NCBI GenBank assembly: GCA_024280015.1
Contig: JAJRQY010000078.1
Coordinates: 1 to 52,306, forward strand
Length of the DNA: 52,306 nt
Reading direction: 5' to 3'
Source: Actinomycetes bacterium
GTDB taxonomy: Bacteria > Actinomycetota > Acidimicrobiia > Acidimicrobiales > SZUA-35
In this document: one piece after another, positions 1 through 52,306 of the stretch
Layout of the letters: every line of letters begins with the position of its first letter
Numbering within the stretch: the first letter of the stretch is position 1
Program-made: the position numbers and the translations under genes
The notes under the pieces: model-generated
What the model was told of the DNA's origin: nothing
The model's input: the letters and a program-made list of their open reading frames with translations, nothing else
Databases searched by the model: none

Positions 1-115
1 GGCGGTCAGGAATTTTATTGAGGTTTGGTATAATCGGCGGAGGTTGCATTCGGTGGTTGGGTATCGTTCACCGGCAGCGGTTCGTGAAGAGTTCGAGTTA
101 TTAGCAGTGGCTTGA
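1..115 (+). CDS. IS3-family transposase, C-terminal end (cut by window edge)
   Basis: Reading from base 2 gives 37 codons ending in TGA at 113-115. The peptide contains WYNRRRLHSVVGYRSPAA, the typical end of the DDE integrase core (rve domain) of IS3/IS150-type transposases. Only this tail lies in the window, so whether the element is intact upstream cannot be judged. It is followed directly by an IS110 remnant on the other strand, so the left edge is an insertion-sequence junk zone. No terminal inverted repeat could be recognised after the stop codon. Confidence 0.85.
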   Translation, partial: AVRNFIEVWYNRRRLHSVVGYRSPAAVREEFELLAVA

Positions 116-125
116 TGCCGCGAAA

Positions 126-499
126 TCAGTTACTCACTCCAGACCGAAGCGTGTGAAACACCTCACGAGCCGCGTAACGTTTGAGACACCGCATGATCTC
201 AGGCCCCGAAAGACCCTCAGTAGTCCGCCGACGGTCATAGGCCTTAGTTCGTCCGCAGTACCGAAGCTTCACCACCACAGCAAGATTGTGAATGGCCAGT
301 TCGCTTGACGATCGCCACCCCAATGAGGCCGATGCCTGGACCTGTTCCCGCCCGAAGCCGGGATCGGCGCCACCCCACATAACCGGGCGGACTTCGGATC
401 GGACCGCATCCGATCGGGATTGTCGCCAGCAGTCACCAACAGCTGAGCAGCATGGTCAATACCGATCCCGACCAGCTCTAGGGTCAACTCCATCAACAT
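126..499 (-). pseudogene. IS110-family transposase remnant, frameshifted and N-terminally truncated
   Basis: On the minus strand, 499 down to about 290 encodes AAQLLVTAGDNPDRMRSD, then LCGVAPIPASGGNRSRHR and GGDRQAN. This is the transposase_20 (helix-hairpin-helix) domain of IS110/IS1111-type transposases. The match then continues in another frame down to 126: LRYCGRTKAYDRRRTTEGLSG, then IMRCLKRYAAREVF. The switch occurs near 290-297 and fits loss of a single base after the RQAN codons, leaving the first frame to run into a stop. The N-terminal DEDD catalytic part is missing, so this is a dead remnant of roughly the last third of the gene. The family assignment is clear from the motifs; the exact deletion point is inferred. 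Confidence 0.85.
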
Positions 500-555
500 A
501 AGTCCGCCGTGATGAGATGCCTGTTCGGGGGTTCAGGTTTGATGGGGGTTGGTCG

Positions 556-1083
556 ATGGGTAGGAGTATGAAATCGCTGACGGGACTGGTGGCGGGGGTT
601 TTGATGATGGGGGTGTTGTCTTCATGTAGCCGTTTCTTTCCTGGCGAAGCAGACGACGATCCCCCAAGCCCAAAAAATCTTACCGTTGGTGTGGCTGGTG
701 GGGGACGCCCCTCCGATCTGGGGTATGACGAAACCGGTATCCAGTTCTCGCTAGAATTGTCTGAACGCGACGCTGAAACACTAGGGGTATCTACGAATCG
801 GCTGGTATCTGAGGAAGAGGATTACGACACCTTCAGATTGGAAACCAGGTTCTTTAAGTATTACGGCCTCCAGACTGAGGATGTGCGGCCGTGTATGGCT
901 GATGATGTGGTGGTCACCAATCTGGGTACTGGTGAAGAGTTCGTGGTTATCGAGGCTGGTGATTGTGAAGACAAGTGGGTTTTCACGGTTGAGGGGATGT
1001 ATGACTATCTGATTGATGCCGGGGCTTGTACGGGTTCGGTCACCCTTGGTGACGGTCGAGAGATCGAGACTCCTTGTCGTTAG
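556..1083 (+). CDS. putative lipoprotein, unknown function
   Basis: A 175-residue protein from the ATG at 556; an ATG at 568 is an alternative start, and an in-frame ATG at 517 would add an atypical leader. The N-terminus is a short basic segment, a hydrophobic stretch and the lipobox LSSC with Cys about 24, so a lipid-anchored exported protein is predicted. The mature part is acidic, with cysteines spaced as possible disulfides (RPCMADD, EAGDCED, DAGACTG, ETPCR). No enzyme motif is recognised. It lies between IS debris and the 3' end of smc, so it may be a local or acquired gene. Confidence 0.7.
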   Translation: MGRSMKSLTGLVAGVLMMGVLSSCSRFFPGEADDDPPSPKNLTVGVAGGGRPSDLGYDETGIQFSLELSERDAETLGVSTNRLVSEEEDYDTFRLETRFFKYYGLQTEDVRPCMADDVVVTNLGTGEEFVVIEAGDCEDKWVFTVEGMYDYLIDAGACTGSVTLGDGREIETPCR

Positions 1084-1186
1084 TGAGTCTGGAATCGCCC
1101 CCGACTCATTGCTCTCAGGACAGAAGCTCACCGATTGGTACGCGAGGCGATCGTTTTCGATCATCTGGCGTGCCAGTGGTCGAGAT

Positions 1187-4100
1187 CTAGGTGTGGGCTG
1201 CGACCTTTTCACTGACGACCTTGGATGAGCCGCCGGGCTTCATGCTGACACCATAAAGTACATCGGCGGCTTCCATGGTCCGCTTCTGGTGACTGACGAT
1301 GATGAGCTGTGCTTCGCTCCGGAACTCTTGCACCAGGGCCAAGAATCGATGCAGGTTCATGTCGTCCAAGGCAGCCTCGACTTCATCCATCACATAGAAC
1401 GGCGACGGCCGGCTCTTGAACACTGCGAACAGGAAGCCAAGCGCCGTCAACGAACGTTCCCCACCAGAGAGCAGCGAAAGTTTCTTCACGTTCTTGCCTG
1501 ACGGCTTTGCTTCGATCTCGACACCAGTGTTCAGCAGATCGTTGGGGTCGGTGAGCTTGACCGCTCCGCGACCACCGGGGAACAAGGTTTGGAACAGGTC
1601 AACAAAGTTGGTGGCAACGTCGGCGTAGGCGGCGGAGAACACATTGACGATCTCGGCATCAATTTCTCGAATGAGACGCAAGAGTTCGCGCTTGGTGCTC
1701 TTCACATCCTGCAACTGTGCATCCAGGAACTCGTGGCGCTCCTTCAACTCTTCGAACTCTTCCAGCGCCAACGGGTTGATTGGACCCAGCAGTTTCAGCT
1801 CACGCTCCAACTCTCGCGTCCTGCTCTCTGGGCTGGACCCTTCGGGCACCTCGGGAAGTTCAGCTTCCATTGCCACTGATGGCTCGGTATCAAGATCTCG
1901 ACGGACAGCTTCGGTGAGGGTTTCGAGCCGAACACCGTTCTCGGCATCAGCCAGATCCAGACGATTGCACTTCTCGCGAACTTCGACCAGCTCTCGTTCT
2001 GCCGCTCGGCGTTCCTTGCGACGCTCCGAAAGACTTTCTGCTACTTCCTTCGAAGCCTGAGACTGTGCTTCTTGTTCGGTTCGCAGAAGTCCAAGCCAGG
2101 ATGTGAGCGTGATGCTCTTGTCGTCCAGTTGACCAGCAAGATCGTCGACAACACGCAGCGACTGCTCAAGGTCTTCACGGCGAACCTTGACCGCGGCGCG
2201 TTCGGTAACGAGCCGCTCCAGTCGTTTCTCGACCTCGCCCTGGCGAAGGATCAACGACTCGCGTCGGCTGTCCAAGGCAGCTGCGCGCACCTCGAGTTCG
2301 GTACGGGTATTGGCTACTCGGCGGGCGTGCTGTTCGAGCGCGGTGCGCGACTCATCCATTGACTTCGTTCGGTCGAAGTGTGCGGCTTCTGCTGCTTCCA
2401 GCCCTGGCAAGCTGAGCTGCAACTCGTCCAACTGCGCTCGGTCTTGGGCTTGACGGTCACCAATGGCCGCAAACTGTTCGTCCAGCCGTTCTCGGTCAGC
2501 GACCAGGTCATTGATTTGAGATGTGGTTCGTTCGACGGTAGCCAGCGCGCTTTCTAGCTTGGATTGGGCCTGGCGGAGCGACTCTTGGACCTCTCGCCTC
2601 TGGTTACGTCCCTCGTCCAGCTCACGGCGTGCCGCCAGCAGGATTGTTTGCGCCTGTTCGGCTACATGGGAGGTTTCGGCTGCCTTCGCAACCGCCTCTT
2701 CCAGGGCAGCACCGGTAGCGCCCGTTCCCGCCTGGCCAATACTCCATCCGCCAGGGCCGAACCGGTCGCCGTTTCGGGTGACGACGGTGGTGTCAGGGTG
2801 TTCGAGGGCCGTATCCAGGGCTCCTCGCCAGTCCGAATCCAGCGCTACGGCCCCGCCAAAGAGCGCATCAAGCAGACCCTCAACATCAGGACGAAGGGCT
2901 CGAACGTGGCTCCGCACTGGTTCGCCAACCGCAGGAGTTTCAACGTTCTGGCGAGAGGACCCGAGAGCAAGAACGGCTCCAGAAAGATCACGAGCGGATA
3001 GAGCTTCGAGCGCGGCCCGGCCATGCTCGACGTCATCAACGACGACGGCCAACATCGCTTGGCCAGCAGCAGCTTCAACCGCGGCATCCCAACCGTCATC
3101 GATGGCGACAAGATCCAACAGGGTGCCCAGAACTCCGGATGCGCCGACCAGAGCATCGGCACCAGCCGCACTCCTGGCGGCATCGAGGGCTTGGCTCAGG
3201 GCATCAGCCGTCGCCTTCCAGCGACTGGCTGCGCCGTCTGCAGTGCGTCGAGCTTCGATCGCTGACTCCACTGCTTCATCTTTGGCTATCCGGTCGGTGG
3301 CCGCGCCCTCAACCGACTTCGTCAACGTTGGGATTTCCGGCGTCAGCTTGTCGACGGATTCCTGAGCTTCGGCCCGGCTTTGCATGAGGCGATCGTGCCG
3401 AGCGCCAAGGGCATCCAACTGCTCGCTCAGCCTGCGACTCTCTTGCTCATCGCGTTGGGCCGCCGATTGCATCGCTGTGAGCTGGGTCCGAACCTCAGCT
3501 GCCTGAACTGGTGCTGGACCAATACCTTCACCCCAGGCTTCTTCGAAGGATTCCTGGTCGCTGCTCAGGCGACGCTCGACCACTTCGAGCTCGTTGAATT
3601 CCGGCTCAAGATCTTGGCGATCACTGACCGAAACAGTCAGCGATTCGACGATTCGCGCCGCTTCGGCTTCCAGGCTGGACACGACCCCGTCATCAACGGC
3701 TGATTGCAATTCACCTTGCAGTCGACGCTGACGCTCAGCCACCACATTCTTCTGTCCACGGATGCGTTCCTGCAGACTGAGGGCCCGCGACAAGACGTCG
3801 GCAACATCAGAACCACCAAGAGCTGCTAGTTCGGCTTCGGCCTCTAGTACGCCACGATCAAAGCTGGCCAACGACGTCTTTAGTTGGACCTCTCTCGCGT
3901 CAAAATCGATTCGTTGACGGCCAGATACCTCAAGCTTGGCCGTCAATGCCTTGAGTTCTCGACCAACCAGGTGAAGTTTTAGGGCCGCGAGTTCGGTAAC
4001 AAGGTCGCCGTGTCGACGGGCGGCATCGGCCTGCTTTTCTAGCGGACGAAGCTGGCGCCGGACTTCTCGGACCAGATCAGCGAGACGATTCAGGTTCTCG

Positions 4101-4654
4101 TCCGTTGCGCCGAGACGGCGTTCGGCCCGTTCCTTACGCTTGCGAAACTTGAGAACACCAGCCGCTTCTTCGATGATGGCCCGACGTTCTTCGGGCCGAG
4201 CATTAAGAACAGCATCAATCTGGCCCTGGGACACGATGATGTGCTGCTGGCGGCCAACACCGGAATCGCTCAACAGGTCCTGAATGTCGAGAAGCCGGCA
4301 GGAGACCCCGTTGATGGCGTATTCGGATTCGCCGGTACGAAACAGGGTTCGGGTGATCGTGACTTCGGTGAAGTCGATGGCCAGCATGCCATCACTATTG
4401 TCAATAGTGAGCGACACTTCGGCTCGGCCAAGGGCGGGCCGTTTCTGCGTTCCGGCAAAGATGATGTCGTCCATCTTCTGTGCTCGTACTGCCTTCGGGG
4501 CCTGGGCGCCGAGAACCCACGCCATGGCATCAACCACGTTGGACTTGCCGCTCCCGTTTGGACCGACAACTACGGTGACACCTGGTTCAAGATCCAGCGT
4601 TGCCGGGTCGGCGAACGACTTGAACCCCTTAATTGAGAGTGATTTCAGGTACAC
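1187..4654 (-). CDS. smc: chromosome segregation protein SMC
   Basis: A 1155-residue SMC ATPase, normal length for bacterial SMC, which organises and segregates chromosomes as a dimer with ScpA/ScpB. The N-terminus MYLKSLSIKGFKSF is canonical. Walker A is GPNGSGKS (residues 31-38). Two long coiled-coil arms flank a hinge around residues 500-640 (GVLGTLLDLVAIDDGWDAAV region). The C-terminal head carries the ABC signature LSGGERSLTALGFLFA and Walker B FYVMDEVEAALDD. It is the last gene of the minus-strand block, starting 9 bp after the Fpg-like gene. The ftsY often found downstream is not seen; IS remnants lie there instead. Confidence 0.97.
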   Translation of the reverse strand: MYLKSLSIKGFKSFADPATLDLEPGVTVVVGPNGSGKSNVVDAMAWVLGAQAPKAVRAQKMDDIIFAGTQKRPALGRAEVSLTIDNSDGMLAIDFTEVTITRTLFRTGESEYAINGVSCRLLDIQDLLSDSGVGRQQHIIVSQGQIDAVLNARPEERRAIIEEAAGVLKFRKRKERAERRLGATDENLNRLADLVREVRRQLRPLEKQADAARRHGDLVTELAALKLHLVGRELKALTAKLEVSGRQRIDFDAREVQLKTSLASFDRGVLEAEAELAALGGSDVADVLSRALSLQERIRGQKNVVAERQRRLQGELQSAVDDGVVSSLEAEAARIVESLTVSVSDRQDLEPEFNELEVVERRLSSDQESFEEAWGEGIGPAPVQAAEVRTQLTAMQSAAQRDEQESRRLSEQLDALGARHDRLMQSRAEAQESVDKLTPEIPTLTKSVEGAATDRIAKDEAVESAIEARRTADGAASRWKATADALSQALDAARSAAGADALVGASGVLGTLLDLVAIDDGWDAAVEAAAGQAMLAVVVDDVEHGRAALEALSARDLSGAVLALGSSRQNVETPAVGEPVRSHVRALRPDVEGLLDALFGGAVALDSDWRGALDTALEHPDTTVVTRNGDRFGPGGWSIGQAGTGATGAALEEAVAKAAETSHVAEQAQTILLAARRELDEGRNQRREVQESLRQAQSKLESALATVERTTSQINDLVADRERLDEQFAAIGDRQAQDRAQLDELQLSLPGLEAAEAAHFDRTKSMDESRTALEQHARRVANTRTELEVRAAALDSRRESLILRQGEVEKRLERLVTERAAVKVRREDLEQSLRVVDDLAGQLDDKSITLTSWLGLLRTEQEAQSQASKEVAESLSERRKERRAAERELVEVREKCNRLDLADAENGVRLETLTEAVRRDLDTEPSVAMEAELPEVPEGSSPESRTRELERELKLLGPINPLALEEFEELKERHEFLDAQLQDVKSTKRELLRLIREIDAEIVNVFSAAYADVATNFVDLFQTLFPGGRGAVKLTDPNDLLNTGVEIEAKPSGKNVKKLSLLSGGERSLTALGFLFAVFKSRPSPFYVMDEVEAALDDMNLHRFLALVQEFRSEAQLIIVSHQKRTMEAADVLYGVSMKPGGSSKVVSEKVAAHT

Positions 4655-4663
4655 GGCTGAATG

Positions 4664-5494
4664 CTAGACCTGGGTCGAGCAGAAGAAAACAGGCTTGCCT
4701 TTAAAGGTCGCCTTGGAGATCGGGGTCCGAGACCGAGGACTCAAATCACCCGCCTTGTCATAGACAGCCAGATGGTCGGCGAACTCTCCAGGAGTTCCAC
4801 TCAGGTCCACGAACGGCCGCTTCTCCAGTGAAGTGCCCCGATACTTGATGGCGTCATGCAAGATGCCAACGACCGACCGGTACAAGCGACGAACCTCTTG
4901 GGTCGAAAGCTGGTTGGACTTGCGGTCATACCGCAAACCAGCGTCGAACAAGATCTCGTCGCTATAGATGGGGCCGATTCCCACAAATGAGGTCGGATCC
5001 ATGAGGAGAGCCTTGAGTGGCTCTGTCCGACGAAGAACAAAGCGGCCAAAGTCAATCCAGGACATTGGCTGACTAAGCAAGTCAAGCGGGTGATCTTCGG
5101 CTGCTTCAAGACCGGCAACGAACTCTTCTGAGGTCACCAGAATAACTGCGGTAGCGTCGGCGATCCGAAGATCGCCACCCTGGGTAAAGGTGATGGTCAC
5201 ATCGATGTCATTGGCCATGCTGACGCGGCTGGCAACCCGCTCCATCCGGCCGGCTCCGCCAAGGCGGATACCGAGGACCATCTCATTGTCCATGTGGAAG
5301 ACAATCATGGTCCCTTCACGCTCAACAACGGAGACTTTTGCTCCAAGCAAGGGCTCGGCGAAGGACTTCTTGGTGCGATACGCCTCCATTGGCTTCAAGG
5401 TCTTGGCGTCAACTGCCTTGACCTTGCGGCCAACAACATCTCGCTCAAGATCACGTCGCAGGGTTTCAATCTCTGGTAGCTCTAAATCGGCCAT
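4664..5494 (-). CDS. Fpg/Nei-family protein lacking catalytic and zinc-finger residues
   Basis: A 276-residue homologue of formamidopyrimidine-DNA glycosylase sitting exactly where fpg/mutM belongs, between rnc and smc. The overall fold is recognisable: LELPEIETLRRDLE start, LGGAGRM, GIGPIYSDEILFDAGL helix-two-turn-helix, and TPISK...FFCSTQ tail. In active Fpg, Met is followed by catalytic Pro2-Glu3. Here the protein begins MADLELPE, with Leu4 at the Pro position and a three-residue extension. The RGK lysine is EGT (Thr62), the GIGNIY asparagine is Pro175, and the zinc-finger CPRC is SPRS (252-255). FCPxC is FCSTQ and the zinc-finger arginine is Lys. Starts at 5503 (overlapping the rnc stop) or 5506 would lengthen the N-terminus but not restore Pro2. 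A non-catalytic DNA-binding or repurposed role is inferred. Confidence 0.88.
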   Translation of the reverse strand: MADLELPEIETLRRDLERDVVGRKVKAVDAKTLKPMEAYRTKKSFAEPLLGAKVSVVEREGTMIVFHMDNEMVLGIRLGGAGRMERVASRVSMANDIDVTITFTQGGDLRIADATAVILVTSEEFVAGLEAAEDHPLDLLSQPMSWIDFGRFVLRRTEPLKALLMDPTSFVGIGPIYSDEILFDAGLRYDRKSNQLSTQEVRRLYRSVVGILHDAIKYRGTSLEKRPFVDLSGTPGEFADHLAVYDKAGDLSPRSRTPISKATFKGKPVFFCSTQV

Positions 5495-5502
5495 GGCGCC
5501 CA

Positions 5503-6195
5503 TCACTCTTCCACTGCATTGGCGAGAACGATCCAGGCCGACCGGGCGGCCGCCTGCTCTGCTCTCTTCTTTGATGTTCCTTTTCCTTCACCCATTGCCT
5601 CACCTTTGACTACGGCCACCGCTTTGAAGCGGCGATCGTGATCGGGGCCGCTGCCCTCGATCTGGTAGGCGGGTGATCCGAGCCCAAGCTCGGCGGTTAA
5701 TTCTTGAAGACGCGTTTTGTAGTCGTCTCGTCCGGGGCGCTCAGCACCAACGGTGATGTCTTCCAGCAAGAGTGCGAGCACCACGTCCTGGGTCGATTCC
5801 CAACCAGAGTCCAGGTAGATGGCGCCAAGGACCGCTTCGAGCGAGTCGGCCAGAATCGATTCCTTGTCACGACCACCAGACTGATCTTCGCCCTTGCCGA
5901 GCAGCAGGATTGAGCCGAGGTCGAGTCGTGCCGCTACTTCAGCCAAGGTCGCAGTGTTTACAACCGAGGCTCGCAACTTGGCCAGCTCGCCTTCTGAGAG
6001 GTCTGGATAGGTGGCATGGATGTGGTCGGTGACAACCAACCCAAGTACGGCATCACCCAAAAATTCCAAACGTTCGTTTGACGTGACATTCTCGTGCTCG
6101 GAGCAATAGCTCCGATGAGTCGATGCCAGCCGGAGCCGGGCAGGATCAATGAACGTGTAGCCAAGACGGCGCGAAAACGCGTCCGTCTCAGGCAT
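5503..6195 (-). CDS. rnc: ribonuclease III
   Basis: A 230-residue endoribonuclease that cleaves double-stranded RNA in rRNA precursor processing and mRNA turnover. The family signature NERLEFLGDAVLG (residues 40-52) carries the catalytic Glu and Asp. The second acidic site DSLEAVLGAIYLDSG follows, and the C-terminal double-stranded RNA-binding domain includes DYKTRLQELTAELG and GKGTSKKRAEQAAA. Length and domain order are standard. The stop codon touches the next gene's start region, so rnc and the Fpg-like gene are probably translationally coupled. acpP lies 50 bp upstream. Confidence 0.96.
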   Translation of the reverse strand: MPETDAFSRRLGYTFIDPARLRLASTHRSYCSEHENVTSNERLEFLGDAVLGLVVTDHIHATYPDLSEGELAKLRASVVNTATLAEVAARLDLGSILLLGKGEDQSGGRDKESILADSLEAVLGAIYLDSGWESTQDVVLALLLEDITVGAERPGRDDYKTRLQELTAELGLGSPAYQIEGSGPDHDRRFKAVAVVKGEAMGEGKGTSKKRAEQAAARSAWIVLANAVEE

Positions 6196-6245
6196 CTGAA
6201 TCTCGGTCGATTCGCTCGCCGATGGGGGGAGGGTGTCCGTATCGC

Positions 6246-6545
6246 TCAGGACTCCGCACCAACCTGGCCATAGACATAGTCAACGGCATCACGGACGGTC
6301 TTGAGATCTTGTAAATCTTCGTCTTCGATTCGGAAACCGACGGTGCGATCTGAAAGTTCTTCTTCGATTGCTTCGACCAGTTCGATCAGGGCGAGGGAGT
6401 CTGCATCAAGATCGTCAGCGAAGGAGCTGCCCTCTTCAATATTGTCTGGTTCCATTTCCAGGATGTCCGCTAGCCGGTCCCGTACGAGCGCGACCACATC
6501 GACTCGGCTCATCGGCGACTGTTCCATATGAGTTTCAGCGGGCAT
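6246..6545 (-). CDS. acpP: acyl carrier protein
   Basis: A 99-residue acidic carrier protein for fatty-acid synthesis. The 4'-phosphopantetheine attachment motif DADSLALIELV places the modified serine at about residue 50. Helix I (VVALVRDRLADILEMEP) and helix III (LQDLKTVRDAVDYVYGQV) are typical. It is slightly longer than usual (about 80 residues) because of the N-terminal MPAETHMEQSP; the internal Met at residue 7 or 12 could be the real start. Its position between plsX and rnc matches conserved fatty-acid/rnc gene clusters. Confidence 0.93.
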   Translation of the reverse strand: MPAETHMEQSPMSRVDVVALVRDRLADILEMEPDNIEEGSSFADDLDADSLALIELVEAIEEELSDRTVGFRIEDEDLQDLKTVRDAVDYVYGQVGAES

Positions 6546-6634
6546 CGAAAATCCTTCACACGGGCATAGAACGTCGAAAGTCTAACGGATTAGTGACCGG
6601 TTTCTGGGCTAGGAACAGGAATGAGAAGATGCTC

Positions 6635-7648
6635 CTATTCGGCTCCGAAGGAGACCATGTCACGGATCCGTTGGACAATATCGACCTCGACCATGTCCGA
6701 AGCCGTCCGGATGGCATTGGCAATACCGTAGGGAGTGGCCGAACCATGGGCGATCATCGAAACCCCTTTTGTCCCAAGAAGGGCAGCTGAGCCACGAGAA
6801 GCCGAGTCGAACTCAGTCAGTAGTGGGGCAAGAACCGGATCGATAATTCCGGAGATTTCTGCCAGCTCTTGGGTGGAACGTAGGGCGGCACGAATTGCGC
6901 CGAGGGCAATGTCGAAGCCGCCTTCCAACGACTTCAGGATGATATTCCCGGTGAATCCGTCGCAGACAATGACATCGGCGGTGCCCGCCATCACGTCACC
7001 GCCCTCCATATTGCCAACATAGGAGGCGCCACAGGCGTCGGCCCAGTCAGTGTTCTCCAGGAGGGAACAGGTCTCCTTGACCAGCGAGTTGCCTTTCCCG
7101 GCCTCTTCACCAATGGTCATGACCCCGACTCGGGGGGATTCAATGCCGAACCGGGCACGGGCATAGACCGTTCCCATCTGGGCGAACCGGACCATCCATT
7201 CTGGATTGCAATCGGCATTGGCACCACAATCGAGCAAGGTGCTTGGCGTACTACCGAGTACCGGGAAGGGAACGGCAATTGCCGGTCGGGAGACACCCCG
7301 AATTCGCCCGAGCCTAAGGAGCGAAGCAGCCATGGCCGCGCCGGTGTTGCCAGCGCTCAGTAGGGCTGAGGCTTGGCCATCGCGCACAGCCTCGGCCGCC
7401 CGCACAATGGAGGAGTCCTTCATTTTGCGAACGCTGGAGGCAGGCTCAGCGTCCATGGCAATCACTTCGGAGGCGGCGATGACCGGGATCCCACCGGTGT
7501 CACCGATCTCGTCTGGCCTGCCTACCAGAACAACGGGCACGCCGAACTGTTCGACCGCAAGTTTGGCCCCCTCGACAATGGAGGCCGGCGCATTGTCTCC
7601 GCCCATTGCGTCAACGGCGATGGGGAGACGAGGTGAGGTTTCGCTCAC
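6635..7648 (-). CDS. plsX: phosphate acyltransferase PlsX
   Basis: PlsX converts acyl-ACP and phosphate to acyl-phosphate, the donor for PlsY in phospholipid synthesis. Family motifs seen are LPIAVDAMGGDNAP at the N-terminus, SALLSAGNTGAAMAASLLRLGRIRGVSRPAIA, and GNILLKSLEG-like GNIILKSLEGGFD. The reading frame is open up to 7774, but the GTG at 7648 (VSETSPRLPIAVDAMGGD) gives 337 residues, fits PlsX length and lies just after the rpmF stop, so it is chosen. The order rpmF-plsX-acpP is a classic lipid-synthesis arrangement. Confidence 0.95.
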   Translation of the reverse strand: MSETSPRLPIAVDAMGGDNAPASIVEGAKLAVEQFGVPVVLVGRPDEIGDTGGIPVIAASEVIAMDAEPASSVRKMKDSSIVRAAEAVRDGQASALLSAGNTGAAMAASLLRLGRIRGVSRPAIAVPFPVLGSTPSTLLDCGANADCNPEWMVRFAQMGTVYARARFGIESPRVGVMTIGEEAGKGNSLVKETCSLLENTDWADACGASYVGNMEGGDVMAGTADVIVCDGFTGNIILKSLEGGFDIALGAIRAALRSTQELAEISGIIDPVLAPLLTEFDSASRGSAALLGTKGVSMIAHGSATPYGIANAIRTASDMVEVDIVQRIRDMVSFGAE

Positions 7649-7661
7649 GGGGCCGGGAAAC

Positions 7662-7841
7662 TCAGTCGACTTCGATGACCTGACGGCCGTTGTACCAGCC
7701 GCAGCTGCTACAGACACGGTGAGGCAACTTGGCTTCTGCACAATGGGAGCAAAGGCTCCGTGCAGGCGCAGCAAGCTTCCAGCTCGAGGCTCGACGACTG
7801 CGAGTCTTGGACTTGGAGGTCTTTTTCTTTGGGACGGCCAT
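7662..7841 (-). CDS. rpmF: 50S ribosomal protein L32
   Basis: A 59-residue protein starting [18 protein letters not shown], the hallmark of L32. It has a CxxC...CxxC zinc-binding pair (CSHC and CSSC). The ATG at 7841 is chosen because the family always begins MAVPK; the open frame extends further upstream without homology. It is the first gene of the minus-strand run rpmF-plsX-acpP-rnc. The 160-bp gap to the divergent gene at 8002 probably contains both promoters. Confidence 0.96.
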
Positions 7842-8001
7842 GAGGAATCCAGTACTCGTTTTTCGATCGGGGGCGTACACCGACCGGTGGACGCGAGCGG
7901 GAAAGCATACCGCCTTCAGAGCCAAGCCGCGACTGCCTCCTAAGTCCGCCAAAATGCTGACATCCAACAATTCCTCCACGCTGGCCGTCTAATGTCCCTC
8001 T

Positions 8002-8667
8002 ATGACTGAGGGAACCCCACAACCGCCACAACAACCAGGCCAATCGGCCCAGCCCCCTGGCGGCTACCCGCCCCCACAACCGCCTCCGACACAGGCCGCA
8101 CCACCGGCCGGGGGATACCCGTCACCACAGACACCACCACCCCAACCGCCAGCCACTGGCTACCCCCAGCAGGGCTATCAACAGCCAGGCCAGGCCACGC
8201 AATACCCGCAGCAGAGCTATCCCCAACCGCAGCAGTACCCCCAGCAGGCTCAGCCTCACCAACCGCCAAAGAAAAGCAATGTCAAGAAGATCTTGCTCAT
8301 CCTCGGGCTGGTCATTGGACTACCACTGATCGGTATCGGTGCCTGCACCTTCTTCTTGCTTGGCGCAGTCACGGGACCTGTTGATGAGTCCAACGCCATG
8401 CTCGCCTTATTGGATGAGGGCAAGTACCAGGAGGCCTACGACTCGTTTGATCCAACCTGCACCGGCGACTTTGGGGTCGAAGACATTCGGGCGATCTGGG
8501 CCGGTGTTGAGATCGACGGATACAACCTAAACGACGTCAGCGTACAAAATTCGAAGGCTGACGTCAGCGGCACTGTCTCCGTTAACGGAGGGATCTCCAA
8601 CCCCATCAGTTTCGAACTCAACAAGCGTGACGGCGATTGGAAGGTCTGCGGCTTTACCGTCGAATAG
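8002..8667 (+). CDS. proline/glutamine-rich single-TM protein (paralogue 1)
   Basis: A 221-residue protein with three parts. Residues 1-92 are low complexity, rich in Pro, Gln, Gly and Tyr with repeated YPQQ/GYP blocks. Residues about 95-122 form one transmembrane helix, KKILLILGLVIGLPLIGIGAC. The outside domain of about 100 residues contains a DEGKYQEAYDSFDPTC segment and ends with GDWKVCGFTVE. This is the layout of DUF4878-like membrane-anchored proteins. The helix ends in IGAC, which resembles a lipobox, but the long cytosolic N-terminus argues against lipidation. A paralogue follows 97 bp downstream. Function unknown. It lies on the opposite strand inside an otherwise conserved minus-strand block. 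Confidence 0.75.
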   Translation: MTEGTPQPPQQPGQSAQPPGGYPPPQPPPTQAAPPAGGYPSPQTPPPQPPATGYPQQGYQQPGQATQYPQQSYPQPQQYPQQAQPHQPPKKSNVKKILLILGLVIGLPLIGIGACTFFLLGAVTGPVDESNAMLALLDEGKYQEAYDSFDPTCTGDFGVEDIRAIWAGVEIDGYNLNDVSVQNSKADVSGTVSVNGGISNPISFELNKRDGDWKVCGFTVE

Positions 8668-8764
8668 TTCATGGCACCGTCAGCACTTGCTGACCGGCAA
8701 GAACTAGGTCACCGCCTGCCCTACTGTGGGTCGACACCCAAAGGACCACCACGAAGGTAGAACC

Positions 8765-9328
8765 GTGCCCGACAGCAGCCAGCCAAGAGCAGTTTGGACT
8801 CCCCCACCCGGTGCACCGATCGACAACCAGACTTTTGAGCCCTATACACCCACTCCCGGTCTAGCCCCAGCCTCGAGTGGCCAGTGGGTTGCTCCGCCAG
8901 CCCCGCCCAAGTCCAACAAGTGGAAGAAGACCCTGCTGATCGTCGGGCTAGTCGTCGGCTTGCCGCTCATTGGGATTGGTGCCTGTAGCTACTGGGCCTA
9001 TGACTTGTTCACTGGGCCGACCAACGAAGCAAATCGGGTCGTCCAGCTGGTACAGGACCAGCAATACGATGAAGCGCTGAGTTCCGTCGACCCATCCTGT
9101 TCCGGTGGAATTGATGAGTTCGTTGAACAGGCCAAAACCGATCACTTCGCCGAGTTTTTCTTCATAACCTTTGAGCTTGCCACAGGAGGTGTTGCTGAAT
9201 CATCGGTCCAGGGAAGCATCTTCTTTGAGCAACAAGGCGAGGTTGAGACTCGGATCGAACTCAAGCCCGATGGGGGCGACTGGAGAGTTTGCCGAATTCG
9301 CTTGGGCGTCACTGGTTTCCAGGACTGA
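8765..9328 (+). CDS. proline-rich single-TM protein (paralogue 2)
   Basis: A 187-residue relative of the gene at 8002. The GTG at 8765 (VPDSSQPRAVW) is preferred because GAAGGTAG lies just upstream; a GTG at 8726 is possible. The protein has a shorter Pro-rich cytosolic part, then a basic patch and helix SNKWKKTLLIVGLVVGLPLIGIGACSYWAYDLF. That helix is nearly identical to paralogue 1. The external domain has QDQQYDEALSSVDPSC (compare the AYDSFDPTC region of paralogue 1) and ends GGDWRVCRIRLG. The pair looks like a tandem duplication followed by divergence of the outer domain. Function unknown. Confidence 0.75.
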   Translation: MPDSSQPRAVWTPPPGAPIDNQTFEPYTPTPGLAPASSGQWVAPPAPPKSNKWKKTLLIVGLVVGLPLIGIGACSYWAYDLFTGPTNEANRVVQLVQDQQYDEALSSVDPSCSGGIDEFVEQAKTDHFAEFFFITFELATGGVAESSVQGSIFFEQQGEVETRIELKPDGGDWRVCRIRLGVTGFQD

Positions 9329-9363
9329 GCCCAACAGCGTCATGCCAGATCAGTTGGCAAGTA

Positions 9364-9903
9364 TCAGTCGTCAAAGCTCAGCTGACTGAGACTGTCCCAA
9401 CGAGGGTCTTGCTGGCGGTCAGCGGCTCGTTCGGCTTCGAGCTGTTCTTCGGTCTTGGTTGGGTAGCGCTCGGGATCCGGGCCAGCACAATCGGTGCGAC
9501 AAAGGGGCGCAAGAGGGATGGCCAGGCCAATGACGTCTTGCACGACCGGGACAAGGTCGATGGTGTCGTCTTCAAGCTCGACGGCATCAGAGCCTGTCGG
9601 TGCTTGGCTGAGGAAGGTCTCTTCGATATCGGCCGTCGCCTGTCCAACAACGATCTCCAGACACCGTCGACAGTCAGCCTCCCACGCGAAAGAGACCGAC
9701 CCGAGAACCGATACTCCTTGCTCAATGGACTCAATCACAACCGATCCGGTGACAGGGGCCTCGGTGGAGCGACTGGAGATAACAGTGATCGACTCCAAGA
9801 AGTAGTCGATCGCCACCGCTCGCTGGGACCCCAAACTTCGACGCAGGTCGGCCACGTTGACCGGGTGCTTTCGAGTTGTTTTTGTTGCCGTTGACTCATC
9901 CAT
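9364..9903 (-). CDS. DUF177/YceD-family protein
   Basis: A 179-residue member of the DUF177 (YceD) family, commonly encoded next to rpmF and implicated in 23S rRNA accumulation. The sequence shows the first zinc-type pair in WEADCRRCLEIVVG, then the conserved VQDVIGLAIPLAPLCRTDCAG segment and the terminal DPRWDSLSQLSFDD. The usual CxxC after the DCAG segment is absent (PDPERYP), so metal binding may be altered. In this genome it is separated from rpmF by the two plus-strand paralogues at 8002 and 8765. Confidence 0.88.
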   Translation of the reverse strand: MDESTATKTTRKHPVNVADLRRSLGSQRAVAIDYFLESITVISSRSTEAPVTGSVVIESIEQGVSVLGSVSFAWEADCRRCLEIVVGQATADIEETFLSQAPTGSDAVELEDDTIDLVPVVQDVIGLAIPLAPLCRTDCAGPDPERYPTKTEEQLEAERAADRQQDPRWDSLSQLSFDD

Positions 9904-9939
9904 TGAACCGATCCTCCCGCGTGTTAGCCAGGAACCAGC

Positions 9940-10491
9940 CTAGAGCGGCTCAGCGAAAGGATCATCACCTTCGGACAGGTCAGCGTCGTCAATCGCCGCA
10001 GGGCCAAGCAGCTTTTCTCGACCAGTCTGAACGGTGCGTGTTGTCTTTTCCAGAATGATTTCGAAACTGGCGAGCTTCTGATCGCAATAGTCCTCAACCT
10101 GGCGACGCATTTGGCGCGACTCCACTCGAGCGTCTTCTACAATCTGGCGTGCCCGTTCCTCGGCCACTCGCATGACCTCTTGGCGTTCGACCATGCGAGT
10201 TACCTGGTCACTGCCCTGCTTGATGATGTCATCTCGTTCGGAGCGGGCTCCGGCAAGAAACTCTTCCTTCTCCTTTAGTAACCACTGGGCGGCACGAACC
10301 TCTTCAGGAAGTTCGTCGCGGGCTTGCTCCAGGATGTCCAACAGATCATCTCGATTGACCTTGACCGTGGTGGACATCGGTAAAGGACGCGAGCGTGCAA
10401 CCAATTCGATGGCCTCATCTAAAAGATCTTTGATCGAGGGCGGTGGCCCTTCTTGTTCGTCTGCCTGGGGGGCAGGAGGAAGATCGGTCAT
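9940..10491 (-). CDS. DivIVA-like coiled-coil protein
   Basis: A 183-residue, highly charged, mainly helical protein. An N-terminal acidic/proline linker is followed by SIKDLLDEAIELV, then VNRDDLLDILEQARDELPEEVRAAQWLLKEKEEFL and a long heptad-rich coil (ARSERDDIIKQG to EDYCDQKLASFEIILEKT). This resembles actinobacterial DivIVA/Wag31-related coiled-coil proteins encoded between coaD and DUF177. It overlaps the coaD stop by four bases, so coupled translation is likely. The exact cellular role is not evident from sequence. Confidence 0.8.
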   Translation of the reverse strand: MTDLPPAPQADEQEGPPPSIKDLLDEAIELVARSRPLPMSTTVKVNRDDLLDILEQARDELPEEVRAAQWLLKEKEEFLAGARSERDDIIKQGSDQVTRMVERQEVMRVAEERARQIVEDARVESRQMRRQVEDYCDQKLASFEIILEKTTRTVQTGREKLLGPAAIDDADLSEGDDPFAEPL

Positions 10492-10979
10492 GACAGTTTC
10501 CCCTCAGCAGCCTTGGCCGCCATGGCTTTAGCAACGACAGCGGGCACCGTATCGGAGATGTCTCCACCCATAGCAGCGATCTGCCGGACATAGGTTCCAG
10601 CAACACGAGCCGAGGGCCCGGTGGCCGGAAGGAAGACCGTCGGGATTGACCCGGTCTCAAGATTCATGTGGGCTTGAGCCATCTCATCACCAAGGTCTCC
10701 AGAGCCGCGGAGGCCCTTGACCAGAACCGTCGCGCCGAAGTCCTTGGCCGCGACGGTCACCAGGCCAGAGAAAAGGCGGACGGAAACATTATTCAGATGG
10801 GAGGTGCATTCCTCAATCAGTTCAACCCGCTCTTGGGGAGAAAACAATCCTGAGTTCTTCGTTGGGTGATGGCCAATACCAACAACAACTGCACTCATGA
10901 TGGCGGCAGCAGATTCAATCATGGCGATGTGGCCATTGTGTACCGGATCAAAGGACCCCGGATAAAGGGCGACGGTCAT
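10488..10979 (-). CDS. coaD: phosphopantetheine adenylyltransferase
   Basis: A 163-residue nucleotidyltransferase for the penultimate step of CoA synthesis (4'-phosphopantetheine + ATP to dephospho-CoA). The N-terminal YPGSFDPVHNGH carries the nucleotide-binding HxGH (residues 14-17). VVVGIGHHPTKNSGLFSPQERVELI is the usual substrate region, and VLVKGLRGSGDLGDEMAQAHMN corresponds to the RGLR motif. The normally conserved ISS/SST segment before VR reads AGTYVRQIAAMGGDIS, a modest deviation. Length is normal. Confidence 0.94.
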   Translation of the reverse strand: MTVALYPGSFDPVHNGHIAMIESAAAIMSAVVVGIGHHPTKNSGLFSPQERVELIEECTSHLNNVSVRLFSGLVTVAAKDFGATVLVKGLRGSGDLGDEMAQAHMNLETGSIPTVFLPATGPSARVAGTYVRQIAAMGGDISDTVPAVVAKAMAAKAAEGKLS

Positions 10980-11043
10980 TGGCAGAGTCTTTCCTGGGCG
11001 AGAAGTGTTCGGATTCTTACCGAGTTATTGACCGGACTGCGCA

Positions 11044-11079
11044 ACACAGGAACTGCGAAACACAGGAACTGCGAAACAC
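11044..11079. repeat. 16-bp tandem repeat, 2.25 copies
   Basis: The unit ACACAGGAACTGCGAA occurs at 11044-11059 and again without change at 11060-11075, followed by the first four bases. It lies in the gap between rsmD and coaD, next to a short hairpin. It looks like recent slippage duplication; no function is evident. Confidence 0.9.
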
Positions 11080-11081
11080 GG

Positions 11082-11100
11082 CCCGAGCCAGTAGCTCGGG
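11082..11100 (-). terminator. 7-bp hairpin downstream of rsmD
   Basis: CCCGAGC (11082-11088), a 5-base loop and GCTCGGG (11094-11100) form a perfect stem 24 bases after the rsmD stop on the minus strand. There is no long U-tract (GCCGTGTTTCG follows), so this is at best a weak or processing-type terminator between rsmD and coaD. Confidence 0.45.
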
Positions 11101-11123
11101 TCTCCACCACGCTGAAACGCAGC

Positions 11124-11711
11124 CTAGTCGCTGGAGGGGACTTCGAGATCCTCAGGCCCGACTTCTGAGCCTTGGCCGGATCCGTCATCATTTTTTGGGC
11201 CGGGCTCGGCTATCAGAATTTTTGCCCTGCCGTACTCACGGCGCCGCAGTTCAGTCCATCCATGCTCCAGCTCGATGACACGGTCAGCGTGACCAACCAG
11301 AATGTCGGCCTTTACTCCAGCGAATAAGTCGTCCCAAACGTCAAGCTTGTACGGCGGATCACAAAAGGCGACATCAACATGGGGAAGGGCCGGAACTGCA
11401 CCCTGAACCGAGGTTGGTAGGACTGTTGCCCGATCGGCGAAGCCAAGGGTGTCGAGATTCTTATTGATGGTGGCGACCGCATCGCGCCCTTGTTCAACAA
11501 AGGTGACGTGGCTGGCCCCTCGGCTGAGGCATTCCAAGCCAAATGATCCGCTTCCGGCGAACAGGTCGACAATGGTGCACTCTTGGACCCCACCGAGACC
11601 AACCAGCATATTAAAAATGCCTTCCTTGGCCCGATCGGTGATGGGTCGAGTGTTTTGTCCAGGAGGAGCAATGAGTTTCCGGCCGCGGGCCGTGCCAGCG
11701 ATGATGCGCAC
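11124..11711 (-). CDS. rsmD: 16S rRNA (guanine966-N2)-methyltransferase RsmD
   Basis: A 195-residue SAM-dependent RNA methyltransferase. It begins MRIIAGTARGRKLIAPPG, as RsmD proteins do. Motif I is VDLFAGSGSFGLECLSRGA and the catalytic motif IV is CDPPY (VAFCDPPYKLDVW). The protein methylates G966 of 16S rRNA in the assembled small subunit. The recG-rsmD-coaD order is conserved in many bacteria. A polar tail (GPKNDDGSGQGSEVGPEDLEV) extends beyond the core domain. Confidence 0.94.
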   Translation of the reverse strand: MRIIAGTARGRKLIAPPGQNTRPITDRAKEGIFNMLVGLGGVQECTIVDLFAGSGSFGLECLSRGASHVTFVEQGRDAVATINKNLDTLGFADRATVLPTSVQGAVPALPHVDVAFCDPPYKLDVWDDLFAGVKADILVGHADRVIELEHGWTELRRREYGRAKILIAEPGPKNDDGSGQGSEVGPEDLEVPSSD

Positions 11712-11794
11712 TCCGGAACACTATCGGCGACAGCCTCTTTGCTGGCCCCTCAAGCCTCGTTAGGTCCGGGCTGGCTGCCTCTAGGCTGATCGTC

Positions 11795-11962
11795 ATGCCG
11801 ATACCAGACCACGAGATTGTTTGCGTCGACTGCCTGGGAACCTGCTACCCCCTGGGTTGGTACCCGGGGGATGGCCCGCTGGATCCCGGAACTATTCTCC
11901 CCTACCGATGCAAGGACTGTCTGGATCGCTGGGACGTCGTCGTACCCGATGAAACCGACTGA
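11795..11962 (+). CDS. small zinc-ribbon-like protein (55 aa)
   Basis: An ATG at 11795 opens a 55-codon frame ending at 11962. It encodes two cysteine knuckles: CVDCLGTC near residues 10-17 and CKDC at residues 39-42, separated by an aromatic/proline-rich segment. It ends in DRWDVVVPDETD. CxxC...CxxC spacing of about 26 residues suits a single zinc ribbon. It is transcribed opposite to and between rsmD and recG, with only 15 bp to the recG stop. Function unknown; the codon pattern and paired CxxC motifs support a real gene. Confidence 0.65.
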   Translation: MPIPDHEIVCVDCLGTCYPLGWYPGDGPLDPGTILPYRCKDCLDRWDVVVPDETD

Positions 11963-11977
11963 GGGTCGGATCCGTCA

Positions 11978-14194
11978 CTAGCCCTTCATCAGGAACTCGG
12001 CCTCGGTTTCATCCAAGAAAAGGCCAAGCTCGGACATCAGATCTGGACTGTTGGCCAAACCTGGATCGGAGTCAATGAGTTCGATTGCCGCGCGACGGGC
12101 GTCGGCAACCACCGTCCGGTCGCGGCGCAAGGATGCCAGCTTTAGATCATTCCGGCCCTTCTGCCGCTCACCCAAGATGGTTCCTTCTCCGCGAAGGTCC
12201 AGGTCCACTTCGGCCAACTCAAATCCGTCGGTCGATGCAACCAAGGCTTCAAGCCGGGATTCGCCGTCTGGAGTAGTTGCCTCAGCTACCAGCCAGCAGG
12301 TCGAGGCGTGTTCACCTCGACCGACCCGGCCCCGGAGCTGGTGGAGTTGGGCGATCCCAAATCGGTCGGCATCCAGAATGACCATCACCGTTGAATTCGG
12401 GACATCGACCCCAACCTCAATAACCGTCGTCGCCACCAACACATCCAGCTTCTGGTCGCGGAAGCGCGTCATTGTCTCGTCCTTGTCATTGGAATGCATG
12501 CGACCATGCAGGAGGCCAACCCGAAGGCCCTCGAGTTCAACCGCCCTGAGTCGGTCGAAGGTTTCTTCCGCCGATGCAACCTCCAGCTTCTCCGATTCAT
12601 CTATCAGCGGACATACCACATAGGCCTGGCGGCCATTGGCGATCTCAGAGCGAATCTCTTGCCACATGGATTCCAGCTCATCAGCCCCATCCAGGCTGCC
12701 ACTCTCGTCAAGTGATCCCGGGGCCTGGACCCAGCGGGTCACGATCGGGGTCCGACCCGGTGGCAATTCATCCAGGACGGAGACGTCAAGATCGCCGTAC
12801 ACCGTCATAGCCGCTGTACGCGGGATCGGTGTCGCCGTCATGACCAGAACGTCTGGGATCAATTCACCATCGGTCTTGTCTCTCAATGCTGCCCGCTGCT
12901 CAACTCCGAAACGATGCTGCTCATCAATAACAACTACGCCCAAAGAGTCGAAACGAACCTTGTCTTCAATCAGTGCATGGGTGCCAATCATGATGTCAAC
13001 CTGGCCAAGCAATAATTCGCTCAGGATGCGGCGGCGATCAGCAGTCGATGTGCGGTTGCTCAACAGCTCAACCTTGAGGGGGCGCTCACCCATCAAGTTG
13101 CTCGGGTCAGGAACATGTAGATCACCGAGCAGGGCCCGAATGCCACTGAAATGCTGTTCCGCCAGAACCTCCGTCGGCGCCATGAGGGCCGCCTGATGCC
13201 CGCCATCGACCGAGGCCAGCATGGCGGCTACCGCCACCAAGGTCTTTCCCGAGCCAACATCACCTTGCAGCAAGCGATGCATGGGGATCGGACGAGCCAG
13301 ATCGACGAATATTTCATCGATGGTTCGTGTTTGTGCACCGGTCAACGGGAAGGGTAAAGCTTCTCTGAAGCGGGCGATCAGGGGCCCGTCCACCAGATGC
13401 TCGAGCCCAACTTCGGTGGCTTCCAGCATTCGTTTCCTTAGCACCAAGGCCAGCTGCATCCGGAAGAGCTCGTCAAAGACCAGCCGCTTGCGGGCCGCCA
13501 TTGCTTCGCCCATCGAGTCCGGGGCATGGATTCCTCGAAGGGCAGCCTCTCGGTTGATGAAGTCATGCTCATCAAGGATCCACATTGGCAAGGGATCCTG
13601 CAAGCCACGCCCTTTGGGCGGCAAGGTTCGACGCAGGGTCTCGGCAACGAAACCAGCAATGTCCCACGATTGCAGCTTGCTCTTCTCCGATTGGGGGTAA
13701 ACGGGAATGATCTTGCCAGTTTTGTCTCCGACCAGATCAACAACCGGATTGGCCATCTGACGCTGTCCCCGGAAGTACTTGATCTTGCCAAAGATCATGG
13801 CTTCGCGACCCGCCGAGAGTTGCCGTTCCCGCCATGCCTGGTTGAAGAAGGTCAGCGCCAGGTTGGAGTTGCCATCGGTGACCGTGATGTTGACCATGAC
13901 CTTGCCGCCACGGATCCTCCGAGATGTTGACTTCACCACGGTCACCAGCACCGAGGCTTCTTCGTCCTCGGTCATCTCGTCAATTCGGCGTTCTTTGGTT
14001 CGATCCAGATACCGGCGGGGATAGAAGGTCAAGAGATCGAACAGGCTGTGAACTTCGGCCTTAGCCAGTCCTTTGGATTTCTTGTCTCCAACACCCGTTA
14101 GCTTGTCGACGGGAATGGCATCGAGCTCAGCCAAGGTGATGAGGTTTTGCGGACCAGCCCCGCTGCCTCTCCCATCACCGTTTTCTTCAGGCAC
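11978..14194 (-). CDS. recG: ATP-dependent DNA helicase RecG
   Basis: A 738-residue superfamily-2 helicase that remodels stalled forks and branched DNA. The N-terminal wedge/OB domain contains VLVTVVKSTSRRIRGGKVMVNITV. The helicase core has Walker A GDVGSGKTLVA, DEQHRFG (the RecG version of the DExH box), VMTATPIPRT, and TTVIEVGVDVPNSTVMVI followed by QLHQLRGRVGRG. The C-terminal region DGFELAEVDLDLRGEGTILGERQKG is specific to RecG. It overlaps the upstream DAK2 gene by eight bases, indicating an operon. Confidence 0.96.
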   Translation of the reverse strand: MPEENGDGRGSGAGPQNLITLAELDAIPVDKLTGVGDKKSKGLAKAEVHSLFDLLTFYPRRYLDRTKERRIDEMTEDEEASVLVTVVKSTSRRIRGGKVMVNITVTDGNSNLALTFFNQAWRERQLSAGREAMIFGKIKYFRGQRQMANPVVDLVGDKTGKIIPVYPQSEKSKLQSWDIAGFVAETLRRTLPPKGRGLQDPLPMWILDEHDFINREAALRGIHAPDSMGEAMAARKRLVFDELFRMQLALVLRKRMLEATEVGLEHLVDGPLIARFREALPFPLTGAQTRTIDEIFVDLARPIPMHRLLQGDVGSGKTLVAVAAMLASVDGGHQAALMAPTEVLAEQHFSGIRALLGDLHVPDPSNLMGERPLKVELLSNRTSTADRRRILSELLLGQVDIMIGTHALIEDKVRFDSLGVVVIDEQHRFGVEQRAALRDKTDGELIPDVLVMTATPIPRTAAMTVYGDLDVSVLDELPPGRTPIVTRWVQAPGSLDESGSLDGADELESMWQEIRSEIANGRQAYVVCPLIDESEKLEVASAEETFDRLRAVELEGLRVGLLHGRMHSNDKDETMTRFRDQKLDVLVATTVIEVGVDVPNSTVMVILDADRFGIAQLHQLRGRVGRGEHASTCWLVAEATTPDGESRLEALVASTDGFELAEVDLDLRGEGTILGERQKGRNDLKLASLRRDRTVVADARRAAIELIDSDPGLANSPDLMSELGLFLDETEAEFLMKG

Positions 14195-15140
14195 GGTTCT
14201 GCCCTAGGGGCCGACTCTCGAGCAGGGCCTCAATCCGAATGTTGAACGGGTTCAGCGGCAAGACTGCTTCGACAATGGGTCCAATGTCTGCTGCATGTAC
14301 GTGGGCGGCAATGGTGTCGCCGTCGGTTCCAATCACCACGTCAGTTCCTAGGGCACTCAACAGCACCTGGACCTCAGCGGGGTCAGCTGATCCGGCAACC
14401 AGGTTGAACTGGAGCTCGTAGCCGATGACTTCACGATGCACCGTTGGCTCGGTATCGCCCTTACGTCTCGCTGGGCGAGCGATGACCCGATCGATGATGG
14501 TGAACTCGGGTTCATTGGAGACGACGTTGGCTAGTGCCCGTACAAAGAGCGACAAGGCGACGCCACCAGCATCGACCAAGCCAGCCTTGGTCAGCACGGG
14601 TAGCTGAAACTCGGTCTGCACCACTGCGGCGTCGGCCTTCTTGGATGCGTCTAGCAGGATCTCTGGCGAAGAACTACCGGCAGCGGTGGCTACTGCATCA
14701 GCCACACTCAAGATTGTTCCCTCAACTGGATCGCTGACCGCGGACCGCGCCTTGCTGGCTCCGGCCTTCAGTGCCGTCGACCACTCTTCGGGCCATGGGT
14801 CTTCCACCAGGGCAGAGCTGAACCCGGCAAGGTATTGACCAAGGATCAGACCGCTGTTTCCCCGCGAGGACATCATCGCCGCGTGGCCAATGTCTTTGGC
14901 TACTTGGTCGATATCACTGGCCGGATCTACCCCCACTCCTTGGGCAATGGCTTCAGCCGTGCGAAGGACGTTTGTTCCGGTATCGCTATCGGCCACCGGG
15001 AAGACGTTGAGCTCGTTCAAACGGTTCTCGGCTCCCTCGGCAAGAGTCACGAACTGCCATAGGGCATGTTGGAGGTGTTCAGCAGTTCGCACGCCGAGCA
15101 CGCTAGCCCAGCCCACCGACAGACCCGCCGAGCACCGCAT
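14187..15140 (-). CDS. DAK2-domain protein, short FakA-like
   Basis: A 317-residue protein of the dihydroxyacetone kinase-2/fatty-acid kinase A family. NELNVFPVADSDTGTNVLRT is the metal/ATP-binding segment, with SD for the usual GD, and MMSSRGNSGLILGQYLAGF follows. The central domain is represented by YELQFNLVAGSADPAEVQVLLSALGTDVVIGTDGDTIAAHVHA. Full FakA proteins are about 550 residues and continue into a DegV-like region; that part is absent. FakA phosphorylates FakB-bound fatty acids; no fakB is nearby. The start may be a GTG near 15092 (VRTAEHLQ). The DAK2-recG neighbourhood is common. Confidence 0.85.
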   Translation of the reverse strand: MRCSAGLSVGWASVLGVRTAEHLQHALWQFVTLAEGAENRLNELNVFPVADSDTGTNVLRTAEAIAQGVGVDPASDIDQVAKDIGHAAMMSSRGNSGLILGQYLAGFSSALVEDPWPEEWSTALKAGASKARSAVSDPVEGTILSVADAVATAAGSSSPEILLDASKKADAAVVQTEFQLPVLTKAGLVDAGGVALSLFVRALANVVSNEPEFTIIDRVIARPARRKGDTEPTVHREVIGYELQFNLVAGSADPAEVQVLLSALGTDVVIGTDGDTIAAHVHAADIGPIVEAVLPLNPFNIRIEALLESRPLGQNRA

Positions 15141-15186
15141 TTCGTCGGCCGACGTTTCATCGACCGGCGTCTAGTTGATGAGTGTT

Positions 15187-15945
15187 CTAGTGCGCTGGGC
15201 GACGGCTCCGCAGCAAGGTGGCGCCAACAAGTACAACCGCCACCGCCGCGACCCCCAGTGAGGTTTGATGTTGTCGAGTTAACCCGTCACCAAGCTTAGG
15301 TAGCCAGAAGGATCCGATCGACCGAACAGCCGCAACCACCAGCATTCCGCAGCTGACCACTAGAGGTGATGAGACCCTATATTGAGCCAAACGGTGCAGG
15401 GCAACTGCTCCAAGAACAACGGCGATGCCCATAACGATCCCAACTGGGAAGAGACGAGCACCCAGTCCGTCGGGCCGCAAGCCAATACTGCTGACCGGCC
15501 CAGCGCAACCGGAGCGGAAGACACAGGATGATTCATAGACGGCGTAGCCGACCATGGTTAGTGGCAGCAGTGCCGCGACGCGAATCAGCGGTCCGACTCC
15601 AGCTCGTTTTGCGGCAAAAGCCGACCAGGCGGCAGCCGCAGCCACTCCGGGCCAGAACTCAACCCCGCTGCGGATGATCAGCATGTCCTGGATTTTCCCG
15701 ATGGCTGAAGGGTCATCGAGGGCCAGGGTGGCGAGACGACCCACCAATACCGCAGCAGCGCCCGACGCCAAGACGGCATCAATGAAGGTGATGTGTTGTC
15801 CAGACTGCGGCGAGTGGCTTTCGGGACCGGCCTCGGACTGGTCACCTGACAATTCGCCGAACGAAGCAATGGGCCAGCGTTGGGCCAACAGGCTCGGGAC
15901 GCCAAAAGCCAAGATCACACTCAGCAACAAGCCGAAGTCAATCAA
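15187..15945 (-). CDS. multi-pass membrane protein, divergent Lgt-like
   Basis: A 252-residue hydrophobic protein with about seven membrane segments. IIRSGVEFWPGVAAAAAWSAFAAKRAG, then VGYAVYESSCVFRSGCAGP, recalls the Lgt (prolipoprotein diacylglyceryl transferase) pattern RSGG...GG...GRIGCFxNGCC. The arginine equivalent of GR appears as Glu in YESSC, so normal Lgt chemistry is doubtful. The gene overlaps the TlpA-like gene upstream by four bases, implying a joint role in envelope thiol chemistry. The Lgt relation is by eye and moderate; the membrane topology is clear. Confidence 0.65.
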   Translation of the reverse strand: MIDFGLLLSVILAFGVPSLLAQRWPIASFGELSGDQSEAGPESHSPQSGQHITFIDAVLASGAAAVLVGRLATLALDDPSAIGKIQDMLIIRSGVEFWPGVAAAAAWSAFAAKRAGVGPLIRVAALLPLTMVGYAVYESSCVFRSGCAGPVSSIGLRPDGLGARLFPVGIVMGIAVVLGAVALHRLAQYRVSSPLVVSCGMLVVAAVRSIGSFWLPKLGDGLTRQHQTSLGVAAVAVVLVGATLLRSRRPAH

Positions 15946-16505
15946 CGCAGCGCATCCTCAATCAGCGCCGCAAGCTGTTGCTCGGTAACGCCAGCTTCCA
16001 CCTTGGCTCGCAGCTGGCCATCACGGCCAAAGATATAGGTCGTCGGGAATACCGACATGTCCAGTCGGCGGCGAATTTCGCCCGAGTCGTCGATCACATT
16101 GGGATAGCTGATATTCAGCTGATCCAGGAACGCCACCGCCGATGCCGGATCATCATTGGAGATCACGCCAAGGATCACCGCCTCACCAGCAAAGGTCTGG
16201 GCTGCGTGGTCAAGAAGCGGCATCTCTGCCCGACAAGGGGGACACCACGATGCCCAAATGTTCACCACGACCGGCTTGCCCTGCTGTCCAACCAGTAGTC
16301 CTTCGAAATCCTTCAAGGAGACGGCTGGGACTGAGCCGTCGTGTGGCAAGGGTTGAGCAATCCCGGTCGGCGTGAACTCAGGAAGGGATTGGGAGCCGAA
16401 TAGTGACACGTAGGCCAGGAACGCGACCACAGCGGCACCCACCAGATAGCTCACGATCTTCTTCGGCCTCGACCCGGACGCGGTCGGCCCTTGGGGTTCA
16501 GCCAT
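15942..16505 (-). CDS. TlpA/ResA-like membrane-anchored thiol-disulfide oxidoreductase
   Basis: A 187-residue protein with a basic N-terminus, one signal-anchor helix (IVSYLVGAAVVAFLAYVSLFG) and an extracytoplasmic thioredoxin fold. The active site WASWCPPC has Cys88 and Cys91, and the cis-proline loop is SVFPTTYIF. Such proteins reduce or exchange disulfides in exported proteins or apocytochromes c. It is the first gene of a two-gene unit with the Lgt-like membrane protein (4-bp overlap). Confidence 0.9.
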   Translation of the reverse strand: MAEPQGPTASGSRPKKIVSYLVGAAVVAFLAYVSLFGSQSLPEFTPTGIAQPLPHDGSVPAVSLKDFEGLLVGQQGKPVVVNIWASWCPPCRAEMPLLDHAAQTFAGEAVILGVISNDDPASAVAFLDQLNISYPNVIDDSGEIRRRLDMSVFPTTYIFGRDGQLRAKVEAGVTEQQLAALIEDALR

Positions 16506-16741
16506 GATCTGCTCGACACAATTTCTGAGTCATCACCCAAGTATGGCAGTGCGAATCGGGTCCGGGCGAACAGCGATCAACCAGCAACGCAGGTCCAACC
16601 AGTCATGTCTAGGACCAATAGGCCCAATTCGAATCGGTGATAGTTGGGACCTTTGCCTTTCCTCCACCACCGTCAATGACCTACTCTGTTGGAGATCCGT
16701 TCTAGGATGGCATTCGGAAATCGCAACCGAAGGAAACGTTT

Positions 16742-16978
16742 GTGCAAGGTGTTGTCAAGTCTTATGATCCACTGACTCTTGATGGGGTTGTGCTTTGCGA
16801 CTCCGATTTGTCAGAATTCGACATCGCCCCAAACGCGCTTGCCGGTTCTGTCTTCCGAATGCTTCGCCCTGGGCAACGGGTTGTGTTTGATCTCAATGAG
16901 GACAGGCTGGCCACTGGCCTTCGTCTGGGCTCTGAGGTCGACATGGGAACCCCGACCTGGTTGGACGACCCAAAGTAG
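16742..16978 (+). CDS. cold-shock-domain-like small protein
   Basis: A 78-residue protein beginning at GTG 16742, preceded by GAAGGAAAC. The layout MQGVVKSYDPLTLDGVVLCDSD...GQRVVFDL looks like an OB/cold-shock fold: the opening strand compares to QGTVKWFN and the end to GQKVxFD. The aromatic RNP1 motif KGFGFI of CspA is replaced by LDGVVLC and no FVHFS (RNP2) is seen. Nucleic-acid binding in the CspA manner is therefore not assured. It stands alone upstream of pckA. Confidence 0.65.
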   Translation: MQGVVKSYDPLTLDGVVLCDSDLSEFDIAPNALAGSVFRMLRPGQRVVFDLNEDRLATGLRLGSEVDMGTPTWLDDPK

Positions 16979-16987
16979 ACAAGCAAC

Positions 16988-17014
16988 AGACAGCAAACAG
17001 TAGACAGCAAACAG
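16988..17014. repeat. 13-bp direct repeat pair
   Basis: AGACAGCAAACAG occurs at 16988-17000 and again at 17002-17014 in the gap between the cold-shock-like gene and pckA. No function can be assigned. Confidence 0.85.
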
Positions 17015-17024
17015 GGGAAGTACA

Positions 17025-17041
17025 TGCTGGATTTTCCAGCA
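17025..17041 (+). terminator. 7-bp hairpin between cold-shock-like gene and pckA
   Basis: TGCTGGA (17025-17031), a TTT loop and TCCAGCA (17035-17041) form a perfect stem. It lies 46 bases after the cold-shock-like stop codon and 70 bases before the pckA start. It lacks a following T-run, so it may equally be a 5' leader structure of pckA. Confidence 0.4.
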
Positions 17042-17111
17042 CGACAGCCGCGGCCGGGGACCACCGCTCTTACTGTCATCCATCGAATTCGACAACGATG
17101 TCGGGAGTGAC

Positions 17112-18779
17112 ATGACACGAACAAGCGATCAAGTATTAGGTGAGTTGGGTCAGGCCTTTGGTCTGAACAATGTCACGCTCAAGCACGGTCTCAGCCAGGA
17201 TGAACTATTCCAAGCTGCCATCGACAACGATCGAGGCCACGTCAGCTCTGATGGCGACGGTGATGAACAAAAGGCTTTTGCTACCGCTCTGGGCCTAGAC
17301 GGACCACTGGTTTTCTATACCGATCCGACATGTACCGGTCGTCCCACCAAAGACACCTTCGCTGTGGCTCGTCCCGAAATTGAGGACGAGGTTTGGTGGA
17401 AGCCAGATTTTCAGAAGTTCGATCCAGACAAGTTCGATGGTCTTTTGCCACGAGTGATCGAGCACCTCAATGAGCGGAACGCGACTCTCTATTCCACTGA
17501 TGTGTTTTGTGGTTGGGATGCGGAGTTCACTGAGCCATACCGCTTCATTGGCGAGTACGCCACCCACGCCTATTTCTGCAACATCATGTTCCCTAAGGAT
17601 GTCCGAGATGACTCTGACCGGGTTGACGCCGGTTGGACACTGATCAATGTTCCCTCCTTCCGCTGTGTTCCTGAGCGTGACGGAACCAAGAGTGAGCGCG
17701 GTGTCATTATTGACATCAAGAACCGGATTGCTCTTGTTCTTGGCCGGGCCGACTATTGCGGTGTGAACAAGAAGACCATGTTCACTCTCATGAACTTCGT
17801 GCTTCCATCCAAGGGCCAGCTTTCGATGCATTGCTCGGCCAACGTTGGAAAGAACGATGACTCTGCCATCTTGTTTGGACTCTCAGGAACCGGCAAGACC
17901 ACCTTGTCTGCTGACCCGAATCGCCTCCTTATCGGTGATGATGAGCATGTTTGGTCCGATACCGGAGTCTCCAACTTCGAAGACGGCTGCTACGCCAAGC
18001 TGATCGACCTCGACAAGGACAATGAGCCAGTCATCGCCGCCGCTCTTTCTATGAAGGGCACCCTGATTGAGAATGTGCCTGCCCTGCCCGGCAAGGCCAT
18101 TGCCGACACCGATCCCCAAGAGTTCGACCTGTTCGACGGTTCGGTTACCGAGAACACTCGTTTCGCCTACCCGCTGACCTGCAACCCGGGTGTTGCCGAA
18201 GGGGCGAAGGGCCCGCATCCCCAAACCATTGTCTTGCTTACTGCAGACGCTTTTGGGGTTCTGCCTCCCGTTTCTATTCTTGAGCCCGAAGAGGTCATGT
18301 ACCACTTCGTCACTGGTTTCACCTCCAAATTGGCGGGTACCGAAGTCGGGATCACCGAGCCTGAAGCCACCTTTAGCGCCTGCTTTGGCGCACCGTTCAT
18401 GTCGCACAAACCCTCTGTCTACGCCGAGCTATTGGCCGACCGCATGGAGAAGCACAAGACGCGCTGCATCTTGTTGAACACCGGCTGGTCTGGTGGCGCC
18501 TATGGCACTGGTTCGCGCATGTCACTCAAGGCCACCCGCGCCTTGCTGGACGCTGCACTGAATGGCGAACTCGATGATGTCCCAACCGAGACTCAACCAA
18601 TCCTCGGTCTGAAAATGCCGACCACCTGCCCCGGGGTCGACGACAATATCTTGAATCCGCGAAACACCTGGGCTGATCCGGATGCATACGATGTCGCTGC
18701 TAACAAGCTGCGGGACATGTTCCAAGCCAACTACGAGGCAAAGGGATTTGCCGAACTCGGTATCAAAGCGGCGATGTAG
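17112..18779 (+). CDS. pckA: phosphoenolpyruvate carboxykinase (ATP)
   Basis: A 555-residue enzyme interconverting oxaloacetate + ATP and PEP + CO2 + ADP, the entry to gluconeogenesis. The ATP-type kinase loop GLSGTGKTTLSADP lies at residues about 255-268, followed by LIGDDEHVW (metal-binding Asp-Asp) near 275. Other signatures are KRGVI-like SERGVIIDIKNRIALVLGRADYCGVNKKTMFTLMNF, ENTRFAYPL, and NTGWSGGAYGTGSRMSL. The ATG at 17112 has GGGAG upstream. Many actinobacteria use the unrelated GTP-type enzyme, so the ATP type is worth noting. Confidence 0.96.
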   Translation: MTRTSDQVLGELGQAFGLNNVTLKHGLSQDELFQAAIDNDRGHVSSDGDGDEQKAFATALGLDGPLVFYTDPTCTGRPTKDTFAVARPEIEDEVWWKPDFQKFDPDKFDGLLPRVIEHLNERNATLYSTDVFCGWDAEFTEPYRFIGEYATHAYFCNIMFPKDVRDDSDRVDAGWTLINVPSFRCVPERDGTKSERGVIIDIKNRIALVLGRADYCGVNKKTMFTLMNFVLPSKGQLSMHCSANVGKNDDSAILFGLSGTGKTTLSADPNRLLIGDDEHVWSDTGVSNFEDGCYAKLIDLDKDNEPVIAAALSMKGTLIENVPALPGKAIADTDPQEFDLFDGSVTENTRFAYPLTCNPGVAEGAKGPHPQTIVLLTADAFGVLPPVSILEPEEVMYHFVTGFTSKLAGTEVGITEPEATFSACFGAPFMSHKPSVYAELLADRMEKHKTRCILLNTGWSGGAYGTGSRMSLKATRALLDAALNGELDDVPTETQPILGLKMPTTCPGVDDNILNPRNTWADPDAYDVAANKLRDMFQANYEAKGFAELGIKAAM

Positions 18780-18828
18780 TCCATCCGGACGCCAGCCCCT
18801 GCCGAATGGGGATTGAGTAGTCCTCACA

Positions 18829-18876
18829 AAATGTCCCGCATAAGGTCGCTGTTAGGTGACTGGCTGCGGGACATTT
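18829..18876. terminator. 12-bp perfect inverted repeat after pckA
   Basis: AAATGTCCCGCA (18829-18840) and TGCGGGACATTT (18865-18876) pair perfectly around a 24-base loop, 49 bases past the pckA stop. The outer A/T pairs give an A-stem/T-tract look on both strands. It fits a pckA transcription terminator, although the large loop could also mean an operator for the hydrolase gene at 18947. Confidence 0.6.
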
Positions 18877-18946
18877 GCGTTCACCGAAGTCTTCAGCCAA
18901 CATCGTTGAGTAAGACGTTGTCTTCCTTTCCTCTCCGGAGCAGTGC

Positions 18947-19789
18947 ATGTCTCAGAATCTTCGATCCGAAATGGTCACGTTCTCGATCGCAAATACCTTT
19001 GAGCCTGGCCGAGCTTTTGTGGTCTACCCCGAGGGCGAAGGCCCCCACCCGGCGATACTGGTCTTGCACGAGGTTTTCGGCCTCAACGACGACATGGAGC
19101 GTGTCGCCCGACGCTTCGCCTCCGAGGGTTATGTTGCTATAGCCCCCGATCTATTTGGGCCCGGTCTACGACTAGCTTGCATCATCAAGTCTTTCAAGTC
19201 TCTGAGCAAGGGCGAAGGAGAAGCCTTTGTCCGGCTGTCTTCCGCTCAGGATTGGCTGACGGATCAAGACGAGGTTGATGCAGAGCGGATTGGAACGGTC
19301 GGGTTCTGCATGGGTGGCGGTTTCGCCCTTTTGCATGCGGCGAAAGAAGAAGTACATGTCGTGGCCAACTACTACGGCGAAGTCCCAAAGAAAGCCGTCA
19401 AGCTTGAAGGAATCCCGCCATGCTTCGGTGGATTCGGAGCCAAAGACAAGCTATTCGGGCCAAAAGCCAAGGTCCTCAAAGGCCATCTGGACGAGCTTGG
19501 GGTTGCCAACGAGATTGTTTCCTACAACGACGCCGGGCACGGCTACATGAACAATACCGAAGGCATCATGATCAGGATTGGAGCCAAGGGTCCAATGCGG
19601 GTTGGCTATGACCCAACATCTGCGGAAGACAGTTGGAGTCGGATGCTGGCCTTCTTCCAGGAGCATCTCACCGGCAAACTCATCGTGCTCGATGAGTCGA
19701 TCGATCTGGCTAGCCGTAAAACGCCCGAAGAGCCAGCCCCATCAAGAACAGATGACCAAAGCCATACAACAGATACTCCCACTGCTTGA
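18947..19789 (+). CDS. dienelactone hydrolase-family protein
   Basis: A 280-residue alpha/beta hydrolase. The dienelactone hydrolase pattern is clear: LVLHEVFGLNDDMERVARRFASEGYVAIAPDLF, nucleophile elbow GFCMGGG (Cys121), acid GAKDKL (Asp167) and DAGHGYMN (His198), a Cys-Asp-His triad. Dienelactone hydrolases open lactones in aromatic degradation, but most genomic members have unknown ester or lactone substrates. The last ~27 codons are polar and overlap the convergent membrane gene by 80 bp. CCGGAG lies before the ATG. Confidence 0.9.
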   Translation: MSQNLRSEMVTFSIANTFEPGRAFVVYPEGEGPHPAILVLHEVFGLNDDMERVARRFASEGYVAIAPDLFGPGLRLACIIKSFKSLSKGEGEAFVRLSSAQDWLTDQDEVDAERIGTVGFCMGGGFALLHAAKEEVHVVANYYGEVPKKAVKLEGIPPCFGGFGAKDKLFGPKAKVLKGHLDELGVANEIVSYNDAGHGYMNNTEGIMIRIGAKGPMRVGYDPTSAEDSWSRMLAFFQEHLTGKLIVLDESIDLASRKTPEEPAPSRTDDQSHTTDTPTA

Positions 19790-20066
19790 TTTGCTGCCGG
19801 TAGCTATAGATGATGCCGACTGAGGCAAAGGCAATGAAGCCGTAGAACTGGTGCAGCGGTGTGGCGTCAAATCCATCGCGGTTCTGGAGCGCAACCCCGA
19901 GGATCACCTGGACGGCAATGGTGAACTGGGCGGCATGGGCAACGAGCCACATTCGAGGATGGCGAGCTGATTCTCGCCAATGGCCAGCCAAGAACCAGAC
20001 ACCAACGGCGGTATTGCTGACAACAACAAGCCAGGCCCAGGTGGTGTGCAGATCATGCAAGGTCAC
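19710..20066 (-). CDS. four-TM membrane protein, unknown function
   Basis: A 118-residue protein with four predicted helices: WAWLVVVSNTAVGVWFLAGH, MWLVAHAAQFTIAVQVILGVAL, HQFYGFIAFASVGIIYSY and YLLYGFGHLFLMGLALRAFYG. A histidine sits in or at the edge of each helix, a pattern seen in small b-type haem or quinone-binding four-helix proteins, but no family motif proves this. Its 3' end overlaps the convergent hydrolase gene by 80 bp. The frame is free of shadows with comparable hydrophobic logic, so it is accepted as real. Confidence 0.75.
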   Translation of the reverse strand: MTLHDLHTTWAWLVVVSNTAVGVWFLAGHWRESARHPRMWLVAHAAQFTIAVQVILGVALQNRDGFDATPLHQFYGFIAFASVGIIYSYRQQIKQWEYLLYGFGHLFLMGLALRAFYG

Positions 20067-20119
20067 AATTTGAGGCTACAAGTTCCGAGCTAAATCCTGT
20101 CGCAAGCGAATAGGGTTTC

Positions 20120-20425
20120 GTGGTGCAGTACCGTCGTTACTACGTGTCCGAACTCATTGTCTCCGAGCGATTGCTTCCCTCTCGAGGGGGCGACCTTGTC
20201 GTGGTCAGGCGAGAGAACAGCGACGATCTGGATTGGGAACTTGTCCATCGCACGACCGAACGGGTCACGGTTGACCAGCTCCCCTACCACCTGCAGATTC
20301 GAGGGCCCGAGGCCATCTTCGCTGGCGATGCGGTATTGGTTCGAAGCGACGGCATTTCCCACGTCTTCCGTGGGGTCGGCGAGCTGGTCGGTTTCTCCGC
20401 TGATTCTTTTGACACTGATGTCTAG
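20120..20425 (+). CDS. hypothetical protein, 101 aa
   Basis: A short soluble protein starting at GTG 20120 or 20123. It is rich in beta-strand-like segments (YYVSELIVSERLL, GDLVVVRRE, AGDAVLVRSDGISHVFRGVGELVGF) and acidic at the C-terminus. No motif or family is recognised. It faces the PIG-L gene tail-to-tail with only 11 bp between stops. Reality is supported by the lack of any better frame in this interval. Confidence 0.6.
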   Translation: MVQYRRYYVSELIVSERLLPSRGGDLVVVRRENSDDLDWELVHRTTERVTVDQLPYHLQIRGPEAIFAGDAVLVRSDGISHVFRGVGELVGFSADSFDTDV

Positions 20426-20436
20426 ATTGCCACCAG

Positions 20437-21246
20437 TTATTCCAATCCTGGAAGTAGCTCGACCAGAACGGGGCCACCAGTATCGGTCTCACCGGGTCGG
20501 TTGAACCACTCGGATCCAAACGACATGGCGAACGCTTCTTCTGGCAGGCTGAGAAAGAATGAGTCCGGCCCGATCTGGCTGCGGTGGGCCATCATTGAGC
20601 GCCGTTTCTGGTCAATGTGCACGCCGACATCGACGCTGTAGGCAATGTCAGACTCCGGGGTGCCGAATCCGTCAAACTCTTCAGCTGTCGGCTGATTCTC
20701 CGGATCACCAAACTCATCGCCTGCCGCCGCCGCAGCCTTCAACAAGGCGGTGATGAGGTTGCGGTTCATGGTTGACTCCAGCACGATTTCGGTACCGGCA
20801 AGAGCCGCGGCTTTGAGCCCAACGGAATGAACTCGAAGATAATCGGGATGTCCGTAGCCACCGTGATTGTCATAGATCGTCAGCACGTCGGCGTTGGCAG
20901 ATTGCAGGATCCCGGCCAGCCGCTCGGCTGCTTCGTCCTCATCCGCTTGCCAGAAACAGTCGGGGTTGTCGTTCTCTGGCTCACCCATCATTCCTGAATC
21001 CACGTAGCCCAGAAGAATCGGCTCTTCCGCACCGAGAATCTGCGCCGACTCAACCAGTTCCTTGACCCTCCGGTCCCCAAGGGCCTCACCCTCCTCAAGG
21101 ACACCTTCGACCGGTTCACCTTGTTCACCACGGGTTGCGGTAACCAGGATCACACGGTGACCGGCGGCCGCCGCCTTAGCCATCAGACCGCCGGTTGCGA
21201 TGGCCTCGTCATCCGGATGGGCGTGAAAACAGACCAGTGTTGCCAT
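20437..21246 (-). CDS. PIG-L/LmbE-family zinc deacetylase
   Basis: A 269-residue N-acetylglucosaminyl-type deacetylase. The metal-binding AHPDDEA motif is at residues 9-15 and the second site HPDYLRVH follows YDNHGGYG. TRGEQGEPVEG matches MshB/Mca-like members that act on mycothiol precursors or conjugates in actinobacteria. MshB identity is possible but not proven, as related enzymes de-acetylate many sugars. A polar C-terminal extension after residue 230 (MMAHRSQIGPDSFFLSLPEEAFAMSFGSEWF) resembles the end of MshB/Mca proteins. Confidence 0.87.
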   Translation of the reverse strand: MATLVCFHAHPDDEAIATGGLMAKAAAAGHRVILVTATRGEQGEPVEGVLEEGEALGDRRVKELVESAQILGAEEPILLGYVDSGMMGEPENDNPDCFWQADEDEAAERLAGILQSANADVLTIYDNHGGYGHPDYLRVHSVGLKAAALAGTEIVLESTMNRNLITALLKAAAAAGDEFGDPENQPTAEEFDGFGTPESDIAYSVDVGVHIDQKRRSMMAHRSQIGPDSFFLSLPEEAFAMSFGSEWFNRPGETDTGGPVLVELLPGLE

Positions 21247-21298
21247 CGGAGGAGCCTAAGGGGCACAGGGGCATTGCTCACCCTTCGAGCCATTTGGG

Positions 21299-22705
21299 CT
21301 AGCGGCCGGGGGCGACCAGGGGCCACGGTACCGTTCGCTCAACTGCGGCCGCCAGGTCGAAAAGGTAGGCATCTTCTTGCTGGCGACCGATGATCTGCAT
21401 GCCGACCGGTAGTCCGTCAATGGTTCCGACTGGGATCGAACAGGCCGGGTTGCCCGAGATGTTGGCTGGGATGGTGAGTGCTCCATTGTTTCCAGCCGGA
21501 ACCTTCTTCGGCCCGACGCGAGTATTGATGGCAACATCGACCGGACAGGCCACATCGGGATTGGTGGCACAGATCACGAAGTCCACCTGGTCAAAGACAT
21601 CAGCCATGAGCTCATTGGCGTTGGTCCGTTGTTGCTCGGCCTCCGCCGCCATCTTCAGGTCGTACTTTTCGACCGCCATTTCCAATCCGATGGCGATCTG
21701 TCGGGTCATCAGATCCAGACACTCCGGGTATGTGTCCATCAGGGTTGCATACAGGGACGCCATATTGGCCATGGCCCAACTGAAGCCCAATGCGGGCAGC
21801 TGGATGTCCAGATCGATGACTTCGAGGCCGAGATCGCCAGCCAGGGCTCGCCCCGCGGAGGTCACTCGGCTGGCGATCTCGGGCAGAACAACGGCATTGC
21901 CCAGGGCGGGAACAATGGCCACCTTCATTCCTGACAGATCGTGGCTGCCGAGGTTGGCTTCCCAGCCGTCTTGCTTGGGGAGGCTGTACGGGTCGCGACT
22001 GTCAAAGCTGGCGCAGACGTCATACCAGCGGGCAGCATCACGTACTGATCTGGCTTGGCAGCCAGCGACAACAGTCATTGGCGCGATGCCGGTGTGTGGT
22101 CCACGAGGGATGCGACCGGCGGTGCCTTTCATGCCGAAGAGGCCACAGAACCCGGCCGGTATCCGGATGGATCCACCACCGTCTCCCCCGGTCGCAATCG
22201 GGACGAGACCACCAGCTACGGCCGAGGAACTTCCGGCCGATGATCCACCGGCGGTCTTGGTGATGTCCCACGGGTTCCCGGTTGCCCCGTTGAGTCGGGT
22301 CTTGGAGACATTGAGGCCACCAAATTCGCTGGCGGTGGTGAGCCCCAACAGGATGGCCCCTCCTTCGTCTCGGAGCCTGGCATTCATGAGGGTGTCGTAG
22401 TTGGCAATTCGATCCTTGAAAACAAGGGATGCCTCGGTATCGGGCCAGCCCTTGACCGAGCTGAGTTCCTTGACACCCATCGGCACACCACCAAAGGGCA
22501 AGGAGATGTCCGCAGCCCTAGCCGCCTCTCTGGCTTGTTCCGCCGCCACATAACTGAAGGCATTCAGGTCGCTGTCCTCAATGGCAGCCAAGCTGGTATC
22601 GACCTCATCGATGGGCGAGCGTTCTCCAGACCGGTAAGCCTCCACCAGCCCGACGGCATCACCCTTCCATGTTTGCTCATCGTCAACGTTTTGGGAGGTG
22701 GCCAT
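21299..22705 (-). CDS. amidase signature-family hydrolase
   Basis: A 468-residue amidase. The Ser-cisSer-Lys triad is visible: Lys in MGVKELSS, the cis-Ser in GGSSAGSSSAVAGG, and the nucleophile in GGDGGGSIRIPAGFCGLFGMKGT. The C-terminal PVGMQIIGRQQEDAYLFDLAAAVE is typical. The usual Ser/Thr-rich loop and length suggest a general amide or aryl-acylamide hydrolase rather than GatA: the gatB/gatC partners are not adjacent. It sits 52 bp upstream of the PIG-L gene on the same strand. Substrate unknown. Confidence 0.9.
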   Translation of the reverse strand: MATSQNVDDEQTWKGDAVGLVEAYRSGERSPIDEVDTSLAAIEDSDLNAFSYVAAEQAREAARAADISLPFGGVPMGVKELSSVKGWPDTEASLVFKDRIANYDTLMNARLRDEGGAILLGLTTASEFGGLNVSKTRLNGATGNPWDITKTAGGSSAGSSSAVAGGLVPIATGGDGGGSIRIPAGFCGLFGMKGTAGRIPRGPHTGIAPMTVVAGCQARSVRDAARWYDVCASFDSRDPYSLPKQDGWEANLGSHDLSGMKVAIVPALGNAVVLPEIASRVTSAGRALAGDLGLEVIDLDIQLPALGFSWAMANMASLYATLMDTYPECLDLMTRQIAIGLEMAVEKYDLKMAAEAEQQRTNANELMADVFDQVDFVICATNPDVACPVDVAINTRVGPKKVPAGNNGALTIPANISGNPACSIPVGTIDGLPVGMQIIGRQQEDAYLFDLAAAVERTVPWPLVAPGR

Positions 22706-22778
22706 TCAAGCAACGTAGTACGGGTCCGTTAGCCAGGCCATACCAAGGCTTTCCCGCCACTTGTGATTCTGGCATCGA

Positions 22779-23285
22779 ATGACCAAGAAGCCGCTCGCAC
22801 TGACCGCAGGGTTAGGCTCATACACGAATAATCGTGAGACTCCTTCAGGAATCTCGGCGACCGATTGGCCTCAGGCTTTGTACCGAAAGTTTCTGGATCA
22901 CAACCTTGATCTGGTAGTGGCATTCATGGCTATCACCGCTCTCGGCTTGGCCTACGGCTCCTTCGGACATAGCCGGTTACAAGGTGCACGCCAGTTTGCG
23001 GATCAGGCATTGACGAGCGAACATACTCTTCGGTCTTCGTTTTGCCAATCAGCCGATGGTCAGACGAAAGCTGTCGGACTCCACGACATCGAATCGTTTC
23101 AGCGAGACCCTGCAATCCTGACCGGGTTGGGCGGTAACACCGCCAGAGTTCGTTTGAGGCAGCGTCGCCCTCACCGGGCTGAGTATCACCCGCGCCGCGG
23201 TGATTTTGAGCCTCGGATCTTCTTGGTCGAGATCTCCCTTGATAACGAAGACTGGTGTGTGAGCGAGGTTGACGAACAGTCTTGA
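22779..23285 (+). CDS. single-TM protein, unknown function
   Basis: A 168-residue protein with one membrane helix (LDLVVAFMAITALGLAYGSFGHS, about residues 43-65). Its outer domain ends FLVEISLDNEDWCVSEVDEQS, reminiscent of the GDWKVC/GDWRVC ends of the paralogues at 8002 and 8765. This suggests a distant third member of the same membrane-anchored class, though the similarity is short. An open frame on the opposite strand (22933-23403) has no hydrophobic logic and is judged a shadow. The start codon is uncertain. Confidence 0.55.
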   Translation: MTKKPLALTAGLGSYTNNRETPSGISATDWPQALYRKFLDHNLDLVVAFMAITALGLAYGSFGHSRLQGARQFADQALTSEHTLRSSFCQSADGQTKAVGLHDIESFQRDPAILTGLGGNTARVRLRQRRPHRAEYHPRRGDFEPRIFLVEISLDNEDWCVSEVDEQS

Positions 23286-23386
23286 TCAACGCGAGTTTGG
23301 GAGGCCACCCCTCGAAGGTGGCCATTGCGATTGCCCCGGTGGTTTGTGGGCGGCTCTCCGGCCAATCCGCTTGCCAGGCTTGATCC

Positions 23387-26300
23387 TCATTCGACCAGGT
23401 CACGGACCCGTTGTTTAGCTGCGTCCAGATCGACGACGGAGCGTTCGATGGTGCCGCCGGTATTACAGAAAACGAAGCGGCAGTCGATGACCTTCATTCC
23501 CGTTGACTCCTCCAGCACCACGGCATAAGAAGCTCCCTGCAGCTCGTACGCCGCAAGCTTCTTGTCAACCTCAGCTTCGGTCCGGGCTGAGTCGGTCTTG
23601 TAGTCAACAATGATCAAGCCATCTGGTGTCTCGATCAGCAGATCCACATAACCCTCGACCATCGTTTCCCCCAGCGGCGCAGCTACATAGATTTCCTTGT
23701 AGGCCTTGTGCTCGACCGCAAGTCGTACTGCTTCAGAACCCAAGGCCGACCGCACCAGGGCCAGCACCGTCTCGGACAACTCTGGAATCAGCTCCAGATC
23801 ACACTGACGGGTGACTTGGCGTTCGACATCATCAGGACGAGCAAAATCCAGGTGTTCCAGTGTGTTGTGCACGGCCCGACCAATGGCCGATCCGGCTCGA
23901 CCCTTTCGCCGTATGACTGGTGTGCCAGCTTCACCAATCTCGACTACTCCCTGGTCAGCCTGATCATCATCTTCGTCACCGGGATCGAGATCAAGCGCGG
24001 TTTCCTCCACCATCCTGGCCATAGCTGTGGCCGACAGCACCCGTTTCCTCCGCGCTGGTTCGAGCATGGCATCCCGAGTATCCTGCCAGTCGGCCTGCGC
24101 GGCCAGCTGAGCCTCATCTTCCAGCATTGGTTGCGAGGAAGACGAGCCATCGGCGCCGGCATCGACATCGACATCGACCACAAACAAGGCTCCATCCCCT
24201 TGGCAGGTAACCTCGTCTCTCCAGAGATCGCGGTAGGCGACGTTGCTGGCGCGCACAAGCCCAGGATTAAGTTCACAGAATCTGGCGATTCGAGATGCGT
24301 AGGTCTTTGCCTCGCCCATCACTCCGGTCTTCTTGTTTGGCGCCTCCGCCTTGTGATGGGTTGAGATCACCAGGTGATCTCGAGCACGAGTTGCAGCCAC
24401 GTACAGCAGTCGCATCTTCTCATGTGAATCCATGGACTCTTCCAGTGCGGCCCGCGGACCATGCCCAGCACTGGACAGCCCCTCGCGAATCTTCACCTCG
24501 GGCTGACCATCCTCGTTCCACAGCACACTGACACCAGGTCGGGCCCGAGCGGTTATCTCCGTTGTCATCCCCGACAGGATGGTGATGGGAAATTCCAGCC
24601 CTTTGGCTCCGTGCACGGTTGAGATCTGGATCGCATCTTCATCGGTCTCGGGGAGCAGTGGCTCATGAACCCGTGAGCCGTCGGCACTTTGCAATCCGGC
24701 CCAATCGATGAAGCCACGGATACTGGTTCCGACCTGCTCTTCGAAGAGTCGCGCTTGATCCAACAAGAAGCGCAAGCGTCGCCAGACCTCGGCGGGACGC
24801 TCATGCCCAAAGGCCAGAAGGTGGGCTTCTCGATCTTCCAGAATCTGGCCGAGCAGAGCCACTGGCCCATTCCACCAGCGCTCCTTCCACAGGCCACGTA
24901 GGTGGGACATTGCTTGAAGAACACGATGCTCTGGGCTCAGCACTGCGTGGTCCTGCTTCCGAAGGTTCCATTGTCCGCCGGCCGCACGGAACTGGAACAG
25001 ATCGACATCGGAGCAGCCATAGAGCGGAGAGCGAAGGGCAGCAACCAGGCTTAGCAGATCGGTTGGGTCATCAATGGCCCGCAGTACCGCCAATACATCA
25101 CGAACCTCTTGGGTGTCATAGACCAGGGTTCCCGTTGTCAGCCGATACGGCAGGTCCTGACTCTCCAACGCCGTCCGCAGATAGGGCAGGGAAGTTCGGG
25201 TTGGGATAAGGATGGTGATGTCACTCAGGCGAGCTGGGCGCCACTGGGCTTGGCCAGCTTCATCATCGGGCAAGCCAACAGGCCACTGCTCGGGCTCCTC
25301 GCGGATCATGTCGATGAGGGCGGCAACCTCTTCTGCTTCCAACTCCCGCAACTCACCAGCCTTCACCTTTGGGTTGGGATGCTGGCCTCCAAGAATCATT
25401 GGCCGGTGGTCAGCGGGCTCGTCCTCGATGAGTCCCGGGACTCTCCAAGTTCCCAGAGCCTCATATTGGGGCTGGGCGTCGGGGACCTCCTCTGGCATGA
25501 CTTCGGAGAACAGTCCGTTGACCCAGTCAATGATGGGCGCAACCGTTCGGAAGTTGGTCGTCAGCTGAACCGGCTGGGACCCTCCGGTAAAGCGGTCGCG
25601 GGCTTGCAGGAAAAGCTTGATGTCGGCTCGGCGGAATCGGTAGATGGATTGCTTGGCGTCACCAACGAAGAACAGGCGTCCCCCATCAACAAGGTGTTCG
25701 TCCCAGCGCTGTGGCTGAGACTCCTTGGGTGTTGCAGCAATGAGGGAGGCCAGCTCGATCTGGATTGGGTCGGTGTCCTGGAATTCGTCCAACAGCACAG
25801 CCTGGTAGCGCTCATGAAGAACCCGACGGACCTCGGCGTTGGAGCGAAGCACCCGCCGAGCCAGAACCAGAAGATCGTGGAACTCCAAGCCACCAGATTC
25901 CTGGCGGCTGAGCGCTCCGCGCAAAACTTCGGATGCGGTGAGCGCAGTCATCTGGTCAATCAGTTCTGCGGCTGAATCACCGACCACCGTCTCGGCCGCA
26001 GCAGTGACCGCCTTCAGTGTTTCCTTCGCATCCTTGACATCAATTGACCAGTTCTTGTTGATTCCGCCTGCCCCCGGGCCCCAGAAACGATCGGGAAGCG
26101 AAGCAAGGGTTCGAAGCTTGCGATGCGGATCAGAAATGCCGACCACCGTTCTCATTGACGGCAGGCGTTCATCCTCAATTCGCCGGATCAGCTTGTCTTC
26201 CGGATCGAGACAAAACTCACACATCGCTTCCAGTTGTTCCACCGCCCGATCAAAGACGGAAAAGTCCAGAGGACGAAGCAACGGCAGCTCGTCCGATGTT

Positions 26301-26956
26301 AGGGATGTGAGTCTGTCCCAGTTCTGGTTGAAACTGGCGGCCACATTCTTGAATGAAGCTTGGCCCAGGTATTGAGGCGAGAGGGCAACATTCAGCAATG
26401 ACAGCCGAATCAGCAGTTCGTGACGGTCTGGGTCGGCATGGAGCTGGTCGATGAAACGGTCCCAGCGGTGCTCGTGGGCCAGTTGGGAGGCAATCTCATC
26501 CAGGACGGTCACTCGCGGCGGCAGGCCAGCGGCCGTAGAGAACTCGGTCAAGATTCGGCTGGCGAATCCGTGCACAGTGGAGATGGCGGCAAGGTCCGCA
26601 TCAGCAATGGCTGCGTGGCACAAGGCCCGCGTCTTGTGCGGGGCCTCGTCGTCCGCGGCCAAGGTCTCAAAGGCCACTCGAACTCGAGCTTGCAGCTCTG
26701 TTGCTGCTGCCTCGGTGAAGGTGATGGCGGCAATGTCGGCCAGTCCAAGCCCTTGTTCCAACACCAGGCTGACAATGCGCTTGACCAACTGGGTGGTCTT
26801 GCCGGTACCGGCACCAGCCTCGACGAAGAGGGTTTGATCCAGTGCCACTGAGCTGATCAAGTCACGAGCCGCAGCATCATTGGGTTGGCGCGTGGCTGGT
26901 GATGGCTGGACTGATTTCGGATTCGGGGACCCGGATCGGGTTTGCTCGCTAGTCAC
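23387..26956 (-). CDS. addA: AddA-like UvrD-type helicase/nuclease
   Basis: A 1189-residue subunit of a double-strand-break resection machine. Walker A is VEAGAGTGKTTQLVKRI near residue 42, followed by ITFTEAAATEL. Walker B is VLLDEFQDTDPIQIEL, then FVGDAKQSIYRFRRADI, and later STVHGAKGLEFPITIL with LLYVAATRARDHLVIS, all superfamily-1A helicase motifs. The C-terminal PD-(D/E)XK nuclease shows VEGYVDLLIETPDGLIIVDYKTD. It overlaps the addB start side by four bases. The complex would process DNA ends for RecA; AdnAB is the alternative name in some actinobacteria. Confidence 0.92.
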   Translation of the reverse strand: MTSEQTRSGSPNPKSVQPSPATRQPNDAAARDLISSVALDQTLFVEAGAGTGKTTQLVKRIVSLVLEQGLGLADIAAITFTEAAATELQARVRVAFETLAADDEAPHKTRALCHAAIADADLAAISTVHGFASRILTEFSTAAGLPPRVTVLDEIASQLAHEHRWDRFIDQLHADPDRHELLIRLSLLNVALSPQYLGQASFKNVAASFNQNWDRLTSLTSDELPLLRPLDFSVFDRAVEQLEAMCEFCLDPEDKLIRRIEDERLPSMRTVVGISDPHRKLRTLASLPDRFWGPGAGGINKNWSIDVKDAKETLKAVTAAAETVVGDSAAELIDQMTALTASEVLRGALSRQESGGLEFHDLLVLARRVLRSNAEVRRVLHERYQAVLLDEFQDTDPIQIELASLIAATPKESQPQRWDEHLVDGGRLFFVGDAKQSIYRFRRADIKLFLQARDRFTGGSQPVQLTTNFRTVAPIIDWVNGLFSEVMPEEVPDAQPQYEALGTWRVPGLIEDEPADHRPMILGGQHPNPKVKAGELRELEAEEVAALIDMIREEPEQWPVGLPDDEAGQAQWRPARLSDITILIPTRTSLPYLRTALESQDLPYRLTTGTLVYDTQEVRDVLAVLRAIDDPTDLLSLVAALRSPLYGCSDVDLFQFRAAGGQWNLRKQDHAVLSPEHRVLQAMSHLRGLWKERWWNGPVALLGQILEDREAHLLAFGHERPAEVWRRLRFLLDQARLFEEQVGTSIRGFIDWAGLQSADGSRVHEPLLPETDEDAIQISTVHGAKGLEFPITILSGMTTEITARARPGVSVLWNEDGQPEVKIREGLSSAGHGPRAALEESMDSHEKMRLLYVAATRARDHLVISTHHKAEAPNKKTGVMGEAKTYASRIARFCELNPGLVRASNVAYRDLWRDEVTCQGDGALFVVDVDVDAGADGSSSSQPMLEDEAQLAAQADWQDTRDAMLEPARRKRVLSATAMARMVEETALDLDPGDEDDDQADQGVVEIGEAGTPVIRRKGRAGSAIGRAVHNTLEHLDFARPDDVERQVTRQCDLELIPELSETVLALVRSALGSEAVRLAVEHKAYKEIYVAAPLGETMVEGYVDLLIETPDGLIIVDYKTDSARTEAEVDKKLAAYELQGASYAVVLEESTGMKVIDCRFVFCNTGGTIERSVVDLDAAKQRVRDLVE

Positions 26957-29900
26957 GATTGCTCCTCCAGAATCAACTTGTGGCGAATACTCAGTTCGGG
27001 GGCGTCAGATTTGGCCGCCTGTTGGTCGCCTCGGGACCTGGGGCAGACCGAGTCGAACTGGCAGTAGGTGCAGGTTTCGTTGGTTTGGCGGAACGTGTCC
27101 CAGTCACCGGGATCGGCGGCAAACATGCCGTCGGCGATCCCGTCAGCAATGGTGGTGAGAACGTCGATGAATCGATCACGCCGGTCTGGCGTCCAGTCAT
27201 ATCCCTTGCGGGTGTTCTTGGCGTCCGCGTCCAGCATCCAATACGCCGCCGCCGCATTCTCGATCCCGGTCTCGCGTCGGGCGGCTTCGGCGTAGAGGCC
27301 AAGTTGCAAGGTCTGGCCAGCCTGCACCGGGTCAGCCTGCAGATCCTTGTATTTCTTTACGCCCCCCGATTTGTAGTCGCTGACGATGACCCGTCCGTCT
27401 TCGGTCGTGTCGACACGATCGGCTAGACCACGGAACCGGAGCGTCTGACCGTTGGGTAACTGGATAGGCAACGGCTCGCTGTCTTGCAAACCGAAGGGAA
27501 GCTCGACTCTCACCGGTGTAGCTCGATTGCTTCGCCGAAATTCATTGTCATCAATCAGGAACAAATCAAGAACAGCAAGCAGGTCCTTCTGCATGACCTC
27601 CCAATGCACGGGTCGACCGGTTCTGCCGCGGGCCTCATAGTCGATGAAGGTCTCGGCCGCTATTTCATGCAGTCGGCGTCGATGGATCTCAGTCCATTGC
27701 TCATCAGGGTTGGGCATGTCGGAAGCGGACTCGGGGTCCATGGCTTCGCTTATGAACACCTCCAATACGTGATGGATCAGACTGCCACGATCCATGGCGC
27801 TGATCTCTTCCACCGATTCTGGGTCATCGCGGTCGGCCAGCTCAAGAACATGAGCCAGGAAGTACTTGAATCCACAGGTTGCCCATGCTTCAAGTCGGGA
27901 GGGCGAAAGTGGCCGCTTATCTGTCCCGGGTATCACTTGGCCAGCCAGATTGCCATCGAACTGGGTGAGATTCACCGAGGCTCGGTCGAACTGCATTTGC
28001 AGCCCTGATCGGACTCGGTGGGCCAAAGGATGAGTTATCGGACGATTGCCGCGCTCGTTGTTGTCGTCTTGTGAATTGGCGAACTCGACGGCGTTGGCAA
28101 CGATTTGTAGATCACGATCGGCACTGGTTGTGGGTTCCAGCTGACGTATTCCGGTGGCATACGACGGGACTACGGTCACCCCGTCATCCTGACCGACCTG
28201 GGAAAAGTCGGTGCTGTGAATCAGGCGGCCAGACAACGATGAGGCCGTGTCCAGCAGCCAGCGCGAGGGCAAGGCATGTCGACTGGACCGCAGATCTCCC
28301 CGGGGAAACACCAGGGTTCGTGCTCCTTGCGGCGCAGCAGCAAGAGCAGCCAGGAATTCACGATGCTGTTGATGGATCCGGGCAGTTTTCAACTCCAGTT
28401 GATCGAGGGCCAGCATGCGAACCCGATCGGGCAGGATGGCATCGTCTCGACGCGGAATTGGTAGCAGTCCTTCGGTGCAGCCAACGATGAAAACGGCATC
28501 CAGATCGTGCCCAACGGCCGAACTGAGCGGTCCGTACATCACTCCTTCACCAAAGCGTCCCTTACGACTGCGGGCCACGTCCAGCTCCGAACGCAAAGCC
28601 CGAAGGAAGACTGCCGATGAGGGCTCTGGCTCCATGCTGTCAAGGGAGGCAAATCGTGTCAGTGCATCAACCACTCGAGCGTACGCATCCTGTTCGGCTT
28701 CCGGCCAGGAGCTGTGACGATGCTCTTCTCCCAGTAGGGAGATGAGCAGGTTCTTGGCCCTTTCACATTTGTCAGACCAGGTCGTCGCGGCGTCGACTGC
28801 TTGGAGACTGCTTGCTAGTTCCTTTACAAAGCCGTCCAGCTGCTCAACATCTCGCATGCGGTCACCCAGCCGGCGCACCTTCCAGGCATCGTCTCCGTCT
28901 GGGTCATCAATCTCCAGCAGTCGTTGCTGTGAATTTTGCTGGTCACGGGCAAGTTTGCGGTCCCAATCGCTGAGATCTCGTAGCACTCCCGCTTGGCGGG
29001 AGATGCTCTCCCAAGCCGATGGATGGGTGAGCGTGTCTTGGTAACGGACAGGGGCACCACTGACTAGGGCCAGCACCTTGTCCCGCCGCCAGCGTTCGGC
29101 CGGTAAGGCTAGGGCGGCCAGAAGGGTTCGACCCGCCACTGAGTCACCCAGGCGATGCCGGTCTGGCCCGTTGGCCGGGATGTCGGCGGAGGCGAATTGC
29201 TGTTCGATGATCCGGACGTAGGGATCAGGGGTCGGGTAGAAAATGCCAATTCGGTCGGCCCGCACACCCTCCTTGATCATTGCCAACACATTCCGAATGA
29301 CGGCTCGAACTTCTTCGTCGGCATCGGTAACTGAAACGATGGAGTCGGCCACCTGGAGCTGGCGATCCGGAGTCTTGGCCGGCACGACCACATCTGCCGC
29401 ATAGCAGGCATCCAAGATTGGTTTGTCGGCAAGTTCGTCGCCGGTAAGTCCGATGATGGCGCCGGAGGTGGTGGCGTCATTGAGTACTCGGCCGATGAGA
29501 CGACTGATAGCTGGCGAGGTTGGTGCTGGCAGATACCAGATGATGTGGCCGAGTTTGGCCACCATCTCCGGCAGGTTAGAGCGGTCAGCGGCGGCACTGG
29601 CTAGCTCTTTCTCGGTATGAAATCCTGCGAGCCGTTGCTCAATCGCCCGGTAAAACTTGACCGCGATCGCTCCGGCCTGCTCCCCTTCGGTGGCGATGGA
29701 CTCCAGGCCTTCATCATCCACATTGGAAAGTTCGGCGAACAGAGCAGCCAGGGCCATCTCGGTGGCTTCGTGTTCTCGAACTTGGAAGTACGGGCCAGGA
29801 TCCGCGGCCAGAGCTTGGCGAACGGCAGCGCCCAAGGCGGGATTGGTTAGGGGCAGCTGGTCCAGCAAGAGATCGCTGGACAGTTGCTCGGCCAGGCGGA

Positions 29901-30126
29901 ATGGGGTGACGAACGAGACGTTGGCGATACCTGGGTGAGCTGTTGCACCAGCCGAGCCGATAAGGCCCGATCCGAGCAATCGTCTAGCCGACAGGCCAAC
30001 GAAGTTGCTGGGGACGATAACGGTCACCGGCGACAGCGGGCCCTTCTTCTTTGCCTCGGCAATGGACGCGGCAAGCCGCTCACTAGCCTCTCGTCCATAG
30101 CCCACCATCTCCGCAGATTCAATCAC
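26953..30126 (-). CDS. addB: AddB-like PD-(D/E)XK nuclease subunit
   Basis: A 1057-residue partner of AddA. The C-terminal nuclease is clear: SRLEAWATCGFKYFLAHVL, MDRGSLIHHVLEVF, RGLADRVDTTEDGRVIVSDYKSGG, QLGLYAEAARRE. A CxxC(x5)C trio in CTYCQFDSVCP pairs with the earlier Cys in ATCGFKYF as the AddB-type iron-sulphur staple. The N-terminus (VTVIVPSNFVGLSARRLLGSG) lacks the GxxGxGKT of B. subtilis AddB, so it is probably an inactivated helicase fold. Co-transcribed with addA. Confidence 0.9.
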   Translation of the reverse strand: MIESAEMVGYGREASERLAASIAEAKKKGPLSPVTVIVPSNFVGLSARRLLGSGLIGSAGATAHPGIANVSFVTPFRLAEQLSSDLLLDQLPLTNPALGAAVRQALAADPGPYFQVREHEATEMALAALFAELSNVDDEGLESIATEGEQAGAIAVKFYRAIEQRLAGFHTEKELASAAADRSNLPEMVAKLGHIIWYLPAPTSPAISRLIGRVLNDATTSGAIIGLTGDELADKPILDACYAADVVVPAKTPDRQLQVADSIVSVTDADEEVRAVIRNVLAMIKEGVRADRIGIFYPTPDPYVRIIEQQFASADIPANGPDRHRLGDSVAGRTLLAALALPAERWRRDKVLALVSGAPVRYQDTLTHPSAWESISRQAGVLRDLSDWDRKLARDQQNSQQRLLEIDDPDGDDAWKVRRLGDRMRDVEQLDGFVKELASSLQAVDAATTWSDKCERAKNLLISLLGEEHRHSSWPEAEQDAYARVVDALTRFASLDSMEPEPSSAVFLRALRSELDVARSRKGRFGEGVMYGPLSSAVGHDLDAVFIVGCTEGLLPIPRRDDAILPDRVRMLALDQLELKTARIHQQHREFLAALAAAPQGARTLVFPRGDLRSSRHALPSRWLLDTASSLSGRLIHSTDFSQVGQDDGVTVVPSYATGIRQLEPTTSADRDLQIVANAVEFANSQDDNNERGNRPITHPLAHRVRSGLQMQFDRASVNLTQFDGNLAGQVIPGTDKRPLSPSRLEAWATCGFKYFLAHVLELADRDDPESVEEISAMDRGSLIHHVLEVFISEAMDPESASDMPNPDEQWTEIHRRRLHEIAAETFIDYEARGRTGRPVHWEVMQKDLLAVLDLFLIDDNEFRRSNRATPVRVELPFGLQDSEPLPIQLPNGQTLRFRGLADRVDTTEDGRVIVSDYKSGGVKKYKDLQADPVQAGQTLQLGLYAEAARRETGIENAAAAYWMLDADAKNTRKGYDWTPDRRDRFIDVLTTIADGIADGMFAADPGDWDTFRQTNETCTYCQFDSVCPRSRGDQQAAKSDAPELSIRHKLILEEQS

Positions 30127-30148
30127 CCCAAGACTCTAGTTCGGAGGT

Positions 30149-30179
30149 CTGACACCCACCGGCACAACTGGAGTGTCAG
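30149..30179. terminator. 7-bp stem-loop between the racemase gene and addB
   Basis: CTGACAC (30149-30155) and GTGTCAG (30173-30179) pair around a 17-base loop in the 103-bp gap. It could end the racemase transcript or lie in the addB leader; no T-run supports a strong terminator. Confidence 0.35.
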
Positions 30180-30229
30180 GCGGTCGAAAACGGCGCCCTG
30201 GCCCTCCAGTTGACAGTGCTAGCCGGCCC

Positions 30230-31375
30230 TCAGCTGATGGCGCCGGAGGCTCGAAGTTCAGCAATGCGGGCTTCAGCAAAGCCGAAAGAGGCCAGCACCT
30301 CGTCGGTGTGCTGGCCGGGGTGAGCGGGCGGGCCTTGGATCTTGGCCTTGGTCCGGCTGAATCGCGGGGCCGGACCGGCTTGAGTCACTCCCCCAACTTC
30401 GACAAAGGTGCCCCGCTCCACCATGTGTGGGTGCTTGGTTGACTCCTCCATGGACAGGACCGGGGCAAAGCAGACGTCGGTGTGCTCCATGATTGTGCAC
30501 CATTCATCTCGGCTTTTCGCCTTGAAGACCGCAGCCACTTGTTCCTTCATGGCGGGCCATTCAGCGCTGTTCATCTGCTGATCAAAGCCGGCAACATCAC
30601 CAAGGCCCGATAACTCCAACAATTCGGCGTAGAACTGGGGCTCGATGGATCCGATAGAAACGAACTTCCCGTCAGAACACTCATACACGTCATAGAAGGG
30701 TGCACCGGTATCCAGCATGTTCGTGCCGCGATCGGGGCCCCAGAAGTTCATGGCCTTCATACCCCAGAACATGTTCATCAGCGAGGCTGCTCCATCGACC
30801 ATTGCCGCATCGACGACCTGGCCTTCACCCGAGCGCTGTGACTCGAAGAGGGCACAAGCGATGCCGAATGCGAGGTACATGCCGCCACCGCCAAAGTCTC
30901 CGACCAGGTTGAGGGGAACGGTTGGCTTCTGTCCAGCGTGGCCAATGGATTCGAGTGCCCCGGCAAGAGCGATGTAGTTGATGTCGTGGCCCGCAGCGCT
31001 GGCATAGGGGCCGTCTTGGCCCCAGCCGGTCATCCGGCCATAGACCAGTCGCGAGTTGCGAGCCAGGCAGACATTTGGGCCTAGTCCAAGCCGCTCGGCG
31101 ACACCGGGACGAAAGCCCTCCATCAACACGTCGGCATCCTCGACCAGTGAGAGCACCGTCTCGACCCCATCAGGGTTCTTGAGATCGACCCCGATGGACC
31201 GACGGCCCCGGGCCAAAGGGTCTAGCGGAGGGGTAGCTGGATCGCCCCCACGAACAGCGCTGGAGCGATCGATGCGGATTACTTCGGCCCCCATGTCTGA
31301 CAGCATCATTGCCGCAAACGGTCCCGGCCCAAGACCAGTAAGCTCGATGATTTTTACGCCTTGCAGAGGTCCCAT
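30230..31375 (-). CDS. alpha-methylacyl-CoA racemase-like CoA-transferase family III protein
   Basis: A 381-residue CaiB/BaiF-family protein. [35 protein letters not shown] is the family N-terminus. Conserved active-site segments of the racemase branch are present: [17 protein letters not shown] (base His) and [20 protein letters not shown] (base Asp). [21 protein letters not shown] follows. This matches alpha-methylacyl-CoA racemase, which epimerises 2-methyl-branched acyl-CoAs from phytanyl or sterol side chains, rather than a true CoA-transferase (which uses a catalytic Asp in a different context). Confidence 0.9.
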
Positions 31376-31431
31376 GGCCGCCTAAGTTAGATGCGGCGGT
31401 GACTTCTCGCAAAGTCTCAAGGCAACTCCCC

Positions 31432-32298
31432 TCAGGTACCAGCGAAACCGGCGACCTCACTAACCAGGCGGGGCCACATCTCCGATGGAAGATCGTGACC
31501 GAGGCCTTCGATCTCGACATAGCTGGCGTCGGGAATGACCTCGGCGGTGTGGCGACCGCCGTCGGGGCCGATGAGGTTGTCGGCCGAGCCGTGCAGAACA
31601 AGGGTCGGAGTACTGACGTTGGCCAACGCTTCATCACGATTGCCCGACGCCAAAACTGCCCGATACTGACGAGCAGTTCCCTTGGGGCTGACACCATAGT
31701 CAAACATCAACTCACCCTTGGCCCGTACCCGAGCCGGGTCCCAGAGATCGGGTGAACACCACAGCTTCTCCGCACTCACCATGACGTCCAACCAACCCTC
31801 TCGTTCAGTCGGTGGGACCTGGACAATCGCTTCCATGGCTTCATCTGTCGGTCGACCAAATTCTCGGTTGCCCGTGGTCGACATCAGCGAAGTCATGCTC
31901 AACAGACGCTCGGGATGTGTCACGGCCATCTGCTGAACAATCATGCCACCCATGGATTGTCCAAAGACATGGGCTTGCTTCCAGCCAACGGCATCCATGA
32001 CCGCAATGGCATCGCTCGCCATAGCAACCAGGTCATACCCGGGCTCAGCGCCAGTCGTTTCGGTCAGCGTTGACTGGCCGGTATCGCGATTGTCGAAGCG
32101 GACCACGGCGAAACCGGCATCCACAAATTGTTGGATAAACCCGACCTCGTAGGACACCATTGGCGACCCGAGCCCGTTGACCATAAGGAGCGGTATTCCC
32201 GAGCCATCAGCAGCCCCCCACTGCTCCCAAGCCAGCTCAACACCGGCACCCTTACTGTCCAAAGTGCTGGTGTAGGTAGCGCGTCCCGACCGAATCAT
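31432..32298 (-). CDS. alpha/beta-fold hydrolase
   Basis: An about 288-residue hydrolase with the nucleophile elbow GQSMGG, preceding oxyanion motif NGLGSPMVSYE, acid GSADNLIGP and GLGHDLP histidine, a Ser-Asp-His triad. RFDNRDTGQST is characteristic of the epoxide-hydrolase/esterase-like subfamily. The ATG at 32298 (MIRSGRAT) is preferred over an in-frame TTG at 32334, though no strong ribosome site precedes either. Substrate unknown; it lies next to the racemase gene on the same strand, 56 bp apart. Confidence 0.87.
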   Translation of the reverse strand: MIRSGRATYTSTLDSKGAGVELAWEQWGAADGSGIPLLMVNGLGSPMVSYEVGFIQQFVDAGFAVVRFDNRDTGQSTLTETTGAEPGYDLVAMASDAIAVMDAVGWKQAHVFGQSMGGMIVQQMAVTHPERLLSMTSLMSTTGNREFGRPTDEAMEAIVQVPPTEREGWLDVMVSAEKLWCSPDLWDPARVRAKGELMFDYGVSPKGTARQYRAVLASGNRDEALANVSTPTLVLHGSADNLIGPDGGRHTAEVIPDASYVEIEGLGHDLPSEMWPRLVSEVAGFAGT

Positions 32299-32432
32299 GA
32301 CCACATTGTTAGCTGCGCCAGTCTGCGCAGGCAATTCAGGCTCACTTCCGGGAAGCCCGTGTCAGGGTCGCTGACGGAGTTCTGGACATACTTGCTCTAA
32401 TTGATCAGAACCTGGACTCCCACCGCTTGCGG

Positions 32433-33032
32433 TCAGAACTGTTTCCAAGTCGCCAGGTATTGTCGTGCCTCGTCCCCGGGCATACGGGTCGAGAGAAGGA
32501 ACAGATCAACACCGTCCACCCACCTCAAGAAATAGAGCCCTACCTCGTTGGTGAAGGCACAGTCGGGAACCCCATCGCCCACCGTGGTCTCCTCTATCAA
32601 CTCTGGCGGCCACCCAGCGCCTGACAGAGAGGCACAATCCAGCGGTCTAACACCCGCACCGCGCTCGATCTGTACCGTCAGAAGGCCACCGTCCGGGCCT
32701 AGTTCGATGTCGTCGCTCCAACGAACGGTGATGTCAACGTGGGGCTGAGTTCCAGCAGCAAACTTGCGAATTTCGATACTTGCCACATCACCAGCGGGCG
32801 CACTTGCGGGCAAGAGGCCAGGAAACGTCAGGTCAAGTCCTTCAGGCATTGGCTCATCGGTGGACCATGCGAACTCTTCTTCAATCATGAGCAAGGTAGG
32901 ACTCGGAGCTTTCGAGACCTCAGCCGTGATAGAGGACGCGTCGCTCTCGTCCAATTCCGAATCATTCGAACAAGAGACAAGAACCAGAGCCATTGCTGCC
33001 GCGAGTTGAAATACCTGCTCAAGTGACCTCAT
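32433..33032 (-). CDS. putative lipoprotein
   Basis: A 199-residue exported protein. The ATG at 33032 (MRSLEQVFQLAAAMALVLVSCS) is chosen because AGGTGG lies seven bases upstream; it yields a clean signal peptide with lipobox LVSC (Cys about 21). The mature part is acidic and contains two cysteines (PLDCASL, VPDCAFT) and a beta-rich pattern. No domain is recognised. It is divergent from the methyltransferase gene. Confidence 0.72.
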   Translation of the reverse strand: MRSLEQVFQLAAAMALVLVSCSNDSELDESDASSITAEVSKAPSPTLLMIEEEFAWSTDEPMPEGLDLTFPGLLPASAPAGDVASIEIRKFAAGTQPHVDITVRWSDDIELGPDGGLLTVQIERGAGVRPLDCASLSGAGWPPELIEETTVGDGVPDCAFTNEVGLYFLRWVDGVDLFLLSTRMPGDEARQYLATWKQF

Positions 33033-33149
33033 CTTCGCACCACCTGTCATGCAGCTTCCATCCTCACAGGCTAATACCTCGCCCCGCTCACAAGCCGCCA
33101 CCTCTTGAGCGACAACAGGACCAGGACAGAGGCCTTACAGTTGAGATCA

Positions 33150-34010
33150 ATGACTATTGCCGACGCTCTTATCGCTCTTGCTGCCTCTAACCGACCAGCG
33201 GCAATCGACATACTTCTTGGCGTTTTGGGCCGACTACCAGATGACTCCCTGGCCAGTTCACTGCTCGCCTACCTCAAGGCTTCGGATCGAAGTGGCGTCT
33301 ATCAAGAGCCCTCGAGCTTTCAGGAGTTCATCGACAATGGTGACAATCCCAACCTCTACGCCGCCACCATTGACCGCCTTCGGGCACTCCACCAAGAGAC
33401 CAACCCAGATTCGGTCCTGGACATTGGTTGCGGCGATGGTCGTGTTACTGCCACCGTCCTTGGGCCTGGCATCCAGAGGGTCGATCTGGTCGAGCCATCT
33501 CAAGACCTTCTCCGCCAAGCCAAAAACCAGACGGGATGGCCGAGCAACGTCATTGTTCAAGGGCATCCAACGACCTTGGACGGCTATCTGGACAGTCTCG
33601 ATTCCGGAGCAAGGTTCTCATTGGTGCAATCCACTTTTGCCATGCACGCGACCCTCCCCGAGCAGCGACCGGCTCTCCTAACTCGCCTCGCCGAACACAC
33701 CGACCACGTGGTAGTGGTGGACTTCGACGTTTCAGCCCCAACCGATCGATCCCCCGAGCATGCGGCATACGCCGCAGCCCGCTACCAAAATGGTGTTGCC
33801 GAATACACTGGCCATCCTGTGGTGATCGATGGGTTTCTGATGCCCGTTCTGGTGGCCCAGTTCGATCCCGCCCAGAAACCAATGACCTTCGAGCAGTCGG
33901 CCAACACCTGGAGCACAGAGTTCGAGCAAGCCGGTTTCGATGTCCGGATCAGTCACGTCACTGACTATTGGTGGGCACCGGCATTTCTGCTGGATGCCAC
34001 CATTCGTTAA
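33150..34010 (+). CDS. SAM-dependent methyltransferase (class I)
   Basis: About 286 residues from ATG 33150; a TTG at 33105 is an alternative start. Motif I is VLDIGCGDGRVTATVLG, followed by VDLVEPSQDLLRQAK (acidic ribose-binding residue) and FSLVQSTFAMHATLPEQRPALLTRLAEHTDHVVVVDFDV. An N-terminal helical domain of about 75 residues precedes the Rossmann core. The target (small molecule or macromolecule) cannot be told from sequence. Confidence 0.83.
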   Translation: MTIADALIALAASNRPAAIDILLGVLGRLPDDSLASSLLAYLKASDRSGVYQEPSSFQEFIDNGDNPNLYAATIDRLRALHQETNPDSVLDIGCGDGRVTATVLGPGIQRVDLVEPSQDLLRQAKNQTGWPSNVIVQGHPTTLDGYLDSLDSGARFSLVQSTFAMHATLPEQRPALLTRLAEHTDHVVVVDFDVSAPTDRSPEHAAYAAARYQNGVAEYTGHPVVIDGFLMPVLVAQFDPAQKPMTFEQSANTWSTEFEQAGFDVRISHVTDYWWAPAFLLDATIR

Positions 34011-34106
34011 CCCACTCGCTGGCCGAATTAGCAGCGAACTGGCACCAGATTCAATTCTTCTGGAACTTTCGGGAACCACAGATGGAGAACCGTCGTCATA
34101 GCCCCC

Positions 34107-34664
34107 ATGAACAAGAACGCCACACAATCGACCCTCGCCAATAACACCTCTTCACGCCGCTGGATTCCGGCCATTGGCCTCGCCTTCGCTCTGGCACTCA
34201 CCGCCTGCGGAACCAGTGATTCGCTGGATGGCGCTACCGACGCTGGGGATCCAGCCCTGATCGCCGATGACCCGTCGGCCCCAGTGAACGATGGGCTCCC
34301 GAGCGAACCGGCACCCGAGCCTCCCGACGTCGTAGCCTTTGCTGACATGGAAGGAACCCTGATTGGCAGCGCGAACATGGGTGGCGAAGTTGTCGACCCA
34401 AAGCCAGCCGAGATTGACGGCTTCGAGATCATGGAGTCCGCCCCCGAGCAGATTGCTATCAGTTTCACCGCGGGGGCCGAAGGCTGCACCGCAGCAACAG
34501 CCCAGGCTTTTGCCACCGATACTCAGGTCATCATTGCCTTGGAAGTCGGCATCACAACCGACGCCCTGTCAAAGAGTTGCATGAGTGGCGACTTTGAGCA
34601 CCGCCTCACCATTGCATTGGATGAGGGCTTGGGCGGCCGAGAAGTTGTCGTCGTCCAACGCTAG
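34107..34664 (+). CDS. putative lipoprotein
   Basis: A 185-residue exported protein. The basic N-terminus is followed by the helix IPAIGLAFALALTAC with lipobox LTAC (Cys34), then a long acidic Pro/Ala/Asp-rich linker and a C-terminal globular part with two cysteines (EGCTAATAQAFATD, SKSCMSGDFEHRL). No family is recognised. A strong hairpin terminator follows at 34761. Confidence 0.75.
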   Translation: MNKNATQSTLANNTSSRRWIPAIGLAFALALTACGTSDSLDGATDAGDPALIADDPSAPVNDGLPSEPAPEPPDVVAFADMEGTLIGSANMGGEVVDPKPAEIDGFEIMESAPEQIAISFTAGAEGCTAATAQAFATDTQVIIALEVGITTDALSKSCMSGDFEHRLTIALDEGLGGREVVVVQR

Positions 34665-34760
34665 CCACTCATGTAGCTGCCTGCCCGGGAATTAGTGTCG
34701 AACCGTACTCTCCGTCGCCAGTAGCCCAAATAGCGAGGCCAACACAGGAAGATAATGGAG

Positions 34761-34786
34761 TTGACGACCCATTAGTGGGTCGTCAA
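34761..34786. terminator. bidirectional hairpin terminator
   Basis: TTGACGACCCA (34761-34771), loop TTAG, and TGGGTCGTCAA (34776-34786) make a perfect 11-bp stem. It sits between two convergent genes, the lipoprotein (ends 34664) and the amidohydrolase (ends 34811), so it can stop transcription from both sides and marks the 3' end of the sugar operon. Confidence 0.75.
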
Positions 34787-34810
34787 GTCCATTAAGTTCG
34801 GCCGGTTCAG

Positions 34811-35881
34811 CTACGGGGTCGGGATGTTCAAGAGTCGGCTGGCGTTGCCGGAGTAGAGCTTGGGCAGAATCTCAGCTGGCAGGTCTAGGGCTGATACTTG
34901 CCAGCGACCTTGCGGGGGAATCTCGGCCTCAGGAGCATAGTCAAAGCACTCGTCGTCGGTTTCCAAGAACCGGTACCAGTGGCGGTAGTCCTCGGGCCCA
35001 ATCGGAAAGGCGTCAGTCCCGAACAACACTCGATCGGAGTACTGCATTATCAACTTGGCCGCCGCCCGCGGCTGGCGACCGAGCTCGGCCATACGCCCAC
35101 CCAGGTCCACCGACAAATTGGGCAACCGGTCCAACAAGCGCGCAACCAAGCCCAGGTCCTCCGCCGCTCCCCCGACATGGGCACCGACGAACTGTGTGCC
35201 AGGACAACTCTCGATCAACGAGGCCATTGATCCCAACAACTCGTCGAACCCTGGCAACCCCGGATCTCCAAACCACCAGTCCGGATGCTTAGCCAGCTCC
35301 TCAATTCGTTCATTGTGCTCATCCAGTGGCTGGAAGAACGCCAATGGGTCAGCGGTATGAATCAGCACTGGCAGTCCAAGCTGTCCGACCCGAACAAGAG
35401 CATCGTGCAGCCTGGGATCATCGGGCATGACAAGCGAACCTTGACCGTCGCGAACCGTGAGTCCCAGGTCCTTCCAAACCTTGAACCCTTTCGCTCCGTG
35501 ATCAGCTGCTGCCTCGACCTGTGCAACCAGGGCTGCCGATGCATCACCATCCTTACTCAGCACCCGCCAATCCAGGTGGGCGAAGGTATGAAACCGGCCA
35601 GGGTGAGCCAGGTCATAGCGTTCGAGGTTCTCGGCCAGCTCAGTCCCCCAACGCCCATCCAGGTTCACGATTGAGGTCACATCGCAGGCATCCATGGTGG
35701 CCAACAACTGGCCAACGTCAGGGGCCATCCAGCCGCCATCGCCCGACAGCCAACGACCAAGGTGGTTGTGGGCATCAATGACCGGCAGAGCCGGTCGGTC
35801 CAGCAGCGTTACGTCTACCCGCGCGCTGCTGCGGGGGCGAAAGTCCTCCAGTAACAAGTCTCCGAGTCCAGAATCAGTCAT
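34811..35881 (-). CDS. amidohydrolase-2 family protein, last gene of the sugar operon
   Basis: A 356-residue TIM-barrel metal-dependent hydrolase. Motifs are VIDAHNHLGRW (first metal site), VLIHTADPLAFF, FVGAHVGG and RVLFGTDAFP (catalytic Asp). This family includes lactonases and decarboxylases. The ATG at 35881 has AGGAGGGAAAC just upstream and overlaps the kinase stop region, so it is preferred over a start at 35908. Because it ends a sugar-catabolic operon, a sugar lactonase or related step is plausible, but no substrate can be deduced. Confidence 0.85.
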   Translation of the reverse strand: MTDSGLGDLLLEDFRPRSSARVDVTLLDRPALPVIDAHNHLGRWLSGDGGWMAPDVGQLLATMDACDVTSIVNLDGRWGTELAENLERYDLAHPGRFHTFAHLDWRVLSKDGDASAALVAQVEAAADHGAKGFKVWKDLGLTVRDGQGSLVMPDDPRLHDALVRVGQLGLPVLIHTADPLAFFQPLDEHNERIEELAKHPDWWFGDPGLPGFDELLGSMASLIESCPGTQFVGAHVGGAAEDLGLVARLLDRLPNLSVDLGGRMAELGRQPRAAAKLIMQYSDRVLFGTDAFPIGPEDYRHWYRFLETDDECFDYAPEAEIPPQGRWQVSALDLPAEILPKLYSGNASRLLNIPTP

Positions 35882-36959
35882 TGTTTCCCTCCTGTCGCGA
35901 ACCTTCAACCACTACAGCTAAGCGGGTCAACTCGGCGACACTATCTGGCTCGACCATTCCAGCGGAAAGATGGGCTGCGTTCGACGCACCACAGGCCAGA
36001 GCCAAGCGAAGGGCTTCAACCGGGCCCTCCTCCCACGCCAAGGCCAAACCGGCGAAGAAGCTATCTCCGCTCCCCGTCGGGTTCAGAACCCGAGGGGCAT
36101 CAACCTTGCCCCACCACCAGGCCTGGCCACCGCTCAAAACTGCTCCACCCGAACCCAGGGTCACAACGGCGGTGCCATCAATCCGCTTCGCCAATTCGGT
36201 CGCGGCACGAGAGCCAACCACTCCAGCTTCAGGCAGAACCAGGTCTGCTCCGAACTTGTAGTCTGATTCTGGCAATACTGACTCCTGCCAGTCGTGTCCC
36301 AGGTACTCCAGCGCTTCAGACAGGTTGACTTTCAGCACGGTGACAGATCGATCACCGTCGATGATCTCGGCCAGCGCAGCCCAACTGGTGTCAACCCAAA
36401 GCTCAGCCGACGACTCAATCGATCTCGTCAACTCGCCCATGAGTTCGCCCGCTTCCCGAGCACCAACCGCAGGCAAGCTTCCGCTAAGCAGCACGCGGGA
36501 ATGGTCGACTCCTGGTGCGGTCAACTCAGCGACGAGCTTGAGGAACTCGGACCAGCCGGCCTCATCGATCGCTCCCGGCTCGTTGAAATCGGTCACGGTG
36601 CCACGTTGAACGTTGTTCCCGTCAGCAGTCTGAGAAGCGTTCACCTCAGCAGTCTGAGAATCGACAATGGTGGTGCAGACCCGGGTTGGCAGGCTGGATT
36701 CAACCCACCGACAATCCAAGCCAGCAAGCTGAGCCAAGCGCTTGATCTCGTCCCCCGTGCCTCCGCCGACCGGCCCACAAAGGACGGATGCACCCCCAAG
36801 TGCAGCTACCACCTTGGCCACATTGGCTGCCTTGCCGCCGGGCTGAGCAATGACTTGTTTGGCCCGGTTGACTGAGCCCAAGGCAATTCTGTCCAGGACC
36901 AGTGTCCGGTCCAGCGACGGGCTTGGACCTATGCAGAGTACCGACGGTGATCCTGTCAT
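35874..36959 (-). CDS. PfkB sugar kinase, 1-phosphofructokinase/tagatose-6-phosphate kinase type
   Basis: A 361-residue member of the LacC/FruK branch. The N-terminus CIGPSPSLDRTLVLDRIALGSVNRA, then PGGKAANVAKVVAALGG and NPTGSGDSFFAGLA (catalytic Asp), are diagnostic. In an operon with a LacD/YihT-type aldolase it most likely phosphorylates a ketohexose 6-phosphate (tagatose-6-phosphate-like) at C1 to give the bisphosphate. It overlaps the other kinase by four bases and the amidohydrolase by eight. An insertion near residues 105-120 (TAEVNASQTADGNN) is unusual. Confidence 0.9.
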   Translation of the reverse strand: MTGSPSVLCIGPSPSLDRTLVLDRIALGSVNRAKQVIAQPGGKAANVAKVVAALGGASVLCGPVGGGTGDEIKRLAQLAGLDCRWVESSLPTRVCTTIVDSQTAEVNASQTADGNNVQRGTVTDFNEPGAIDEAGWSEFLKLVAELTAPGVDHSRVLLSGSLPAVGAREAGELMGELTRSIESSAELWVDTSWAALAEIIDGDRSVTVLKVNLSEALEYLGHDWQESVLPESDYKFGADLVLPEAGVVGSRAATELAKRIDGTAVVTLGSGGAVLSGGQAWWWGKVDAPRVLNPTGSGDSFFAGLALAWEEGPVEALRLALACGASNAAHLSAGMVEPDSVAELTRLAVVVEGSRQEGNND

Positions 36960-37918
36960 TGTTCGCCGTTGGCCTCTGCCTGGCGCCCCGTTTCTTGAAA
37001 GACGTGTACCTGTTCCCTCGAGGGTTGTGCCACCGTCCCGCCTCGACCGCCAACCGACAAGGACCCAGCAGCCAATCCAAGGGCAAGTGAGTCCACTTCG
37101 TCCAGTCCGGTGAGGACACCGGTTAGGAATCCGGCGTTGAACGAATCGCCTGCTCCAATGGCATCAACAACTTCGACTGTTGCCGCCAGACGTGACCAGC
37201 GTTGTGAGCCGTGAACCACCAAGGCCCCGCTCCGACCGCGCTTGACCACAATGGTTTCGACCATGGTGCAAAGGTGGTCAATTGCCGACTCCAAACCGTC
37301 ATCACCAGCCTTGCCCGCCAGCAGGATTGCCTCCTCTTCATTGGGCAGCAAATAGTCACACTGGGCCAGCAAGTCATCTGCTTGCCAGGCCTCGGACGGG
37401 TCCCAATTGGTATCCATGGAGACCGTGCAACCAGCAGCCCGAGCCTCCTTCAGTAGATCAGCCAGAACCGTTCGTATCCCAGAGAGCAGGAACACTCCAG
37501 CAAGATGCACATGACGAGTCCTGGCGAAGATTGAGCTCTGGGTGTGCTCGGGCAACAGGGCCGCCAACGACCCGGCGTAGGTCAGGATGGCTCGGTCATC
37601 GCCATCAACGAGATGCACACTGATTCCGGTCGATTGAGTCGGGTCGGCCACAACCAAGGACGTGTCAACGCCGCACTTCTGGAGCTGACCGATACTGACA
37701 CGACCGAGATCGTCATCTCCGACAACAGCAACAATGCCGGTTCGCAATCCGAGCTTGGCCAATCCACAGGCCGTGATAGCCCCAGAACCACCAAGAGTCA
37801 GCGCACCGTCGTCGACCAAGGTTTCTGCCTGGCCGAAACGTGGGGCGATTCCTTCGCCCGACAAGATCAGGTCCGCGTTGAGATCCCCTATGACCAAGAC
37901 GTCAAACTCAGGAGTCAT
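36956..37918 (-). CDS. PfkB sugar kinase, ribokinase-like
   Basis: A 320-residue kinase. VLVIGDLNADLIL at the N-terminus, GGSGAITACGLAKLGL, VSMDTNWDPSEAW, YLLPNEEEAILL, and the signature VVDAIGAGDSFNAGF define the ribokinase/fructokinase branch. Since the transporter here is ABC type and imports unphosphorylated sugar, this enzyme is a candidate for the first phosphorylation of the monosaccharide (at the hydroxymethyl). The other kinase would do the second step. This division is inferred. Confidence 0.9.
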   Translation of the reverse strand: MTPEFDVLVIGDLNADLILSGEGIAPRFGQAETLVDDGALTLGGSGAITACGLAKLGLRTGIVAVVGDDDLGRVSIGQLQKCGVDTSLVVADPTQSTGISVHLVDGDDRAILTYAGSLAALLPEHTQSSIFARTRHVHLAGVFLLSGIRTVLADLLKEARAAGCTVSMDTNWDPSEAWQADDLLAQCDYLLPNEEEAILLAGKAGDDGLESAIDHLCTMVETIVVKRGRSGALVVHGSQRWSRLAATVEVVDAIGAGDSFNAGFLTGVLTGLDEVDSLALGLAAGSLSVGGRGGTVAQPSREQVHVFQETGRQAEANGEQ

Positions 37919-37962
37919 CAGTGACCCTTCGATTCTCAGGAGCTACGGACCAGAGCCTCACG

Positions 37963-38955
37963 CTAGTAGGCCTCAAACCAGCGCTCTGCCACCGGCTCTG
38001 GATCGGCATAAACCGACCAGGCCGATCGCGCATGCTCGGTGACAATGTCACGCAGTTCCAGCATCCGGTCTACACCCATACCCGCGAGGAAACGTTGCCG
38101 AGCCTCCCCATCCACCTCGGTCGCTTCTCGCCAAACCGCTCGCCCGGCCAGTACCCCGCTCGCACCGGCATTGCAGGCAATCCTGGCCTGAGCAGCGAAG
38201 AGGTCAAATCCGACCCCAGCACTCAGCAACAGCCAGGGAACCTCACTGGCTTCGGTGAGCTCGATGCAAGCCTCGGCCCAATTCTGACGATCGTGATCGA
38301 TATTGGAGTCAACGGGAAACTCCGTCTTGAGCATGTCGATGTCCAGGGTCGAGAGTTGACGCGCCGTTTCGATCACCACACGACGTCGTTCCTCTGAACT
38401 CAATGGCATGCCAGCATCGCGGGAGAAGTGAAGGGGTTCGACCACGAGGGGAAGTTCGGCCTTGGCACAATCGGTAGCAACATCAGCCACGATCTGAATC
38501 TGGCTGGCGGCACGGTCAGCATCAGGATGAAAGTACAACAACAGCTTTGCTGCACTGGCCCCCATTCGAACGGCTTTGGCCGCATCGAAGCCATCGATGA
38601 GGACGGTGCGGCGATCGGTGCTGGCTTCTTGGTACCCAGTTTCTTCCACCGCCACGATGAGGCCAGTAGAGCCGGGGAGTTGCCCGGAGCGAATGATTTG
38701 AGCTGCGCCGAATTCAGGGTCAACCAGAACGCCAGTGACGTGAGGACCAATGGCTTCAATCACCTCACCCTTGAATCGGACGAGGTCTTCATAGGGAACT
38801 GATGATGGATCATCGGGCGCGAGTGCCCGACGAAGGTTGCCACGCTGGTCTGCCGCCACCAGGGCGAACCGGCCCTCCGAGTCAGCGATCTGGGCCAGTC
38901 GGCGTTGCTTGCCAATGGATAAGGCCCGTGGTCCCGGGCGAGCAGGGGTGGTCAT
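37963..38955 (-). CDS. LacD/YihT-type class I aldolase
   Basis: A 330-residue TIM-barrel aldolase. VAADQRGNLRR, VLVDPEFG, LVVEPL, DIDMLKTEFPVD (Schiff-base Lys210) and LSAGVGFDLFAAQARIACNAGASGVLAGRAVW correspond point by point to LacD (tagatose-1,6-bisphosphate aldolase) and YihT (sulfofructose-1-phosphate aldolase). A bisphosphate ketohexose cleaved to dihydroxyacetone phosphate plus an aldehyde is expected. It overlaps the GH4 gene by four bases and is followed by the kinases. Confidence 0.88.
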   Translation of the reverse strand: MTTPARPGPRALSIGKQRRLAQIADSEGRFALVAADQRGNLRRALAPDDPSSVPYEDLVRFKGEVIEAIGPHVTGVLVDPEFGAAQIIRSGQLPGSTGLIVAVEETGYQEASTDRRTVLIDGFDAAKAVRMGASAAKLLLYFHPDADRAASQIQIVADVATDCAKAELPLVVEPLHFSRDAGMPLSSEERRRVVIETARQLSTLDIDMLKTEFPVDSNIDHDRQNWAEACIELTEASEVPWLLLSAGVGFDLFAAQARIACNAGASGVLAGRAVWREATEVDGEARQRFLAGMGVDRMLELRDIVTEHARSAWSVYADPEPVAERWFEAY

Positions 38956-40334
38956 GATTCTTGGCTACCAGTCTCACTGCCATTCTCACTCGCGGTCTCA
39001 GAAACAGTCTCTGATAAGTAAGCCGGAAGGTATTCCTTCTCTGCTTCGACCATCTCGTCGAACATGGCGCGAATCTCGGCCAAGGAGCACACCGCTGATG
39101 TCAGCGGGTCGATCATCAAGGCATGAACGGCAGCTTCTCGGTCTTGGTTGATGATCGAGTCCGCCACCAGATCGTGGAACGAGGTGTGCACATGGTCAAG
39201 GTTGGCCAGGTGGGTTGGCAAGGATCCGAAGGGCTGAGGGTGGATGCCCTCACCATCAATGACGGCCTTGACCTCAACCGTGGAACCAGACGGAAGATTG
39301 TCCACCAAGAGACCCGAGGGCCCGGAGTCCTGATTCGGCACGTTCACGTAGACCTCACATGGCTCGTCGTTCTCCATGGCGTCCATGATGTAGGACGCGT
39401 ACTCGGCCCCGCGTTCAATCTCGATTGGCTCACCGCCAGACAATCCTTGCCGAAGAATCTCATCAGCTTCGGCTCGCCATGTCGGCCAATTGTTGGCGTA
39501 GAACCCGGACTCGCCCCGGTAGCCGGATCGGGCGTACTTCTCCACCAGATCGGGGCGCTTGCGGAAGTATTGGGTGTATTCGGATGAGTGACCGCTGGTT
39601 TCGGTGGGAAAGGCTCCCAGCTGCTTCATCATCTCAAAGCGGATCAAGTCCTGCTCGGCAATCTCGGAGTTGGCGGCCAGCTCACGAAGACGGGGGTAGA
39701 CATCGACACCCTGGTGTTCGAGGTCCAGGATCCACGACAAGTGATTCACACCGGCTGATCGGTAGGTGAGTTCAGAAACCGGGATCTCCAAGAACCCGGC
39801 AAGCTCCTCCACCGTGTGGGTGATCGAGTGACACAGCCCATAGATCGGCTGGTCAGTCACACGGCTGCCGGTCAGGACGGTGAGTGACATCGGGTTGGTG
39901 TAATTGAAGATGGTGGCGTCGGGGCAGAACTTCTTGGCGTCGGCCAGAATCTCGATCCAGGCTGGCAGGGTGCGCAGGGCTTTGAACAAGCCACCAGGCC
40001 CGATGGTGTCACCAATGCACTGGTCGATGCCGTACTTCATCGGGATGTCATAGTCATGGCGGACGTTAGCCAGGCCATGCACCTCGATGGTGTTGATGAG
40101 GTAGTCGGTGCCAGGCATCATGTCGGCTCGAGCCATGCTTGACTCGACCTTCCAGTCCCGACCGGTTCGTTCAATCAGGTGCTCGCCAACCTGGTGAGCG
40201 AGCTCCAATCGAACCGGATCAATATCGACCAGGGCAAAGGTTCCACTGGGTAGGCCAGGCGTCGACAAGACGTCGGTCATCAACTCGGTTGAGAACTCGG
40301 CGCTACCAGCACCGATGATGGTCATTTTCACCAT
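38952..40334 (-). CDS. GH4-family NAD/Mn-dependent glycosidase
   Basis: A 460-residue family 4 glycoside hydrolase, an oxidation-elimination enzyme needing NAD and Mn. The Rossmann loop is TIIGAGSAEFS; metal ligands are Cys168 in LCHSI and His198 in GVNHLSW. NYTNPMSLTV is the conserved substrate/NAD segment. CHS is found in the alpha-galactosidase (MelA) branch, whereas the 6-phospho-glycosidase branch has other triads, so a non-phosphorylated alpha-galactoside-like substrate is favoured. The C-terminus carries a Ser/Glu/Thr repeat (ETVSETASENGSETGS). Part of the sugar operon. Confidence 0.9.
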   Translation of the reverse strand: MVKMTIIGAGSAEFSTELMTDVLSTPGLPSGTFALVDIDPVRLELAHQVGEHLIERTGRDWKVESSMARADMMPGTDYLINTIEVHGLANVRHDYDIPMKYGIDQCIGDTIGPGGLFKALRTLPAWIEILADAKKFCPDATIFNYTNPMSLTVLTGSRVTDQPIYGLCHSITHTVEELAGFLEIPVSELTYRSAGVNHLSWILDLEHQGVDVYPRLRELAANSEIAEQDLIRFEMMKQLGAFPTETSGHSSEYTQYFRKRPDLVEKYARSGYRGESGFYANNWPTWRAEADEILRQGLSGGEPIEIERGAEYASYIMDAMENDEPCEVYVNVPNQDSGPSGLLVDNLPSGSTVEVKAVIDGEGIHPQPFGSLPTHLANLDHVHTSFHDLVADSIINQDREAAVHALMIDPLTSAVCSLAEIRAMFDEMVEAEKEYLPAYLSETVSETASENGSETGSQES

Positions 40335-40377
40335 GAAGTATCTTCTTCTTTCTGAAACGAACTCTTGCCGACTACTC

Positions 40378-40434
40378 GATGCCGGACTTACTTGATGTTG
40401 GACTTATTTGATGCCGGGCTTACTTGATGCCGGT
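40378..40434. repeat. 16-bp tandem repeat overlapping a stop codon, about 3.5 copies
   Basis: Plus-strand units start at 40378, 40394, 40410 and 40426; the consensus is GATGCCGGACTTACTT with two to three substitutions per copy. On the minus strand each copy reproduces the last codons and the stop (GGCATCAAGTAA) of the permease gene ending at 40420. The C-terminal codons plus stop have therefore been copied into the 3' region by slippage. Confidence 0.85.
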
Positions 40435-41247
40435 CAGCGTGATGCCTCGCACGATCCAACGCTGGGCAAGAGCGAAGAGGAACAAGACGGGCATCACGAT
40501 GAGAACCGAAGCAGCCATGGTCAGATGAATCTGGTTGCTGTGCTGGTTGGAGTACCAGGTCAAGATGATGGGCAGGGTGCGCTTGTCCTGCTCGGTGAGC
40601 ACGATGAGCGGCCACAGATAGGCGTTCCAATGAGTCATGAAGGTGAGCAGGCCAAGAGTAGCCATGGCTGGCCGCAGCTGTGGAAGCACGATTGAGCGGT
40701 AGATCCGGAATTCGCTGGCACCATCAACCCGTGCAGCTGCCAGCAGGTCATTGGGGATCGACTTGCAGAACTGGGTCATCAAGAAGATGCCGAACGCATC
40801 GATGAAGGCGGGAAGCACCAGCCCCCAAAGATTGTTCAGAAGGTGAAGCTTCACCAGGATCAAGAAGCCCGGGATCATGGTGACCTGGGCGGGGATCATC
40901 ATGGTGGCCAGGATGTACCAGAAGAGTTTCTTGCTTCCTTTGAACTCGAACTTGGCGAAGATGTAGCCGAAGAGAGTGCTGGTGAACAAGGTGGCGAACA
41001 CGTTGGCAAAGGCCACAAAGGCCGAGTTGCGGTAGAACAGGGCCAGGTTCAGATCTGGGTCATTCAGGATGGTCCGGTAGTTATCGAAGGTGAAATTTTC
41101 TGGCCAAAACGTTGGTGGCGATTGCCGAATTTCGGCACCAGTCTTGAAGCTGGCCAAGATGGTCCACACGAAGGGCGCAGCAGCAACAAAGGAGAAGAGA
41201 ATCAGAACCAGGTAGCTGGGCAGTCGGAATGAGCGGAGACGTAGCAT
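40420..41247 (-). CDS. ABC sugar transporter permease, MalG type
   Basis: A 275-residue inner-membrane permease with six helices. The start ATG at 41247 (MLRLRSFRLPSYL) is preferred; an upstream in-frame start at 41307 would add an unlikely leader. The conserved EAA loop is LLAAARVDGASEFRIYRSIVLPQLRPAMATLG, which docks the ATPase. It is one base away from the other permease's stop. The typical MalG C-terminus RWIVRGITLTGIK is present. No ATPase gene is in the locus, so an ATPase shared among sugar transporters is expected elsewhere. Confidence 0.93.
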   Translation of the reverse strand: MLRLRSFRLPSYLVLILFSFVAAAPFVWTILASFKTGAEIRQSPPTFWPENFTFDNYRTILNDPDLNLALFYRNSAFVAFANVFATLFTSTLFGYIFAKFEFKGSKKLFWYILATMMIPAQVTMIPGFLILVKLHLLNNLWGLVLPAFIDAFGIFLMTQFCKSIPNDLLAAARVDGASEFRIYRSIVLPQLRPAMATLGLLTFMTHWNAYLWPLIVLTEQDKRTLPIILTWYSNQHSNQIHLTMAASVLIVMPVLFLFALAQRWIVRGITLTGIK

Positions 41248-41248
41248 C

Positions 41249-42295
41249 TCAGTACTCCCAATCCGAACGAAGCAGTTTCGATTGCACCAGTGACAGCACC
41301 AGGACAATCAAGAACAGGACAACCGATACTGCGGCGGCCCAACCCATTCGCTGGAAACGGAATGCGCTCTCGTAGATGTCAATGGACAAGGCCCGAGTTT
41401 GGTCATTGGGGCCACCATTGGTCATGACCTGGAAGAGGTCGAACACTTGGAAGGCGGAGATCATGGTCAGGACTGAGGCCAACATGATGGTGGGCTTGAG
41501 CAGGGGGATGGTGACGTGGCGGAAAAGCTGCCAGGGCTTGGCCCCGTCGATCAATGCCGCTTCCTTTACTGATTGGGGCACACCCTGTAGCGCCGCAATG
41601 AAGATGATCAGGTTGTAGCCAAGGTCTTGCCAGAGGTAGGCGACAATGACAGCGAAGAGTGAAACCGGAATGCCAAGCACGGTGAGCGATGGGTCGCTGG
41701 TCCAGGCAATGATTGTCGTTTCGCCAACCACCTTGCTGATCAGAGCATTGAGCAAGCCCCGCTGCGGGCTCAAGATGAAGCCCCACATGATGGCGACACC
41801 GACAGCAGAGGTGAGAACCGGTAGGAAAAACAGGTTGCGGAACAACGGCCGCATTCGCTGGTGGACTGATTCGATGAGCGAAGCCAGGGGGAGGGTGATG
41901 GCCAGGTTGAGGGGCACAACCAGGAAAGCAAACAGGAGAGTGGTGCGAAGGCTGAGGTGGAACTGGCGAACCTCCAACGGCTTCTCGGCGGAGAAATCCG
42001 TCATCTTTTGGAAGTTCTCAATCCCAACAAACGGATTCTCGCCGCCAAGGCCAAGGATGGGTCCACCGGTTCGGCGGGCGCTGTAGTCAAAGAAGGCAAG
42101 GGCGACCGCCCAGATGATCGGCAACACGGAGAAGACCGCCATGTACAGCACCATTGGTGTGACCATGCCAAAGACAAACCGGCGCTCGGCACCTTTGCGT
42201 CCGGTCAGGAATGATGAGCGCCTGCTCGACGCCTTCGCCACTGTCTCTGATGATGCCTTACTATCTGATGTCTTGATTTTTGATGATGCACTCAT
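41249..42295 (-). CDS. ABC sugar transporter permease, MalF type
   Basis: A 348-residue permease. A Ser/Lys-rich N-terminal tail of about 40 residues precedes the first helix (FVFGMVTPMVLYMAVFSVLPIIW). The EAA loop is KEAALIDGAKPWQLFRHVTIPLLKPT. AGAGGA lies just upstream of the ATG. It forms the transmembrane pair with the MalG-type gene and receives substrate from the lipoprotein encoded at 42455. Confidence 0.93.
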   Translation of the reverse strand: MSASSKIKTSDSKASSETVAKASSRRSSFLTGRKGAERRFVFGMVTPMVLYMAVFSVLPIIWAVALAFFDYSARRTGGPILGLGGENPFVGIENFQKMTDFSAEKPLEVRQFHLSLRTTLLFAFLVVPLNLAITLPLASLIESVHQRMRPLFRNLFFLPVLTSAVGVAIMWGFILSPQRGLLNALISKVVGETTIIAWTSDPSLTVLGIPVSLFAVIVAYLWQDLGYNLIIFIAALQGVPQSVKEAALIDGAKPWQLFRHVTIPLLKPTIMLASVLTMISAFQVFDLFQVMTNGGPNDQTRALSIDIYESAFRFQRMGWAAAVSVVLFLIVLVLSLVQSKLLRSDWEY

Positions 42296-42381
42296 CTGGA
42301 TTCCTCTTGACGATCAGGCTGACAGACGACGGATTGGACAGGCTAGGGCTAGGAATGAACAGGTGAATCAGATGGATGGGA

Positions 42382-42422
42382 GGCGGGTTCGCCAGCTTCC
42401 AAGAGGAGCCGACAAACCCGCC
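42382..42422 (-). promoter_or_regulatory. 8-bp stem-loop between binding-protein and permease genes
   Basis: GGCGGGTT (42382-42389) and AACCCGCC (42415-42422) pair around a 25-base loop in the 159-bp gap after the binding-protein stop. Such structures often protect the upstream mRNA or dampen read-through so that binding protein exceeds permease. Function inferred from position. Confidence 0.45.
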
Positions 42423-42454
42423 AGGGGAGAGTTACACGAATCTCAAATGGCTAC

Positions 42455-43801
42455 TTAGCCAATGGTTTCGTTTGCTTCACGTTCCATATTGGCGAGGCCA
42501 TCGGCAATGGACTCATTGCCCTGCAACACCTGGAGGATGTGCTCGTAGGTGATGTCGTACCAGACCAGGTCGCGGTCGGGCAGATCGCCGACGTACTGAC
42601 CATGCTCAAGCAGGGGAAGGAAGGCAGCAAAGTGCGGGAAGTCCGCTAGCAGGGCATCAGCATTTGCACCGGTGGCGTTGGCCTTCAGGGCGGGCAGGGT
42701 GCCTGCACCGGTATTCCATTGGATGGCATTCGCTTCGTTCAGAGTTACGAACTCAACGAAGGCCCAAGCTGCATCTTGTACCTCGCTACCACTGGAGACC
42801 GTGAGACCCCAACCGGAGTCAGCAACAAAGGTCGGCTCAGAGCCCATGCTTGGCAGGGCGACATAGGAGGTGACCTCTGCAACCTCGGGGAAGTCTTCGG
42901 CATAGTCAGCAATGACCCATGGACCAACGAGGCCGGTGGCGCAGAACTCTTCGAAGAAGCAATCACCAACCCAGTTGTTGAGGTCGTTGAACAGAACCGG
43001 ATCAACCAGATCCGCATCAACAAAGGCTTTCATCTGTTCCAGAGCCGCCTTTCCTTCAGGGGTGTCAATGGTGAAGGCCGAACCGTCTTCTGCCAGGTAG
43101 GAGCCGCCCTGTTGCACGATCATGGAGTAGAAGGTGTAGGGGATGGCATCGCTGGAGGTGAACATATAGCCCGATCGGGTCATGTCGCCTTGACCGCCTA
43201 CCGACATCTTGGCCGTGTCGGCAATGAAGGCGTCCCAGTCGGCCCAGCCAGCAGCGGGATCGATGCCGGCGTCGGCCGCCATGGTCTCATTGATCAGGGT
43301 TGCTCCGTACTCGATGTTGTATTCTTGGGGCATGCCATACAGCGAGTCTCCGCAGGTGTACCCATCGATGGCAGCCTCGAAGAAGATCTCCTCGGCTTTG
43401 TCCTTGGTCAGAACACCCTCAGGAACGGTGGCCAGATTGTCGGCGTAGCTGCAGGTCCAACTTCCAAACACCTGGAGCACGTCAGCTTCGGTTCCGGCTG
43501 GAAGCGATGTCTGCAGGGTCTGGATGTAGGTGTCGTAGTCGAAGGTTTCGAACTCGATACTGACGCCAGGGTTGGCGGTCTCAAAGGCGGTCGCAAGATC
43601 CTTGAGTCCACTATTGAACGCATCGTTCTGGTGGGTCCAGACCCGAATGTTCCCGCTGATTTCACCGGAAGCCTCGCCTCCGTCGCCGCCGCCTCCAGCA
43701 GAACTCGAGTCCGAGCTGGACGACCCGCCGGTGCAAGCAGAGGCGATCATCGCCAGTGCAAGGGCCGCCACCACCCAGATTGATCTATTGGTCTTACGCA
43801 T
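42455..43801 (-). CDS. ABC transporter sugar-binding lipoprotein (family 1)
   Basis: A 448-residue extracellular solute-binding protein. The ATG at 43801 (MRKTNRSIWVVAALALAMIASAC) follows GGGAGAG; lipobox ASAC at Cys23. A Gly/Ser linker leads into NIRVWTHQNDAFNSGLKDLATAFETANPGVSIEFETFDYDTYIQTLQ, a clear family-1 (MalE-like) fold, with several cysteines (GSWTCSYAD, DGYTCGDS, VGDCFFEEFC) that may form disulfides. DLVWYDITYEHILQVLQGNES is the typical C-terminal region. It delivers sugar oligomers to the two permeases. Confidence 0.93.
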   Translation of the reverse strand: MRKTNRSIWVVAALALAMIASACTGGSSSSDSSSAGGGGDGGEASGEISGNIRVWTHQNDAFNSGLKDLATAFETANPGVSIEFETFDYDTYIQTLQTSLPAGTEADVLQVFGSWTCSYADNLATVPEGVLTKDKAEEIFFEAAIDGYTCGDSLYGMPQEYNIEYGATLINETMAADAGIDPAAGWADWDAFIADTAKMSVGGQGDMTRSGYMFTSSDAIPYTFYSMIVQQGGSYLAEDGSAFTIDTPEGKAALEQMKAFVDADLVDPVLFNDLNNWVGDCFFEEFCATGLVGPWVIADYAEDFPEVAEVTSYVALPSMGSEPTFVADSGWGLTVSSGSEVQDAAWAFVEFVTLNEANAIQWNTGAGTLPALKANATGANADALLADFPHFAAFLPLLEHGQYVGDLPDRDLVWYDITYEHILQVLQGNESIADGLANMEREANETIG

Positions 43802-43899
43802 TGTGTCTCTCCCTTTTGTCAGCCGACCCATATGGCCGGACTGGTTTGCTGTTCACTCTCTTGATCGAGATTCCTCTTGATTGAGATCGGTATTCGGCT

Positions 43900-43941
43900 G
43901 TTCAGTTGACGTGTGTTCAGTTGAGGTGATGTTCAAAATGA
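43900..43941. repeat. short degenerate tandem repeat downstream of the SIS gene
   Basis: GTTCAGTTGA occurs at 43900-43909 and 43915-43924, with a weaker GTTCAAAATG at 43931. Spacing is 15-16 bases. It lies between the SIS gene stop and the binding-protein start. No function assigned. Confidence 0.6.
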
Positions 43942-43971
43942 TTGCTGGGGCTGAGGATGCAGCTCGCCGCT

Positions 43972-45060
43972 TCAGGAGTCGTCATCCTGCAGGATGACGA
44001 CGGCGGAGAGGTGACGAGGCTGATCTGGGTTGATGCCCTTGCTGAGTGCGATTCGAAGGCCGAGTCGCTGCAGGATCGGAAGCATGAGAGGCAGATGACC
44101 GAGACCGTCTGGGTCGACATCGGCACTCAGGTAGGACCCCTTCGGAGTCGGCCCCATGGTCACAACGAGCATGGCAGCACCTAGAGAAGCGGCGTCATCA
44201 ACTACTGCAGTGTCGGCCTCGGACGCTGAAGGGTCCAACAAGGCAACCACCAGGGTGGACGAGTCAACCATAGAAATCGGGCCGTGTCGGAAATCGAGAA
44301 GAACGTGAGAGGAACTATCAGTGAGCGCCATCTCATTCATCAGGAGCTGGCCTTCTTGGGCCAATCCAAATCCAAGACGAGTTCCAAGAACAATCACCCG
44401 TTCGAACCGTTCCAACGGACCTAGTTGGTCCAGGACGGAGTCAGCTCGTTCGATCGCCGCTGATCCAGCCACCTCAACTACTTCAGAAGTCTGAAGATTG
44501 CCGCCGCCGAGGATGGTGGCCAGCCCCTGGGCCATAGCTAGCAGGGCCGAGAATGAGCGGGTTTGCACCACGCTCGGTTCGTAGCCTTCGTCCGTCGAGA
44601 TGACGAAGTCGGCCAGTCCGGGCAAGGTGCTTTGCGACCGCGTGGTGATACACCACACGTTCTGTCCACCGCGCGCTCGGAAGGCCGCTACCGCTTGGAC
44701 CATCTCCGATGTCTCGCCCGATCGTGAGGCAACGATCAGGAGCGCCCGCTTTGGTTCCGCAATTGGCCAACCACCATCCCCGAGGTAGGCCGACCCTGGA
44801 GCAGCCGAGCAAGAAAGGCCGACCGCGTCTTGTAACAGCGGTGCTGTTGTTTGAGACAGGTAATTGACTGAACCACAGCCGGTTATGTGGACCTGATCAA
44901 TGTCCAGGTCATTCCAAGCTTGGCGGATCTCATCTGCTCGGGACAGCAACATGTCATTGACGGCTGTCCATGCGTCAATCTGACCGCTGATGTCGGCTGA
45001 GGTTGCGAAGCCGAGCTGGTCAGAGTCAGACGAGGCAACAGTTTGGTCAAGGGCGTTCAT
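43972..45060 (-). CDS. AgaS-like double-SIS aminosugar deaminase/isomerase
   Basis: A 362-residue protein with two SIS sugar-isomerase domains. HITGCGSVNYLSQT, then VASRSGETSEMVQAVAAFRARGG, is the first phosphosugar site. VIVLGTRLGFGLAQEGQLLMNEMALTDSSSHVLLDFRHGPISMV is the second, with the FRHGP loop. The end GINPDQPRHLSAVVILQ matches the GlmS/AgaS C-terminus. AgaS converts galactosamine-6-phosphate to tagatose-6-phosphate and ammonia. With a LacC-type kinase and LacD-type aldolase next to it, that assignment is the best guess. It overlaps the DeoR stop by four bases. Confidence 0.88.
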   Translation of the reverse strand: MNALDQTVASSDSDQLGFATSADISGQIDAWTAVNDMLLSRADEIRQAWNDLDIDQVHITGCGSVNYLSQTTAPLLQDAVGLSCSAAPGSAYLGDGGWPIAEPKRALLIVASRSGETSEMVQAVAAFRARGGQNVWCITTRSQSTLPGLADFVISTDEGYEPSVVQTRSFSALLAMAQGLATILGGGNLQTSEVVEVAGSAAIERADSVLDQLGPLERFERVIVLGTRLGFGLAQEGQLLMNEMALTDSSSHVLLDFRHGPISMVDSSTLVVALLDPSASEADTAVVDDAASLGAAMLVVTMGPTPKGSYLSADVDPDGLGHLPLMLPILQRLGLRIALSKGINPDQPRHLSAVVILQDDDS

Positions 45061-45830
45061 GAAATCACGTCCTCGGCGAACAGGATTTGCACGCCCTTGT
45101 CACGAATGGCAGATAGGGCTGGCTCCGCGGCCTTCTTGGAAGTTATGACCACCGAAATATCTGAGACGGCCGCTACTTGGAAGGTGCTGACCTGACCAAA
45201 TTTGGAGTGGTCAGCCAAGATCGTGTGATGGTCAGCCACCCGAAGGATGGTGCGGTCGGTGGTGGCTTCGTCGATCGAGCTGTTGGTGAAGCCTCGCTCG
45301 GCGTCCAATCCACGGATCCCCATGAAGACCCGATCGGCACGGATCTTGCTGATGGCTTCATCGGCCAATGGGCTCACCATCGAACCCTCGGAGTGACGAA
45401 ACAGTCCGCCAATGATGATCAACTCGACGTCTTCACGTTCGACCAGTTGGAGGATGACGGGAAGTGAGTTGGTGATGACCCGAAGACCACTCCGCCCATG
45501 TAGGTAGGGAACCATGCTGGCCACGGTTGTTCCGCTTCCAAGGAAGATGGTTTCGCCGTCGCAGATCTGGCTTGCGGCGGCCTTTGCGATCAGGTCCTTC
45601 TCGCCGGAATTTGTCTCTTCGCGAAGCCGCCTCGGTGGCTCGTGATCAATGTCGACTCGAAGGGCGCCGCCATGGGTCCGCCGAATCCTGCCCTGGGAAG
45701 CGAGCTCGTCAAGGTCACGGCGAATGGTTGCTTCGCTGACATCGAGGGCACGATTGATCTCACTGATCCGCAGTTCTCCACGTTCGTCCAACAAGTCACG
45801 AATTCGGGAATGGCGCACTTCTTTCAGCAA
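45057..45830 (-). CDS. DeoR-family transcriptional regulator of the sugar operon
   Basis: A 257-residue regulator. The frame is open to 45920, but a TTG at 45830 preceded by AAGGAG gives the canonical DeoR start LLKEVRHSRIRDLLDERGELRISEIN and lies downstream of the predicted transcription start. The winged HTH contains VSEATIRRDLDELASQGRIRRTHGGAL. The effector domain (DeoRC) has IFLGSGTTVASM and ITNSLPVILQL and binds a phosphosugar. It heads the operon and is probably autoregulatory; the ligand is likely a pathway phosphosugar. Confidence 0.9.
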   Translation of the reverse strand: MLKEVRHSRIRDLLDERGELRISEINRALDVSEATIRRDLDELASQGRIRRTHGGALRVDIDHEPPRRLREETNSGEKDLIAKAAASQICDGETIFLGSGTTVASMVPYLHGRSGLRVITNSLPVILQLVEREDVELIIIGGLFRHSEGSMVSPLADEAISKIRADRVFMGIRGLDAERGFTNSSIDEATTDRTILRVADHHTILADHSKFGQVSTFQVAAVSDISVVITSKKAAEPALSAIRDKGVQILFAEDVIS

Positions 45831-45891
45831 CCTCGACTCCTTTCCCTCATCGGTCAGTAAATCTTGCACAACCCGCCATGAACTAGGCAGG

Positions 45892-45920
45892 ACCGTAACC
45901 AACCTCACAAAACTTGTCAA
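45892..45920 (-). promoter_or_regulatory. sigma70-like promoter of the sugar operon
   Basis: On the minus strand TTGACA (45920-45915, a perfect -35) is followed by exactly 17 bases and TACGGT (45897-45892, TAnnnT -10). Transcription would begin near 45885, downstream of the TTG at 45920 and upstream of the chosen DeoR start at 45830. No other promoter of this quality was seen in the locus. Confidence 0.65.
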
Positions 45921-45944
45921 ATATGTTGCACGATTGTGTTAGAT
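45914..45944 (+). promoter_or_regulatory. overlapping divergent promoter, possibly leaderless
   Basis: On the plus strand TTGTCA (45914-45919) lies 19 bases before TTAGAT (45939-45944), and the ATG at 45954 begins ten bases after that -10. No Shine-Dalgarno sequence precedes the ATG, so leaderless initiation is possible. The -35 regions of the two divergent promoters occupy the same bases, so one bound repressor could block both. Confidence 0.45.
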
Positions 45945-45953
45945 TTTGTTGAT

Positions 45954-47357
45954 ATGCAGAATGATCAGCATCGGCCGTCCTCGGTCCGTCTCGTTGCTTC
46001 CCGTCCCAGTTGGGCGGTCGCAACCCAATTGTTGGTCCTGATTCTTTTGATGGTGGGAGGGCTCATGGCCTGCAGTTCGAGCAAAGACCAACCCAGTGGA
46101 GGACACGAATTCCACGTCGATCCAGGGGGAGACGATGCTGATGATGGGTCAACGGCAAAGCCTTGGCAGAACCTTCAATTCGCCGCCGATCAGTTGCAAC
46201 CGGGCGACACCCTTGTTGTCCATGGCGGCTCCTATCCCGCTCCGCTGATCATCAACGCGCAGGGCAGCGAAGATGGCGGGATGGTCACCATTCGCAGCGC
46301 GGTGGAAGAGGTGGCCATTATTGACGGAACCGAAACCGAGATCGGCAAGGGCTTCTTCGGCCTGGTGCAGATTCGCAACGGCCACCATGTCCGACTTGAT
46401 GGGTTCGAGATCGCCAACGGATCCACGGAGAAGTCCCGACGGAATCCAGTTGGCATCTTCGTTACTGGATCTGGCTCACACATCGAGCTGCTCAACAACG
46501 ACATTCATCACATCGCAGCCCTGTCAACCACTGGACAGCGAGATGCACACGGCATCGCCGTCTACGGCACCTCAGAGGAAGCAATTACCGATGTCGTCCT
46601 CGCCGGAAACAAGGTGCATGACCTGACCCTTGGAACGAGCGAAGCCATTGTCATCAATGGCAATGTCGATGGTTTCGTCATTGAGGACAATGAGGTCTAC
46701 GACAACGACAATATTGGCATCGACATCATCGGCTTCGAAGGCAAGGCCCCCGTTCCCGAATTGGATCGGGCCCGAAACGGCGTCGTTCGCAACAATCTGG
46801 TCTACAACATCGACACCGGTGACAATCCGGTCTATCCCGAGCGCAATGCTGGCGGGATCTACGTTGATGGTGGCTCCGATGTAGTAATCGAAGACAATGT
46901 CGTGCACCACAGCAATATGGGTATCGAGATCGCTAGCGAGGCGAAGTCGGGTGACACCAGCAGGATCATTGTCCGCAACAATCATCTCTACGCCAATCAC
47001 CTGACGGGGTTGGCCATGGGTGGCTATGACGAGAATCGAGGGCGAACCGAAGGATGCGAGGTGACCGGCAATCGCTTTGAAGGAAACGACACCGACGATG
47101 TTGGTTGGGGTGAGCTGGTGATCCAGTTTGACGTGCGCGACAACATCGTCAGCGACAATCTCTTTATCGCCGGACCCAGTGGCCGTTTCATCAGTAACGC
47201 TTGGAAAGAGAACGCAGGCTCAGTCTTCAACAACAATGTGTATGTCTCGTCCGGCGAGACCTTCTGGGAATGGCAACAAACCGAGTACGAGAGCTTTGCC
47301 GAGTATCAGCTTGGAACCGGCAACGACGCCGACTCTGAGTTCCGCACCAGCGAATAG
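45954..47357 (+). CDS. secreted right-handed beta-helix lipoprotein
   Basis: A 467-residue exported protein (GTG at 45936 is an alternative start). The signal peptide ends with lipobox LMAC (Cys40). The mature part begins FHVDPGGDDADDGSTAKPWQNLQFAADQLQPGDTLVVHGGSY, the usual entry of PL9/DUF1565-type beta-helices. Many coils follow with N-rich ladders (IELLNNDIHH, VVLAGNKVHDL, FVIEDNEVYDNDNIGIDI, VVRNNLVYNI, IVRNNHLYANHLTGLAMGG). A polysaccharide lyase or hydrolase role on the cell surface is likely; catalytic residues cannot be assigned by eye. Transcribed divergently from the sugar operon. Confidence 0.85.
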   Translation: MQNDQHRPSSVRLVASRPSWAVATQLLVLILLMVGGLMACSSSKDQPSGGHEFHVDPGGDDADDGSTAKPWQNLQFAADQLQPGDTLVVHGGSYPAPLIINAQGSEDGGMVTIRSAVEEVAIIDGTETEIGKGFFGLVQIRNGHHVRLDGFEIANGSTEKSRRNPVGIFVTGSGSHIELLNNDIHHIAALSTTGQRDAHGIAVYGTSEEAITDVVLAGNKVHDLTLGTSEAIVINGNVDGFVIEDNEVYDNDNIGIDIIGFEGKAPVPELDRARNGVVRNNLVYNIDTGDNPVYPERNAGGIYVDGGSDVVIEDNVVHHSNMGIEIASEAKSGDTSRIIVRNNHLYANHLTGLAMGGYDENRGRTEGCEVTGNRFEGNDTDDVGWGELVIQFDVRDNIVSDNLFIAGPSGRFISNAWKENAGSVFNNNVYVSSGETFWEWQQTEYESFAEYQLGTGNDADSEFRTSE

Positions 47358-47482
47358 ACGGTCCAACACGGCCTGACCCGAGCAAGCGTTCAAGCCGTGA
47401 AACGCATGCTCACACCGGCGCCGCAAACGAACAATGTCTTGTCGGTCATGACCTAGCCACGGCTTTCTTCGAAGCGGCGGGA

Positions 47483-48172
47483 GTGGCACTCAACAAGTCG
47501 AACCCCGGGCCGATGGAGGAGCAGCCACCTACTCCCCCCTCGGCCCCAGAGCGCCACCTCACTGAAGGCCTCAACCCCGAGAGACGACAAATGTTGACCG
47601 AAATCACTCAGGAGATATTGGCCGATCTACCCGACAGCGTGAAACTCAGGCAGACAGACATCGAGACCCTGCAGGGTGCTCGAGGGTTCATCTTTGACCG
47701 GCTGGACCTCATCACAACGAGCTTCTACGACATCTTGTTTGGGTTTGAGAAGACCGAGGCGGTCTTTCGCGAGGGCGAAAGGTCTGCCCGAGAAGCAAGT
47801 TTCAAGCATTGGGTTGAACTGACGCTAACCAAAGAGATCAACCAGGAGTACTGGGAATGGCAGGCCTACGTAGGCCTGATTCACGTGAAGAGGGGCATCA
47901 AGAACGACATCTTTGTTCGGATGCTCAACTACGTAACCGAATTGCTTGTTGCCGAGGTCGTGAACAACGTCCCCAAGGAGCAGGCGGTTCCTATTCTGAT
48001 TGCCTGGCTTCGGCTCAGCTCCACTGTTTCCGCACTGATCGTGCAGGGCTACGAGCAGTTCTACCATCAAGCCATTGAAGGTATGACGGGGATTGACGAA
48101 ACATTGCTTGACCGGTTGGTAGCGGTCCAAATCGATGACATGGTTGCCGCCAATCAGCAGTACCGGATGTAG
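47483..48172 (+). CDS. protoglobin-like haem sensor domain protein
   Basis: A 229-residue protein (GTG start 47483; ATG 47513 possible). After a Pro-rich 30-residue tail the protoglobin/globin-sensor fold is evident: DIETLQGARGFIFDRLDLITTSFYDILFGFEKTEAVF, then HWVELTLTKEINQEYWEWQAYVGLIHVKRGIKNDIFVRMLNYVTELL. The proximal haem ligand would be His134 in GLIHVKRGI. There is no attached signalling domain (no GGDEF, kinase or methyl-accepting part), so it is a single-domain protoglobin, possibly O2/NO binding. Neighbours do not reveal its partner. Confidence 0.8.
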   Translation: MALNKSNPGPMEEQPPTPPSAPERHLTEGLNPERRQMLTEITQEILADLPDSVKLRQTDIETLQGARGFIFDRLDLITTSFYDILFGFEKTEAVFREGERSAREASFKHWVELTLTKEINQEYWEWQAYVGLIHVKRGIKNDIFVRMLNYVTELLVAEVVNNVPKEQAVPILIAWLRLSSTVSALIVQGYEQFYHQAIEGMTGIDETLLDRLVAVQIDDMVAANQQYRM

Positions 48173-48200
48173 GCATCGGGTGCTGGCGAAGTGGGGGAAG

Positions 48201-48464
48201 TTAGACGGCCCTTGTCATGCGGGTTTCGTCCTTGTCAGGATCAGACGGGAGCGGCTGGTGATCTCCGGTCTGTTCGAATCCCATTGACTGGTACAGGCCT
48301 TCGGCTGCTTCGTTGCCAGTGGTCACCCACAGGTCATCGCTCCAGGCCATCTCTTTTTCATAGCTTGAGGCGAAGGCCGATGGTGAGTCCAGCAGAGCTG
48401 CCAGCCTCACCGATTTCAACACCGCCATGTCATCTGACTGGATACGACGCACAACAATTGGCAT
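48201..48464 (-). pseudogene. GNAT acetyltransferase remnant with internal deletion
   Basis: An 87-codon open frame whose first half (VVRRIQSDDMAVLKSVRLAALLDSPSAFASSYEKEMAWSDDLW) is a standard GNAT N-terminus. Its second half (VTTGNEAAEGLYQSMGFEQTGDHQPLPSDPDKDETRMTRAV) is a standard GNAT C-terminus. Normal members are about 165-170 residues. The central strands and the acetyl-CoA-binding loop (R/QxxGxG/A) are missing, with an in-frame join at DDLW|VTTGN. The product could not bind acetyl-CoA in the usual way, so it is scored as a deletion pseudogene. Confidence 0.8.
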
Positions 48465-48567
48465 GACTCAGTCTGACCCAAAGGCTGGCGGAAGGCCCGC
48501 CAATTTCAGCCGTCACCATTTTCCGTCATCCGGAGCGGGCGCCCCACTGGCCGCTACTCATTCACGA

Positions 48568-48636
48568 TCTGTACAATTAGCCGACTAGAGTCTATACAAT
48601 TACATTATTAGAAGGCGTACAATTATGTCAGTAGTG
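48568..48636. repeat. three 23-bp phased direct repeats upstream of the AAA/DUF4143 gene
   Basis: TACAATTA occurs at 48572, 48595 and 48618, exactly 23 bases apart. In each copy it is followed by four variable bases and then A-N-TAG, so the repeat unit extends over about 17 bases of each 23. The region is AT-rich against a GC-rich genome. TACAAT also resembles a -10 hexamer. The array ends 40 bases before the ATPase start and looks like an operator or iteron array. Confidence 0.8.
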
Positions 48637-48676
48637 CTGAAAGAATAGGCCGACTACGGGTCTGCACGGAGCAACA

Positions 48677-49936
48677 ATGACCACTGATCAGATCAAACGA
48701 CATCTCAATCCCATGGTCACAAGCGCCATGGATTCATTCCGCGTCGTGGTCCTTCACGGTGCCCGGCAATGCGGCAAAACAACGCTTGCTCGCCTCATCG
48801 CGGCAGAAAAGAACGGAACCTACGTCACCTTTGACGATGATGCTGTTCGCGACGCGGCAACACTGGATCCTCGGGCCTTCCTCACCTCGTTCGCACTCCC
48901 ACTCGTCATTGATGAGATTCAACTGGGAGGAGACCGAGTCATTCGCATGATCAAGCAGATAGTGGACGAGGACTCCACCCCTGGCCAATTTCTTCTTACC
49001 GGTTCCACCAACTTCCTGACGGTTCCGACAATAAGTGAGTCGTTGGCAGGTAGAGCCCGAATCCTTCGCCTCTGGCCTCTCTCAGAAGCAGAGTTGGCTG
49101 GTGAGGATCCACAAATTCCGGATTGGTTTGACGAGGTTCCAAACCACAGCCTCACCTTACGTCGGGACCAGTATCTTGAGCTGGTCAGTCGCGGTGGCTA
49201 TCCCGAGCTCATTGGTCTGGAACCCAATACTCGCCGTGGTTGGATCGAAAGCTATGTCGAAACGGTAACCCAACGAGACATCGTTGCTCTCGCCGATATT
49301 CGGAATGCGAGCGCTCTACCTCGTCTCTTGCGCTGGGCCGCCGCGAACACCAGCGGCCAGATAAACATCGCCAGCGCCGCTCGCGACTTAGGCGTTAATG
49401 CTGCCACCGTCACCTCCTACCTGCAGTGGCTGGAAACTGTCTTTCTTCTTCACCAGCTTCCGGCTTGGTCACGAAATCTCTCGTCTCGAGCAGCACGCAA
49501 ACCAAAATTTCACCTAACCGATAGTGGTATCGCCACTGATCTACTCGGAATGAGTCCAGACACTCTGCAGATTCCAACATCGGTTGCCACTGGGCCCCTC
49601 CTCGAAACATTTACCGTGAATGAAGTAGCCAAACAGTTAGCGTCGAGCCCCAGCCCCGCAACGCTGAGCCACTACAGGGACAACCACCATCGCGAGATTG
49701 ACCTGGTCCTCGAACGCAGAGACGGAGCGACTATTGCCATCGAAATCAAGGCCACGACTTCACCAACCGGTAGCCACCTGAATCATGTGCGGTGGCTTCG
49801 AGACAAGCTGGATGAAGTCAGCCCTGGGACATTCAGAGCCGGCATCCTGCTCCATTGCGGGACTCAGTCCCTCACCATTGGCGACCGCCTCCATCTCCTC
49901 CCAATCAGCTCTCTCTGGACTTCGGCCCCAAGCTAA
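48677..49936 (+). CDS. AAA+ ATPase with DUF4143 domain
   Basis: A 419-residue protein. Walker A is GARQCGKT (residues 28-35) and Walker B is LPLVIDEIQ (Asp79-Glu80); FLLTGSTNFL is sensor-1 like. The middle has YLELVSRGGYPELI, then SYVETVTQRDIVALADI, characteristic of the AAA_14/DUF4143 family. A winged-helix-like segment (INIASAARDLGVNAATVTSYLQWLETVFLLHQLP) and a C-terminal nuclease-like fold (HHREIDLVLERRDGATIAIEIKAT) follow. Such proteins are widespread, strain-variable and of unclear function. GGAG lies upstream of the ATG. AT-rich flanks suggest acquisition. Confidence 0.9.
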   Translation: MTTDQIKRHLNPMVTSAMDSFRVVVLHGARQCGKTTLARLIAAEKNGTYVTFDDDAVRDAATLDPRAFLTSFALPLVIDEIQLGGDRVIRMIKQIVDEDSTPGQFLLTGSTNFLTVPTISESLAGRARILRLWPLSEAELAGEDPQIPDWFDEVPNHSLTLRRDQYLELVSRGGYPELIGLEPNTRRGWIESYVETVTQRDIVALADIRNASALPRLLRWAAANTSGQINIASAARDLGVNAATVTSYLQWLETVFLLHQLPAWSRNLSSRAARKPKFHLTDSGIATDLLGMSPDTLQIPTSVATGPLLETFTVNEVAKQLASSPSPATLSHYRDNHHREIDLVLERRDGATIAIEIKATTSPTGSHLNHVRWLRDKLDEVSPGTFRAGILLHCGTQSLTIGDRLHLLPISSLWTSAPS

Positions 49937-49954
49937 GGCCCGACCGCTGGACAG

Positions 49955-50950
49955 CTAGTTGACACACAACCCAACCCTGCCCTTTTGTGCATCCAGAGTG
50001 GCCATGCCGCCAACCGGGAGGGTCATGATGGGAAAGGTGTGGCCAAAGTCCATGTTGGCAACGATCGGGATTCCCTGGAGCTCACGCTTGGAGGCAATGA
50101 TCTGCGCCAACTTCTCCCGGTTCATCTCAACCTGGATCTGGAAACGTCCAATCAAGATTCCAACGACCTGATCGAACCCGGGTTGCTGGATCAGCGAGGT
50201 CAGGTCCCGGTCAAACGTCGCCGGATGCGACTCATAGTCATCTTCAATGAAGACAATGCTTCCGCCAAGGTCGGGCATGAACTCGGTTCCTTGCAACAAG
50301 TTGAGGGTGCAGAGGTTGCCACCGAGCAGGGTGCCCTCGGCTTGCCCCTCAGACAAGATCCAGTAGCCATCATTGTCGCGGATGTCCCGGTTTTCTTGAT
50401 CATCGAACCAGTGATCGTCGCTCCATGTCGGAGCTGGTTTGATGTCCTGAGGATCGGTTCCAAACATGACCGAGGTGAACCACTGAATCGTCTGCTCAGC
50501 ATGCTTGGCCATCCCGAAGCTTGAGTAGTGAGGCCCGGAATAGGTGACAAGCCCGGTGCGAGCATGGATGGCGCAGCTGAGAGCGGTGATGTCGGAGTAG
50601 CCGCAGAAGATCTTGGGATTCGCCGCGATCAGATGCCAATCGAGGTAAGGCAAGAGCTGGTTGGCGTTGTAGCCACCGATGACGCTAAGGATTGCGCCAA
50701 CCTTGGGATCGAGAAAAGCACGATGAAGGTCATCGACCCGGCTCTGGATAGTTGATGAGTCGAAATCATCACATTCGTTGACGTGTTCCCCAAACGACAA
50801 GCTCAAGCCCATTGACGCCAATCGTTCGTCAGCAATCTCGCGTACCTGATGGTTCAGAAAGGACAATGAGGTAGAGGGGGCAATGACTCGAACCTCGTCT
50901 CCCGCTGATAGTCGCTTCGGGATGATCGGAGGATGTTGCGCGCTGGTCAT
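49955..50950 (-). CDS. S66-family peptidase (LD-carboxypeptidase/MccF-like)
   Basis: A 331-residue serine peptidase. The ATG at 50950 (MTSAQHPPIIPKRL) is chosen; the open frame continues upstream without homology. The nucleophile is in FCGYSDITAL, the acid Glu in GSIVFIEDDYE, and the His in ANMDFGHTFP, as in LdcA and MccF. LdcA trims murein tetrapeptides; MccF cleaves microcin C-type aminoacyl nucleotides. The EDDYE and GGNLCTLNLLQGTEF context resembles the MccF branch slightly more. It is tail-to-tail with the ATPase gene and divergent from the MFS gene. Confidence 0.9.
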   Translation of the reverse strand: MTSAQHPPIIPKRLSAGDEVRVIAPSTSLSFLNHQVREIADERLASMGLSLSFGEHVNECDDFDSSTIQSRVDDLHRAFLDPKVGAILSVIGGYNANQLLPYLDWHLIAANPKIFCGYSDITALSCAIHARTGLVTYSGPHYSSFGMAKHAEQTIQWFTSVMFGTDPQDIKPAPTWSDDHWFDDQENRDIRDNDGYWILSEGQAEGTLLGGNLCTLNLLQGTEFMPDLGGSIVFIEDDYESHPATFDRDLTSLIQQPGFDQVVGILIGRFQIQVEMNREKLAQIIASKRELQGIPIVANMDFGHTFPIMTLPVGGMATLDAQKGRVGLCVN

Positions 50951-51042
50951 GTCCTCATCGTTGCAGGTCCTCGCCACTGGATCTGAGATTTCCGGCCAAC
51001 AGCACCCGCACGCGCCTGGCCATCTGGTTAGCCTCCCGGGCA

Positions 51043-52191
51043 ATGACCACGGCCACCCCAATCAACAAGTCGAAGGCCCTATTGGTCACCCTGCTGGGGG
51101 CTCACCTCGCCAACGACTTCTACGGAACGGTGCTTCCAGCCTTCTTACCGTCGGTGGCCGAAGAGTTCGACCTGAACTACGCCGAGCTCGGCGTGTTGTC
51201 GTTCGCCTTCACCATCCTGACCGGCGTTCTCCAACCAGTGATCGGCAACCTGGCGGATCGAACTGGTCGACGACGGACTGTCCTGGTCTTCGGGTTCGTT
51301 ATTGGAGCCGTCGGTTTTGTGGCCATGTCCCTAGCCCAATCCTTCTGGTTTATCGTCGGAGTCAGCTTGTTGGCCGGATTGGCAGCTGCCACCTATCACC
51401 CTCAAGCAACCTCATTCATTGTGAACGCCTACCCCCAAACTCGGGGCAAAATGCTCGGCTTGCATGGCTGGGGTGGCTCGGGCGGCCACTTCTTAGCTCC
51501 TGCTGTTGTTGTCTTGTCCGTTGCCGCCTTCGGCTGGCGCGTTGCCATGGCCGCTATTGCCATACCCATGCTTGTGACCGCGCTGGTATTGCGTTCCCGG
51601 CTAGAAGAATCCGAGCCAAATCCGCAAGCAACCATTCGTGGGGCAATCAGCCGAGATCTCTTGCTCTTGGCCGCCGCATTCGGGGTGGTCAGCATGGTCG
51701 GACGAAGCTTCCTCACCTTCTTCGTCAAAATGTTGGTGGATGAGGGCTGGGAAGAAACCCGAGCAGGTGTCTTACTCACCATTGTCTTGTTGGTTGGAGT
51801 CATTGCTCAACCCTTGGGTGGCTGGGCCTATGACAAGGTCGGAGGGCGAACCGTATTCAGTGTGGCCATCGGCGCAACCGTCATCCTGATCGCCATCTTC
51901 GGGTTGACCGACGGTGCAGTGTCACTCATTGCCTTTACCGGTATTGCCTTCTTCCAGTTCAGCCTGTTTCCCGTGTCAATGGCTCAGGCCAGCCAGCTTG
52001 CCTCCTCGACCCAGACTGGGGCGGCAACCGGCGTGGTGTTTGGCATCTCAGGCTTGATGACAGCGTCGGCCCAACCCGTCGTTGGCGCGTTAGCAGAAGC
52101 CACCGGCGACATCCGTGTCGCCCTGTTCTGGCTACTGCCCGTTTCGATGGTCGGCCTGGTTCTTGCCCGACTCATGCCTCGGCCCGCTTGA
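51043..52191 (+). CDS. major facilitator superfamily transporter
   Basis: A 382-residue, 12-helix transporter. The N-half has LADRTGRRRTVLVFGF, the cytoplasmic loop 2-3 signature, and LLAGLAAATYHPQATSFI; the second half has PLGGWAYDKVGGRTVF. The NDFYGTVLPAFLPSVAEEFDLNYAELG start resembles fosmidomycin-resistance (Fsr)-type exporters. Substrate unknown. It is divergent from the S66 peptidase with 92 bp between starts; an export/immunity pairing is possible but unproven. Confidence 0.88.
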   Translation: MTTATPINKSKALLVTLLGAHLANDFYGTVLPAFLPSVAEEFDLNYAELGVLSFAFTILTGVLQPVIGNLADRTGRRRTVLVFGFVIGAVGFVAMSLAQSFWFIVGVSLLAGLAAATYHPQATSFIVNAYPQTRGKMLGLHGWGGSGGHFLAPAVVVLSVAAFGWRVAMAAIAIPMLVTALVLRSRLEESEPNPQATIRGAISRDLLLLAAAFGVVSMVGRSFLTFFVKMLVDEGWEETRAGVLLTIVLLVGVIAQPLGGWAYDKVGGRTVFSVAIGATVILIAIFGLTDGAVSLIAFTGIAFFQFSLFPVSMAQASQLASSTQTGAATGVVFGISGLMTASAQPVVGALAEATGDIRVALFWLLPVSMVGLVLARLMPRPA

Positions 52192-52202
52192 CTCAACGGT
52201 CA

Positions 52203-52221
52203 AGCAAGCGGCTTGCTGTTT
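52203..52221 (+). terminator. short hairpin after the MFS gene
   Basis: AGCAAG (52203-52208), loop CGG, CTTGCT (52212-52217), then GTTT. A compact stem 12 bases past the MFS stop, consistent with a weak intrinsic terminator. Confidence 0.5.
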
Positions 52222-52306
52222 CCAAGGGCTGTGACCAATTGGCGTCACCGGGTCCCGGAACCCGAAATCATGGAGAAGCGCTTGCCGATACCGAAGGCAA
52301 GCAGAC

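Follow-up and report, generated by a model that had tools for sequence, protein, structure and literature searches.

Repair glycosylases are highly conserved enzymes, and a full-length protein that has the fold of one of them, Fpg/MutM, sits between rnc and smc and lacks most of the catalytic, lesion-reading and zinc residues raises the question of what it has become. Such a protein is encoded in the stretch of 52,306 nucleotides from an Actinomycetes bacterium analyzed here, which in its entirety we call the window. The gene, its features and its neighbors are arranged as follows:

4664 to 5494, minus strand: gene of the Fpg/MutM fold, 276 amino acids, missing the majority of the residues for catalysis, lesion reading and zinc binding
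5450 to 5494, minus strand: N-terminus and start of the first helix, residues 1-15, with Glu5 and Glu8 present as the equivalents of Glu3 and Glu6
5303 to 5320, minus strand: region of the Lys57 motif, residues 59-64, REGTMI in place of RxGKYL
5132 to 5173, minus strand: stretch where the intercalation loop (Arg109/Phe111) used to lie, residues 108-121, predicted to form a single continuous strand
4961 to 4981, minus strand: H2TH motif GIGPIYS, residues 172-178, with Pro at the place of Asn169
4667 to 4744, minus strand: zincless finger, residues 251-276 (LSPRSR...FFCSTQV), in which one of four zinc cysteines remains
5503 to 6195, minus strand: rnc (RNase III), immediately upstream of the fpg gene
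1187 to 4654, minus strand: smc, immediately downstream of the fpg gene

On the minus strand, the gene starts with an ATG at 5494, ends with a stop codon at 4664-4666 and comprises 276 codons. The end of rnc lies 8 bases ahead of it and the start of smc 9 bases behind, and we infer that the three genes are transcribed jointly. In-frame GTG and ATG codons are found 12 and 9 bases upstream of the ATG. Judged by inferred starts, most orthologs begin at the same M-x-x-LELPE place, with 0 to 3 extra residues at the N-terminus (MTIALELPE in L171). An alternative start yielding MP-E, which a preceding sequence-only reading had named as a finding that would speak against a lost N-terminal proline, was looked for in the window and is impossible, as the codon preceding Glu5 is Leu.

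That reading had also described an intact Fpg fold at this locus, and both Pfam domains indeed score above threshold, Fapy_DNA_glyco with 59.5 bits against a cut-off of 25.5 and H2TH with 56.3 against 34.7. The protein nevertheless fails the NCBI equivalogs for Fpg, with scores of 146.2 against 203.3 for TIGR00577 and 153.4 against 212 for NF002211. An AlphaFold2 model based on 54 sequences reached a pLDDT of 93.4 and a pTM of 0.89, superseding an earlier one from 21 sequences (pLDDT 84.7). It superimposes on MutM (1R2Y) with a Z score of 31.8 and 2.4 A over 267 residues (Foldseek TM 0.84), the first aligned residue being Leu4, onto chain residue 2. Together, the domain scores and the predicted structure place the protein in the Fpg/Nei fold superfamily. 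In this model of the protein alone, segments 72-87 and 108-121, within which the reading loops used to lie, come out as unbroken strands, and the finger hairpin is formed by strands 260-264 and 267-271 without the zinc cysteines. Note that residues 108-121 count three fewer than in the genus-mate L007. A relationship to NFACT_N (RqcH) was considered and rejected, as the Pfam match over H2TH reached only 14.7 against 31 bits; no NFACT chain is among the best 50 structural matches listed, which carries no weight either way.

With E. coli MutM as the ruler for residue numbering, the window protein is devoid of Pro2, Lys57, His71, Met74, Arg109, Phe111, Asn169, Arg259 and all but one of the four zinc cysteines. 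The place of Pro2, the N-terminal nucleophile, is taken by a leucine preceded by two additional residues, that of Lys57, a beta-strand lysine, by a threonine, and the zinc motifs read SPRS for CPRC and FCST-Q for FCxxC. All five changes named in the sequence-only reading (Leu for Pro2, Thr for Lys57, Pro for the Asn of GIGN, SPRS and FCST-Q) are present on the alignment, while the losses at His71, Met74, Arg109, Phe111 and Arg259 had not been listed. Its claim that all catalytic and zinc residues are lost holds for most of them, but 'all' is too strong, because Glu3, Glu6, Lys155 and one cysteine, the third of the zinc site, persist. In Fpg, His71, Asn169 and Arg259 are phosphate contacts. Met74, Arg109 and Phe111 are inserted by the enzyme to kink the DNA and evert the base (PMC5422863).

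A total of 61 genomes were searched for the ortholog. In 32 of the 37 genomes from the window's own family (f1) it was found, in 32 of 32 cases without an internal stop codon. Genuine gene loss is not indicated for the remaining five (G022, G024, G031, G033 and G036), which probably represent assembly gaps, since these assemblies contain no intact rnc-smc stretch either: four have neither an RNase III match nor a full smc match, while in the fifth the rnc match is partial and smc sits on a different contig. Within the stretches examined, 31 of 32 family loci have rnc upstream (not found for L036) and 28 of 32 have smc downstream (not found for L021, L024, L031 and L035), with a wrong gene order or strand in none of the 32; the records L096 and L099, with longer flanks, show both genes. 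At the other loci without Lys57, rnc is found upstream in 19 of 20 and smc downstream in 20 of 20. The conservation beside rnc and smc proposed from the window alone is thus seen across related loci, in the same order and on the same strand. The named records among the closest matches come from metagenome assemblies, and most bear the title Acidimicrobiales, Acidimicrobiia or Actinomycetes/Actinomycetota; in further families of this order and class, the Fpg at the rnc locus is canonical. Three records titled Bifidobacterium breve (L116, L121 and L122) have rnc-fpg-smc motif strings that match Acidimicrobiia records, L122 groups with L105 and L107 on the tree, and all three are probably mislabelled metagenome bins.

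The losses are a property of the family and not of one assembly. Lys57, His71, Met74, Arg109, Phe111 and Asn169 are kept in none of the 32 family orthologs and Arg259 in three, whereas Glu3 and Glu6 are present in all 32 and Lys155 in 29. At the place of Asn169 we found Asp in 17, Glu in 6, Pro in 5, Ala in 3 and Leu in 1. Cys244 is replaced by Ser, Cys247 by Ser (one Asn), Cys267 is deleted and Cys264 stays, leaving one of the four cysteines of the finger in 32 of 32. (Duplicates L002, L004 and L005 were left out, and Pro2 was not scored in L044, which has no N-terminus.) Sequencing error, the second doubt attached to the initial reading, is excluded by these core losses being common to independent genomes.

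In the larger clade to which the family belongs, Lys57 is missing from 52 of 52 sequences read, and Arg109, Phe111 and Met74 likewise from all 52. Survivals are few: the GIGN asparagine in L102 and L169, His71 in L188 and Arg259 in 5 of the 20 non-family sequences, and Glu3 is absent in 3 of 19 clade sequences outside the window's family. The history was traced on a quick tree of 61 orthologs (18 of the 32 family rows) with trait columns masked and without bootstrap, whose support values the program grades lower. On it all proteins without Lys57 form one clade (SH-aLRT 96) of eleven family codes (f1, f3, f13, f17, f19, f23, f24, f29, f30, f32 and f33), and the trees place the window gene as an ortholog of the canonical rnc-locus Fpgs. 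Lys57 and Arg109 show a single change apiece, which falls at the base of this clade in Acidimicrobiia; His71, Met74 and Phe111 change twice, Asn169 and the zinc count three times and Arg259 six times. Pro2 changes four times, or three when L129, which carries Val or Met ahead of Glu3, is left out; in L027 (MPPALELPE), the apparent proline at position 2 is an alignment effect and was not scored as Pro2. One of the three zinc-count changes falls outside the clade, in L177 (G164, same class), where catalytic and reading residues are present with a single zinc cysteine (CPRT...YSVS), a separate loss of the zinc site in a presumably active enzyme. L056 (G047), a canonical fpg of the rnc locus that is split over two frames by a sequencing error or a real break, in an assembly of two contigs, was excluded from the trees.

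Some lineages without Lys57 still have Pro2 (in f3, f19 and f24) or all four cysteines (in f3, f23, f32 and f33), and by parsimony we infer from this that the catalytic lysine and the base readers went first and the proline and zinc site later, piecemeal. This order bears on the notion that the protein reads lesions, binding damaged DNA without cutting in order to mark or shield it. The fold intact in the model and the conserved H2TH and 214-236 loop would suit such a role, but the very residues that read and extrude a lesion were lost, and by parsimony ahead of the catalytic proline, so that we regard it as highly improbable. Two deviations from the canonical pattern are found outside the clade. 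L039 (G041) has a partly similar set of losses, keeping Lys57, Pro2 and the zinc site while Asn169, Met74, Phe111 and Arg259 are gone, and it is the sole Fpg over the cut-off in its genome among the matches listed, which counts against the reading favored below. L134, L135, L136 and L139, from records titled Caldithrix, Spirochaetales, Leptospiraceae and KSB1, read RxGPF for RxGKY, a change of Lys57 to Pro, and keep the GN asparagine and four cysteines, with Pro2 present where the N-terminus is readable.

Is the gene merely on its way out? The sequence-only reading had taken the open frame as a sign of selection. A frame of 276 codons is by itself weak evidence, but purifying selection is supported by the orthologs and by a codon model, which yielded an omega of 0.045 (15 sequences, 279 codons). 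The log-likelihood of -9243.2 compares with -10543.2 when omega was fixed at 1 and kappa at 2, which is not a clean test because both were fixed together; dS is saturated. Counting dN/dS in the 14 pairs with the lowest pS gave 0.23 to 0.67, values that speak against the reading favored below but carry little weight at this saturation. Mean identity, taken across 105 pairs from 15 family genomes, is 58% for the window protein, 64% for a second Fpg of these genomes and 65% for the aligned part of RNase III. A decaying gene, retained merely for its place in the operon, might show the faster change of the beta-domain and the piecemeal loss of Pro2 and cysteines that we observe. Against this stand the 32 stop-free family orthologs, the low omega, an identity close to that of RNase III and the lack of an intact rnc-smc stretch in each family genome without a match, and decay is largely refuted, to the point that we give it hardly any credence.

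Constraint is distributed unevenly over the protein. Comparing the window-type proteins, canonical rnc-locus Fpgs (22 rows) and second Fpgs, in this order, identity is 0.45, 0.63 and 0.58 in the beta N-domain, 0.69, 0.66 and 0.66 in H2TH, 0.70, 0.64 and 0.68 in the finger, 0.65, 0.66 and 0.66 in the 214-236 loop and 0.78, 0.85 and 0.79 in the first helix, a pattern and not a rate because the three sets span different breadths. As judged by these alignments, constraint has dropped mainly in the catalytic beta-domain, not in H2TH or the finger; the lower conservation of the first helix compared with canonical rnc-locus Fpgs counts against the reading favored below.

The sequence-only reading had further suggested a check for a second, canonical fpg, and one is present. 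The window genome contains four H2TH genes, of which one, at C164 (L062), has every key residue and passes the cut-offs of both TIGR00577 and NF002211. In 22 of 22 second Fpgs that were read, all from genomes or families of the clade without Lys57, 15 of 15 key residues are in place, and among the rows used they form one group with an SH-aLRT of 100. Among the matches listed, a second Fpg over the TIGR00577 cut-off and away from the rnc locus occurs in 44 of 50 genomes whose rnc-locus protein has no Lys57, and in none of 26 sampled genomes where it has (Fisher 6e-15). As the genomes are not independent and the pattern possibly reflects a single evolutionary event with few exceptions, the p value is not that of 76 independent trials. 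Note that part of the counted genomes were drawn from better profile matches, that G082 and G182 (one Fpg match each) were omitted with the locus not read, that the records L102 and L103 were not counted, and that a second Fpg split into pieces could escape the count. The replacement is not absolute, because among the matches listed for six of the 50 genomes no second Fpg exceeds the cut-off: four drafts (G004, G021, G023 and G029; 95, 55, 88 and 76% complete) and two small genomes of one genus (G198 and G221; 95 and 96% complete), in which the protein without Lys57 was kept though no canonical Fpg was found. A MutY-like match considered as GO partner scored 197.8 bits, under its family cut-off of 286.5, and was not used.

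We take Lys51 of mycobacterial Nei2 to be the equivalent of Fpg Lys57. According to PMC11323726, this lysine is needed for both lyase and glycosylase activity of Nei2 and the proline for lyase only, the P2A variant retaining 5-hydroxyuracil glycosylase activity. From the loss of Lys57, neither AP-lyase nor glycosylase activity is predicted by the known mechanism, and the window protein, judged by its sequence, is probably not an active enzyme. The possibility of different chemistry, already raised in the initial reading, would have Glu3 activate water without proline and lysine and act on another base. The retention of Glu3, Glu6 and, in most family members, Lys155, the 214-236 loop that is as conserved as in active Fpgs and the glycosylase activity of Nei2 P2A can be cited in its favor. 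However, it is the lysine essential for both Nei2 activities and the triad of Arg109, Phe111 and Met74 that the whole clade is missing, the beta-domain shows the largest drop in constraint, and outside the family Glu3 itself is gone in places. Moreover, no N-terminal amine is held in place, because the inferred N-terminus carries a variable number of extra residues. Beyond the kept Glu3 and Glu6 there is no positive support for different chemistry, and we consider it improbable.

The explanation that we favor, and think fairly probable, is a pseudo-glycosylase that the second Fpg set free and that was retained to bind nucleic acid without cutting it. The starting point would be an ordinary Acidimicrobiia rnc-locus fpg, inherited vertically. 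In the ancestor of the clade a second canonical Fpg would have been present and taken over 8-oxoguanine repair. After that, the rnc-locus copy would have lost its catalytic lysine along with the residues for reading and flipping damaged bases; the proline at the N-terminus and the zinc site would have gone later, piecemeal. Today the protein most likely still contacts nucleic acid via H2TH and the zincless finger but would neither kink DNA nor flip bases nor cut, and it would serve as a binding or structural protein produced alongside RNase III and SMC. A non-cutting binder is favored because the half of the protein comprising H2TH and finger remains, and remains constrained; nucleic-acid binding by the window protein and a working link with rnc or smc are conjecture.

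The main rival is a scaffold for protein contacts, in which the Fpg fold offers a surface to a partner such as RNase III, SMC or the second Fpg and binds no nucleic acid. The mean net charge of the window-type protein is -3.0 against +6.6 in canonical orthologs (24 rows), while the controls hardly move, RNase III with -10.7 against -9.4 (a shift of 1.4) and the SMC N-terminus with -4.7 against -3.2 (1.5), and this fall of about 10 units speaks against tight, Fpg-like DNA binding. The reading triad and other residues on the DNA side are gone, and, as compared with a canonical set of 17 rows, new residues such as N70, R226-P227-F228, K265, V269 and T274 occur in 94% or more of the family. On the other hand, H2TH and the finger are constrained as in active Fpgs, and 28 conserved basic positions compare with 31 in the canonical proteins (24 rows), with 22 shared. 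We consider a pure scaffold unlikely. A more far-reaching version of our favored reading, which we advance tentatively and would not call probable, is that of a clade-wide dead Fpg family, fixed between rnc and smc, that has taken up a new task other than repair, in RNA processing or in the organization of the chromosome. Next to NFACT, this would be the second time that the Fpg fold was independently reused outside base excision. If true, this reading would place a new player at a core locus.

How does this protein compare with known relatives? In NFACT_N (RqcH/NEMF), an Fpg-related fold has been turned to tRNA and ribosome work without glycosylase activity. The window protein resembles it in the reuse of an Fpg-like fold and the weak Pfam match over H2TH, but lies below the NFACT_N cut-off and is orthologous to Fpg. 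Zincless-finger Fpg/Nei enzymes are active glycosylases that keep the catalytic proline and lysine. A finger hairpin without zinc cysteines is thus a feature in common, whereas the window protein has lost proline and lysine as well. Such enzymes comprise plant and fungal members, NEIL1 and a Mimivirus protein (PMC3188539). PMC2734929 describes two relatives from M. tuberculosis, the rnc-locus Fpg/MutM Rv2924c, adjoining rnc, and Rv0944 (Fpg2), a truncated Fpg relative without the catalytic N-terminus. With Fpg/MutM the window protein shares fold, length, domain order, locus, Glu3, Glu6 and the glycines and tyrosine of H2TH; it differs in the eight lost residues outside the zinc site, in the single remaining zinc cysteine and in its lower net charge. 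With Rv0944 it shares the lack of a catalytic N-terminus in an actinobacterial Fpg relative, but it is full length, with point losses common to a whole clade.

Degenerate Fpg relatives (Rv0944) and zincless fingers are already known. In the open-access literature, with subscription papers mostly outside the scope, our searches turned up no description of Fpg orthologs from Acidimicrobiia that are inactive. As far as we have seen, a pseudo-Fpg that is full length, tied to its locus and shared by a whole clade, and whose losses follow a readable order, is a new form of degenerate Fpg. That order, together with a canonical second copy in most genomes, makes for a natural experiment in which a repair enzyme turns into something else. 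On the practical side, annotation pipelines may label the window gene mutM, and scoring it as 8-oxoguanine repair would probably mislead.

Elsewhere in the window, two adjacent genes on the plus strand (8002-8667 and 8726-9328) encode small proline-rich proteins that resemble each other in a membrane stretch and a cysteine (GLPLIGIGAC) and apparently arose by tandem duplication.
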